Below, piece by piece: positions 1-41,883 of a stretch of 41,883 bases of DNA. How positions within the stretch are numbered: position 1 is the first letter of the stretch; each line of letters begins with the position of its first letter. Below the pieces are notes generated by a model, which did no database searches, was not told where the DNA came from, and saw nothing but the letters and a program-made list of their open reading frames with translations. This stretch comes from Deltaproteobacteria bacterium (lineage in GTDB: Bacteria; Myxococcota; SpSt-1050): NCBI GenBank assembly GCA_026416535.1, contig JAOAFA010000110.1, positions 1-41,883 on the forward strand, given 5' to 3'. The position numbers and the translations under genes were made by a program.

Positions 1-1
1 G

Positions 2-238
2 TGTAAGGAAGATCCTTTAGGGGTACTATATTTATTTGTGGAGTAAGTCCATAGGTGAATGGTTGGAGATTTTAAATAATCTTGTTAAGAGTGATCTTAA
101 GATGTGATGCTTTGTAGTATCTGATGATTTTAGTGGATTAAGACAGACAATTTATGCCTTTTTCCAGAGTTAGACCATCAACTTTGTTTTATTTACTTGA
201 AGAGAAATTTTAAGAAAAAGATAAAAATAGAATTATAA
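2..238 (+). pseudogene. Decayed IS256-family (mutator) transposase fragment
   Basis: No open frame survives, but three consecutive frame segments read as one IS256-type catalytic core. Bases 2-43 give PLGVLYLFVE, bases 42-170 give KSIGEWLEILNNLVKS followed by VVSDDFSGLRQTIYAFFQ, and bases 173-238 give DHQLCFIYLKRNFKKK. The order (GVxES-like strand, W-LxxL helix, VVSDxxxGL with the second catalytic Asp, then HQLC-xxHLxRN-like) is that of IS256 transposases. In-frame stops at 18-20 and 105-107 and two frameshifts (near 43 and 170) make it dead. The window begins inside it, so the 5' half is missing. Motif recognition is by eye only. Confidence 0.7.
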
Positions 239-596
239 TAATTACTAATACGCCTTACCTCCCCTACATATTACATTACTAATTATTTGCTCCCATAAAT
301 CAAGCAATCTCTTTGACTCAACGCCCCATTTAAGAGGTATCAAATTCGCTTATCAAATAGTACAAATCCAAACGAACAAAAATATACCATGTTATATCTC
401 AGCAACATCAAAATCCTGGGCCCATCTATAACGAAAAAGAGATTAGACTACGAACAACTGAAGAATTAAAAAACATAAAAATGACAAGTGGCATTATAAA
501 AAACACCCGAGTAGTAACCTCAAGATGTCTTAATTGTCCTTAATATTTAGTTTACACACTCACAAACGGTAGAGAATATTAACATATAGGAAAGGT
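239..596. other. Gene-free AT-rich stretch downstream of the por-nuo operon
   Basis: I see no supported gene here. It follows the dead IS256 fragment and lies beyond the 3' end of the minus-strand por-nuo operon. One perfect 8-base inverted repeat, TTAATATT at 540-547 and AATATTAA at 575-582, flanks a 27-base loop. It has no T-tract on the minus side, so I do not call it a terminator. Confidence 0.5.
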
Positions 597-1310
597 TTAT
601 CTACAATTTACACAGACCATTAAATCAGATAATGGGACATTTGTCTTTTTTGAAATAAATTCGAGCTGTTCTATAGGGGCATGGTACCTCTTACATTTTG
701 GGCATTCTGCCAATTCAAACCTTTTTCTCCATATTAATCTGATCCCGTCTTTGTCCTCCATAAAGATATGCCCCGTAGGACATATCGCGACACAAGCACC
801 ACAACCTATACAGGCGTCGGATGCCTCTTTAAACGGCGGGGATATCTTCTTCTCAGGACCCTTCCCGATTATTCCTATGGCAGAGACTCCTACTATATTT
901 TCACAAGTTCTTACACACATATTACAAAGTATACACTTCCCTTTATCCGTATCTTTATTGTATCTTGGCTCTTTTATACCGTATTTTGCAGCCATATACT
1001 GGATTACATCCGATTCTGGACACCTTGCCAATAGTAATTCTAAAACCGTCTTTCTAACCAAATTAACATCCTCAGAATTTGTGTAAACCTCCTCTATATC
1101 TTTTGACACAGGGAAAAGGCAGCTCGTTACTAATCTTCTTCTCCATTTCGTCTTAACCTCGACCACACACAACCTACACCTACCTTCTGAACCCAATACC
1201 TCATGATGGCACAAAGTAGGTATATAAATTCCATACCTCTTTGCCACGTTTAATAAAAATTCACCTTCTCTTGATTCAACAACTTTATCATCTATCTTGA
1301 ATTTCACCAT
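597..1310 (-). CDS. HoxU/NuoG-N-like iron-sulfur subunit
   Basis: Electron-transfer subunit of an NADH-linked complex, 237 residues, cytoplasmic. Residues 1-75 form a plant-type [2Fe-2S] domain with C34, C45, C48 and C64. Two [4Fe-4S] motifs follow: C126-x2-C-x2-C-x3-C136 and C167-x2-C-x2-C-x3-C177. The His-Cys cluster normally lying between these parts in NuoG/HoxU is absent: the segment around residue 97 reads LLLARCPES, with one cysteine. The C-terminus adds two CxxC pairs (C203/C206 and C233/C236) that could bind zinc or another cluster. The start has a good site, AAGGAG, 7 bases upstream. Last gene of the operon, 11 bases after nuoF. Its partner is inferred from position: it probably passes electrons between the NuoF-like flavoprotein and the 2-oxoacid oxidoreductase. 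Confidence 0.85.
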   Translation of the reverse strand: MVKFKIDDKVVESREGEFLLNVAKRYGIYIPTLCHHEVLGSEGRCRLCVVEVKTKWRRRLVTSCLFPVSKDIEEVYTNSEDVNLVRKTVLELLLARCPESDVIQYMAAKYGIKEPRYNKDTDKGKCILCNMCVRTCENIVGVSAIGIIGKGPEKKISPPFKEASDACIGCGACVAICPTGHIFMEDKDGIRLIWRKRFELAECPKCKRYHAPIEQLEFISKKTNVPLSDLMVCVNCR

Positions 1311-1321
1311 CGCATATCTCC

Positions 1322-3175
1322 TTATTCTATTGTAACTGCGTCAAATCTGCAGACATCATAGCAGACCTGACACTTAATACATCTACTCTGGTCGATCACA
1401 TGTAGTTTTTGCTTTTCACCTGATATACAATTTACGGGGCAATTCCTTGCACATACCATACAACCCGTGCATTTCTCATTAATCTTAATGGTGATAAGAG
1501 GTTTGCAAACTCCTGCTCTACACTTCTTTTGCTTAATATGCTCTTCGTATTCTACTCTAAAATACTTAACTGTTGACAAAACAGGATTTGGAGCTGACTG
1601 TCCAAGTCCACAGAGGGACCCAAGCTTTATAGCCTTACCCAACTCTTCCAAATGCTCTATATCACTCTCTCTTCCATCTCCATTGCAGATCCTATCAACG
1701 ATCTCATACATCCTCCTCACACCCTCTCTACAAGGAACACACTTACCACAGGATTCTTCCACAAGAAAATTCAAGAAATACCTTGCTACATCTACCATAC
1801 AGTTCCTTTCGTCCATAACAATCATCCCACCAGAACCCATCATAGAACCAAGCTCGGTAAGTGTATCGAAGTCAACAGGTGTATCAAGATACTCAGATGG
1901 AATACAACCACCAGACGGTCCACCTGTCTGGACAGCCTTAAACTTTTTCCCTTTCTGAATACCACCCCCAAGATTGAAAATAATCTCTCTCAATGTTATT
2001 CCCATTGGGACCTCAATTAGCCCAGTATTATTCACCTTCCCAACGAGAGAAAACACCTTTGTTCCCGTGCTATTCTTCGTCCCAATATTTGCAAACCATT
2101 CCCAACCGTTGTTGATTATAAGCGGTATACATGCCCATGTCTCTACATTGTTAAGATTCGTCGGCTTATCCCACAAACCTCTCTCAACGGTATGAATGTA
2201 TTTTGCCCTTGGCTCCCCTATCTTACCCTCAAGCGATTGCATTAAAGCAGTAGATTCGCCACATACAAAGGCCCCCCCTCCCCTAAAAATCTTTATATCA
2301 AATTTAAATCCTGTTCCAAATATATTATCACCCAAAAGTCCCAACCTTCTCGCATCATTTATTGCCTTTGTTAGTCTTTTTACAGCCAGAGGATACTCAT
2401 CTCGAACATATATGAAACCATCATTTGAGCCGATGGCGTAGCCTCCTATAATCATACCCTCAATAATCGAGTGAGGATTCCCTTCCATTATAGATCTATC
2501 CATAAATGCACCTGGGTCTCCCTCATCTCCGTTAGCAACAATATATTTGGGGGAGCCGCTGGCCTCCCTACATGACCTCCATTTCCTACCAGTCCTAAAC
2601 CCACCTCCACCTCTTCCCCTCAATCCCGAGTTATCAACCCAATCAATAATCTCTTCAGGCTTCATCTTAAGAGCCTTGTAGAGAGCAGTATATCCACCAT
2701 TTGCAATATAGTCTTCAATGCTTTCAGGATCAATATACCCATTGAGATTTAAAACAATCTTCTTCTGCCCACTGTAAAATGGAATCTCCTTCGTAGCCAC
2801 ATATCTCTTGTTTTTATCTGCTGGATCTGAATACAATAACCCTTGAGCCACTTTGTCCGATTTAACAGTATCCATCAAAGAAGAAATATCGGCCTCTATG
2901 TTTCTTTTACCAACCATTTGATAGAAAATTTCATTTTCTCCGAATACCACTATAGGTCCTCTCTCACAAAAACCATGACAACCTGTCTCTACAATCTTTA
3001 CCTCATTATCAAGTTTTTCCTCCTTTATTGCCGCTCTCAATTTCTCTACAACTTTGAGAGCCCCTGAGGATATACACCCAGTCCCGCAACAAACTCTAAT
3101 TATTTTCCTATACTTAGAATTAGATTGTAAAAATTCCCTTTTTATTTCTTCAAGCCTTTCAATCGAAATAATCAT
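1322..3175 (-). CDS. nuoF: NuoF/HoxF/HndC-type NADH-binding flavo-iron-sulfur subunit
   Basis: NADH- and FMN-binding subunit of about 617 residues. In order it has a thioredoxin-like [2Fe-2S] domain (CCGTGC and GCHGFC, about residues 29-70), the NuoF core with the glycine-rich stretch [16 protein letters not shown] (about 184-199) and GDEGDPGAF, the N3-type cluster motif CGKCVPCR with a later Cys, and a C-terminal two-cluster ferredoxin ([12 protein letters not shown] and [11 protein letters not shown]). This is the long form found in HndC and HydB of NAD(P)-dependent and bifurcating hydrogenases, rather than the short complex I NuoF. A GTG lies at 3187, but I chose the ATG at 3175 because GGAG sits about 6 bases upstream and it follows the nuoE stop by one base. 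No hydrogenase subunit accompanies it here. Confidence 0.9.
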
Positions 3176-3176
3176 A

Positions 3177-3644
3177 CTACTCTCCACTCTTATATTCTTC
3201 TATTATTTTTTTGACACCTGTTTGATTCACCTTTCCATAATCCTTTTCATCAATTCGCACCAAGGGTGCAAGGGCGCATGCACCAAGACAATTAACTGAT
3301 TCAAGTGTAAACAACATATCATCTGTAGTCCCGCCACGCTTTATCTTTAATTCCCTCTCAAATGCCTCAAGGATACCCGGTGCCCCTTTTAAATGACAGG
3401 CGGTTCCCATACACACATGAATGGTATGCCGTCCTCGCGGGACAAGCGAAAGAGCCTTATAGAATGTCGCCATTTCATAACCTTTTATTACAGGAATATT
3501 CAACCTCTCACACAAATACTTGATAGCTTCCTTAGGTAAATACCTATATTCTCTTTGAATATCCTGAAACATACCCAACAGAAGTGACTTATCTCTACCA
3601 TATTTTTCCAAAATGCTGTCTAGCTTTACCTCATCTATCTCCAT
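3177..3644 (-). CDS. nuoE: NuoE/HoxE-type [2Fe-2S] thioredoxin-like subunit
   Basis: 155 residues, the usual NuoE size. The N-terminal helical part ([20 protein letters not shown], then [10 protein letters not shown]) is followed by a thioredoxin-like fold carrying the [2Fe-2S] ligands in [11 protein letters not shown] and [11 protein letters not shown] (Cx4C and Cx3C). In NADH dehydrogenases and bifurcating hydrogenases this subunit docks on NuoF and holds the N1a-type cluster. It lies between porB (8 bases away) and nuoF (stop and start one base apart), so translation is probably coupled. It ends with TAG. Family assignment is firm. The electron partner is inferred. Confidence 0.9.
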
Positions 3645-3652
3645 AAAACCTC

Positions 3653-4585
3653 CTACTTGAGAGAAGCAAGTCTTTTAAGCCCCTCCCATTGCTCGGTGAT
3701 TCTCTTTTGAATATATTCCATATGCTCATCTGTTAGATGTCTGAATCTCCCCTGACCTCTCAGGTAATCAACAACAGGTCTCAAGGGCTCAGGATCATAC
3801 GTAATTCTATACTTCCCATTTTTTATCTCATAAAGAGGGAATACACCTGATTCAACAGCAAGCCTACCATATTTTATAGCAGTTTCAGATGGGATTCTCC
3901 ACCCTGTAGGGCAAACAGAGAGAAAATGTAGATAAGAAGGGCCCTCCGTCATTTTAGCCTTCTTAACCTTCTCGATTAGATCAAATGGATAAGAAGGACA
4001 AGCAGTAGCAGCGTAAGGAATATTATGTGCAGCTGCTATTTTTACCATATCCTTTTTCCATGTCTGCTGTCCAATTGATGCCCTTCCAGCCGGCGAGGTA
4101 GTAGTCGACGCCCCAAAAGGTGTGGCAGATGACCTTTGGATACCTGTGTTCATATAAGCCTCATTATCTACACAGATGTAAGTAAATTTATGATATCTTT
4201 CAAGTGCCCCAGAGAGAGCTTGAAGCCCAATATCTGCTGTCCCGCCATCCCCAGCGATTGCAACAACATGGATATCCTTATCTGGGATCTTCTTCTTCCT
4301 CCTCAAAATCCTTAATCCGGCCTCTATCCCTGAGGCGACAGCTGCCGCATTTTCAAACGCAACATGGATCCACGGCTGTGTCCAAGCCGTAGTCGGGAGA
4401 GGTGTAGAGATTATCTCCATACATCCAGTAGCCATAGCTATTATTGTATCCCTCCCGAATGTCTTCAGCGCCAATCTTAGAGCAAGCACCTCTGCACACC
4501 CTTGACAGGCACGATGCCCAGAAACAATAAACTCCTCTTTGGGCACAACATTGGGTGCAAAAATTTCAATATTTGGTAACATCAT
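3653..4585 (-). CDS. porB: 2-oxoacid:ferredoxin oxidoreductase, beta (TPP-binding) subunit
   Basis: Beta subunit of a pyruvate/2-oxoacid:ferredoxin oxidoreductase, 310 residues. It binds thiamine diphosphate and one [4Fe-4S] cluster and decarboxylates the 2-oxoacid to the acyl-CoA with CO2 and reduced ferredoxin. Visible are the cluster cysteines C27-x2-C30, C55 and C225, and the TPP motif GDGG at 112-115 with N141. The sequence resembles pyruvate-type Por beta, but substrate choice (pyruvate or a branched or aryl 2-oxoacid) cannot be fixed by reading. It overlaps porA by ATGA. Stop codon TAG. Confidence 0.9.
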   Translation of the reverse strand: MMLPNIEIFAPNVVPKEEFIVSGHRACQGCAEVLALRLALKTFGRDTIIAMATGCMEIISTPLPTTAWTQPWIHVAFENAAAVASGIEAGLRILRRKKKIPDKDIHVVAIAGDGGTADIGLQALSGALERYHKFTYICVDNEAYMNTGIQRSSATPFGASTTTSPAGRASIGQQTWKKDMVKIAAAHNIPYAATACPSYPFDLIEKVKKAKMTEGPSYLHFLSVCPTGWRIPSETAIKYGRLAVESGVFPLYEIKNGKYRITYDPEPLRPVVDYLRGQGRFRHLTDEHMEYIQKRITEQWEGLKRLASLK

Positions 4586-5757
4586 ACTCTGACTCCTATG
4601 ACTTTGTAATTTGCCTTCAATTTCTGTTTATCTTTTTTAGATTTTGTTACTTCGTCATAAATCGATATAAAATCATCCGGCAGGACATCTCTCCCACCAA
4701 GACCTACAATGTAATTATACAACTCTCCCCTCACATCGTATCTTCTTAAAACTGCTGATATCTCATTAAATACTGGTCCGTTCATACTCCCACCCGGCAT
4801 TGCCCTATCAATTACTATAATATTTTTTTTCTTTTCCAATAAAGAGGCTATCTCTGAAAACGGAAATGGTCTAAACAATCTAATCTTAACAAGACCACAA
4901 GACATCTTCTCCTTTTTCAACTCATCAATGGCAGTCATAATATTTTCATTTATGCTCCCCATTGCTACAAACACGGTATCAGAATTTTCCAAATTATAAG
5001 TCTCAACTACATTGTATTTGCGCTTAAATCTATTTGTGAAATCCTTAAAGACCTCTTTAATCACAGGAAGTGAATTGAGAATGGCTTGTTCCTGTGCAAA
5101 CTTCGCCTCCGTATATAACTCAGGAGTAGCATAGGCGCCCATCGTCACAGGTCTATCAGGATGCAGAGTAAACAAGGGCTTATAATCTGGCAAAAATTTA
5201 TCGACCTCTTTCTGAGATGGGAAATCGATAGGTTCAACGACGTGGGAAAGTAAAAACCCATCAAGATTGACCATCACAGGTAAAAGCACTCTATTATCCT
5301 CAGCTATCCTGTATGCCATTATTATAGAATCAACCACCTCCTGACCATTTTCACAAAACAATTGAATCCAACCACAATCTCTTGCTGCCATAACATCGGA
5401 ATGATCATTCCAGATTGACAACGGAGCTGAGAGTGCCCTATTTGCAACAGCCATAACTATTGGTAGTCTTAATGCAGAGGCAATAAATAAAGTCTCATGC
5501 ATCAACTCTAAACCCTGAGCACTTGTAGAAGTAAATGTCCTTGCACCTGATGCGGCAGCGCCAATACATGCAGACATAGCCGAATGCTCGGATTCAACAG
5601 TAACATAAACAGCATCCATCTCCCCGTCGGCAACAAGTTCGGACAGGTGTTCGACAATATGAGTCTGAGGTGTAATGGGATAAGCCGCTACTACCTCTAC
5701 TCTCGACAATTTTGCCGCCTCAGCAGCAGCCAACGATACCTCTATTCCTCTTTTCAT
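4582..5757 (-). CDS. porA: 2-oxoacid:ferredoxin oxidoreductase, alpha subunit
   Basis: Alpha subunit, 391 residues, forming the catalytic core with PorB. The N-terminal pyrimidine-binding domain shows AYPITPQTHIVEHL, ESEHSAMSACIGAAASGAR, TSTSAQGLELM and NRALSAPLSIWNDHSD, the conserved series of PorA. Domain II follows from about residue 255 (DTVFVAMGSINENIMTAIDEL). It overlaps porD (5754/5757) and porB (4582/4585) by 4 bases each, a sign of coupled translation in a gamma-delta-alpha-beta order typical of four-subunit enzymes of anaerobic bacteria and archaea. Confidence 0.92.
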   Translation of the reverse strand: MKRGIEVSLAAAEAAKLSRVEVVAAYPITPQTHIVEHLSELVADGEMDAVYVTVESEHSAMSACIGAAASGARTFTSTSAQGLELMHETLFIASALRLPIVMAVANRALSAPLSIWNDHSDVMAARDCGWIQLFCENGQEVVDSIIMAYRIAEDNRVLLPVMVNLDGFLLSHVVEPIDFPSQKEVDKFLPDYKPLFTLHPDRPVTMGAYATPELYTEAKFAQEQAILNSLPVIKEVFKDFTNRFKRKYNVVETYNLENSDTVFVAMGSINENIMTAIDELKKEKMSCGLVKIRLFRPFPFSEIASLLEKKKNIIVIDRAMPGGSMNGPVFNEISAVLRRYDVRGELYNYIVGLGGRDVLPDDFISIYDEVTKSKKDKQKLKANYKVIGVRV

Positions 5758-6047
5758 TTTTCATCCTCCACCATTTTTATTGCCCTTGGCCAACATTCAT
5801 GCGCACAAATACCACAGCCCTTACAGTAGTCTAAATTAGCAGTGAAATAACCATTTTCCTTTTGAAATATTGCCGCGTCTGGACAATAAAGCCAACAAAG
5901 TCCACACTTAATACACTTTGACTCTTCCCAAACAGGTTTCAATGACCTCCACCCGCCTGTTTTATAATCCCGGGCAGACCCTACCTCATCAACCACACAT
6001 CCAACATTTAATTCGTGCCATTTATATTCTTCCATCGGCTTTGGCAT
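5754..6047 (-). CDS. porD: 2-oxoacid:ferredoxin oxidoreductase, delta (ferredoxin) subunit
   Basis: 97 residues with two [4Fe-4S] motifs in the C-terminal half: CIKCGLCWLYCPDAAI and CKGCGICAHECWPRAI. The N-terminal segment (MPKPMEEYKWHELNVG, then GGWRSLKPV) matches the extension of Por delta subunits, which accept electrons from PorB and pass them to free ferredoxin or, as I infer here, to the NuoEF-like subunits of the same operon. Starts 1 base after porG. Confidence 0.92.
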   Translation of the reverse strand: MPKPMEEYKWHELNVGCVVDEVGSARDYKTGGWRSLKPVWEESKCIKCGLCWLYCPDAAIFQKENGYFTANLDYCKGCGICAHECWPRAIKMVEDEK

Positions 6048-6048
6048 A

Positions 6049-6597
6049 TCACAACTCCTTAATTATTGTCTCCTTATAGGCCCTCTTTAAGGCACTGATA
6101 TTTTTCTCAGCAAGTCTACCAAATCTCTCCCTCACAGGCTCCTCAATCGACTTAAGCCTTATTACATCGGTAGCCTTAATAAGAGAACCTAGCATAGTTG
6201 TATTTACAATATTCACTCCCATCTCCTCCATAGCAATTTTATACGCATCTACTATAGCCACTTTATATCCCTTAAAAGCACCACCAAGGTCACTATGAGA
6301 CTTTGCCGTATTTAATACTATAATACCACCCTTTTTTAAACCGAATGTAGGATTAGCTACATCAACAAGTGATGGGTCAAGAATTACTACCACATCAGGG
6401 TTATATATTTTAGACCTTATTTTCACTGGTTTATCAGAGATTCTAAGAAAAGCTACAACAGGAGCACCTCTTCTCTCAGGTCCAAAAGATGGAAAGCCTT
6501 GAGCATACTTCCCCTCGGCAATGGCCGATATAGCAAAAAGCTCCACAGATGTAACTGCCCCCTGGCCACCTCTTCCATGAAACCTAATCTCAAGCAT
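6049..6597 (-). CDS. porG: 2-oxoacid:ferredoxin oxidoreductase, gamma subunit
   Basis: 182 residues, standard length for the gamma subunit, which contributes to CoA binding in Por family enzymes. The N-terminus FHGRGGQGAVTSVELFAISA, then GFPSFGPERRGAPV, is the family signature. First gene of the operon. The ATG is preceded by GGAAGG about 7 bases upstream and by a roughly 75-base leader with a hairpin (6624-6661). A strong promoter-like pair lies at 6680-6707. Confidence 0.92.
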   Translation of the reverse strand: MLEIRFHGRGGQGAVTSVELFAISAIAEGKYAQGFPSFGPERRGAPVVAFLRISDKPVKIRSKIYNPDVVVILDPSLVDVANPTFGLKKGGIIVLNTAKSHSDLGGAFKGYKVAIVDAYKIAMEEMGVNIVNTTMLGSLIKATDVIRLKSIEEPVRERFGRLAEKNISALKRAYKETIIKEL

Positions 6598-6623
6598 ACA
6601 AACCTTCCTTCCTCTAATAAATT

Positions 6624-6661
6624 GGGATCAGGCACCTACTTTGCCTAATAGGGCTAATCCC
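6624..6661 (-). promoter_or_regulatory. Hairpin in the leader of porG
   Basis: In the transcript orientation (minus strand) GGGATTAG at 6661-6654 pairs along its whole length with CTGATCCC at 6631-6624, with one G-T wobble. The 22-base loop contains further self-complementary pieces (GCC and GGC). It lies between the predicted transcription start (about 6673) and the porG ribosome binding site. There is no U-run, so it is not a simple terminator. I recognise no riboswitch consensus in it. Confidence 0.35.
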
Positions 6662-6679
6662 TACTCAAAAGACGGAGAG

Positions 6680-6707
6680 ATAATATAAACAGAGTCCCTC
6701 TTGTCAA
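6680..6707 (-). promoter_or_regulatory. Predicted sigma70-type promoter of the por-nuo operon
   Basis: On the minus strand TTGACA (6707-6702) is followed after 16 bases by TATTAT (6685-6680). The -35 is perfect and the -10 differs from TATAAT at two positions. It lies 83 bases upstream of porG and no other gene intervenes. Confidence 0.6.
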
Positions 6708-6806
6708 TAAAAAAGAATTAGGTTTAAAATATTTTCTGCTAAACAAAGCAGTTTGCTTACATTTTTTATTGTTTTATTTTACAAGTCTTGTGGTAAATAA
6801 TTAACT

Positions 6807-7784
6807 ATGAAGTACGAACTAAAGGACTGGAAAATCGCTGGTTTTCTACTCTCTGTAGCCCTTTTGGGATTACTCTTTTACATCATAGATTTCAAGGAGG
6901 CATTAGAGGCATTTAGAAACGTTAGACCCTTTGAACTTACAATCGTATTCTTTCTTAATTTTGTGGTTATACTATTCAAAAGTATGAGATGGCGAACACT
7001 CCTCACACCAAAGCCAAGACTTATAGTACTCTTTTTGGCAAACCTTGTTGGGTTTATGGCAAATACATTATTGCCAGCCCGTGCTGGTGAATTGGTTAGA
7101 GCACTTGTCCTTGGGAAGAAGGAAAACATCTCCAAGACAACGGTAATAGGTTCGGCGGCTCTTGACCGGTTGTTTGAGGGAATAGGGATGTTAATATTAC
7201 TTGCAATAATACCTCTTATCATGGAGACTCCAGATTGGATGAAGAAAGGCACCTTTGGATTTATTATATTTTTCTCAATTGCCTTTGCTCTTATAATATT
7301 AATGATGAAATTAAATCCTGAGACCTTTGCTAAATACATACCTTTTAGCGAAAATACCAATGAGATCATTAAAAATATCTTTGAAAAGCTCCAAAAGGGG
7401 TTTGAGGCGATAAATAATTTTAAGACATCTTCTATTGCAACGATATTTTCTCTTATGGGCTGGATAACTCAAATTTTTATGGTTCACTTCGTAATCTTAT
7501 CATTTGGTATTCATCTAACACCTCTAGCCGCCCTCATGACACTTTTAGCTGTAAACATAGCAATTATGATACCTGCAGCGCCCGGCTCTCTGGGCACATT
7601 TGAACTATCTGTGGTATTAGCACTCGGATTCTTCGGTATAGAAAAATCAATCGCCCTTTCTATTGCTCTAACTTACCACTTTATTCAATTAATACCTGTA
7701 ACTATAGCAGGGATAATCTCAATCCCTCTTTTGGGGATGAGTTTTAAAGATATTGATACAAGGATAACATCTACGAATGAGTAG
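6807..7784 (+). CDS. UPF0104 / LPG-synthase-TM (YbhN/AglD-like) membrane protein
   Basis: 325 residues, strongly hydrophobic, with about seven to eight predicted membrane spans and no soluble synthetase domain. It matches the flippase-like integral membrane family (PF03706) by FKSMRWRTLLTPKP near residue 65, MANTLLPARAGELVRALVLGKK near 95-115, ALDRLFEGIGMLILL, and the C-terminal AAPGSLGTFELSVVLALGFFGI. Members lacking the MprF catalytic domain are thought to move or present lipid-linked substrates, but the substrate is unknown here. It is divergent from porG and runs with the DUF362 gene 9 bases downstream. A second family member lies at 33683-34735. Confidence 0.8.
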   Translation: MKYELKDWKIAGFLLSVALLGLLFYIIDFKEALEAFRNVRPFELTIVFFLNFVVILFKSMRWRTLLTPKPRLIVLFLANLVGFMANTLLPARAGELVRALVLGKKENISKTTVIGSAALDRLFEGIGMLILLAIIPLIMETPDWMKKGTFGFIIFFSIAFALIILMMKLNPETFAKYIPFSENTNEIIKNIFEKLQKGFEAINNFKTSSIATIFSLMGWITQIFMVHFVILSFGIHLTPLAALMTLLAVNIAIMIPAAPGSLGTFELSVVLALGFFGIEKSIALSIALTYHFIQLIPVTIAGIISIPLLGMSFKDIDTRITSTNE

Positions 7785-7793
7785 AGGTATAAA

Positions 7794-8903
7794 ATGAAAT
7801 CAAAAGTATTTTTCACAAACTTTAGAGCAAGTCCCAAAAAAAACTTACTCGACAAAATCCGAACCTTATACCTAAAAGCTGAATTCGAAAAGATATTCGA
7901 CGAGAGTGACCGCGTAGCTATAAAGATACACTGGGGCGAGAAGGGTAATACTACATTCATACCAGTCCCATACATCAGAACAATAGTAGATGAGGTAAAA
8001 AAGAAGTGCGCGAATGTATATATTACAGACACCAACACACTCTATTCTGGGGAGAGAAAAAACGCCATAGAAAATATTAGGACCGCTGCCTATAACGGCT
8101 TTACCCTAGAGAGTACTGGTGCACCAATAATCGTTGCGGACGGACTTACTGGAACAGATGCAGTAGAAGTAGAAGTAAATGGAGATTATATAAAAAAAGC
8201 GAAAATCGCCAGCGCTATCTACCACTCAACAGCAATGGTAGTTGTATCACACTTCAAAGGACATATGCTCTTTTCATTCGGTGGGGCTATCAAACACCTT
8301 GGTATGGGATGTGCTACATCCGCAGGAAAGCAAATAATGCATAGCGATGTAAAGCCTTATATAGATGAAGACATATGCAAGGGTGATTCAATCTGCATCA
8401 GACACTGTCCTGTAAAGTGTATAACACTGAAAGATAATAAAAAGGCACACATCAACCAGGATTTATGCATAGGTTGTGGCGAATGTATCGTGGTCTGTCC
8501 ACATAGAGCCATCCCTGAAAACTGGAAGACATCCTCAGAGCCCTTACAATGCAAAACAGCTGAATACGCGCTCGCGGCGATAAAAAATAAGATAAACAAG
8601 GTTGTTTATTTTAACTTTCTCATGAATATCACCCCTGACTGTGATTGTTGTGATTGGAGTGATAACAGACTTACACCTGACATAGGGATACTTGCATCTA
8701 AAGACCCTGTCGCAATTGATGAAGCATCGATACACTTATTCAACAAGGCACCCATCTCACCTCTTTCAATTATGGAGAAGTTTGTAGATGTCCAGGACAA
8801 ACTTAAAACACTAAGGCCTAAAATTGATTATTCAATTATACTTCGGCACGCCGAAAAAATAGGTCTTGGCTCGAGAAGATTTGAGCTCATAGAGATAAAC
8901 TAA
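7794..8903 (+). CDS. DUF362 protein with two [4Fe-4S] motifs
   Basis: 369 residues. The N-terminal half (KIHWGEKGNTTFIPVPYIRTIVDEV, ITDTNTLYSGER, VVSHFKGHMLFSFGGAIKHLGMGC) is the DUF362 fold seen in many anaerobes. A ferredoxin insert at about residues 190-245 carries CKGDSICIRHCPVKCI and CIGCGECIVVCPHRAI. The C-terminal part contains CDCCDWSD and DPVAIDEASI. No enzymatic role has been firmly assigned to the family, and electron transfer is implied only by the clusters. It probably shares a transcript with the upstream membrane protein. Confidence 0.85.
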   Translation: MKSKVFFTNFRASPKKNLLDKIRTLYLKAEFEKIFDESDRVAIKIHWGEKGNTTFIPVPYIRTIVDEVKKKCANVYITDTNTLYSGERKNAIENIRTAAYNGFTLESTGAPIIVADGLTGTDAVEVEVNGDYIKKAKIASAIYHSTAMVVVSHFKGHMLFSFGGAIKHLGMGCATSAGKQIMHSDVKPYIDEDICKGDSICIRHCPVKCITLKDNKKAHINQDLCIGCGECIVVCPHRAIPENWKTSSEPLQCKTAEYALAAIKNKINKVVYFNFLMNITPDCDCCDWSDNRLTPDIGILASKDPVAIDEASIHLFNKAPISPLSIMEKFVDVQDKLKTLRPKIDYSIILRHAEKIGLGSRRFELIEIN

Positions 8904-8919
8904 GGTAGTTAATAGAAAT

Positions 8920-10305
8920 TCAGAAATTATTTTCTGTGTCCTTAAACTTACCTCTTAAGTGAATAAACCAACTGAATACATCTCTCCTACCCACAAACGG
9001 TATGTAAACGTCTGATCCACATTTATATTCATCCGAGTTCCATACCCTGTCTGCAATCAGCCCCCATTTTTGGGCATAATCAGTTAGAAAATTTCTAATA
9101 CTCTGGTTTAGAATAATCTCTTCTGCCCCATCACAAGTAGGTCTTGCTTGAGTTTCATAAACAATCTCAGGTAAAATAGAAGGATTATCAATAATCTTAC
9201 AGACCCTTAATAAATTCTTTGTATAAGGTTGTCTGTTTCTAATCTTTTCGAAGAGAGGACTTCTCCACACCTCAATAAAAGAACTCGTCTTTATATTGTG
9301 GGTAGCAAATTGTACAAATGTGCATGGCTGAACATCTCCCTCAACCGTAACGTAACAATATCTTGATGCCGACAAACATCCCCCTGTGCAAACACCATCA
9401 TTAAAAAAGTCACCAATAAATATAGGTTTTGAAAATGCCCACTCTCTGGTTTTTCTTCTTAAAAGTTCCCTCTGCTGGGGCGAGGCCATAAGGCTTACAT
9501 CAGGATTTTTTCCCACTGGTATATAGGTAAATAACCATCCAAAAAGCACCCCTTTATCAATAAAAAAATCAATGAATTCATCAGTCACTAAAACGTCCGA
9601 ATTCCTTGATGTAGGTGTAACAGAGAAACCAAAGAAAACTCCTCTTTCTTTTAGCAACTTCATAGCCTCCACTACAATATCAAACACCCCTTTACCTCTC
9701 CTTTCATCAGTCTCGTCTCTAAAACCTTCCACAGATATTGCAGGAAAAATATTTCCACAATGAGCAATCTCATCGGCAACACGTGAATCAATCAATAAAC
9801 CATTTGTATACATTAAGAATACCATATCACTATATTCACATGCTATATCAAAAATTTTTTCATACAAAAGTGGCTCACCCCCAGAGACAGTAATAAATCT
9901 CACCCCATAGGCCCTAACCTCACTCAGCAACTTCCTAATATATTCATACTCCATATCTCCTTTCGAATACTTAAAGGAATAACACCCAGTACACATAAGA
10001 TTACATCTCATAGTCGGATTAATAACAATAGTAAATGGGGCAGTAATCCCATTTTCCTCCAAAAACCTTCTTCTCAAAGGCATCGACTCCATTATAACAC
10101 TTTTAACAAACGTTTCAGTAAACCTTTTAAATGTGTAGTCATTCATGGATTCAATAATTCGCTTTATCCACTCAAGAACCACGGGGTTATCTCTTATCAA
10201 GTTATTTACACCGTTTACAAAATCTTGGAGATTAGGATGTGAAAGTATTTCCTGTGGTAAAGAACCCAACTTTTTACCGATAGTCTCTATATTAACAATA
10301 GACAT
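8920..10305 (-). CDS. Radical SAM protein with SPASM-like C-terminus
   Basis: 461 residues. An N-terminal helical region of about 90 residues has no recognised motif. The radical SAM core begins with C101-x3-C105-x2-C108 (TMRCNLMCTGCYS), followed by VSGGEPLLY and AISVEGF. A second cysteine group (CTGGCLSASRYCYV, QPCTF, CKI, TCDGAEE) resembles the SPASM/twitch auxiliary-cluster domain of peptide- and protein-modifying enzymes. The ATG has GGAGG about 12 bases upstream and lies inside the 3' end of the phosphoesterase gene (14-base overlap). The substrate is unknown, and I see no small peptide gene next to it. Confidence 0.85.
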   Translation of the reverse strand: MSIVNIETIGKKLGSLPQEILSHPNLQDFVNGVNNLIRDNPVVLEWIKRIIESMNDYTFKRFTETFVKSVIMESMPLRRRFLEENGITAPFTIVINPTMRCNLMCTGCYSFKYSKGDMEYEYIRKLLSEVRAYGVRFITVSGGEPLLYEKIFDIACEYSDMVFLMYTNGLLIDSRVADEIAHCGNIFPAISVEGFRDETDERRGKGVFDIVVEAMKLLKERGVFFGFSVTPTSRNSDVLVTDEFIDFFIDKGVLFGWLFTYIPVGKNPDVSLMASPQQRELLRRKTREWAFSKPIFIGDFFNDGVCTGGCLSASRYCYVTVEGDVQPCTFVQFATHNIKTSSFIEVWRSPLFEKIRNRQPYTKNLLRVCKIIDNPSILPEIVYETQARPTCDGAEEIILNQSIRNFLTDYAQKWGLIADRVWNSDEYKCGSDVYIPFVGRRDVFSWFIHLRGKFKDTENNF

Positions 10306-11440
10306 AACTGACTTCCTCCTCCTCTATCTTTTCGTAATGTAATAAACCATCTTTTAATCTCAGTATGTATAAAGCATTTGACTCCTTAAAAACCAAACTC
10401 GAGAGGTAAGCTCCATAATCGACTCTCTTCGAATAATGATTGTGTCCAAACACTATATATTTAATTTGAGTCTCCTCTCTTATCCTCATGGCAGCTTTTC
10501 TTAGGAGATCATAAATTCTTTCTTTATTGTTTATTTTAAATAAAAGTAAAAGACTAATGGTGGTAAGCACCATGGGGATATAAATAATAGATGGCTTGGC
10601 AATAATTGAAACTACTAAAAATGTAAAAAAAATAAAAAACAAAGTAACCTGCATCAAATAAAGTCTTTTAAATGACAGTATAAATGAAGACATGATTGGT
10701 ATAACAGGATTATTTTTTTGTTGCTTAATTCTAGAAAAAATCGAGGTCTCTTTACATTTGGTTAATATCTTCCATGAATAAACAAAATATTGATAGATAA
10801 ACCAAAATGCCTTGAATCCAAAGTGCCTAAAAACCCAGATTAGATATTCACCAGCTGAAATATCATTCCTTGGGAGTTCCCTCTCCCTCTCAACAAAATT
10901 CCCTAAATACTTAGTTGTTAAATATCCAAAGGAATACTCTTCAGGGCATTTTTCGGCCTCATAAACTATAAAATTTTCAGGATCATGTTGATGACCATGC
11001 TCAACATAAACCAAATCATCAGAATAGCTAAATACAAAAAAAATGTTATCTTCCAAACTTGCACCTACTCGGTCAATTATACACTTTTGTACCAAATCAT
11101 ACCTCAGCTCTGAATCATGATTTCCATACACAAAGTACAACTTAAATCCCTTTTGAATTAGGGCTTTCAATAGATCGAAGAAATACTCATTCGACGAAAC
11201 TATCATTTGCATTTTTAAAAGTGAATTTTCCTTCGAGGGATTCAATCCATACTTCTTCTCCGCACTAGTCGGTACATAACTTGGGGGAATAAGGTTAGTT
11301 CTTGCAAAATCAAATATGTCACCATTAAAAATTATTTTATCAGGAGATTGCCTATACAAGTACGACAATATCCTCTCTATCTCATTTTGCTCAATATATG
11401 AAGATTGATGTGAAATATGTAAATCACTAATAAACCACAT
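10292..11440 (-). CDS. Calcineurin-like metallophosphoesterase with internal membrane segments
   Basis: 382 residues. Metal-binding motifs are in family order: SDLHIS (D6, H8), FNGDIFDF (D41), YGNHDSELR, VEHGHQHDPEN and VFGHNHYSK. Between the fourth and fifth motifs, about residues 262-302, are two hydrophobic stretches (LFFIFFTFLVVSIIA and IPMVLTTISLLLLF), which suggest a membrane-anchored hairpin splitting the fold. That is unlike the compact LpxH-type enzymes, though a lipid-linked substrate is conceivable. It shares one base with the GntR gene (TAATG) and overlaps the radical SAM gene, so the three genes are one transcription unit. Confidence 0.8.
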   Translation of the reverse strand: MWFISDLHISHQSSYIEQNEIERILSYLYRQSPDKIIFNGDIFDFARTNLIPPSYVPTSAEKKYGLNPSKENSLLKMQMIVSSNEYFFDLLKALIQKGFKLYFVYGNHDSELRYDLVQKCIIDRVGASLEDNIFFVFSYSDDLVYVEHGHQHDPENFIVYEAEKCPEEYSFGYLTTKYLGNFVERERELPRNDISAGEYLIWVFRHFGFKAFWFIYQYFVYSWKILTKCKETSIFSRIKQQKNNPVIPIMSSFILSFKRLYLMQVTLFFIFFTFLVVSIIAKPSIIYIPMVLTTISLLLLFKINNKERIYDLLRKAAMRIREETQIKYIVFGHNHYSKRVDYGAYLSSLVFKESNALYILRLKDGLLHYEKIEEEEVSYVYC

Positions 11441-12111
11441 TAAATAATATCCTTTGAAATCAACATTATCTTATCTGAGAAGCGCGACGTATGTAAATAA
11501 ACAATATCATAAACTCCCTTTTTATCCCCTTTTACTACCTTCTCAATAATCTCCCTGTGTTCCTGATGATAGACTTCAAGATCAAATACAAGATTGAAGG
11601 CCTTTACCCAGTACCTCCACAATCTCTCGCCTTCCTTGGTAAGCTGAGATAGAATATACTTATTCGGACAACCAGATACCAAAGTAACATGAAAACTCTG
11701 ATTATAAGCCACCCATTGAACTCGGTCACTCATAGATGTTGTATGCCTCATCTTGTCGTCATATTCTATCAATTCATTAATCTGATTACTTGTAAGATGT
11801 TCTACGCTCAATGACGATGCAAAGGCAAGCAGATTAGAAAAATAGATAAATCTCTCTTCCACATCCTTAGGACTCAAATACGAAACAAAGACACCCCTAT
11901 TTTTAGTATATGTAACAAATCCCTCGGCCTCCAATCTTCTAAGAGCCTCCCTCAATGGGGTCCTACTTACATTGAACTTCTTTGAAAGCTCCTGTTCTAT
12001 TAATCTTTGACTTGGCAGGAGTGTGTGAGAAACTATCATCTCTTTTAAAACCTCATAAATAAGAGTCGAATCCGAATTCTTTTGTTCCTTAGCTTCGCCA
12101 TGAATACTCAT
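11440..12111 (-). CDS. GntR family regulator, FCD (FadR) subfamily
   Basis: 223 residues. The N-terminal winged helix (LLPSQRLIEQELSKKFNVSRTPLREALRRLEAEGFV, residues about 32-66) is the GntR DNA-binding signature. The C-terminal all-helical FCD domain keeps metal-ligand-type residues (NQSFH, HQEHREI, LHTSRF). Such regulators respond to small carboxylates or acyl ligands. The effector here is unknown. The ATG at 12111 has no ribosome binding site, and the predicted start of transcription falls practically on it. Tandem operator copies overlap its promoter, so autoregulation is likely. Confidence 0.88.
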   Translation of the reverse strand: MSIHGEAKEQKNSDSTLIYEVLKEMIVSHTLLPSQRLIEQELSKKFNVSRTPLREALRRLEAEGFVTYTKNRGVFVSYLSPKDVEERFIYFSNLLAFASSLSVEHLTSNQINELIEYDDKMRHTTSMSDRVQWVAYNQSFHVTLVSGCPNKYILSQLTKEGERLWRYWVKAFNLVFDLEVYHQEHREIIEKVVKGDKKGVYDIVYLHTSRFSDKIMLISKDII

Positions 12112-12148
12112 ACAATTTTGTATACAATTTTGTATATTGTCTTGTCAA
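12111..12148 (-). promoter_or_regulatory. Tandem GntR/FCD operator overlapping the promoter of the regulator gene
   Basis: TACAATTTTGTA occurs twice in direct abutment (12111-12122 and 12123-12134). At the joint it creates TTGTATACAA (12118-12127), a perfect palindrome of the kind bound by FCD-type GntR proteins. On the minus strand TTGACA (12148-12143) and TATACA (12124-12119) are 18 bases apart, so the operator covers the -10 box. Transcription would begin at about 12112, next to the start codon at 12111. Confidence 0.6.
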
Positions 12149-12294
12149 GAAAAATAATTATTTTAGAAAACCCACTTAAGTAAATCTAACTGGCACCATG
12201 ATATACGAGGCTGGCCACAGTTTTATTGTTAACCCTTTGTATTCATGTAATTTTTTACTTTTAAATCCCACAAATAATCTCCAGAGGTCATAGT

Positions 12295-13215
12295 CTACTC
12301 CGTTAACCTATCCCCCATACCATATCCCATACAAATTTTTAATATCTTAATCAAATCCATAGCGTTCCTAACTGCCTGAGAACCTCTATGGTTATTAAAC
12401 ATAGCAAATACTTTCTTTACCCTATCTTTTATTCTAATTATATCATCCGCAAATTTCTTAATCTCATCAATCCCATATTCATAATCATATTTGAGAGAGA
12501 TCTCAATCCCTTTTTTCTGCCAGTTCTCTATATTCCTACCATGAAACCTAAAATATGCTATATCTGTGGTACAGTCCACCAAGTACCTGATTGTTTTTGA
12601 GGTTTTTACCTGTGGAGTATCCGCTACAATGTAAGTCAGCCCATTATCTCTGAGAAAATTTAAAGTATCAACTTGATTATTTTTTTCGAGCCAGCTCACA
12701 TTCCTAAACTCCACTGCACAATTTATCCCTTTCATCACTCTTTTTGCCTTAAGAATTATGTCCATGTTCTTATCATTCTTTTCAAACCACGGAGGATACT
12801 GAAATACAACCACTCCCAATTTACCCTTTTTAATCATAGGGGAGATCCCTATTATAAACCTGTGAAAAATTTCTTCAATAACATTTTCATCTCTAATAAA
12901 AATTCTACTTCCTTGAGAATCTACGTATTTCCTCAGATCGACCGGCAAAGACATTGGATTTAAGCTATGCTGAGTCATAGCGGAAAATGCCTTTATATTG
13001 AAAATAAAATTATCCGGCGTTCTTTCTACCCATAAAGATGCATTCTTTTCTGAAGGAATTGCATAAAAAGATGAATCCACTTCAACAGTTGAAAATACTG
13101 ATGCATAGTATTTCAACCTCTGCTCAGCATTCTTTATATATTTTGGATAAAATTCACCTGAATTCAGCAGTGACTTATCGGACCAACTACATGTTCCAAC
13201 AAATACTTCACTCAT
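12295..13215 (-). CDS. DUF72 (YecE-like) family protein
   Basis: 306 residues, a TIM-barrel-like family of unknown function. Signature pieces are VGTCSWSDKSLLNSGEFYP at the N-terminus, YYASVFSTVEVDSSFYAIP, WVERTPDNFIFNIKAF, VVFQYPPWF, CAVEFRNVSWL, AYFRFHGRN and the C-terminal FAMFNNHRGSQAVRNAMDL, all in the usual order. It overlaps the upstream lipoprotein gene by 8 bases. Stop codon TAG. The 146 bases between it and the GntR operator region hold no gene. Confidence 0.85.
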   Translation of the reverse strand: MSEVFVGTCSWSDKSLLNSGEFYPKYIKNAEQRLKYYASVFSTVEVDSSFYAIPSEKNASLWVERTPDNFIFNIKAFSAMTQHSLNPMSLPVDLRKYVDSQGSRIFIRDENVIEEIFHRFIIGISPMIKKGKLGVVVFQYPPWFEKNDKNMDIILKAKRVMKGINCAVEFRNVSWLEKNNQVDTLNFLRDNGLTYIVADTPQVKTSKTIRYLVDCTTDIAYFRFHGRNIENWQKKGIEISLKYDYEYGIDEIKKFADDIIRIKDRVKKVFAMFNNHRGSQAVRNAMDLIKILKICMGYGMGDRLTE

Positions 13216-15178
13216 TCCAAAAGCTTCTTATCTCTCCTTTGCCACTTTCAAGATATGCCTTACAGAAATGAATGATCTGTTTTCTTCCTCTCTCCCCCTC
13301 TGCCGCCTTTTCACCACTACGATAAAACAAAAATGAATGATCAGCCGGATGAAACTGCGTTAATCCACTCCCTGTATAAGGCTCATCCACAATCTCCACA
13401 AAAGGTACCTTCTCAAAGACAGGCCTTACAAGGGGAATCCTCAATGCCCTTGCCAATCCCTCTGTAGTCGCATTAGGAACTGTAAAATCCTCACATGCCT
13501 CCTGAAGCAATATATACTTTTTACTACTTGTATAAATAGAATGAACAGAAGGATCTATCCCATCAAGAATATTTTGTGCCACAGCTGAAAAAAGTGGGAC
13601 CTCCGGCATTTCAGCAAGTGATGGAGCTGCTTGGAGCAAGAACGATTGAACAAAATCCATCATGCCACCACCACCGACATTCAACACAGCTAGTTCCAGT
13701 AAATCTTCTATACTAATAGTTACCCCGCCCAGGATTGCACCAAGGGAATTTCCCACATAAAAAAACCTTGAAACATCAAAATCTGGAATTCCATCTGCAC
13801 CATATGGTAATCTATCAAAACCTTCAAGAGACTTCACAAATTGAACTAATCTTAGATGATCAAAATGTGTCTGCATAAAATTTGAACGCGTCGCCAGAGG
13901 ATCATTGATATTTAAAAACTGAAAACCTGATCTGGAAGGATCAGCAGTTCTCGAACCATGGGTGACCGCGTCTATAGCAATGAACGCAATATTCTCTTTC
14001 AAAAAGATATCAGCAATTCCTCTCATGTCCCACCTCTGTGCTGAAAGCCCATGTTGAAACATTGCTATTTTATGCGGTTGAGAGCCATTCGGGATAAATA
14101 GAGTAAATCCTATTTTCTCAATCTTTTGCATAACCGGTGTATCAGAATTCTTAAAAACTATTCTGCCTTTTTTATCAATAAAACTAGGGGCATCGAATTT
14201 TCCTTCAACAATATATTTTAATCCCTCTATCGAAGAATAATCCCTACCCTTATAATTTGTTGCATTTCCTATATCGTCCATACCATCATCATCCACATCA
14301 AATGAGAGGTTAAAAGGCAGATTCTCAGAATACAAAAAATCCCTCACATTTTTATATACAGATCTAACCTTATTGGTTGTAAAACTCATAGCCATTGCTA
14401 TATCATCTTTTCTAATATCACTCCTTAACCCAAGTAAAAATTCTATCGCTTCATTTACTAATACCCCCAATCTCTGCTCCTCACCTGTTAGATTATATCT
14501 CTCATTAATCACCCTCTCAAAACCCCTGTCTCTAATTATTCTATTTCCCTTAGAATCCCTCAAGCTATTTAAAACAAAGTAATAATACTTAGAGTCCTCT
14601 TCAAGAGGTCTTAGTGGTCTAATCCACAGATATCTCAACAACCTCCTACTCGTCTCGATATATTTCTCAACAAACTTAATTGAAATAGGCACTATCACTG
14701 GCTCTTGCCCACCTTTATAAAGGAGGATAGGCAGACTCTCAAAGTTATCGATGGCATTCTCATACGGAGATATGTCTATCTTACCTAAAAAAGGAATAAT
14801 AATCGGACCAAATGTTGCAAATCCACACATTTTATTTATAGCCTGAAGATACTGATCTCCAAGAAAAACAAGACCCAAATCCAGTGGTTCATTGTTTATA
14901 TTTGATAGATTTATTCTCTTCCCGGATGTGCAAAATTTATCCTCTACTGTGAAAAAATCACTGGGGAAAGGCAGATTTCTCTTAGTCTCCTCTATCACAA
15001 ATAAAGGTCTTGTTGTAGAAGCATGAGACCCTATATCATTCCCGTAATCCAATAAAATTTCATCATAATCCATTACATCCTTAGCTACGTAAATATCATG
15101 ATAGATAATCTCATTTTGTGGAACACATCCAACAGTTATAAACAAAATTGTTAAAGAGACATAAACTGTAAACTTCAT
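13208..15178 (-). CDS. Lipoprotein with alpha/beta-hydrolase (lipase/esterase-like) domain
   Basis: 656 residues. The N-terminus MKFTVYVSLTILFITVGC is a lipoprotein signal with lipobox ITVGC, so it is exported and lipid-anchored. The first 250 or so residues are an unrecognised, probably beta-rich domain. The C-terminal half has hydrolase hallmarks: MFQHGLSAQRWDM (oxyanion region), DAVTHGSRTADPS, a nucleophile elbow YVGNSLGAILGG (GxSxG) and HPADHSFLFY near the end as the likely catalytic His. A DVDDDGMDDIGN segment in the middle looks like a calcium-binding loop. AGAGG lies about 8 bases before the ATG. The substrate is unknown. Confidence 0.75.
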   Translation of the reverse strand: MKFTVYVSLTILFITVGCVPQNEIIYHDIYVAKDVMDYDEILLDYGNDIGSHASTTRPLFVIEETKRNLPFPSDFFTVEDKFCTSGKRINLSNINNEPLDLGLVFLGDQYLQAINKMCGFATFGPIIIPFLGKIDISPYENAIDNFESLPILLYKGGQEPVIVPISIKFVEKYIETSRRLLRYLWIRPLRPLEEDSKYYYFVLNSLRDSKGNRIIRDRGFERVINERYNLTGEEQRLGVLVNEAIEFLLGLRSDIRKDDIAMAMSFTTNKVRSVYKNVRDFLYSENLPFNLSFDVDDDGMDDIGNATNYKGRDYSSIEGLKYIVEGKFDAPSFIDKKGRIVFKNSDTPVMQKIEKIGFTLFIPNGSQPHKIAMFQHGLSAQRWDMRGIADIFLKENIAFIAIDAVTHGSRTADPSRSGFQFLNINDPLATRSNFMQTHFDHLRLVQFVKSLEGFDRLPYGADGIPDFDVSRFFYVGNSLGAILGGVTISIEDLLELAVLNVGGGGMMDFVQSFLLQAAPSLAEMPEVPLFSAVAQNILDGIDPSVHSIYTSSKKYILLQEACEDFTVPNATTEGLARALRIPLVRPVFEKVPFVEIVDEPYTGSGLTQFHPADHSFLFYRSGEKAAEGERGRKQIIHFCKAYLESGKGEIRSFWNE

Positions 15179-15196
15179 GACAATTACCTCTAAAAA

Positions 15197-15952
15197 ATGT
15201 TTAAAAACTCAAGAACTTTGTATATAGACTTTTATATGATACTATTACAACCACGTTTTGTAAATAAAGACGTTGATATCTTTTTTGGTACTAAATTAAA
15301 TAACAAATCATCTTCCCAAGAGTTTATATTTGATTACTTAGATCATATTTATAAAATTACCAACATTAGAAGGTTTATCTTGATGCACCAAATTCATGGA
15401 ACAAATATCCAAGAGATTAGAGACACAAGGTTTCTGAGGAAAAGGAATATTTACTATAATATTATTAATCAAACAGATGGATTATACTCTAGCAAAAAAG
15501 GCATTGCCCTAACCATTAAAACTGCTGACTGCATGCCAGTTTTTATTGTTTCAGGTGACTTCGCTGCTGCACTTCATATGGGCTGGCGTGGAGCATTACA
15601 AAAAATTGTATATAAATACATAAATCATATTACTAACAAAATCGGAATTGGAAGAGAAAAAATAATGGTGATTACTGGTCCCCATATAAGGGAATGCTGT
15701 TATTCTGTAGGTCCTGAAATGATAAAGCAATTCAAATCAGAGGGATATATAACAAGCAGGATATTTACTACGAAAAATAAAACAATATACCTAAATCTTG
15801 AAAGCACATTGAGAGAGCAGATAATAGCATGTAATATCCCGAAGGAGAATATATTTAATACAAGCCTTTGCACATCCTGTCTTAACACACTCTTTTATTC
15901 CCACAGAAAGGGTGACAAAGGAAGAAACATCAGCTTCATAATACGAAAATAA
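15197..15952 (+). CDS. pgeF: PgeF/YfiH family (laccase-domain) protein
   Basis: 251 residues, full length for the family. It carries LMHQIHGTNI, TIKTADCMPVFI, HMGWRGALQKIV, ITGPHIRECCYSVGPEMI and SLCTSCLNTLFYSHRKGDKGRNISFI, which supply the conserved His, Cys and His zinc ligands. Characterised homologues act as multi-specific purine nucleoside phosphorylases or deaminases or as peptidoglycan editing factors; the old laccase name is doubtful. The start is uncertain: the ATG at 15197 has no clear ribosome binding site, and another ATG lies at 15236. It is followed 8 bases later by the PfkB kinase. Confidence 0.85.
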   Translation: MFKNSRTLYIDFYMILLQPRFVNKDVDIFFGTKLNNKSSSQEFIFDYLDHIYKITNIRRFILMHQIHGTNIQEIRDTRFLRKRNIYYNIINQTDGLYSSKKGIALTIKTADCMPVFIVSGDFAAALHMGWRGALQKIVYKYINHITNKIGIGREKIMVITGPHIRECCYSVGPEMIKQFKSEGYITSRIFTTKNKTIYLNLESTLREQIIACNIPKENIFNTSLCTSCLNTLFYSHRKGDKGRNISFIIRK

Positions 15953-15960
15953 AAAAGATT

Positions 15961-16899
15961 ATGAAAAGATCCATAGTAGGAGGTATAGGACAGGCCGCCA
16001 AAGACATATTAATAATTGTAGATAAATACCCAAAATATGGTCTAAAGAAAAGGGTAGAACAAATTATCATTGATGGGGGAGGACCGGTAGCAAATGCACT
16101 TTATACATTATCAAAATTCGGGATTAAAACTCGCATCTCAACTGTTGTGGGGGATGATAACGACGGCGATTTTATCATAAAAAAATTAAAAGAAGTTAAT
16201 ATAGACACCCAGTATATCATGAGAAGGAAAAGTGCTCTATCTCATGTTGCATACATTGTAGTGGAGAAGACAACTGGAAATCGAACGATATTCTACAAAC
16301 CATGCTCTGGAAGAGATCTATCCTCTCTTGAGTTAGATTCAAACTTCTTCAATAATATATCGTTTTTACATTTGGATGGCTTTCAAGAAGAGATATCCAT
16401 TTATGCTGCTAAATACGCACATAAAAACTCAATTCCGGTTATGTTAGATGCCGGTTCGTACAAAGAATATATGACAAAGATTATAAAGCTCACCGATTAT
16501 GTAGTCGCCTCATCAGTATTTGCAGAACACTATGGATTTGATCGTAGCTTAAAAAAATTTAAGGAACTGGTAAAATACTTCAAAAGACCTCACCTAACCA
16601 TAACCATGGGAGAAAATGGCTCAATAACATTTGATAATGGTATAATATTCTGGACACCCGCCTACAACATCAAGGCTTTGGATACAACTGGAGCCGGAGA
16701 CGTCTTTCATGGCGCAATGATTTATGGAATTCTGAGAAGATTTGATATAATAAAAAGTGTTAAATTTGCTACTGTAGTTGCTGCACTCAAATGTAGAGAT
16801 TATGGTGGAAGAAGAGGTATACCAACTTTAAATTACGCCATGAAACACCTAGAAAAATTAAAACAACCTACAATACTACACTACAAGGGCAAAATATAA
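15961..16899 (+). CDS. PfkB family carbohydrate/nucleoside kinase
   Basis: 312 residues, ribokinase fold. The N-terminus has the DGGGPVANALYTLSKFG signature and VVGDDNDGDFI. The C-terminal signature is DTTGAGDVFHGAMIYG with the catalytic Asp in GAGD. These fix an ATP-dependent sugar or nucleoside kinase, but the phosphoryl acceptor (ribose, fructose phosphate, a nucleoside or other) cannot be read from the sequence. Probably co-transcribed with pgeF. It converges with the glycosyltransferase gene. Confidence 0.85.
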   Translation: MKRSIVGGIGQAAKDILIIVDKYPKYGLKKRVEQIIIDGGGPVANALYTLSKFGIKTRISTVVGDDNDGDFIIKKLKEVNIDTQYIMRRKSALSHVAYIVVEKTTGNRTIFYKPCSGRDLSSLELDSNFFNNISFLHLDGFQEEISIYAAKYAHKNSIPVMLDAGSYKEYMTKIIKLTDYVVASSVFAEHYGFDRSLKKFKELVKYFKRPHLTITMGENGSITFDNGIIFWTPAYNIKALDTTGAGDVFHGAMIYGILRRFDIIKSVKFATVVAALKCRDYGGRRGIPTLNYAMKHLEKLKQPTILHYKGKI

Positions 16900-16932
16900 T
16901 AACCCCTATCTTTTAATCTAGCTCTATTCAAA

Positions 16933-18093
16933 TTAGCTTAAACCCCCTATTATATCCCTGTATAATTCATCATATTTATCAATCATCTTCTCGATGTGGA
17001 ATTCTTTCATAACATATACTCTTCCTTTTTCTACAACATGTTCTCTCATTTCCTTATCTTCCAACAATCTCTTCATCAACTCAGAAAGTTCAATAGAATC
17101 ACCATAGCTCACAACAAGTTCAGGAACTACCTTGGATAGATGTTCAGAGGTCCCAAAATCATCCCCAATTATACAGGGTCTCTTGAGGTATAATGCCTCA
17201 AAGGGGACATACCCAAATGCCTCATATATAGATGGATATAAAAGCATCACCGATGAAAGAATGGCCGAAATCTTATCTTCAAGTTCGAGATGTCCTATAT
17301 ATTTTACCCTCTCATCCCTCATTACATCCTCAGGTAATTCGCCAATAACTTCGCCGGCTACAATTAATTTTAGACTTCCATCCTTAATCCTTCTAAATGC
17401 ATCAAGTGCAACCTCGAGGCCTTTCCTACGTGTAATCTTACCCAAAAATAAAATAACTCTCTCTCGTTCACCAATACCAAATTTTTTAAAAAAATCCTGA
17501 TCGCTACTAGAATTCAAATCATCAAAGTAAATTCCATTAGGGATCACTCTAATCTTAGAGGGACTTATCCCCAACGATGTCAATTTAGACCTCTCAACTT
17601 CAGAGTGAACAACAATATATTTAGCATCTCTAACAAATCTATTACCTGTTATAACATCATAGATACTTTTTACCAATCTCTTACTCTCATAACTATGAAG
17701 GGTCCCGTGAGTTGTAATAATATACGGTTTATTAAAAATCCTTGCGATGTAGAAAATCAAATCGTTCAATAAATTCCTATGTCCATGAAAATGGATGATA
17801 TCCGCCTTTTTAACAATAGAAAATAATTTAGTATGTGGAATAGGTGTATAAAGTTGATAATTAAAGGCCATTTTTGAGCTCAAATTCCTCAAATATAAAA
17901 CAGAGATATCCTCATCACAAAATGAATCAGCAACATTATTATAAATCCTTGTTGTAACAACACCTACATTATATCTACTTTTCTGAACTCTCACCATATC
18001 AAAGACAGCACGGGGCACTCCCCCCAGCCTCATATAGGGATAAAATGCAAACGTTATGTGAAGCAAATTTATATTTTTAATTGCTTTTTGCAC
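16933..18093 (-). CDS. Glycosyltransferase family 4 (GT-B)
   Basis: 386 residues. The N-terminal acceptor domain starts FYPYMRLGGVPRAVFDMV, with HFHGHRNLLNDL and TTHGTLHSYESKR. The C-terminal nucleotide-sugar domain has VIPNGIYFDDL, LFLGKITRRKGLEVALDAF and the ExxxxxxxE motif in YEAFGYVPFEALYL. This is a retaining GT-B enzyme of the kind used in polysaccharide or glycolipid assembly at the cytoplasmic face of the membrane. It stands alone on the minus strand, 22 bases from the divergent TMTC-like gene, so their promoters overlap. Confidence 0.85.
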   Translation of the reverse strand: MQKAIKNINLLHITFAFYPYMRLGGVPRAVFDMVRVQKSRYNVGVVTTRIYNNVADSFCDEDISVLYLRNLSSKMAFNYQLYTPIPHTKLFSIVKKADIIHFHGHRNLLNDLIFYIARIFNKPYIITTHGTLHSYESKRLVKSIYDVITGNRFVRDAKYIVVHSEVERSKLTSLGISPSKIRVIPNGIYFDDLNSSSDQDFFKKFGIGERERVILFLGKITRRKGLEVALDAFRRIKDGSLKLIVAGEVIGELPEDVMRDERVKYIGHLELEDKISAILSSVMLLYPSIYEAFGYVPFEALYLKRPCIIGDDFGTSEHLSKVVPELVVSYGDSIELSELMKRLLEDKEMREHVVEKGRVYVMKEFHIEKMIDKYDELYRDIIGGLS

Positions 18094-18109
18094 AACAATT
18101 ATTTATACA
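18081..18109 (+). promoter_or_regulatory. Predicted promoter of the TMTC-like gene
   Basis: TTGCTT (18081-18086) and TATACA (18104-18109) are 17 bases apart. Transcription would start at about 18116, the A of the start codon, so the mRNA would be leaderless or nearly so. The gene has no ribosome binding site, which agrees. The -35 half lies inside the 5' end of the divergent glycosyltransferase gene. Confidence 0.4.
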
Positions 18110-18115
18110 AGAAAT

Positions 18116-19936
18116 ATGACATTTTCAAATAAAAACAAGGTCATATACCTTATAGCTATACCAATCATAATGGGATTTATAGTCTATGCAAATAGCTTAA
18201 ATGCCCCTTTCCAATATGACGACCATGACACAATAATGCAAAATAAGGATATAAGAGTTATAAGTGATATAAAATCAATATTCACACACTCCCTATTTAG
18301 ACCAATTCTGTTTTTTACATTTGCTCTAAACTATCATATCTCTGGCATTAATCCATTTTCATACCATTTATTCAACATCATACTTCATCTAATTAACATA
18401 CTTTTAGTTTTCCTGATCAGCCATACACTCTTCAAAACCTTATCAACAGGAGAAGACAGTCATCTACATGCCTTTATTACATCTCTGCTTTTTGCTGTCC
18501 ACCCTATTGGAACAGAGGCTGTTACTTACATATCAAGTCGCTCATCAGTTTTGGCTACATTCTTCTTTCTCTCCGCTTTCTACATATATCTTCACACTTA
18601 CCATACAGCACACAAATTGAAGAGAATCTTCTTGTATTCAACAACAATACTATTATTTTTCCTTGGTGCTGGCTCTAAAGAGATTATTCTAACACTGCCT
18701 ATAATCATTATCATTACCGACATATTTCTGCTAAAACTGAACCTCAAAGAGACACTAAAGAGGATATTTACAACACATATTTCATTTGTGATAATTATCA
18801 TCATAGGAATCGTATTAAGAATATACTTCTTCTTATCATACGAAAAAGTCGGAGGAACACTACCTCGCTCTATCTATGAAAATCTACTTACACAATCGGA
18901 AGTGATCATAAAATATATTCGATTATTAATTTTACCATTTGGTCAAAACTTGATTCACAACTATCCAACCGTTAGGTCAATACTAAATCTATACACAATA
19001 TTATGCATATTCACAATTTTTATTCTCATCAGATATGCTGTCAAAAATATCTACAACAAACCGGTAATATCTTTCGGCATTTTGTGGTTTTTTATAACAC
19101 TTCTACCCTCTTCAAGTTTTATACCATTTCAAGAGGCTATGACAGAAAAACATCTTTATCTCCCAATGTTTGGTTTCTTTCTAGTAGTCTCTTACCTAAC
19201 ACAATTTATAATAAAAACCGAACGCCTCCCTAAGATCTACTCAAAAAGCATCATAGCATTAATATTCTTAGTCTTATCATCTCTCACAATATATAGAAAT
19301 TACTTGTGGGGTGATTCCATTAGACTATGGGAAGATATAGTAAAAAAATCGCCAGACTCATGGGCCACACACTATGCTTATGCTGACGCCTTGAGAAAAC
19401 AGGCTGAAAACGATATTATAAATTCATTTAAAAGCTATCAGTTAAAAGATATAGGCATATCACAGGAATATATGAATAGATACACCAGAAATCTAATTAA
19501 GGCTATAAAACACTATATAGAATCTGCCCTTCTGAGACCTGCATACACAGATGCTATTCTCAACACAGGTATCTGTTTTGGCATGTTATTCCAAATAACA
19601 AAGTCAGAGAAGGATCTACTTGAATCAGAAAGGTTTTTCAAGATAGTCAGAGAGCTTGAACCAAATAACACAAAGGCATTAAACAACCTTGCAAATCTCT
19701 ATCTTCTAACTGGAAAATACGATGCAGCAATATCATTATATAATGATGTACTTAAACTCGATGAAAAAAATGTCAATGCCTTGAGCAACCTTGCACAAAT
19801 CTATTTAAATATAACCAAAGACTTTACAAAGGCTAAAGATGTCTTGTCAAAACTTTTAGACATATACAAATATTATCGAGAATTCGACAAGGTAAAAGAA
19901 ATTGAGGAAACTCTGTACAAGATCGAACATAATTAA
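18116..19936 (+). CDS. TMTC-like GT-C membrane protein with C-terminal TPR repeats
   Basis: 606 residues. The N-terminal two-thirds has about ten hydrophobic spans. The first loop contains YANSLNAPFQYDDHDTI, the acidic pair typical of GT-C enzymes, and VHPIGTEAVTYISSRSSVLATFFFL and GAGSKEIILTLPIII are the TMTC/DUF1736 signatures. The C-terminal third carries tetratricopeptide repeats (for example NTKALNNLANLYLLTGKYDAAISLYNDV and the next NVNALSNLAQIYLN). Eukaryotic TMTCs are protein O-mannosyltransferases. Bacterial members are common in deltaproteobacteria-like lineages but their substrates are not known. Confidence 0.8.
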   Translation: MTFSNKNKVIYLIAIPIIMGFIVYANSLNAPFQYDDHDTIMQNKDIRVISDIKSIFTHSLFRPILFFTFALNYHISGINPFSYHLFNIILHLINILLVFLISHTLFKTLSTGEDSHLHAFITSLLFAVHPIGTEAVTYISSRSSVLATFFFLSAFYIYLHTYHTAHKLKRIFLYSTTILLFFLGAGSKEIILTLPIIIIITDIFLLKLNLKETLKRIFTTHISFVIIIIIGIVLRIYFFLSYEKVGGTLPRSIYENLLTQSEVIIKYIRLLILPFGQNLIHNYPTVRSILNLYTILCIFTIFILIRYAVKNIYNKPVISFGILWFFITLLPSSSFIPFQEAMTEKHLYLPMFGFFLVVSYLTQFIIKTERLPKIYSKSIIALIFLVLSSLTIYRNYLWGDSIRLWEDIVKKSPDSWATHYAYADALRKQAENDIINSFKSYQLKDIGISQEYMNRYTRNLIKAIKHYIESALLRPAYTDAILNTGICFGMLFQITKSEKDLLESERFFKIVRELEPNNTKALNNLANLYLLTGKYDAAISLYNDVLKLDEKNVNALSNLAQIYLNITKDFTKAKDVLSKLLDIYKYYREFDKVKEIEETLYKIEHN

Positions 19937-19951
19937 ATCTTTACTATTTAT

Positions 19952-19979
19952 TTGACAATAACCAAATATACCTTAAAAT
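19952..19979 (+). promoter_or_regulatory. Predicted promoter upstream of the phosphoesterase-lipB run
   Basis: TTGACA (19952-19957) is perfect and TAAAAT (19974-19979) follows after 16 bases, 28 bases before the ATG at 20007. AAGAGG serves as ribosome binding site. It would drive the phosphoesterase, lipB and the two exported-protein genes that overlap behind it. Confidence 0.55.
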
Positions 19980-20006
19980 CACCAAGTTAGCTGGAAGAGG
20001 CATCCT

Positions 20007-20738
20007 ATGAAAATAGGTGTAATATCAGATATCCATGCAAACCTTGAGGCACTCGAGGCAGTTCTATCAAGCCTCGAAACCGACAAAGTCGATCGCATAG
20101 TATGTCTCGGAGACATTGTGGGATACGGTGCAAATCCTAAAGAATGTTGCGAGATTATTATGTCTGTATGCGATGTATGTGTAATCGGCAATCACGACGC
20201 AGCAATAATAGGTCGAATGGATTATTCTTATTACTACGATGCTGCTCACATGGTGCTCGATTGGACAAAGACCCAGCTAACAGACCGCTGCAAAGAGTAT
20301 CTATTGAGCCTTCCATACTTTCATGAATACGAGGGAGTATTACTTTGTCACGGTTCACCAATAGATGCACAAAATTTCGAATATATTTTCTCTATTGAAC
20401 AGGCAAAAACAATTATACCTTACTTTGAACAACTAAAACCTCTCACACTAATAGGTCATTCGCATTTATTCAAGACATTTGCATACATAGAAAATGAAGT
20501 AAATGACGTCCTTGCCCAGAAATTTGGACTTAGAAAGAACTACAAATACATCATATCAGCGGGATCGGTAGGTCAGCCTCGAGACTACGACCCTCGTGCC
20601 GGATACGGAATATATAATACGGAGATGAGGACATTTGAAATAAAAAGAGTGGAATACAATATAGAAAAGGCTGCAAGTAAGATAACCTCTTCCGGATTAC
20701 CCAATGCATTTGCCAAACGACTATTTATGGGATTATAA
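20007..20738 (+). CDS. Metallophosphoesterase (YfcE/ApaH-like family)
   Basis: 243 residues, cytoplasmic, compact calcineurin-like fold. Motifs in order: SDIHANLEALEAVL (D and H), CLGDIVGYG, VIGNHDAAIIG, LLCHGSPID and LIGHSHLFKTF. The stretch SAGSVGQPRDYDPRAGYGIY is typical of the phosphodiesterase subgroup often annotated as diadenosine tetraphosphatase-related. The real substrate is unknown. It begins an apparent operon with lipB 3 bases after its stop. Confidence 0.88.
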   Translation: MKIGVISDIHANLEALEAVLSSLETDKVDRIVCLGDIVGYGANPKECCEIIMSVCDVCVIGNHDAAIIGRMDYSYYYDAAHMVLDWTKTQLTDRCKEYLLSLPYFHEYEGVLLCHGSPIDAQNFEYIFSIEQAKTIIPYFEQLKPLTLIGHSHLFKTFAYIENEVNDVLAQKFGLRKNYKYIISAGSVGQPRDYDPRAGYGIYNTEMRTFEIKRVEYNIEKAASKITSSGLPNAFAKRLFMGL

Positions 20739-20741
20739 TAT

Positions 20742-21371
20742 ATGATTCAGTTAGAATACATTTACCTCTCGAAGATCGACTACAAAGAGGCCCTTATATT
20801 TCAAAAGGGAATAGTTCAAAAATTAAAAAATGGGAAAGGGAAAGGCTCCATAATATTTTTAGAACATAACGACGTGATAACAAGAGGTATTAGATCGAGA
20901 GATGAAGATCTGCTAGCTAATCAAGACCTCTTAATAAAAGAAAACATAAATATTGAAGACACCGATAGAGGAGGAGCACTTACAGCCCACGGACCAGGAC
21001 AGCTTGTTGTATATACAATATTTGATCTGAAAAAAAATGGTCTTTCATTAGATCAATTTATAGATAGGGTCATAGAATCATTTACGAGCTGGCTGAAAAA
21101 CAACAAAATAGACTCTTACTATAACAGATCTCACCCTGGTATTTACGTAAATAACAAGAAAATCCTCTCTTTTGGACTAAAACTTGACGATTTCATTACA
21201 TACCACGGTTTTGCACTCAATTTAAATTCGGTGCCAAAAGGTTTTAAATATATAGTTCCATGTTCTAGCAAAGACTGTATAATGACATCTGTTTATCTTG
21301 AAACATCACAAAAGTATGATATCAAAAAGACCTCTATTGAGCTTTACAATGAAATACAGGCAAGATTTTAA
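20742..21371 (+). CDS. lipB: Octanoyl-[acyl-carrier-protein]:protein N-octanoyltransferase
   Basis: 209 residues, full length. LipB moves octanoyl groups from acyl carrier protein to lipoyl domains as the first step of protein lipoylation. Diagnostic are DTDRGGALTAHGPGQLVVYTIFDL, then GIYVNNKKILSFGLKL with the catalytic Lys region, HGFALNLN, and IVPCSSKDC carrying the catalytic Cys. No lipA or lipoylated protein gene is visible in this window. Its end overlaps the next gene by 23 bases. Confidence 0.92.
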   Translation: MIQLEYIYLSKIDYKEALIFQKGIVQKLKNGKGKGSIIFLEHNDVITRGIRSRDEDLLANQDLLIKENINIEDTDRGGALTAHGPGQLVVYTIFDLKKNGLSLDQFIDRVIESFTSWLKNNKIDSYYNRSHPGIYVNNKKILSFGLKLDDFITYHGFALNLNSVPKGFKYIVPCSSKDCIMTSVYLETSQKYDIKKTSIELYNEIQARF

Positions 21372-22260
21372 ATCAAATTTAATATATATTTTGCTCTCAA
21401 TTTGGGTTTCGAGTTGTTCAAGAGAATACAATATAGGCAAAATCCATATAATCGATGAAACAAACCTCAAATACAGCGTAAATATATCTGACATAGCCGA
21501 AAAGTTAATAAAAGGTACAACCTATTTGGACACTACAGAACCATCAAAATCGAACTCAAGTCTTAAAATAACCCTTAGTGAGATCAATATCTCCACAGAT
21601 AAAAGCAAGGTTATAAATAGGTATAATGTAACACTGACGCTTACAACTACAACAAAAGGGAATGGTATTCAAATCTTTCAAACAACTAGCTCTCTACAAT
21701 CAGATATCAATCAAAACGAATCGACCTCCCAGATAAGATATCTACTACATGACGCCTTCGTTAAATTAGACTATCAATGCAAGATTAGAAAATTTAAGGA
21801 AGAAAAACTCTTCAAAGCCTTTGAAAGCAAAAAGACGATAAGATGGATGCGTGAGGCAATACTAGACGAAATCAACAATAGACTAAATTCAAACTCTATT
21901 CAAGATAATGAAACTGCCTTTAACTTCCTATATAACTGTTTCTTAAAACAACCACGAGAATTCGGCGATAAAATTATTGGGATACTGTCATCTTATGACT
22001 TCTCCAAAATCAAACTCGATGAAAGAACAAAGGACCAAATCTCTCTGAAACTTGCTAGGTATTGTCTAGAAAGAGAACCACATATACAAATCCATACAAT
22101 CAACATTTTAGGCAAGATTGATACAGAGATAGCTCGCTCGATAATCTTCACCCTGTCAACAGGAAGTGTCAACAGGAGTGTGCGTGAACACGCTAAGGAG
22201 GTTTTAAGTGAACTTGAGAAAAGGAATAACATTACTAATAATATTTTTACTTCAAAATAA
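21349..22260 (+). CDS. Putative lipoprotein of unknown function with HEAT-like C-terminus
   Basis: About 303 residues. A longer frame opens at 21298, but starting at the ATG at 21349 gives a clean signal: MKYRQDFKSNLIYILLSIWVSSC, with a VSSC lipobox. Residues about 25-150 are probably beta-rich and carry many Ser/Thr/Asn residues (LKITLSEINISTDKSKVI, VTLTLTTTTKGNGIQIF). The C-terminal half is helical, and its last repeat (NRSVREHAKEVLSELEKR) looks like a HEAT/armadillo unit. I recognise no family. It overlaps lipB by 23 bases and the next gene by 53, so all three are probably translated from one message. Confidence 0.6.
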   Translation: MKYRQDFKSNLIYILLSIWVSSCSREYNIGKIHIIDETNLKYSVNISDIAEKLIKGTTYLDTTEPSKSNSSLKITLSEINISTDKSKVINRYNVTLTLTTTTKGNGIQIFQTTSSLQSDINQNESTSQIRYLLHDAFVKLDYQCKIRKFKEEKLFKAFESKKTIRWMREAILDEINNRLNSNSIQDNETAFNFLYNCFLKQPREFGDKIIGILSSYDFSKIKLDERTKDQISLKLARYCLEREPHIQIHTINILGKIDTEIARSIIFTLSTGSVNRSVREHAKEVLSELEKRNNITNNIFTSK

Positions 22261-22792
22261 CGTAACTATCCCAAGTGAAAAGAGCAAATACCCAACAGAA
22301 AAGTATTACCCGTTAGGAATTGGATATAGCTGGAAATATAAAGGCAAATTACTAGGGCAAAGTGTAGAAAAAAAGATTACCATAGAAAAAAAAGAAGGGT
22401 TATTTTTTATTGACAATACAGGTGCAATGTTAATGCATGACGAAGAAGGACTTAGAGACAATAAAAGATACCTGATTAAAAATCCGATAAAAAAAGGGAA
22501 TAAATGGATATCTATTATCTCACCCCAAAGCACCGAACACTATGAAATAATTCAGACCGATATAAAGGCAAAATACAGAGATGAGATAATAAAAAATTGC
22601 ATAAAGATCAGATCGATCAATAAAATTGATCCAACAAAAGATATGGTTGCCGAATGGATATATGCCCCAAATATTGGTCTTCTCAATTTTTCAACATACA
22701 TTCTAAGAAATAAAAAAGACTGGGAGCAACAAGGATACTTTGAATTAATCGAATTTTCAAGGCCTGATGAATCTCAAAATAGTGGCAAGTAA
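22208..22792 (+). CDS. Exported protein of unknown function
   Basis: 194 residues. It starts at a GTG supported by a perfect AAGGAGG at 22195-22201, six bases upstream and inside the previous gene. The N-terminus (LRKGITLLIIFLLQNNVTIPS) is a short signal peptide without a clear lipobox. The mature part begins KYYPLGIGYSWKYKGK, the YxPLxxGxxWxY opening common in small secreted proteins of unassigned beta-rich folds, and ends with WIYAPNIGLLNFST. Its 3' end overlaps the convergent histidine kinase by 19 bases. Function unknown. Confidence 0.65.
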   Translation: MNLRKGITLLIIFLLQNNVTIPSEKSKYPTEKYYPLGIGYSWKYKGKLLGQSVEKKITIEKKEGLFFIDNTGAMLMHDEEGLRDNKRYLIKNPIKKGNKWISIISPQSTEHYEIIQTDIKAKYRDEIIKNCIKIRSINKIDPTKDMVAEWIYAPNIGLLNFSTYILRNKKDWEQQGYFELIEFSRPDESQNSGK

Positions 22793-24189
22793 ATCTTTAC
22801 CTCACATCCTTTCGTATATTCACTATTTATTATAATATCACCACCTAGCTGATTTATATATTTTTTCACGAGAGCGAGTCCCAAACCACTCCCCTTCTCT
22901 TTTGTGGTAAAAAAAGGCTTAAATAACATCTTCATATCACCAGGCTTAATTCCAATTCCATTATCCCTAACCGACACCACCACACTCTCTCCAGCCTTGA
23001 AAGATTCAATCTCAATCTTACCATCTTTCTCAATAGCCTGTACAGAATTAAGTATAATATTAATAAAAATCTGCTTCAGAATATCAAAGTCCGATAAGAC
23101 CTCTATATCAGATAGTTTTTTAATAATCTCTATCCCTTTTTTCTCAATCTCGCCACTTAAAACCTCCACAGCCTCATTTATCACCGATTCGATTTTGACT
23201 CTGGCCTTGACAATATTAACATTCCTCGAATAATTTAAAAATGAATTTACAACACTACTTAGATACCTAAGCTCATTGTTTAATTGCTCGAGAAATTTCA
23301 ATGTCTCTGCATCATCCTTATACCTTTCCATCAACAGATCAATCATTATCTGCATACCCCCCAAAGGATTTCTTATCTCGTGGGCAATGCCAGATAACAT
23401 CATCTGCATTTCGTTGTTTCTATTCATAATCCTTTCTCTCATTTGCTCAAATGTATCTACTAGTATTGCAAGTTCACCATAAGTCTTTGTATCAAGTCTT
23501 CTCTCAAAATCTCCACGTGCAATATACTTAGCCTGATTAATCATATCAGCCACTGGTCTTGATATACTCTTAGACACAATAGTAATAACAAAAATTAAAA
23601 TAGTCAGTGAAATGGTTACAATTAATATTATACCATTTCTTATATATGAAAGAGTCTCAAAATATGTAACTGATGCACTGACCCCTAAGGCTGCAACCAC
23701 CTCTTCGCCATCATATATTGCAGGGACGTAGGCATTTTTATAATACAAACCATCTTCACCCTTAAACAATACAGACGATACCTTCTTGTTTTGGAAAACA
23801 CTCTCAACTTCGTTTCTATCTATATCAAGTCTTACAATCTTTCTACCCACTCTCTCTCCCTCTGAGGATACGATTAGTTTACCATCTCTATTAAAAATGA
23901 ATACAGATTTCAACGAGGCGATCTCTTTAGCAGATTTTAACTTTGCAACAAAATATTCAAAATACATAGATCCCTCATCCCCTTCTTTGAGATCAATTGC
24001 ATATTCAATATTTGGGATCGTGGAGATAAGACCTGCAACTGCTATTAACCTCTTCTCAAGCTCTCTATCAAATCCTGTCTTGAGATAATAATATGAAATC
24101 GGTATTATAGTAATAAATATGAATCCCACAGGAATTAAAGTTGCTGCCAAAATCCTGAGCCTGACAGTATCCTTAATTAGGCCTAACAT
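22774..24189 (-). CDS. Membrane sensor histidine kinase (HAMP-HisKA-HATPase)
   Basis: 471 residues. A membrane span at about 13-34 is followed by a periplasmic sensor domain of about 145 residues (SLKSVFIFNRDGKLIVSSEGERVG resembles a single Cache fold) and a second span at about 185-208. Then come HAMP (SISRPVADMINQAKYIARGDFERRL), the dimerisation/phosphoacceptor motif GIAHEIRNPLGGM, and an ATPase domain with the N box NIILNSVQAIE, G1 DNGIGIKPGD, F box FKPFFTTKEKGSGLGLALV. All kinase residues are present. No response regulator gene lies on either side, so it is an orphan in this window. Confidence 0.9.
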   Translation of the reverse strand: MLGLIKDTVRLRILAATLIPVGFIFITIIPISYYYLKTGFDRELEKRLIAVAGLISTIPNIEYAIDLKEGDEGSMYFEYFVAKLKSAKEIASLKSVFIFNRDGKLIVSSEGERVGRKIVRLDIDRNEVESVFQNKKVSSVLFKGEDGLYYKNAYVPAIYDGEEVVAALGVSASVTYFETLSYIRNGIILIVTISLTILIFVITIVSKSISRPVADMINQAKYIARGDFERRLDTKTYGELAILVDTFEQMRERIMNRNNEMQMMLSGIAHEIRNPLGGMQIMIDLLMERYKDDAETLKFLEQLNNELRYLSSVVNSFLNYSRNVNIVKARVKIESVINEAVEVLSGEIEKKGIEIIKKLSDIEVLSDFDILKQIFINIILNSVQAIEKDGKIEIESFKAGESVVVSVRDNGIGIKPGDMKMLFKPFFTTKEKGSGLGLALVKKYINQLGGDIIINSEYTKGCEVKIYLPLF

Positions 24190-24261
24190 TAATATCTTTC
24201 ATTAAATTTTACATTACGACCTGCACAATAAACTTCGTCACAGGATCAAAAAAACATAGGC

Positions 24262-24287
24262 AAAAAAAGAGCGGCTAACCGCCGCTC
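24262..24287 (-). terminator. Rho-independent terminator of the thioredoxin-fold lipoprotein gene
   Basis: On the minus strand a 7-base-pair GC-rich stem, GAGCGGC (24287-24281) with GCCGCTC (24275-24269), encloses a 5-base loop and is followed at once by seven Ts (24268-24262). It lies about 30 bases past the TAG of the 24318-25907 gene. There is no T-run in the plus direction. Confidence 0.88.
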
Positions 24288-24317
24288 CAATTAAAAACAG
24301 ATATTTGTCAAAAATAC

Positions 24318-25907
24318 CTATTTACCACAAGATCCTTGAACTTTCTGGTCTTGAGAAAGTTTATTCTCACAACCAGCTTGCCCTTGATTGTACTTACAAT
24401 AATTATTTTTTATGGTCTCGGCATCAATCCCACCAAACTGATATTTGTTATTTGCAAGGAATGTTGGACTTGCGCTCATACCGGCATTTTTAGCCTCTGT
24501 ATAACTCCTCTTGAGGAGCTCTTTACCTTCTGTATCAAAGCACTTTTGGATTACCTTATCATCAATACCATTACTCCCCGTGCAAGACTTCCAATCATTA
24601 TTTCTATAATCCTTACTTCTACACACTATATAATCCATGTATTTGTAGTTTTTGTTATAATGTTTAATAGCACAGAGCTGCCTGATATTCTCATCTACCT
24701 CAGACTGCCCATGCATAGCCGTCAAAGTACCATCCTCTTTTACATCCCCAATATAATGGATGTTAAACTTTACATCGTTTTTAAAATTTTCCAAAACTTC
24801 CTTCATTGCAATTAGCGCCTTAGCCCCATATGGACATTGAGACATTACAAACACGTCAAGGGTTTTTGGTATCTCTGGGCGACAGACCAGTTTACTTTTG
24901 CATCCATCATCGTCACAATCGACTTTCCCATTATTGTCGTCATCTACCTTATTATCGCAGATTTCAGCTGTCGGATCAAAGGAACCGCCTATCGCCAGAG
25001 AATAGTATTTATCCCCGACAGGCCTTAACCATCTCTCTAATGCACTCTTCCCTTCTTTATCTTCGTCAAGAGACTTAGTAAACAGGATTATGGGTAAGTA
25101 CTTCATATCTGGGTTTAGAGTTGTTAATTCTTTATATAAAGACTTACCCTCGTCCGTCATATAATCTACCTTTTTAACTACAAGTCCCTCAACATCGCTT
25201 CTTATCCTACCCTCCAGCCTGTCTATGTTACAATCTTGACATCTCTTATCACTAAAAAATATAGCATCAACCTTAGGTGCAACAGGTAAATTATTGCATG
25301 CATCAGGTTTTTTACCTTGATATGTATCGCAAATCGCCTTGAGGAAATTAGAGGTCTTTCTACCGCCACTATAGGGTTGACCATTGAGAAACATAGTTGG
25401 TGAGCCTCTAGCATTCCTCTTATTTGCCTCCTCATAGGATTTTGCCAAAAGTTCTTTCCCCTCCTTACCCTCTAAACACCCTTTGATTTTCTGTGGGTTC
25501 ATACCGCTCTCTTTGGCACACGATTCCCAATTCTTAGCAACCTCTCTATAATTCTTGTTTTGGCACAATAAAAACTTCATATATGTCTTCGGATAATGCT
25601 TCATTGCACATAGTTGAGCAATATTACCCTTTACTTCATCCTCTCCATGCATAGCCGTAAAATTTCCATCGGCTGTCTTACTAACAATGTAATTGATTCT
25701 AAGGTCTAGATTAGGTCCCAACTTTTCTACCACCGGCGCAATGGCATTTACAACTTGAACTCCGTATGGACATTGAGACATAATATAAAACTCTAGGACA
25801 GCAGGCTTATCAACAACCTTTTTTACACTGCTTCCACCATCAGATTTACAACCTAAAAATACAAACAGGGCAATTGCCAAACATGCCAACATAATTCTTT
25901 TCATCAT
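24318..25907 (-). CDS. Lipoprotein with three thioredoxin-like folds (two GILT/DsbA-like, one central CxxC)
   Basis: 529 residues. MMKRIMLACLAIALFVFLGC is a lipoprotein signal (lipobox FLGC, C20). Domain 1 (about 36-205) has MSQCPYG at 43-49, and MHGEDEVKGNIAQLC at 87-100 recalls the GILT signature (HGxxxCxxNxxxxC) with one Cys replaced. Domain 2 (about 213-310) has a dithiol C223QDC226. A short acidic Cys-rich loop (DNKVDDDNNGKVDCDDDG, about 318-335) resembles calcium-binding motifs of Myxococcota secreted proteins. Domain 3 (about 348-520) repeats domain 1, with SQCPYG and MHGQSEVDENIRQLC. The outer domains have CPYG, a single active-site Cys rather than CxxC. Role inferred: envelope thiol-disulfide chemistry. 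It has its own promoter and terminator and ends with TAG. Confidence 0.8.
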   Translation of the reverse strand: MMKRIMLACLAIALFVFLGCKSDGGSSVKKVVDKPAVLEFYIMSQCPYGVQVVNAIAPVVEKLGPNLDLRINYIVSKTADGNFTAMHGEDEVKGNIAQLCAMKHYPKTYMKFLLCQNKNYREVAKNWESCAKESGMNPQKIKGCLEGKEGKELLAKSYEEANKRNARGSPTMFLNGQPYSGGRKTSNFLKAICDTYQGKKPDACNNLPVAPKVDAIFFSDKRCQDCNIDRLEGRIRSDVEGLVVKKVDYMTDEGKSLYKELTTLNPDMKYLPIILFTKSLDEDKEGKSALERWLRPVGDKYYSLAIGGSFDPTAEICDNKVDDDNNGKVDCDDDGCKSKLVCRPEIPKTLDVFVMSQCPYGAKALIAMKEVLENFKNDVKFNIHYIGDVKEDGTLTAMHGQSEVDENIRQLCAIKHYNKNYKYMDYIVCRSKDYRNNDWKSCTGSNGIDDKVIQKCFDTEGKELLKRSYTEAKNAGMSASPTFLANNKYQFGGIDAETIKNNYCKYNQGQAGCENKLSQDQKVQGSCGK

Positions 25908-25948
25908 ATCTATTCTCCTTTCAAAAAACAGTTACAAAATAGATTAAA

Positions 25949-25977
25949 TTTATACATACAACAATCCCAAATATCAA
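25949..25977 (-). promoter_or_regulatory. Predicted promoter of the thioredoxin-fold lipoprotein gene
   Basis: On the minus strand TTGATA (25977-25972) and TATAAA (25954-25949) are 17 bases apart, about 42 bases upstream of the ATG. AAGGAG lies 8 bases before the start, so the whole initiation region is well formed. Confidence 0.6.
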
Positions 25978-26034
25978 GAAAAAAATTGAGCTTTATTATT
26001 GGGTATGTTATTCCTAAAGTCAAGTCACATCTTT

Positions 26035-26465
26035 TTACTAACTTAAAATGACACATACCTCAAACCTTTTCTCCATGGGTGATTTACTATAGTTCTAAAT
26101 CCTAAGAAATCCTCTTCTCTTCCTGTTCTTGCCTCAAATTCATCTTTATCAGTAGTCTCTACATAGGATAATTTCTTACCTCCCCATAAAATCTCTATCC
26201 TTCCATCCAAAAGTTCGCATATCTCTACCCACCTCTCCCGCAGAAACTACTTATCCCGTTAAATGGAAGTATTTGATAAATCCTTCCACAGAATCTAACG
26301 GTATTGTCCTTATTCACCTTTCTTGCATGTTTTATTGAAAAGATAAGGTCAAGGTCTTTATTCCCTTGTATAGCCCCATAAAGGCTTTCTACCTCTTTAA
26401 GAAGAAGGCTATCATATATGTGACATTTCAAATTAGTAATATCCTGTGACATTTTAAAATAGTAA
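26035..26465 (-). mobile_element. Internally deleted insertion sequence with repeated ends
   Basis: Both ends carry related inverted copies of one 21-base motif, TGTGACATTT-n5-TAGTAA. At the right end it occurs twice in direct repeat (26419-26439 and 26445-26465, period 26). At the left end it occurs once inverted (26055-26035), matching the outermost right copy at about 18 of 21 positions. Between them lies only the 3' end of a transposase gene (see the pseudogene). About 430 bases remain, so this is a non-autonomous, MITE-like derivative. Multiple end repeats are the kind of transposase-binding sites found in several IS families. I cannot name the family with certainty. Confidence 0.6.
26043..26420 (-). 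pseudogene. C-terminal remnant of an ISNCY/IS481-like transposase
   Basis: Minus-strand translation gives LDLIFSIKHARKVNKDNTV, then RFCGRIYQILPFNG. After a frameshift near 26230 it continues with RWVEICELLDGRIEILWGGK, KLSYVETTDKDEFEA and ends VNHPWRKGLRYVSF at a stop (26043-26045) lying inside the left end repeat. The RKVxKDxTVxxxGxxYQ and VxxxLDGxxxIxxxGKxLxY pattern is the C-terminal beta domain that follows an integrase core in ISNCY/IS481-type transposases. The catalytic core itself is missing. Confidence 0.6.
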
Positions 26466-26485
26466 CCACACATCAAATATTCCTA

Positions 26486-26514
26486 TTGATTTAATGCTAA
26501 ATTTTTTGTATTTT
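26486..26514 (+). promoter_or_regulatory. Predicted promoter of the acyl-CoA synthetase gene
   Basis: TTGATT (26486-26491) and TATTTT (26509-26514) are 17 bases apart and begin just 20 bases beyond the insertion-sequence remnant. The ribosome binding site AAGGGAG before the ATG at 26543 could fold into a small GGGA/TCCC hairpin. Confidence 0.4.
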
Positions 26515-26542
26515 TCTAAATCTATTTAAGGGAGTTTCCCCA

Positions 26543-28003
26543 ATGAAAGGAATCGAGAGATTCAACAAGATGTTTTATCCTGAGACGATTGCAGTAGTAG
26601 GCGCTTCTTATAATCTCAAAAAATGGGGATTCCACATACTTCATAACATCCTTAATGGAGGATACAAAGGCAAAGTATTCCCTGTCAATTTAAGAGGAGA
26701 AGATGTCCTTGGTTTAAAAGGCTATAAGAGCATAAAAGAAATTGATGTCCCAATAGACCTCGCCATAATAGTTGTTCCAAGAGAGTCTTTATTTGATGTC
26801 CTAAAATCCTGTGCAGAGAAAAAGGTTCACTCCATATTTGTTGTAACCGCTGGTTTTGCAGAACTTGGTGAAATAGGGCAAAAAATGCAAGAAGATATTA
26901 AAGAATTTGCGGTCACCAACAATATAATGATGGGAGGACCTAATGGAGAAGGACTTGTGAATGCCAAGATTAACCTATATGCTCAGATGGCCGTTCACTA
27001 TCCTAAACCCGGCAGATTAAGTATGGTCTCTCAGAGCGGGAATGTAGGGGCAACTATGATGCAGCTTGCCAATATGTCATGCTTCGGTTTTAGCAAATTT
27101 ATATCTAGTGGTAATGAAGCCGTCCTAAAACTCCATGATTACATTGACTACTTTAGCAACGATGAAGATACGGACGTAATAGTGGCATATATTGAAGGAA
27201 TACAAGATGGGAAAAGGTTAATCAACTCAATTAAAAATGCTACCCAGAAGAAAAGTGTTATAGTAATAAAAGGAGGGAAAACTGAAGGGGGACTCAAGGC
27301 TGCTCAATCCCATACTGGCGCAATGACATCGGACACTGCCATCTTCGAAGCAGCGATTAAACAAACAGGCGCAATTTATGTGGAAGAGCTTCAAGAACTT
27401 TACGACTGCGCTCAGATCCTTGTTAGAGAACCTTTGCCAAAAGGAAATCGAGTAGGCATTCTTACTGTTGGGGGTGGATGGGGGGTTCTCTGTGCAGACG
27501 CATGCGAAAAATATGGATTACGTCTAGCAAAATTAAGTGAAGAGACACTTAAAAAATTAGATAAAGTAATGCCGGAGTGGTGGGCAAGGAATAATCCTGT
27601 GGACTCTGCCGGGGGTGGGAAAAGAAAGACAATGACTTACGGTGTGGAGGTATTATTAGAAGCAAATGAGATCGATTCTGTGATTATTCTCGGGAGTGCC
27701 TTAGGCGTTATGTCAACCTCTGTACTTAAAAAATCTAGGTTTTATGACCAGGGGCTCAATATGGTCTGTGCTGTATTAAAAGATGCAGAAATGGAGATAG
27801 TAGAAGAATATGACCGACTTATAAAAACATATAACAAGCCACTCATCTTATCAACAGATGCAAAGCACAACGCCTATGAAATCCAGAATGAAGTTATACT
27901 AAAATTAGAGGAGAAAGGAATACCTGTCTTTCACTCCCCTGAGAGAGCAGCAAAGGCTCTCAGTCATCTCACAAAGCTTGCAAGAAAAAAATTAGGGTGG
28001 TAA
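26543..28003 (+). CDS. Acyl-CoA synthetase (NDP-forming), alpha-subunit type
   Basis: 486 residues. The N-terminal CoA-binding domain starts ETIAVVGASYNLKKWG and is followed by two succinyl-CoA-ligase-like flavodoxin domains (VSQSGNVGATMM, SSGNEAVLKLHDYIDYFSND, then GNRVGILTVGGGWGVLCADAC). AAQSHTGAM holds the His that is phosphorylated in ADP-forming acetyl-CoA synthetases, which convert acyl-CoA, ADP and phosphate to acid, ATP and CoA. The usual GPNCxG loop reads GPNGEG here. The ATP-grasp beta part is neither fused nor adjacent, so activity would need a beta subunit from elsewhere. It may suit organic-acid-forming fermentation of amino acids (inference). Confidence 0.85.
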   Translation: MKGIERFNKMFYPETIAVVGASYNLKKWGFHILHNILNGGYKGKVFPVNLRGEDVLGLKGYKSIKEIDVPIDLAIIVVPRESLFDVLKSCAEKKVHSIFVVTAGFAELGEIGQKMQEDIKEFAVTNNIMMGGPNGEGLVNAKINLYAQMAVHYPKPGRLSMVSQSGNVGATMMQLANMSCFGFSKFISSGNEAVLKLHDYIDYFSNDEDTDVIVAYIEGIQDGKRLINSIKNATQKKSVIVIKGGKTEGGLKAAQSHTGAMTSDTAIFEAAIKQTGAIYVEELQELYDCAQILVREPLPKGNRVGILTVGGGWGVLCADACEKYGLRLAKLSEETLKKLDKVMPEWWARNNPVDSAGGGKRKTMTYGVEVLLEANEIDSVIILGSALGVMSTSVLKKSRFYDQGLNMVCAVLKDAEMEIVEEYDRLIKTYNKPLILSTDAKHNAYEIQNEVILKLEEKGIPVFHSPERAAKALSHLTKLARKKLGW

Positions 28004-28004
28004 A

Positions 28005-28520
28005 TTATTTTATTTCTTCAAATATCCCTGTCTTGCGATTCTTCCTGACATTATTATAACAAAAGTATTTCCCATTCATAGATATATACACTCCCTCCGG
28101 TAACAACTGAACAAAGGCCAAGGAGCTACCTAAGTTAAACATTCCATCACTAGAACCAAACCTATATGGTACCATCGCACCAGTTAAGACTATTGTCTTA
28201 GTCTTGATCTTTTTACCCAGGTACCTTGCTGTAATTTCCATAGTATCAGTTCCATGTGTAATTAAAATCCTCTTGTGTGGTGTCGAAAGACAATTCTGTA
28301 GAATTATCTCTCTATCACTGTCTTTCATATAAAGACTATCAATCATCATTAGAGTCCTAACCTCAATATCTAATCTACATCTTCCAAGAGAGAGCATCTC
28401 TTGAATATGTGTATCTTTGAAGACAAGCTGACCAGTTATCTCATTATACTCTTTATCAAATGTCCCACCTGTCACAAATATCATTATCCTTTTATCATCC
28501 TCAACACAGGTCTTTCTCAT
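28005..28520 (-). CDS. Single-domain asparaginase-like protein
   Basis: About 171 residues from the ATG at 28520, chosen because GGAGG lies 4 bases upstream; a longer frame opens at 28583 without support. It matches only the N-terminal domain of L-asparaginases: IFVTGGTFDKEYNEITG with the first catalytic Thr, ILITHGTDTMEITARYL with the second Thr-Asp pair, and IVLTGAMVPYRFGSSDGMFNLGSSL. The C-terminal domain of classical enzymes (about 330 residues in all) is absent, and no break is visible. Such short proteins are widespread, and their activity is not established. It converges with the acyl-CoA synthetase gene, one base apart. Confidence 0.75.
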   Translation of the reverse strand: MRKTCVEDDKRIMIFVTGGTFDKEYNEITGQLVFKDTHIQEMLSLGRCRLDIEVRTLMMIDSLYMKDSDREIILQNCLSTPHKRILITHGTDTMEITARYLGKKIKTKTIVLTGAMVPYRFGSSDGMFNLGSSLAFVQLLPEGVYISMNGKYFCYNNVRKNRKTGIFEEIK

Positions 28521-28648
28521 AATTCCTCCAAAGACAGATGCAAAAATATTATCCAATTTATAACCTGTCAATGGAATAAGCAACCACTCTATGCGTTTCC
28601 ATGCATTGCAATTTGTACTGATGAAACTATCTACATTACAAAGATTAA

Positions 28649-29977
28649 TTAACTCTTGCCATCATAAAATGCTCTACTATACCTATCAATCTCTCTCACA
28701 GCTCTATATGCCATTTTCTCCGAATACCTCTTTGCACCATTATGTAAAAATAGCCCTTTATTTATATTAGTTGGTTTAAACTCTCTACCCATTGAAATCT
28801 CCCCAATAACATACCTATACAAAAGACCCATTGCAGTCATGTCAGGTGGAGGGATAAATTCTCTACCTTTGAGATATGAGACTACTGAAATGGCAGTAAT
28901 TATACCTGAGGCAGCAGCCTCCGTATATCCTTCTACTCCAGTCAGTGTCCCTGTTAAAAAAAACTTAGAATTATTTTTCAAAGTAAGATCTTTACTCAAT
29001 ACCGTGGGAGAATCCACATAGATATTTCTGTGCATTTGCCCATATCTAACTATCTCACAATTCTTAAGAGCTGGTATCATCCGCAATACCTTTTCTTGAT
29101 AACCATATTTCATCCGAGTCTGAAATGAAACAATAGAATACAATGTCCTTGCCCTATTCTCAGCTCTAAGCTGAACTACACCATACGCCATATCATTCTT
29201 CGAAAATCCCAACCCAACTGGCTTAAATGGTCCAAATAAAAGTGACTTATAACCCCGCCTTGCTATCTCTTCAATCGGGAGACATCCCTCAAAAAACTTT
29301 AAGTCTTCATTAATGTGAGATTCTATCAGCTCTGCATTAACTATGGCATCATAGAGATCCTTATATTCCTTCTCAGTTAGAGGACAATTTATATAGTCAT
29401 CACCTCCCTTTTTATATCTTGACCCAAAAAATGCCTTTGACATATCTATTGATTCAAATGTAACAATCGGTGATATAGCATCATAAAAATAAAGTAAATC
29501 AGAATTCCCAATCATCCTTTTTAACGAGGCAACCGAATCTGGTGCTGTAAGTGGTCCTGTCGCAATCACAATTGCATCATATTTATCAAACAGATCCTCA
29601 AAACTCAAAACCTCCTCTCTTATAACCTTAACATTCTCCATTGATAGTAATCTGTTAGTTATGTACTCTGAAAATAGATCTCTATCTACACTCAGAGAAT
29701 CCCCTGCTGGGATAGCAGTATTTTCTGCAGCCTCAATTATCAATGATCCAAATCTTTTCATCTCTTCTTTCAAAAGCCCCTGTGGACTATTAGGATTTTT
29801 GGATTTGAGCGAGTTGCTACAGACAAGTTCACCGAGCTTTTCAGACTTATGAGCCTCCGAAAACCTCTTTGGCTTCATTTCATATAAATCAACTCGAAAT
29901 CCCCACGAAGCGATTAGGAATGAGCATTCACATCCAGATATACCACCACCAACTACAGCTACAACCCTACTATTCAT
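28649..29977 (-). CDS. trmFO: Folate-dependent tRNA U54 methyltransferase TrmFO
   Basis: 442 residues, full length. TrmFO uses methylenetetrahydrofolate and FADH2 to make m5U54 in the tRNA T-loop. The FAD-binding N-terminus is VVGGGISGCECSFLIASWGF, followed by VDLYEMKPKRFSEAHKSEKLGELVCSNSLKSKNPNS in the conserved order of the family (given here in two parts by residue runs of under 20: VDLYEMKPKRFSEAH and LGELVCSNSLKS). KNDMAYGVVQLRAENRAR and FFLTGTLTGVEGYTEAAASG close the protein. Overlaps topA by 8 bases. The folate enzyme replaces the SAM-dependent TrmA, as in most Gram-positives and many deep-branching bacteria. Confidence 0.93.
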   Translation of the reverse strand: MNSRVVAVVGGGISGCECSFLIASWGFRVDLYEMKPKRFSEAHKSEKLGELVCSNSLKSKNPNSPQGLLKEEMKRFGSLIIEAAENTAIPAGDSLSVDRDLFSEYITNRLLSMENVKVIREEVLSFEDLFDKYDAIVIATGPLTAPDSVASLKRMIGNSDLLYFYDAISPIVTFESIDMSKAFFGSRYKKGGDDYINCPLTEKEYKDLYDAIVNAELIESHINEDLKFFEGCLPIEEIARRGYKSLLFGPFKPVGLGFSKNDMAYGVVQLRAENRARTLYSIVSFQTRMKYGYQEKVLRMIPALKNCEIVRYGQMHRNIYVDSPTVLSKDLTLKNNSKFFLTGTLTGVEGYTEAAASGIITAISVVSYLKGREFIPPPDMTAMGLLYRYVIGEISMGREFKPTNINKGLFLHNGAKRYSEKMAYRAVREIDRYSRAFYDGKS

Positions 29978-32243
29978 TATTTGACACAGCTTCCTTCTCT
30001 AATCTCATTCTATTCTTACATTTTTTATCCGTGCATTCTAAAAAATGCCCTATCTTCTTTGTCACCTTTTCATACATATAAGCATTACCGCACCTAGGAC
30101 ACTCATGTGAGACAATTGGGTAAGAACTTATAAATTTACACGAAGGATAACTAGTACAACTATAAAATACCTTCCCCTTCACACTCTTTCTCTTCACAAG
30201 TTCCCCACCACAATTTTTAGGGCATCTGACACCTGTCGTGAGTTTCTCAGTATAGTTACATTCGGGATATTTTATACATGATATGAATTCACCAAACCTA
30301 CCATCTTTAACCACGAGTTCAGACTTACACAGAGGACAATGCCTACCATCAACAATCCTATCCTTTGAAATAACCACGTTACCTCTATCATCTCTATAGA
30401 ATGCCTTTATATTTTTACACTTAGGATAATTGGAACAGGCTAAATAAGAACCATATTGGTTAATCTTTATATTCATATATGACTCACACTTATCACATCT
30501 GACATATGTCACAGACAATTCATCCTTGTAATTATTAAAGTTTCTTATTGCATTTCTTAAACTAACTTCAAATGAGGAATAAAATTTTTTGAGCATATCA
30601 ACATAATCAATCTCACCCTCTTCTATTCTATCTAATTTGTCTTCCATCATGGCTGTGAATTCCGGATTCATAATATCTGGAAACGCCTTTTCTAGCAACT
30701 TCGTCACCATAAAGCCTAACTCTGTAGGGACAAAACGATTATTGTGCTTTTCAACATACTTTCTATCCTGAATATTGGATATAATAGTTGCATATGTTGA
30801 TGGCCTTCCTATGCCTCTCTCCTCAAGTTCCTTTATGAGCGTGGCCTCCGTATATCTTGGCGGTGGCTGAGTTTCTTTTTCAATAATCTCGATATCCTCA
30901 AGTCTTAGCATGTCCCCTACATTTAAATCAGGAATACTCACCTCATCCGACTCCTCATCTCTAGAGTTATTCTCTTCACTCATATCAAACACTCTTTGGT
31001 ATCCATCGAATAACAGCTTTGACCCCACAGCTTTAAATTCATAAGCCCCCGATTCAATTACAACTGTCCTTTGCAAATAGATTGCTGAACTCATTTGGGA
31101 GGCAACAAATCTCTTCCAAATCAGATCATATAACCTATAATGATCCTTAGGTAGGATATCCCTCAAAGAATCTGGAGTATATTCAACATGAGTAGGTCTT
31201 ATTGCCTCATGCGCATCTTGTGAACGACCTTTGGCACTATAATAAATAGGGTTCTCGGGAAGATATCTATCACCCCATTTCTTAGAAATATACTCCCTCA
31301 CAGATCTTATTGACTCCTCTGATACTCTAACGGAATCAGTCCTAATATAAGTAACAAGACCTTCAAGTCTTCCACCTCCTATATCCATACCTTCATATAG
31401 ATCCTGAGCAAGGGACATGGTCTTCTTTGCTGAGAATCCATATGCATTGTAAGCAGCTTGCTGTAACTTACTAGTAATAAATGGAGGAGGCGGGTTCTTC
31501 TTCCGCTGTATATCATTAACAACCGCAACCCTAAAATATGACAGCTGTTTAATGTGGTTTTTCCTTGTTTGTGCCTCATTTTTATCTTCAATGACAACCT
31601 TTTGATCACCTATAGAAACTAATTTTGCCTTAAACCTGTCCCCATTATCTTTGAAAAAAACACCCTCTAATTCATAATATTTCTTACGCTCAAATCTCCT
31701 TATCTCTTCTTCTCGATCCACAATAAGCCTTACTGCCACAGATTGAACTCTACCCGCCGAAAGCCCCGGCATAACCTTCTTCCACAAGATAGGCGAGATC
31801 AAGTATCCGACAAGTCTATCAAGAATCCTACGCGCCTGCTGAGATTGATACTTATTTATATCCAATTTTTGTGGATGTTTTAAGCTATTGATCACCGCAT
31901 TTTTCGTAATCTCATTAAACAAAACTCTATATACCCTCTCCGGAGGAACACCTAACTCTTCAAATATATGAAATGCTATTGCCTCACCCTCCCTATCAGG
32001 GTCAGGCCCTAAATAGACCTTATCCGCCTTCTTTACGAGTTCCTTCATCCTCTGAATTATCTTGTTTTTACCTCTGATCACATAATAATATGGTTTGAAG
32101 TTATTTTCGATATCCACACCAAGGTCATTCGGTGGAAGGTCTTTTATATGCCCCTGAGAGGCCACAACATTGAAGTCGGTTCCCAAATATTTTGTTAAAG
32201 TCTTTGCCTTTGAAGGAGATTCAACTATTAGCAAATTAGGCAT
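29970..32243 (-). CDS. topA: DNA topoisomerase I
   Basis: 757 residues from the ATG at 32243. A TTG at 32249 also opens the frame, but AAGGAG is better spaced for the ATG. The Toprim domain starts LLIVESPSKAKTL with DPDREGEAIAFHI. The active-site Tyr is in VTYIRTDSVRV, and TEATLIKELEERGIGRPSTYA is the family signature. The C-terminus carries four zinc-ribbon modules (CDKC/CSNYPKC, CPLC/CIKYPEC, CPKNC/CTSYPSC, CPRC/CTDKKC). Type IA enzyme relaxing negative supercoils. It lies between dprA and trmFO with overlapping or touching ends, an order common in bacteria. Stop TAG. Confidence 0.95.
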   Translation of the reverse strand: MPNLLIVESPSKAKTLTKYLGTDFNVVASQGHIKDLPPNDLGVDIENNFKPYYYVIRGKNKIIQRMKELVKKADKVYLGPDPDREGEAIAFHIFEELGVPPERVYRVLFNEITKNAVINSLKHPQKLDINKYQSQQARRILDRLVGYLISPILWKKVMPGLSAGRVQSVAVRLIVDREEEIRRFERKKYYELEGVFFKDNGDRFKAKLVSIGDQKVVIEDKNEAQTRKNHIKQLSYFRVAVVNDIQRKKNPPPPFITSKLQQAAYNAYGFSAKKTMSLAQDLYEGMDIGGGRLEGLVTYIRTDSVRVSEESIRSVREYISKKWGDRYLPENPIYYSAKGRSQDAHEAIRPTHVEYTPDSLRDILPKDHYRLYDLIWKRFVASQMSSAIYLQRTVVIESGAYEFKAVGSKLLFDGYQRVFDMSEENNSRDEESDEVSIPDLNVGDMLRLEDIEIIEKETQPPPRYTEATLIKELEERGIGRPSTYATIISNIQDRKYVEKHNNRFVPTELGFMVTKLLEKAFPDIMNPEFTAMMEDKLDRIEEGEIDYVDMLKKFYSSFEVSLRNAIRNFNNYKDELSVTYVRCDKCESYMNIKINQYGSYLACSNYPKCKNIKAFYRDDRGNVVISKDRIVDGRHCPLCKSELVVKDGRFGEFISCIKYPECNYTEKLTTGVRCPKNCGGELVKRKSVKGKVFYSCTSYPSCKFISSYPIVSHECPRCGNAYMYEKVTKKIGHFLECTDKKCKNRMRLEKEAVSNNE

Positions 32244-32245
32244 AA

Positions 32246-33343
32246 TCAATTACTCCTTTTTCTATATATCTTTCCCGGCAATTGCTCTATAATACCCTTT
32301 AGCTCCATCCTCAAAAGAAGTTCACTAAGCTCACTTGGTTGCTTTTTTAATTTCAAAAATAGTTCATCAACATGATATACATTATTCTCCAAAATATTTA
32401 GGAGAGAGAGTTCATCATCAGAGAGCTGATTATCAAAATCCCTCTTAGCAGTCTTTGAGCTATCTTCTTCTACAATACCCAGAAAATCAGATATAACCTT
32501 TTCCGAATAAATAATCCTAGCCCCCTTGGATATCAAGTAATTTGGGCAATATGATTTTTCAGAGGTAATAGGACCCGGAAGAGCAAATACGGGGATCGAC
32601 CTTTTGAAAGCATATTCAGCAGTTAACCCAGCCCCACTTTTTTCGCCCCCTTCTATAACAATAACTGCTTGACAAACTGTTGCTATATATTCGTTCCTCC
32701 TAACAAATGAAAACTCATTAGTCTCTTCACAAGGTCCAAATGCTGATATTACCAGACCACCCGAATCAACGATCTTGTCAAATAATAATGTATTACTGGA
32801 TGGATAAGGATTATTTATAGATGTCCCGAAAAAGACAATCGTCTTACCACCAAATTTTAAGGCTGAACTATGAGCAGCAGTATCAATTCCAAAAGCACCT
32901 CCACTCACTACGTTGGCATAATTAGCTATGATCTTTACTATCTTTTCAGTAGAATCTATACCATAACTAGTGGGGGTTCTTGACCCAACTATAGCGATAT
33001 TTCTTCCACCAATTATGGACAAATCACCTCTGTAAAAAAATACAGGAAGTATCCTGTTTTCTAATAAAATGTTAGGAAAATCTATATCACACAATGTCGA
33101 TATCTTAACCCCTGTATCTTCACACATTGAAATAATCTTCTCCGCCTCTCCGCAATTTTCCAAAATAGAGCTTACCTCACTTTCACTAAACTCATACCTC
33201 TCCCTATTTTCACTGATATAAGACAACAGACTGGTATTGTTACTTTTCCTAAACTCATAAAGTAGATCAAAAAGAGATTTTTCTCCAAAACCTCTCTTTT
33301 TAAACCTCCTTAGGGCTATGATTTCCTTTAACAGGTTATTCAT
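32246..33343 (-). CDS. dprA: DNA processing protein DprA/Smf
   Basis: 365 residues from the ATG at 33343; a GTG at 33349 is in frame but too close to the AAAGG ribosome binding site. The Rossmann-like domain shows IAIVGSRTPTSYGIDST, VVSGGAFGIDTAAHSSAL and FFGTSINNPYPSSN, and the C-terminal winged helix (DELSLLNILENNVYHVDELF) is present. DprA loads RecA on incoming single-stranded DNA during transformation and is conserved even in bacteria not known to be competent. It begins the dprA-topA-trmFO run. Confidence 0.93.
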   Translation of the reverse strand: MNNLLKEIIALRRFKKRGFGEKSLFDLLYEFRKSNNTSLLSYISENRERYEFSESEVSSILENCGEAEKIISMCEDTGVKISTLCDIDFPNILLENRILPVFFYRGDLSIIGGRNIAIVGSRTPTSYGIDSTEKIVKIIANYANVVSGGAFGIDTAAHSSALKFGGKTIVFFGTSINNPYPSSNTLLFDKIVDSGGLVISAFGPCEETNEFSFVRRNEYIATVCQAVIVIEGGEKSGAGLTAEYAFKRSIPVFALPGPITSEKSYCPNYLISKGARIIYSEKVISDFLGIVEEDSSKTAKRDFDNQLSDDELSLLNILENNVYHVDELFLKLKKQPSELSELLLRMELKGIIEQLPGKIYRKRSN

Positions 33344-33349
33344 TTTCAC

Positions 33350-33682
33350 AACCTTTCAACAAAAATAAGGGTTTTTTCATTTATATTATAATGCCTCCAA
33401 AGTCAAACAAATTATTGTCCCCAAACTATTAGAAGAGCAACAATAAAACCCCAATAATTAAACTATGGACAGCAAACTGCATATTATAAGCTAAATATCA
33501 CCTTCCCTAAAGAACTAAAGTTAACCCCACCCCTTATTACCTGTCAAAAACCAAGTTAGGGTAAAACAAATGTTAAGCAAAAATAACTAGAACTTTAAAT
33601 AAAGTATCAGCCACAAGTAAAAAATCTAGAATCACTTAGAATCTACTATCACTAAGACCTCACCTGAAAATTCCTCCCATTA
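33350..33682. other. Gene-free interval between the kam operon end and dprA
   Basis: No coding region is supported. On the minus strand an exact TATAAT (33390-33385) about 42 bases before dprA is a plausible -10 box, but no convincing -35 box is present. Near the other side, TAGATTC (33645-33639) and GATTCTA (33633-33627) could form an imperfect stem followed by six Ts (33624-33619), a weak terminator candidate for the kam operon. The rest is AT-rich with no visible repeats. Confidence 0.35.
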
Positions 33683-34735
33683 TTATGTAGGTTCTAAAAA
33701 CTCATTTATCCTTTTGGATGAAGATAGTACAGACTTAAAAGATACTGACCCTGTAAATACGAAAACTATCCCATACAGAGTCTGCTGCAAAAATTGCATT
33801 GTATGAACCACAAATACATACAGAAGAGCATTTGAATTCATCAGGGATGGAGCCACAAAAAGTTCGAGTGCTTTTAATGTAAAAAAATCAAAAGGTCCAA
33901 CAAATGCTGGACCTGAGGGGATAGTAATACCTATTACCTGCATACACAATACTACGTAAGCCGCAATATATGGTAATGGTTTCTCATCTGCCGTGAAAAG
34001 TCCGCACGCATAAAACATTAAATAAAGACCTGTTGCATTAAGTCCCCAATAAATCATTGATTGAATAAATATATTGAGGAAACTCTTAACATCGGGTAAG
34101 GACCTTAATCCATATATAAATCTATTTAAAATACCTACAATCCTCTCTCCTAAATCATGTGAAAATATGCGAAATATAAACCTCACAACCCTTTCAAAAA
34201 AGCTCTGCTTTAAATACATTAACATACATATTATAAAAATTCCCACAAAGATGACAAAAAATATTATTCCTGCATTTACAAGGAATGGCGGTATAGAAGT
34301 ATTAAAAGTTACACCCAATATAATCCATGTGGCAAAGAATACAAAGCCTATCGTTATTCCGTCAATAACCCTTTCAACCACTATCGTTGCCATGGCGGCA
34401 CTCAATGAGACATTGCATCTTTCATAAATCAAATAGGGTCTGGCAAACTCACCGAGCCTCAATGGCAATGTTACAAGTGCCATGAAGCCTACAGAACTAA
34501 CTATGTACAGATCCTTAAAGCTTATATTGCTTTTTATGGGCTTAAGCATGACCCCCCATCTTGTCGTTCTAACAATCTGAATGCCTGTGAGAAAAAAAAG
34601 ATACATTATTATGTATGTCCACTTTATTTGTGAAAAAGAATCAATAAGCTTTTCTGTATCTACACCTTTAAATGTCAGATATAGAAACAGAATCCCAAGG
34701 ACCAAAGAGATTATCAAATTAACGTTTCTTTTCAT
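33683..34735 (-). CDS. UPF0104 / LPG-synthase-TM (YbhN/AglD-like) membrane protein, second copy
   Basis: 350 residues, about eight hydrophobic spans. Family motifs are IQIVRTTRWGVMLKPIK near 52-68, MALVTLPLRLGEFARPYLIYERCNVSLSAAMATIVVERVIDG near 88-125 (shown here only as landmarks LPLRLGEFARP and VVERVIDG), and IPSGPAFVGPFDFFTLKAL near 270. It belongs to the same flippase-like family as the 6807-7784 protein, but the two differ a good deal in sequence. It overlaps the PHP phosphatase gene by 4 bases, so the two are translationally coupled at the end of the kam operon. Lipid-linked substrate unknown. Confidence 0.8.
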   Translation of the reverse strand: MKRNVNLIISLVLGILFLYLTFKGVDTEKLIDSFSQIKWTYIIMYLFFLTGIQIVRTTRWGVMLKPIKSNISFKDLYIVSSVGFMALVTLPLRLGEFARPYLIYERCNVSLSAAMATIVVERVIDGITIGFVFFATWIILGVTFNTSIPPFLVNAGIIFFVIFVGIFIICMLMYLKQSFFERVVRFIFRIFSHDLGERIVGILNRFIYGLRSLPDVKSFLNIFIQSMIYWGLNATGLYLMFYACGLFTADEKPLPYIAAYVVLCMQVIGITIPSGPAFVGPFDFFTLKALELFVAPSLMNSNALLYVFVVHTMQFLQQTLYGIVFVFTGSVSFKSVLSSSKRINEFLEPT

Positions 34736-35445
34736 AGTAGACCTAACCTCTTTTTGATACCCAGTCCCATGTATTTCTCAGGTGCACCACCAGCCAGTGA
34801 ACTGAGGATCCCAAAACCTTCAGATAGTAACTTACTCTCAAAATCTCTACAATGAACATCTGTTGAGATGATATCTACAAAATCTCTTTTAATGAGCTCT
34901 TCCATAAACGACTTTGCCTCTTTCCCCCAAAGACCGGAGAGAGACATTAAATCACATTGCAACAAAACAGAATTATTCTTTAGATATTCAATTCCTTCAA
35001 AGGAATCAGAATTAAACCCGTTTCGTTCTATATGAGCGGCTATTATCTTATACCCTAAGGTAAATATTCTAAACAGGTTCTCTTTGTCCTGACTTGAAAA
35101 TCTAAGGCTCTTGAACTCTACCAGGAGATACTTTGAATTACCAATAACGAATGGACTATTATTATTTATGTCTTCGAAAAGATCCGTTCCAAAGTAATAC
35201 TCCGCGCCCAAATATAACTTTACACAGAGGTTCCTCTCTACTATCATACCACAGAGTTCATTAAAATTCTCTATCACTTTTTTATCATCAAAACTAAAAA
35301 AACTTCTCCTTTTATGAGGAGTAGCCACAATTGTATCAATGCCCAACTGGTAAAGTTGCCTTATTATATTAATAGAATCCTCAAAATTTTTAGGACCATC
35401 ATCCACATCTGGAATAATATGTGTATGAATATCCACTAAACCCAA
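34732..35445 (-). CDS. CpsB/YwqE-type PHP-domain protein (tyrosine phosphatase-like)
   Basis: 237 residues. The N-terminal VDIHTHIIPDVDDGPKNFEDS carries the HxH and DDG metal ligands of the PHP fold. ATPHKRRS, LYLGAEYYFGTDLF, IAAHIERNGF and DIISTDVHCRDFES follow in the order of the CpsB/CapC manganese-dependent tyrosine phosphatases, which control capsule or exopolysaccharide tyrosine kinases. No tyrosine kinase or capsule gene adjoins it. Instead it lies 13 bases downstream of kce. Substrate therefore uncertain. Confidence 0.85.
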   Translation of the reverse strand: MGLVDIHTHIIPDVDDGPKNFEDSINIIRQLYQLGIDTIVATPHKRRSFFSFDDKKVIENFNELCGMIVERNLCVKLYLGAEYYFGTDLFEDINNNSPFVIGNSKYLLVEFKSLRFSSQDKENLFRIFTLGYKIIAAHIERNGFNSDSFEGIEYLKNNSVLLQCDLMSLSGLWGKEAKSFMEELIKRDFVDIISTDVHCRDFESKLLSEGFGILSSLAGGAPEKYMGLGIKKRLGLL

Positions 35446-35458
35446 GATAAATCTCCTT

Positions 35459-36280
35459 CTATCGCTTCAACCTCAGGATTTTCTTTGCCTCTTCAATTGT
35501 AGCTAAAGGTCTACCTATCTTTTTTGCCATTTCAACAACCTTCTCAACCAATTCAACATTGCCTTTTGCCAAAACCCCTTTCTCAATATATATGTTATCT
35601 TCAAGGCCTACCCTTACATGCCCCCCTTTTTTAATAGCGAGTTCAGCCATACTAAATTCATGCCTACCTATGCCTGCTACTGACCACGTTGAGTCTTCCG
35701 GCAGCCTTGAAATCAAAAAATCTAAAAGGGACTCATCTGCCCCCATGGCACCTGGGACACCCATTACAAAGTCAAAATGAAGCGGAGGCATCAACACACC
35801 TTGCTTAATCAACAATTTGGCATTATCAATAAATCCCACATCGAATATCTCTATTTCAGGAACAATATCTCTCTCCCTCATCGTTTGAGCCAATCTCCTA
35901 ATCAGTGGAAATGGATTAGAAAATACCTCATCTCCAAAATTACATGTCCCTACCGTCAGAGATGCCATCTGAGGGTTTAACTCTAATGGTTGAGCCCTCT
36001 CCTCCGCTGTCATCCAAACTGCCCCACCCGTAGATACTTGTATGATAATATCCGTCCTTTTCCTTATCTCTTCGATGGCTCTTCTAAAAAATTCTTTATC
36101 TTGAGTAGGTGTACCATCATCTTTTCTTACATGAAGATGAATCATACACGCCCCTGCCTCACGAACTCTTTTTGCCTCCTCTCCAATCTCCTCCGCAGTT
36201 ATCGGTAAATAAGGTGTCTGCTCTCTAGTAGTCTCCGCACCTACCGCTGCAACAGTAATTATTAGTGGATCTCTGTTCAT
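35459..36280 (-). CDS. kce: 3-keto-5-aminohexanoate cleavage enzyme (BKACE family)
   Basis: 273 residues. Kce condenses 3-keto-5-aminohexanoate with acetyl-CoA to give acetoacetate and 3-aminobutyryl-CoA in lysine fermentation. The TIM barrel shows the zinc ligands in MIHLHVRKDDGTPTQD, then STGGAVWMTAEERAQPL, EIEIFDVGF, FDFVMGVPGAMGAD, WSVAGIGRHEF and GGHVRVGLEDNIYI, the full BKACE set. Homologues use other beta-keto acids, but its place directly after kamE makes the lysine substrate likely. Stop codon TAG. Thirteen bases separate it from the end of kamE. Confidence 0.9.
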   Translation of the reverse strand: MNRDPLIITVAAVGAETTREQTPYLPITAEEIGEEAKRVREAGACMIHLHVRKDDGTPTQDKEFFRRAIEEIRKRTDIIIQVSTGGAVWMTAEERAQPLELNPQMASLTVGTCNFGDEVFSNPFPLIRRLAQTMRERDIVPEIEIFDVGFIDNAKLLIKQGVLMPPLHFDFVMGVPGAMGADESLLDFLISRLPEDSTWSVAGIGRHEFSMAELAIKKGGHVRVGLEDNIYIEKGVLAKGNVELVEKVVEMAKKIGRPLATIEEAKKILRLKR

Positions 36281-36293
36281 CTCCTAACCTCCA

Positions 36294-36749
36294 TTACTTA
36301 TCCTTAAGTTCTAACATTCTAGCATAAATATAACTAGCAACTTCAGATGGCTTTGTTCCAGCACCAAAGCCGGCATCAAAACCTAATGATACCGCTAATG
36401 GATGGTCTATCCTCGGACCACCAAGAATCAATATAAATTTCCCTCTTAGTCCTCTTTCCTCAATCTTCCTTATGAAATCTTGCGAATTTTCTTTATGAAT
36501 ATTTCTCTGAGTTACAACTTGAGAAAGTAATATGGCATCAGCATTCACACTTATTGCCTTTTCAATCAGTGTATCATTTGAAATCTGAGCTCCCAAATTA
36601 TAAACCTCGAACCACTTATATCTTTCGAGACCATAATCACCAGCATACCCTTTCATATTCAAAATAGCATCTATACCTACAGTATGGGCATCAGACCCAG
36701 TACACGCCCCAACAACTTTTATCTTCTTACCTATATTTTTAGCAATCAA
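36294..36749 (-). CDS. kamE: Lysine 5,6-aminomutase beta subunit, C-terminal (cobalamin/PLP) part
   Basis: Corresponds to the Rossmann-type cobalamin domain of KamE. It has the base-off/His-on motif SDAHTVGIDAI (DxHxxG) and NMKGYAGDYGLE, whose Lys equals the PLP-binding Lys of the Clostridium enzyme (11 residues after the His, as expected), then VTQRNIH and ILGGPRIDHPLA. The frame is continuous with the N-terminal half upstream, broken only by the UAG at 36770-36768. The TTG at 36749 is the first possible start after the stop, but I see no convincing ribosome binding site for it. Whether this part is made separately, by readthrough, or not at all is open. Confidence 0.8.
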   Translation of the reverse strand: MIAKNIGKKIKVVGACTGSDAHTVGIDAILNMKGYAGDYGLERYKWFEVYNLGAQISNDTLIEKAISVNADAILLSQVVTQRNIHKENSQDFIRKIEERGLRGKFILILGGPRIDHPLAVSLGFDAGFGAGTKPSEVASYIYARMLELKDK

Positions 36750-36767
36750 TTCGTCAAGTTCATCTCT

Positions 36768-37043
36768 CTAAAAAATTGTAAAGTCAACAACATGTGTCTC
36801 AATTTTATCTACATCAAGCACCACATCCGAGTGTCCATAGACCACAAACATTGTAAATCCCTCGCCCACTCTCTCAACAGTTGTAACATTTACATCTCTA
36901 AGTCCTAACTTCTCAGCATAAATCTTTCCAATCTGTTTTGCCTTTTGACTATACTCCACAGGGAGGGTAAAAGAGACCTGAATCACACCATCATCTTTTC
37001 TATCTCCATAAGCCTTTATTAGATTTGAGAATAGCTGGCTCAT
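36768..37043 (-). CDS. kamE: Lysine 5,6-aminomutase beta subunit, N-terminal (dimerisation) part, ending at an in-frame UAG
   Basis: 91 residues matching the N-terminal dimerisation domain of KamE: YGDRKDDGVIQVSFTLPVEYS, KQIGKIYAEKLGLRDVNV and EGFTMFVVYGHSDVVLD (the first run abbreviated to under 20 here as DDGVIQVSFTLP). It starts with ATGA overlapping the kamD stop and has GGAGGGG upstream. After DFTIF the codon is TAG, and the same frame then continues RDELDE and on into the cobalamin domain. Ignoring the UAG the protein is 249 residues, close to the normal KamE length of about 260. The affected residue lies in the linker, not in the active site. Confidence 0.85.
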   Translation of the reverse strand: MSQLFSNLIKAYGDRKDDGVIQVSFTLPVEYSQKAKQIGKIYAEKLGLRDVNVTTVERVGEGFTMFVVYGHSDVVLDVDKIETHVVDFTIF

Positions 37044-38605
37044 CTCTCCCCTCCAGTCTTTTTGAAAAGGATATCAAATACTGGGTTAAAATAATTTTGA
37101 CCAACCCTATAGACCCCATCCAAACCTTTACCAGATTCTGGGAATCTTTTAATATCTGCAAATTCACCGTGCGAAATGGCTTTATCAAGTCCCTCCTCTC
37201 TGACCTTTTTCAACAGTTCAAAAGCCTTTAACAACACCTCTTCGGCCCTCCGATTAATAAGAGAATCTCTCTTTATAGTAATTTGAGATGCAAAATTGCT
37301 CACAGCATTAAAAATGTAATTTACATTCTTTAAACTCTCGTATCTATCCATAATCAAAGGATTATGCATAGCCTCAGTCATCATACCTAACAGATGTATA
37401 TGTTGATCGGTTATCTTGCTTGTAAAGTTAAACATCGCATCCAAAAGATTACTATAGAAAGGATCACCTGTCATATGTTTTGTAGGAGGCATATATTTTA
37501 TAGGTGATCTAGGGAATATTCGTCTAATAAGTAGAGCTTGAGCCAGCTCGAGTGAAAAAGAATCCTCCACCTGAGGATTAATCTCAAAGGCGTGCCCTAA
37601 ACCCATATATTCAGATTTCATACCGGCAAGCTTAGCAAACGCCTCATTAATAAAGAGACTCGTAAGAACCGTATGTGCCTTCTCGATAGCATCTGAAGTA
37701 GTAAGGTAGTTGTCTTCTCCGGTATTTATAATTATCTTGGATATTGCACAGATCATCCTCGAAAAGAACTGGTCACAAAAGGTTCGTCTCATATTGATGT
37801 CTCTAAACAGGATGCCATACATAGCGTCATTCAATAATATATCCAACCCCTCAAAGGCACCCAAAAAGGCTATCTCCGGCATACAAAGTCCACTTGAATA
37901 ATTAGTAAGATAGATATATCTTCCAAGCCTTTTAGAGGTCTCATCTAGCGCACTCCTCATTATCCTAAAATTTTCTTGAGTTGCATATGTCCCACCATAA
38001 CCCTCAGTGGTAGCACCCTCTGGGACATAGTCAAGAAGAGATTGAGCTGTGGACCTAATGACAGCTATGATATCGGCACCAGCCTCCGCAGCCGCCTTAG
38101 CCTGTATCACATCATCATAAATATTCCCAGTCGCAACTATGAGATACCTCAAAGGTGTCTTTTGTGGTTTAAAGGACCTCTTGAATTCCTCCCTCTTTTT
38201 TCTCCTCTTTATAAGTTCATTATACTTTGAAATAGCTAATTTTTCTATATCCCCCTTCGCTTTCTCTACAGATTCCGCGCTTGGAGGTATGGTCGATAAT
38301 GTCCCATCAAACACAATATTGGTGGCAGAATAAAAATCTACTCCAGTTACAGCCATCTCTCTTGCTATTGCATATAGAACACCATCCTTTATATCAGAAT
38401 CTTTTTTTACCTTTTCCACTATCGCATTTACCTTGGGTTGACCAAACGAAGTTGAACCCTCAACACCAAGGAATCTCAAGGTTGTGCGCTCAATTGAATC
38501 AGTTGAAAAGCCCTTTATAAACCTTTTGTAAATATCATAAGCTATCTGTGTTGCATATTCTCTCGACTTAGCAACAATCTGTCTATCATATCTAATTTTC
38601 AACAT
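37040..38605 (-). CDS. kamD: Lysine 5,6-aminomutase alpha subunit
   Basis: 521 residues, full length. With KamE it moves the terminal amino group of D-lysine or L-beta-lysine to carbon 5, using adenosylcobalamin and PLP. Recognisable KamD stretches are TTLRFLGVEGSTSFGQPKVN, YLIVATGNIYDDVIQAKAAAEAGADIIAVIRSTAQSLLDYVPEGATTEGYGGTYATQENF (landmarks RSTAQSLLDYVPEGAT and EGYGGTYATQENF), GLCMPEIAFLGAFEGLD and PTKHMTGDPFYSNLLDAMFNF (landmark TKHMTGD). No lesion is visible. It lies 3 bases after kamA and overlaps kamE by 4 bases. Confidence 0.93.
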   Translation of the reverse strand: MLKIRYDRQIVAKSREYATQIAYDIYKRFIKGFSTDSIERTTLRFLGVEGSTSFGQPKVNAIVEKVKKDSDIKDGVLYAIAREMAVTGVDFYSATNIVFDGTLSTIPPSAESVEKAKGDIEKLAISKYNELIKRRKKREEFKRSFKPQKTPLRYLIVATGNIYDDVIQAKAAAEAGADIIAVIRSTAQSLLDYVPEGATTEGYGGTYATQENFRIMRSALDETSKRLGRYIYLTNYSSGLCMPEIAFLGAFEGLDILLNDAMYGILFRDINMRRTFCDQFFSRMICAISKIIINTGEDNYLTTSDAIEKAHTVLTSLFINEAFAKLAGMKSEYMGLGHAFEINPQVEDSFSLELAQALLIRRIFPRSPIKYMPPTKHMTGDPFYSNLLDAMFNFTSKITDQHIHLLGMMTEAMHNPLIMDRYESLKNVNYIFNAVSNFASQITIKRDSLINRRAEEVLLKAFELLKKVREEGLDKAISHGEFADIKRFPESGKGLDGVYRVGQNYFNPVFDILFKKTGGER

Positions 38606-38608
38606 CCT

Positions 38609-39841
38609 CTACTCCTTAGGTTCAATTGAAACTTTCCTCTTGTCAAACAAGTGTCCCAAACCCTCCGGAGAATGCGCAACAGGATCTTTCTCATAATCTT
38701 TCTCCGTAACACATGTGCAATCTTTTTCTACGGGATCCTGATAAATTGATATAAATCCCTTATAATTTCTAAAAATTGTTGCATTCTCACTCATAGAGAT
38801 CAAATAATTCGGGAATATAGGAACCTTTCCACCACCACCCGGCATATCAACAACAAGCGTAGGAACAGCCAGACCTGATGTATGCCCCCGCATCCTCTCA
38901 ATTATCTCAAATCCCTTAGATACTGGTGTTCGAAAATGCTCGATCCCTTCAGAAAGGTCACATTGAAAGATATAATATGGCCTAACGCGTATCTTCAAAA
39001 GCAGATGACACAGTTTCTTCATTATTACGTAGGAGCTATTAATCCTTCTAAGTAAAACAGATTGATTTGAGACAACAACACCACCATCAGAGAGTCTCTC
39101 ACAAGCAATCTTTGATTCTTCCGTAACCTCTCTTGGGTGATTAAAATGTGTATTCAGGTAAATTGGATGATACTTTTTAAGCATTCTTACCAAATTATCA
39201 GTAATTCTCATTGGTAAAACGACCGGTGTCCTAGATCCAATTCTGATTATCTCCACATGTTTTATATCCCTCAATCTTTTCACAATATATTCAATGTGTT
39301 CATCAGAAGTTGTGAGTGGATCTCCGCCTGAAATAACCACATCTCTTACACGCTTGTTCCTTTTAATATACTCAAATGCCCTTTCGAGTTCACTAATCTT
39401 TCTTGGTTTATCGACCTGACCAACTAACCTCCTTCTCGTACAGAACCTACAATACATCGAACATTGATCTGTTACCAAGAACAAAACCCTATCTGGATAT
39501 CTATGTACTAGATTGGGTGCAACCATATCCCGATCTTCTGCTAATGGATCATGCAGATCCGCCTTGGATTTATGAGTTTCATAGATCGTAGGAACCGCCT
39601 GCATTCTAATAGGGCATAGAGGGTCTTTTTCGTCCATTAGAGAGGCATAATAAGGCGTAATAGCCATTCTATAAGTTTTGAGAACTCTTTTTATCCCTTC
39701 CTTCTCATCGCTTGTAAGGCTAATTATCTTTTCCAAATCTTCCAGTCTCGTTATCCTGTTTCTTATCTGCCACTGCCAATTATTCCACTCTGACTCAGAA
39801 GGATTATTAAAAAACTTTCTCATTCTCTTTGACAATTTCAT
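38609..39841 (-). CDS. kamA: Lysine 2,3-aminomutase
   Basis: 410 residues from the ATG at 39841, which has AAGGAGG nine bases upstream; an ATG at 39850 is in frame but directly abuts that site. It is a radical SAM enzyme making L-beta-lysine, the first step of the pathway. The cluster motif is CSMYCRFCTRRRLVG (C127, C131, C134), followed by VISGGDPLTTSDEHI. The PLP-binding Lys lies in MPGGGGKVPIFPNYLIS, and the C-terminus keeps paired cysteines (DCTC). EF-P-modifying EpmB paralogues are shorter; length and kam neighbours support lysine catabolism. Stop codon TAG. Confidence 0.92.
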   Translation of the reverse strand: MKLSKRMRKFFNNPSESEWNNWQWQIRNRITRLEDLEKIISLTSDEKEGIKRVLKTYRMAITPYYASLMDEKDPLCPIRMQAVPTIYETHKSKADLHDPLAEDRDMVAPNLVHRYPDRVLFLVTDQCSMYCRFCTRRRLVGQVDKPRKISELERAFEYIKRNKRVRDVVISGGDPLTTSDEHIEYIVKRLRDIKHVEIIRIGSRTPVVLPMRITDNLVRMLKKYHPIYLNTHFNHPREVTEESKIACERLSDGGVVVSNQSVLLRRINSSYVIMKKLCHLLLKIRVRPYYIFQCDLSEGIEHFRTPVSKGFEIIERMRGHTSGLAVPTLVVDMPGGGGKVPIFPNYLISMSENATIFRNYKGFISIYQDPVEKDCTCVTEKDYEKDPVAHSPEGLGHLFDKRKVSIEPKE

Positions 39842-40164
39842 AACTCTCATCCTCCTTCACAGAGATATCTACTAATATCAAAAATTCAAGCAATATCAAA
39901 TTCTAAAATATAAAAAATGAGCATTTTTGCAGTCTTGTAGAAACATGTAACTGTTTAGGGAATACTTCTATGCTAACAACAGATAAAATTTGCTACAACA
40001 CTATAAATCTCACAACCCAAAAATTTATCTACGTTTGATAACCCTATTTAGATTCAAATGCAAACAAAGGATAAGAAACAGGATTACTAAACTAATTCAC
40101 ATTAAAAAAGGATGAGATGCAATTGACTTAAATCCGAGAACAGATCTTTTAAACTATAAAAAGT
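39842..40164. other. Upstream region of the kam operon, no gene
   Basis: AT-rich, without a supported reading frame. It holds the kamA ribosome binding site, the candidate promoter at 39872-39899 and, at its far end, the terminator of the beta-propeller gene. I see no riboswitch consensus; in particular I could not recognise the conserved features of lysine or cobalamin riboswitches. Confidence 0.4.
39872..39899 (-). promoter_or_regulatory. Predicted promoter of the kam operon
   Basis: On the minus strand TTGATA (39899-39894) and TATTAG (39877-39872) are 16 bases apart, about 30 bases before the kamA ATG. The -10 is two bases off TATAAT. It is the best pair in this AT-rich leader but not a unique choice. 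Confidence 0.4.
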
Positions 40165-40165
40165 T

Positions 40166-40193
40166 AAAAAAGCTGAACTTATAAGGTTCAGCT
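40166..40193 (-). terminator. Rho-independent terminator of the beta-propeller gene
   Basis: On the minus strand AGCTGAAC (40193-40186) pairs perfectly with GTTCAGCT (40178-40171) across a 7-base loop, with a run of six Ts (40171-40166) directly at the end of the stem. It lies 35 bases past the stop of the 40229 gene. Confidence 0.88.
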
Positions 40194-40228
40194 CTTACAG
40201 AAGTTATATTTGTTTTTGTGATATCTAC

Positions 40229-41864
40229 TTACCTTAGACTTATCACCTGAACACCATAAGGACCGGCGGTCACATAGGCTTTATTTTCAAACGCTGTTAC
40301 ATTTTCTGCTGAGGTCCAACCATCCGTCCGATAAAATCCTTCGAACTCGGGGAAGAGTGGATCTGTCAATTTATACACCAATAACCCAGAGACATAATCA
40401 TAAGCTGTAATAAACAATCTATCAGAGACAATCCTCATCGAACTTGTGCTGTTATTTTTCAATGAAATCGACGAGCTCACATTAATATTTTCTGGATCCA
40501 CTAGATTAACAGTCTTCAGGAGATTAGAATACCTATAATCTTCATATTTTTCACTCCAACTATGAGTAAATAATGTATAGTAGAATTTTTCATCTTTTAC
40601 AACATAACCACCGATGTATGTATATAAGTTATCACTTGCTGCAGGTAATATCTCCAATCTATCCTGTAAATAAGCCTTTTCCTCTGTCAGAAGAAGTGTA
40701 TTCAAGTACCCAACTATACGATAGTAATCTTTTGAACTTACATCATATTGGTAATCTATTGTATAAACATAGTGACCACTAAGAGAAGCACCAATTACTG
40801 TCCCTGGTATATTAATGGAGTTTGAAAATTTTACATCATCAAACCTAGATAGATCAGCTACCTTTACATACGCCTTTGCATAACTGTAATTCCCTCCCGT
40901 ATTTAGAGGAACATAATATGTAATATACGCCTTCATGTTTTGGTAAACCAATCCTCCTGGATATGCATTATCTGGGAATTCAATACTAAAATCATCACTT
41001 ACCTCAATACTGCCATCCGATTTAAGTTTAACTTGCTTAAGAATAACAACATACTTGTATCTATAATGACCATCCTCTTCGAAGTACTGGTATTTCAAAT
41101 CTGCAAACACTAGTCTACTCTCATCAAGCTGTTCGGCTACTGAACTATTACCATAACACCCACCACCATAATACCCTCTGTCTATATCCTCTACCCAATT
41201 GCCATACATCATACATCCATAGTCATACCAATTGAAATTCCCAGCAAACTCAGCACTATCAATTAACTTCAGTATAGAATTTTTCAGGGCAAAACTTATT
41301 ATCCTAACCTTGTACTCTCCACCCTTACTATCCCAGACATAACCGACAGCCACAAAATTCTGCCCCACTCTATATAATTTCGAAAAATATCCATTTAGCT
41401 CCAATGACTGATAAGGTTTATAAGTATTCGGATCTGAGAGCGGCACAAGATTTACCTTACTTTTTGGTTTAGCACCCCAGTAATATAGTGTTGTAGTAGA
41501 CAATTCAAGACCATACTTAGTATTTATGGGCATAAAATCAATCACATTCCTAGCCAGGTCAACAGATGAATTCAGGATTGGTTTATCTCTATTAGCTATA
41601 TCAACAACCTGAACCGCCTCATTAGATACGGTAAGTAACTTATTCCCTGCATAAGGTATTCCCCTTTGCACCCATCCAGAGTGATCAACCAGACCTCTCT
41701 TTACAAGACCTCTATTATTCTCATCATTGAAATAATCAATCAATTGTATCCCAGACACATAACTATAATCATTTGATGACCAGGAAGAAAAAGGAACTAT
41801 AATTAGGTTTATTGCATCTAATACTTTGAATGCCTTATGGACGTTATTTATATCACTTGAAACC
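40229..41864 (-). CDS. Beta-propeller domain protein, 5'-truncated by the contig end
   Basis: About 544 residues of genuine sequence; the N-terminus is missing. Repeated blade-like units rich in Tyr, Val and Ile recur, for example KLLTVSNEAVQVVDIANRDKP, RLVFADLKYQYF, YVYTIDYQYD and the C-terminal RLFITAYDYVSGLLVYKLTDP and KAYVTAGPYGVQVISL, which resemble secreted beta-propeller proteins with LVIVD-type or C-terminal propeller domains. Likely exported, but the signal peptide would lie beyond the window. The open frame extends to 41881 only because of adapter bases, which add the artefact peptide MCIRDR. Its own terminator follows. Function unknown. Confidence 0.7.
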
Positions 41865-41883
41865 CTGTCTCTTATACACATCT
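41865..41883. other. Illumina Nextera transposon mosaic-end adapter (artefact)
   Basis: The last 19 bases, CTGTCTCTTATACACATCT, are exactly the reverse complement of the Tn5 mosaic-end sequence used in Nextera library preparation. They are not part of the organism. On the minus strand they create an ATG that falsely starts the last gene with MCIRDR, a peptide well known from untrimmed metagenomic assemblies. Confidence 0.98.

Follow-up and report, generated by a model that had tools for sequence, protein, structure and literature searches.

A GILT-like lipoprotein with single-cysteine CPxG sites and a candidate resolving cysteine on its C-terminal tail

The 41,883-nucleotide stretch of a myxococcotal contig analyzed here (the window) carries on its reverse strand a reading frame (24318-25907) for an exported protein of 529 residues, whose profile matches and fold place it in the GILT-like branch of the DsbA fold, as a variant rather than a GILT. 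Both of its GILT-like domains have a CPxG motif with a lone Cys, and this motif is conserved among its relatives together with a Cys close to the C-terminus (C527), a residue absent from the first-pass annotation of this DNA. Our preferred reading, held tentatively, is that this divergent GILT-like protein carries out thiol-disulfide exchange through an active site divided in two, the resolving Cys of which would be carried on a mobile tail.

Architecture and fold

The features of the gene are listed below; the conservation counts refer to the 82 relatives aligned from the best 80 of 396 loci (80 of them with the first domain), and the count out of 157 to non-redundant proteins.

24318-25907, reverse strand: gene for the GILT-like / thioredoxin-like / acidic repeat / GILT-like / Cys tail protein, 529 aa (Pfam, NCBIfam, structure model)
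25848-25907, reverse strand: signal peptide with lipobox-like FLGC, residues 1-20, C20 (sequence; Cys in this column in 59/82)
25287-25808, reverse strand: D1, first GILT/DsbA-fold domain, residues 34-207 (PF03227 stretch 38-133; 6nwx, Z 21.9)
25761-25772, reverse strand: CPYG of D1, residues 46-49, single Cys C46 (C46, P47, and G49 in 80/80 relatives with D1)
25608-25649, reverse strand: D1 element HG..E....N....C at residues 87-100, its middle Cys replaced by Val (H87, E91, and C100 in 80/80)
24975-25283, reverse strand: central thioredoxin-like domain, residues 209-311 (PDO profile match, model, Foldseek)
25230-25241, reverse strand: central CQDC, residues 223-226 (two Cys in 80/80, spaced by 2-4 residues)
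24873-24974, reverse strand: acidic repeat with four Cys, residues 312-345 (NF033662 at 312-342; four Cys in 82/82)
24360-24872, reverse strand: D3, second GILT/DsbA-fold domain, residues 346-516 (second PF03227 stretch; C358 in 82/82)
24825-24836, reverse strand: CPYG of D3, residues 358-361, single Cys C358 (CP[YF]G in 80/82, CP[YF]A in 2/82)
24321-24359, reverse strand: C-terminal tail, residues 517-529, with C527 at 24327-24329 (Cys column 76/82; Cys within the last four residues in 144/157)
24268-24288, reverse strand: terminator-like hairpin and T run 3' of the gene (hairpin scan)

The first-pass annotation had described a lipoprotein with two GILT/DsbA-like domains bearing CPYG, and this description holds: C20 closes a lipobox-like FLGC, with several of the relatives that lack this Cys showing another N-terminal hydrophobic stretch in its place, and the Pfam GILT profile (PF03227) matches twice, scoring 95.7 bits over the two stretches against a gathering cut-off of 22.4. 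The DsbA-type profiles PF01323 (DSBA; 47.5 vs 25.6 bits) and PF13462 (Thioredoxin_4; 44.6 vs 23.2 bits) also exceed their cut-offs. A whole-protein AlphaFold model, built from 80 sequences, has a mean pLDDT of 94.2, and the top structural match of its D1 is mouse GILT (6nwx; Z 21.9, rmsd 2.2, 174 residues aligned), followed by S. aureus DsbA and then plant VSR1 (9b1r; Z 17.1).

With GILT, the protein has in common the PF03227 profile, the fold, the HG..E....N....C element, and six structural Cys in register; it differs from it in having CPxG (CPYG twice) where GILT has CxxC, in lacking both Cys of the CQHGX2EC part, in the placement of its two domains on either side of a thioredoxin-like domain, and in being membrane-anchored in prokaryotes. 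The accessible text of PMC7017176 gives the GILT signature as CQHGX2ECX2NX4C and the number of conserved Cys as 10-11. The corresponding elements, MHGEDEVKGNIAQLC in D1 and MHGQSEVDENIRQLC in D3, depart from this signature: Val replaces the middle Cys in both, as had been noticed from the sequence earlier, and the Cys preceding HG is missing as well, while each domain has seven Cys. Since CXXC, the signature, and the Cys count are thus all at variance, we do not class the protein as a GILT. Weak similarity to the Rcas_1661 family thioredoxin-like (seleno)lipoprotein (NF041057) extends over residues 87-192 at 27.3 bits, against a cut-off of 190, and membership of either curated family, GILT or Rcas_1661, is rejected, as the defining features of neither are present. 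The DsbA family (PF01323, PF13462), including a CPFC VKOR-DsbA fusion from the same genome, shares the DsbA fold but has a CPxC dithiol, and none of the DsbA-type matches examined has a tail Cys. The TRX domain of the plant vacuolar sorting receptor (PF25011; 9b1r) shares the GILT-like fold and, by description, the same helix-pair disulfides, but differs in its CxxxC site and receptor context.

The central CQDC had been placed on a thioredoxin fold, and structure prediction gave no other fold for it. This domain has no Pfam family match; the profile built from its relatives finds the Pyrococcus protein disulfide oxidoreductases (PDO; 1j08 and 1a8l), the CxxC being in register (E 2.5e-5 and 1.1e-4), and when modeled alone (pLDDT 93.1) it returns Foldseek rows of thioredoxin type, none at E 0.001 or better and the best at Z 6.2. 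It displays a beta-alpha-beta-alpha-beta order, with the Cys pair ahead of helix 1 and a cis-Pro-type Leu-Pro loop that is invariant among the 82 aligned relatives from the best 80 of 396 loci. Several modest signs therefore agree on a thioredoxin-like fold. The 'calcium-type loop' of the first-pass annotation corresponds to a region matching the acidic double-disulfide repeat NF033662, present as one copy (residues 312-342) with its four Cys kept and scoring 23.1 bits, below the cut-off of 41; a putative acidic loop is suggested by the sequence, and its columns are gapped in approximately 19 of the same 82 relatives.

The lone cysteine of CPxG and the cysteine of the tail

Relatives were collected by a scan of named-genome contigs, which retained the best 80 of 396 loci (by record title, 60 from Myxococcota, three from Bdellovibrionota, two from Pseudomonadota, one from Spirochaetota, five archaeal, and nine without a phylum), and by searches of DPANN archaeal genomes (with a profile) and of a Myxococcota-type genome set, both made without the CPxG motif. 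The scan patterns contained CP[YF], in one case with [GA] behind it, so the CPxG rate of the scan is biased, while the tail was part of no pattern. Of the 169 proteins scored, four cut at contig ends and one without a readable motif (L186) were set aside, leaving 164, or 157 at 90% identity; L192, in which the GILT-like domain is internal, was scored as lacking the tail.

In the two motif-independent searches, the second Cys is missing from 103/103 readable archaeal domains and from 46/48 of the Myxococcota-type domains, with CPxG itself in 102/103 and 40/48, respectively (non-redundant); the remainder have A (six), C (two), or V (one) at the last position. CPxG is thus near-universal, and a local loss of the second Cys is rejected, in agreement with the earlier expectation that the single Cys is no local change: homologs with CPYC are limited to D1 of two paralogs in one genome (L036). 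These two nearby paralogs (L036:2394-9986) combine the CPYC of D1 with CPFA in D3 and have no tail Cys.

Each GILT-like domain has seven conserved Cys. Across the alignment of 82 relatives (best 80 of 396 loci), none of the domain Cys varies in proteins that have the region concerned, save for one gap each at positions 504 and 513. In 33 archaeal domains the counterparts of both C115 and C130 are missing, and no domain lacks just one of them (phi 1.0); the counterparts of C193 and C204 have disappeared jointly in a single case, all other cases being gaps. For the GILT-like domain of Arabidopsis VSR1, the accessible text of PMC11052993 describes disulfides between helices 2 and 3, between helices 1 and 4, and between the domain end and the linker. 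Judged from their co-occurrence, and in keeping with that description, the six Cys other than that of CPxG fit three structural disulfides, C115/C130, C193/C204, and, by elimination, C100/C144. With these six paired off, the CPxG Cys (C46 in D1 and C358 in D3) is the odd one of each domain.

A Cys within the last four residues is found in 144 of the 157 non-redundant proteins, as against 136 of 1515 control frames, these being the other frames of at least 250 residues from the same loci, non-gene frames included. Ahead of it lies a linker of median length 16 residues in which Gly, Ala, Ser, Thr, and Pro are abundant; the Cys has Gly behind it in 85 of the 146 proteins counted and is the very last residue in 32. 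Where the last domain has CPxG, a Cys beyond the last domain Cys is present in 148/151 proteins; where it has CPxA, the tail Cys is lost in 5/5 members. On a tree of the last domain, there are four motif changes and five tail changes, and the association is not significant (two independent pairs in the same direction, none in the opposite, one with no difference; p=0.5), so that a link between CPxA and tail loss is only suggestive. The exceptions are the single CPxV member, which retains the tail Cys, and L045 and L056, which have CPYG without it. None of 12 weaker DsbA-type matches (11 with CPFC or CPYC, one with CAYC) has a Cys in the last four residues, although a pair of Cys lies five to six residues before the end of one such control (L026). 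Eukaryotic GILT precursors, which have CxxC, also carry Cys in their C-terminal propeptide; hence, the tail Cys need not be an answer to the loss of the second Cys.

Three proteins show other combinations of parts. L035:1988-4183 has CPFA and CPYA and, as read from its sequence, a solute-binding-protein-like domain in place of the tail. The archaeal L186:365-1900 has CGYG in D1 and a CPWC glutaredoxin-like domain in place of D3 and the tail. In the archaeal L157:1237-2904, a CPFC domain that resembles the Rcas_1661 family takes the place of D1; CPFG is retained in D3, and the tail Cys is present as well.

A candidate split active site and its alternatives

We propose that this membrane-anchored, extracytoplasmic GILT/DsbA-fold protein might perform thiol-disulfide exchange, with the lone CPxG Cys of each GILT-like domain (C46, C358) attacking a substrate disulfide to form a mixed disulfide. 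As the second Cys of CxxC is Gly, the motif alone would be unable to resolve this intermediate, and C527 on the mobile C-terminal arm could do so, most directly for D3; the Gly that usually follows it recalls the Cys-Gly of glutathione. The central dithiol may carry electrons between the arm, D1, and an outside donor, and the net reaction would probably be disulfide reduction or isomerization rather than oxidation. Reports on GILT with a single active-site Cys disagree: in the accessible text of PMC6060088, a mouse CxxS mutant retains a lower activity and a mosquito CxxS GILT has none, whereas that of PMC8302694 states that mutation of either Cys abolishes activity. If the tail Cys does resolve, a thioredoxin-type site can be split, with its halves separated along the chain, and the family would offer a ready-made collection of naturally occurring monothiol sites whose partners are movable.

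The main rival to such a split site, which we consider rather unlikely, holds that the tail Cys forms intermolecular disulfides, with a second copy of the protein or a surface partner, and that CPxG is a holding site, making the protein a chaperone for retention or quality control, on which clients are caught as mixed disulfides in the manner of ERp44 and AGR2. These monothiol PDIs are thought to trap clients in the ER; they are eukaryotic and of another family, and by description have a single-Cys thioredoxin-type site in common with the present protein. A Cys at a free end would suit intermolecular bonds, and the GILT precursor dimerizes via its C-terminal propeptide. The single-Cys sites CRFS (ERp44) and CPHS (AGR2) are listed in the accessible text of PMC12781119. 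The lipid or membrane anchor of many bacterial members would, however, limit diffusion, and the loss of the tail Cys in all of the CPxA members, weak as that link is, would be left without an explanation.

It is less probable still that mixed disulfides on the two outer CPYG domains are resolved by the central dithiol through domain motion, with the tail Cys in a secondary role, essentially the arrangement suggested by the first-pass annotation. Of the 157 non-redundant proteins, 123 have the central domain, always with two Cys, and its Leu-Pro is invariant, as noted above. Nevertheless, 34 archaeal single-domain relatives have no central domain, and CPxG is kept in 34/34 of these and a Cys in the last six residues in 33/34, which makes the tail a likelier partner of the lone Cys than the central dithiol; this tells against the earlier idea that one dithiol serves two single-Cys domains. 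Archaeal proteins with the central domain and one scored GILT-like domain have the tail Cys in 14/14 cases. Moreover, the spacing of the central Cys pair drifts (CX2C in 99, CX3C in 13, and CX4C in 11 of 123), which is unusual for a fixed catalytic dithiol. The central dithiol may be a relay or be partly structural.

We regard it as very improbable that the single Cys, with nearby Met and His, binds a metal or haem in a metallochaperone or sensor devoid of redox activity. Met43-Ser44-x-Cys46-Pro47 and His87 of D1, with their D3 equivalents, are indeed near-invariant among relatives from the best 80 of 396 loci; yet, the cis-Pro-type loop of D1 (S169, P170) is kept in 80/80 relatives with D1 from the same loci, as expected for thiol chemistry, and the neighbor clusters listed for the 80 loci include no conserved neighbor gene. 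Least credible is that both CPYG domains are dead folds that serve only in binding, a re-use of the fold that the VSR1 authors leave open for the plant GILT-like domain (accessible text of PMC11052993), as C46 and C358 are invariant though unpaired, and their loss could be expected if the sites were dead.

Phyletic spread and genomic context

A search for the same architecture, a check named in the first-pass annotation, recovers the full-length protein in 18 of 146 related genomes (the Myxococcota-type set), and all GILT-profile matches of the 146 fall in those same 18; searched with a profile, 195 genomes of the phylum gave 21, and a profile search of a DPANN archaeal phylum finds a relative in 107 of 279 genomes. 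GILT-like proteins are thus common in Myxococcota and DPANN archaea. Simple contamination as the source of the archaeal loci is rejected in view of this spread and of the contig neighbors of L071, which we take to be fibrillarin and Nop5. A 2008 survey states in its accessible text (PMC2398784) that prokaryotic GILT homologs were not known, and among the open-licence papers listed no title or abstract start concerns this GILT-like family, nor was an assay of the family found there.

The gene stands alone in the window. It had been said to lie between its own promoter and terminator: a terminator-like hairpin does follow it (two hairpins with a T run in the region vs 1.2 expected in shuffles), but promoter-like matches are not above chance (five found vs 7.1 expected). 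A conserved operon partner is rejected, as clustering of the neighbors of the 80 loci reveals no family adjacent throughout among the clusters listed, the top one being kinase-like, in 16 of 80 loci and on both strands. A frame resembling thioredoxin reductase lies 1.1 kb behind L071; among the locus frames it is seen only there and in the overlapping L150.

The earlier statement that no VKOR partner is present holds within the window; the genome's only VKOR match, a VKOR fused to a CPFC DsbA domain (L230:763-1992), is on another contig (C94), and the genome also has two DsbD_TM matches. VKOR as a fixed partner is rejected for the Myxococcota-type set (16/18 positive vs 91/128 negative genomes; p=0.16), and both VKOR and DsbD are rejected in that role for the DPANN phylum, where each is rarer when a relative is present: with relatedness ignored, VKOR occurs in 29/107 genomes with a relative vs 110/172 without (p=2e-9) and DsbD_TM in 44/107 vs 105/172 (p=0.001). 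From these distributions, neither seems to be required by the protein, and it is encoded in the small genomes G133 and G134, which have neither a VKOR nor a DsbD_TM match. On a broader and more doubtful view, these might be widespread prokaryotic exported thiol-disulfide enzymes whose resolving Cys has moved from CxxC to a C-terminal Cys-Gly arm, akin to a tethered glutathione, and which in DPANN archaea tend to occur where VKOR is missing, perhaps as part of a VKOR-independent disulfide pathway. The anti-association with VKOR makes disulfide handling in such archaeal cells a testable question.

Elsewhere in the window, the contig end (41865-41883) is identical to the mosaic end of the Nextera transposase adapter, so that the frame 40229-41881 begins with adapter-derived residues, a sequencing artifact. 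The frames at 35459-39850 resemble lysine fermentation genes and are, we assume, an aminomutase and its neighbors.
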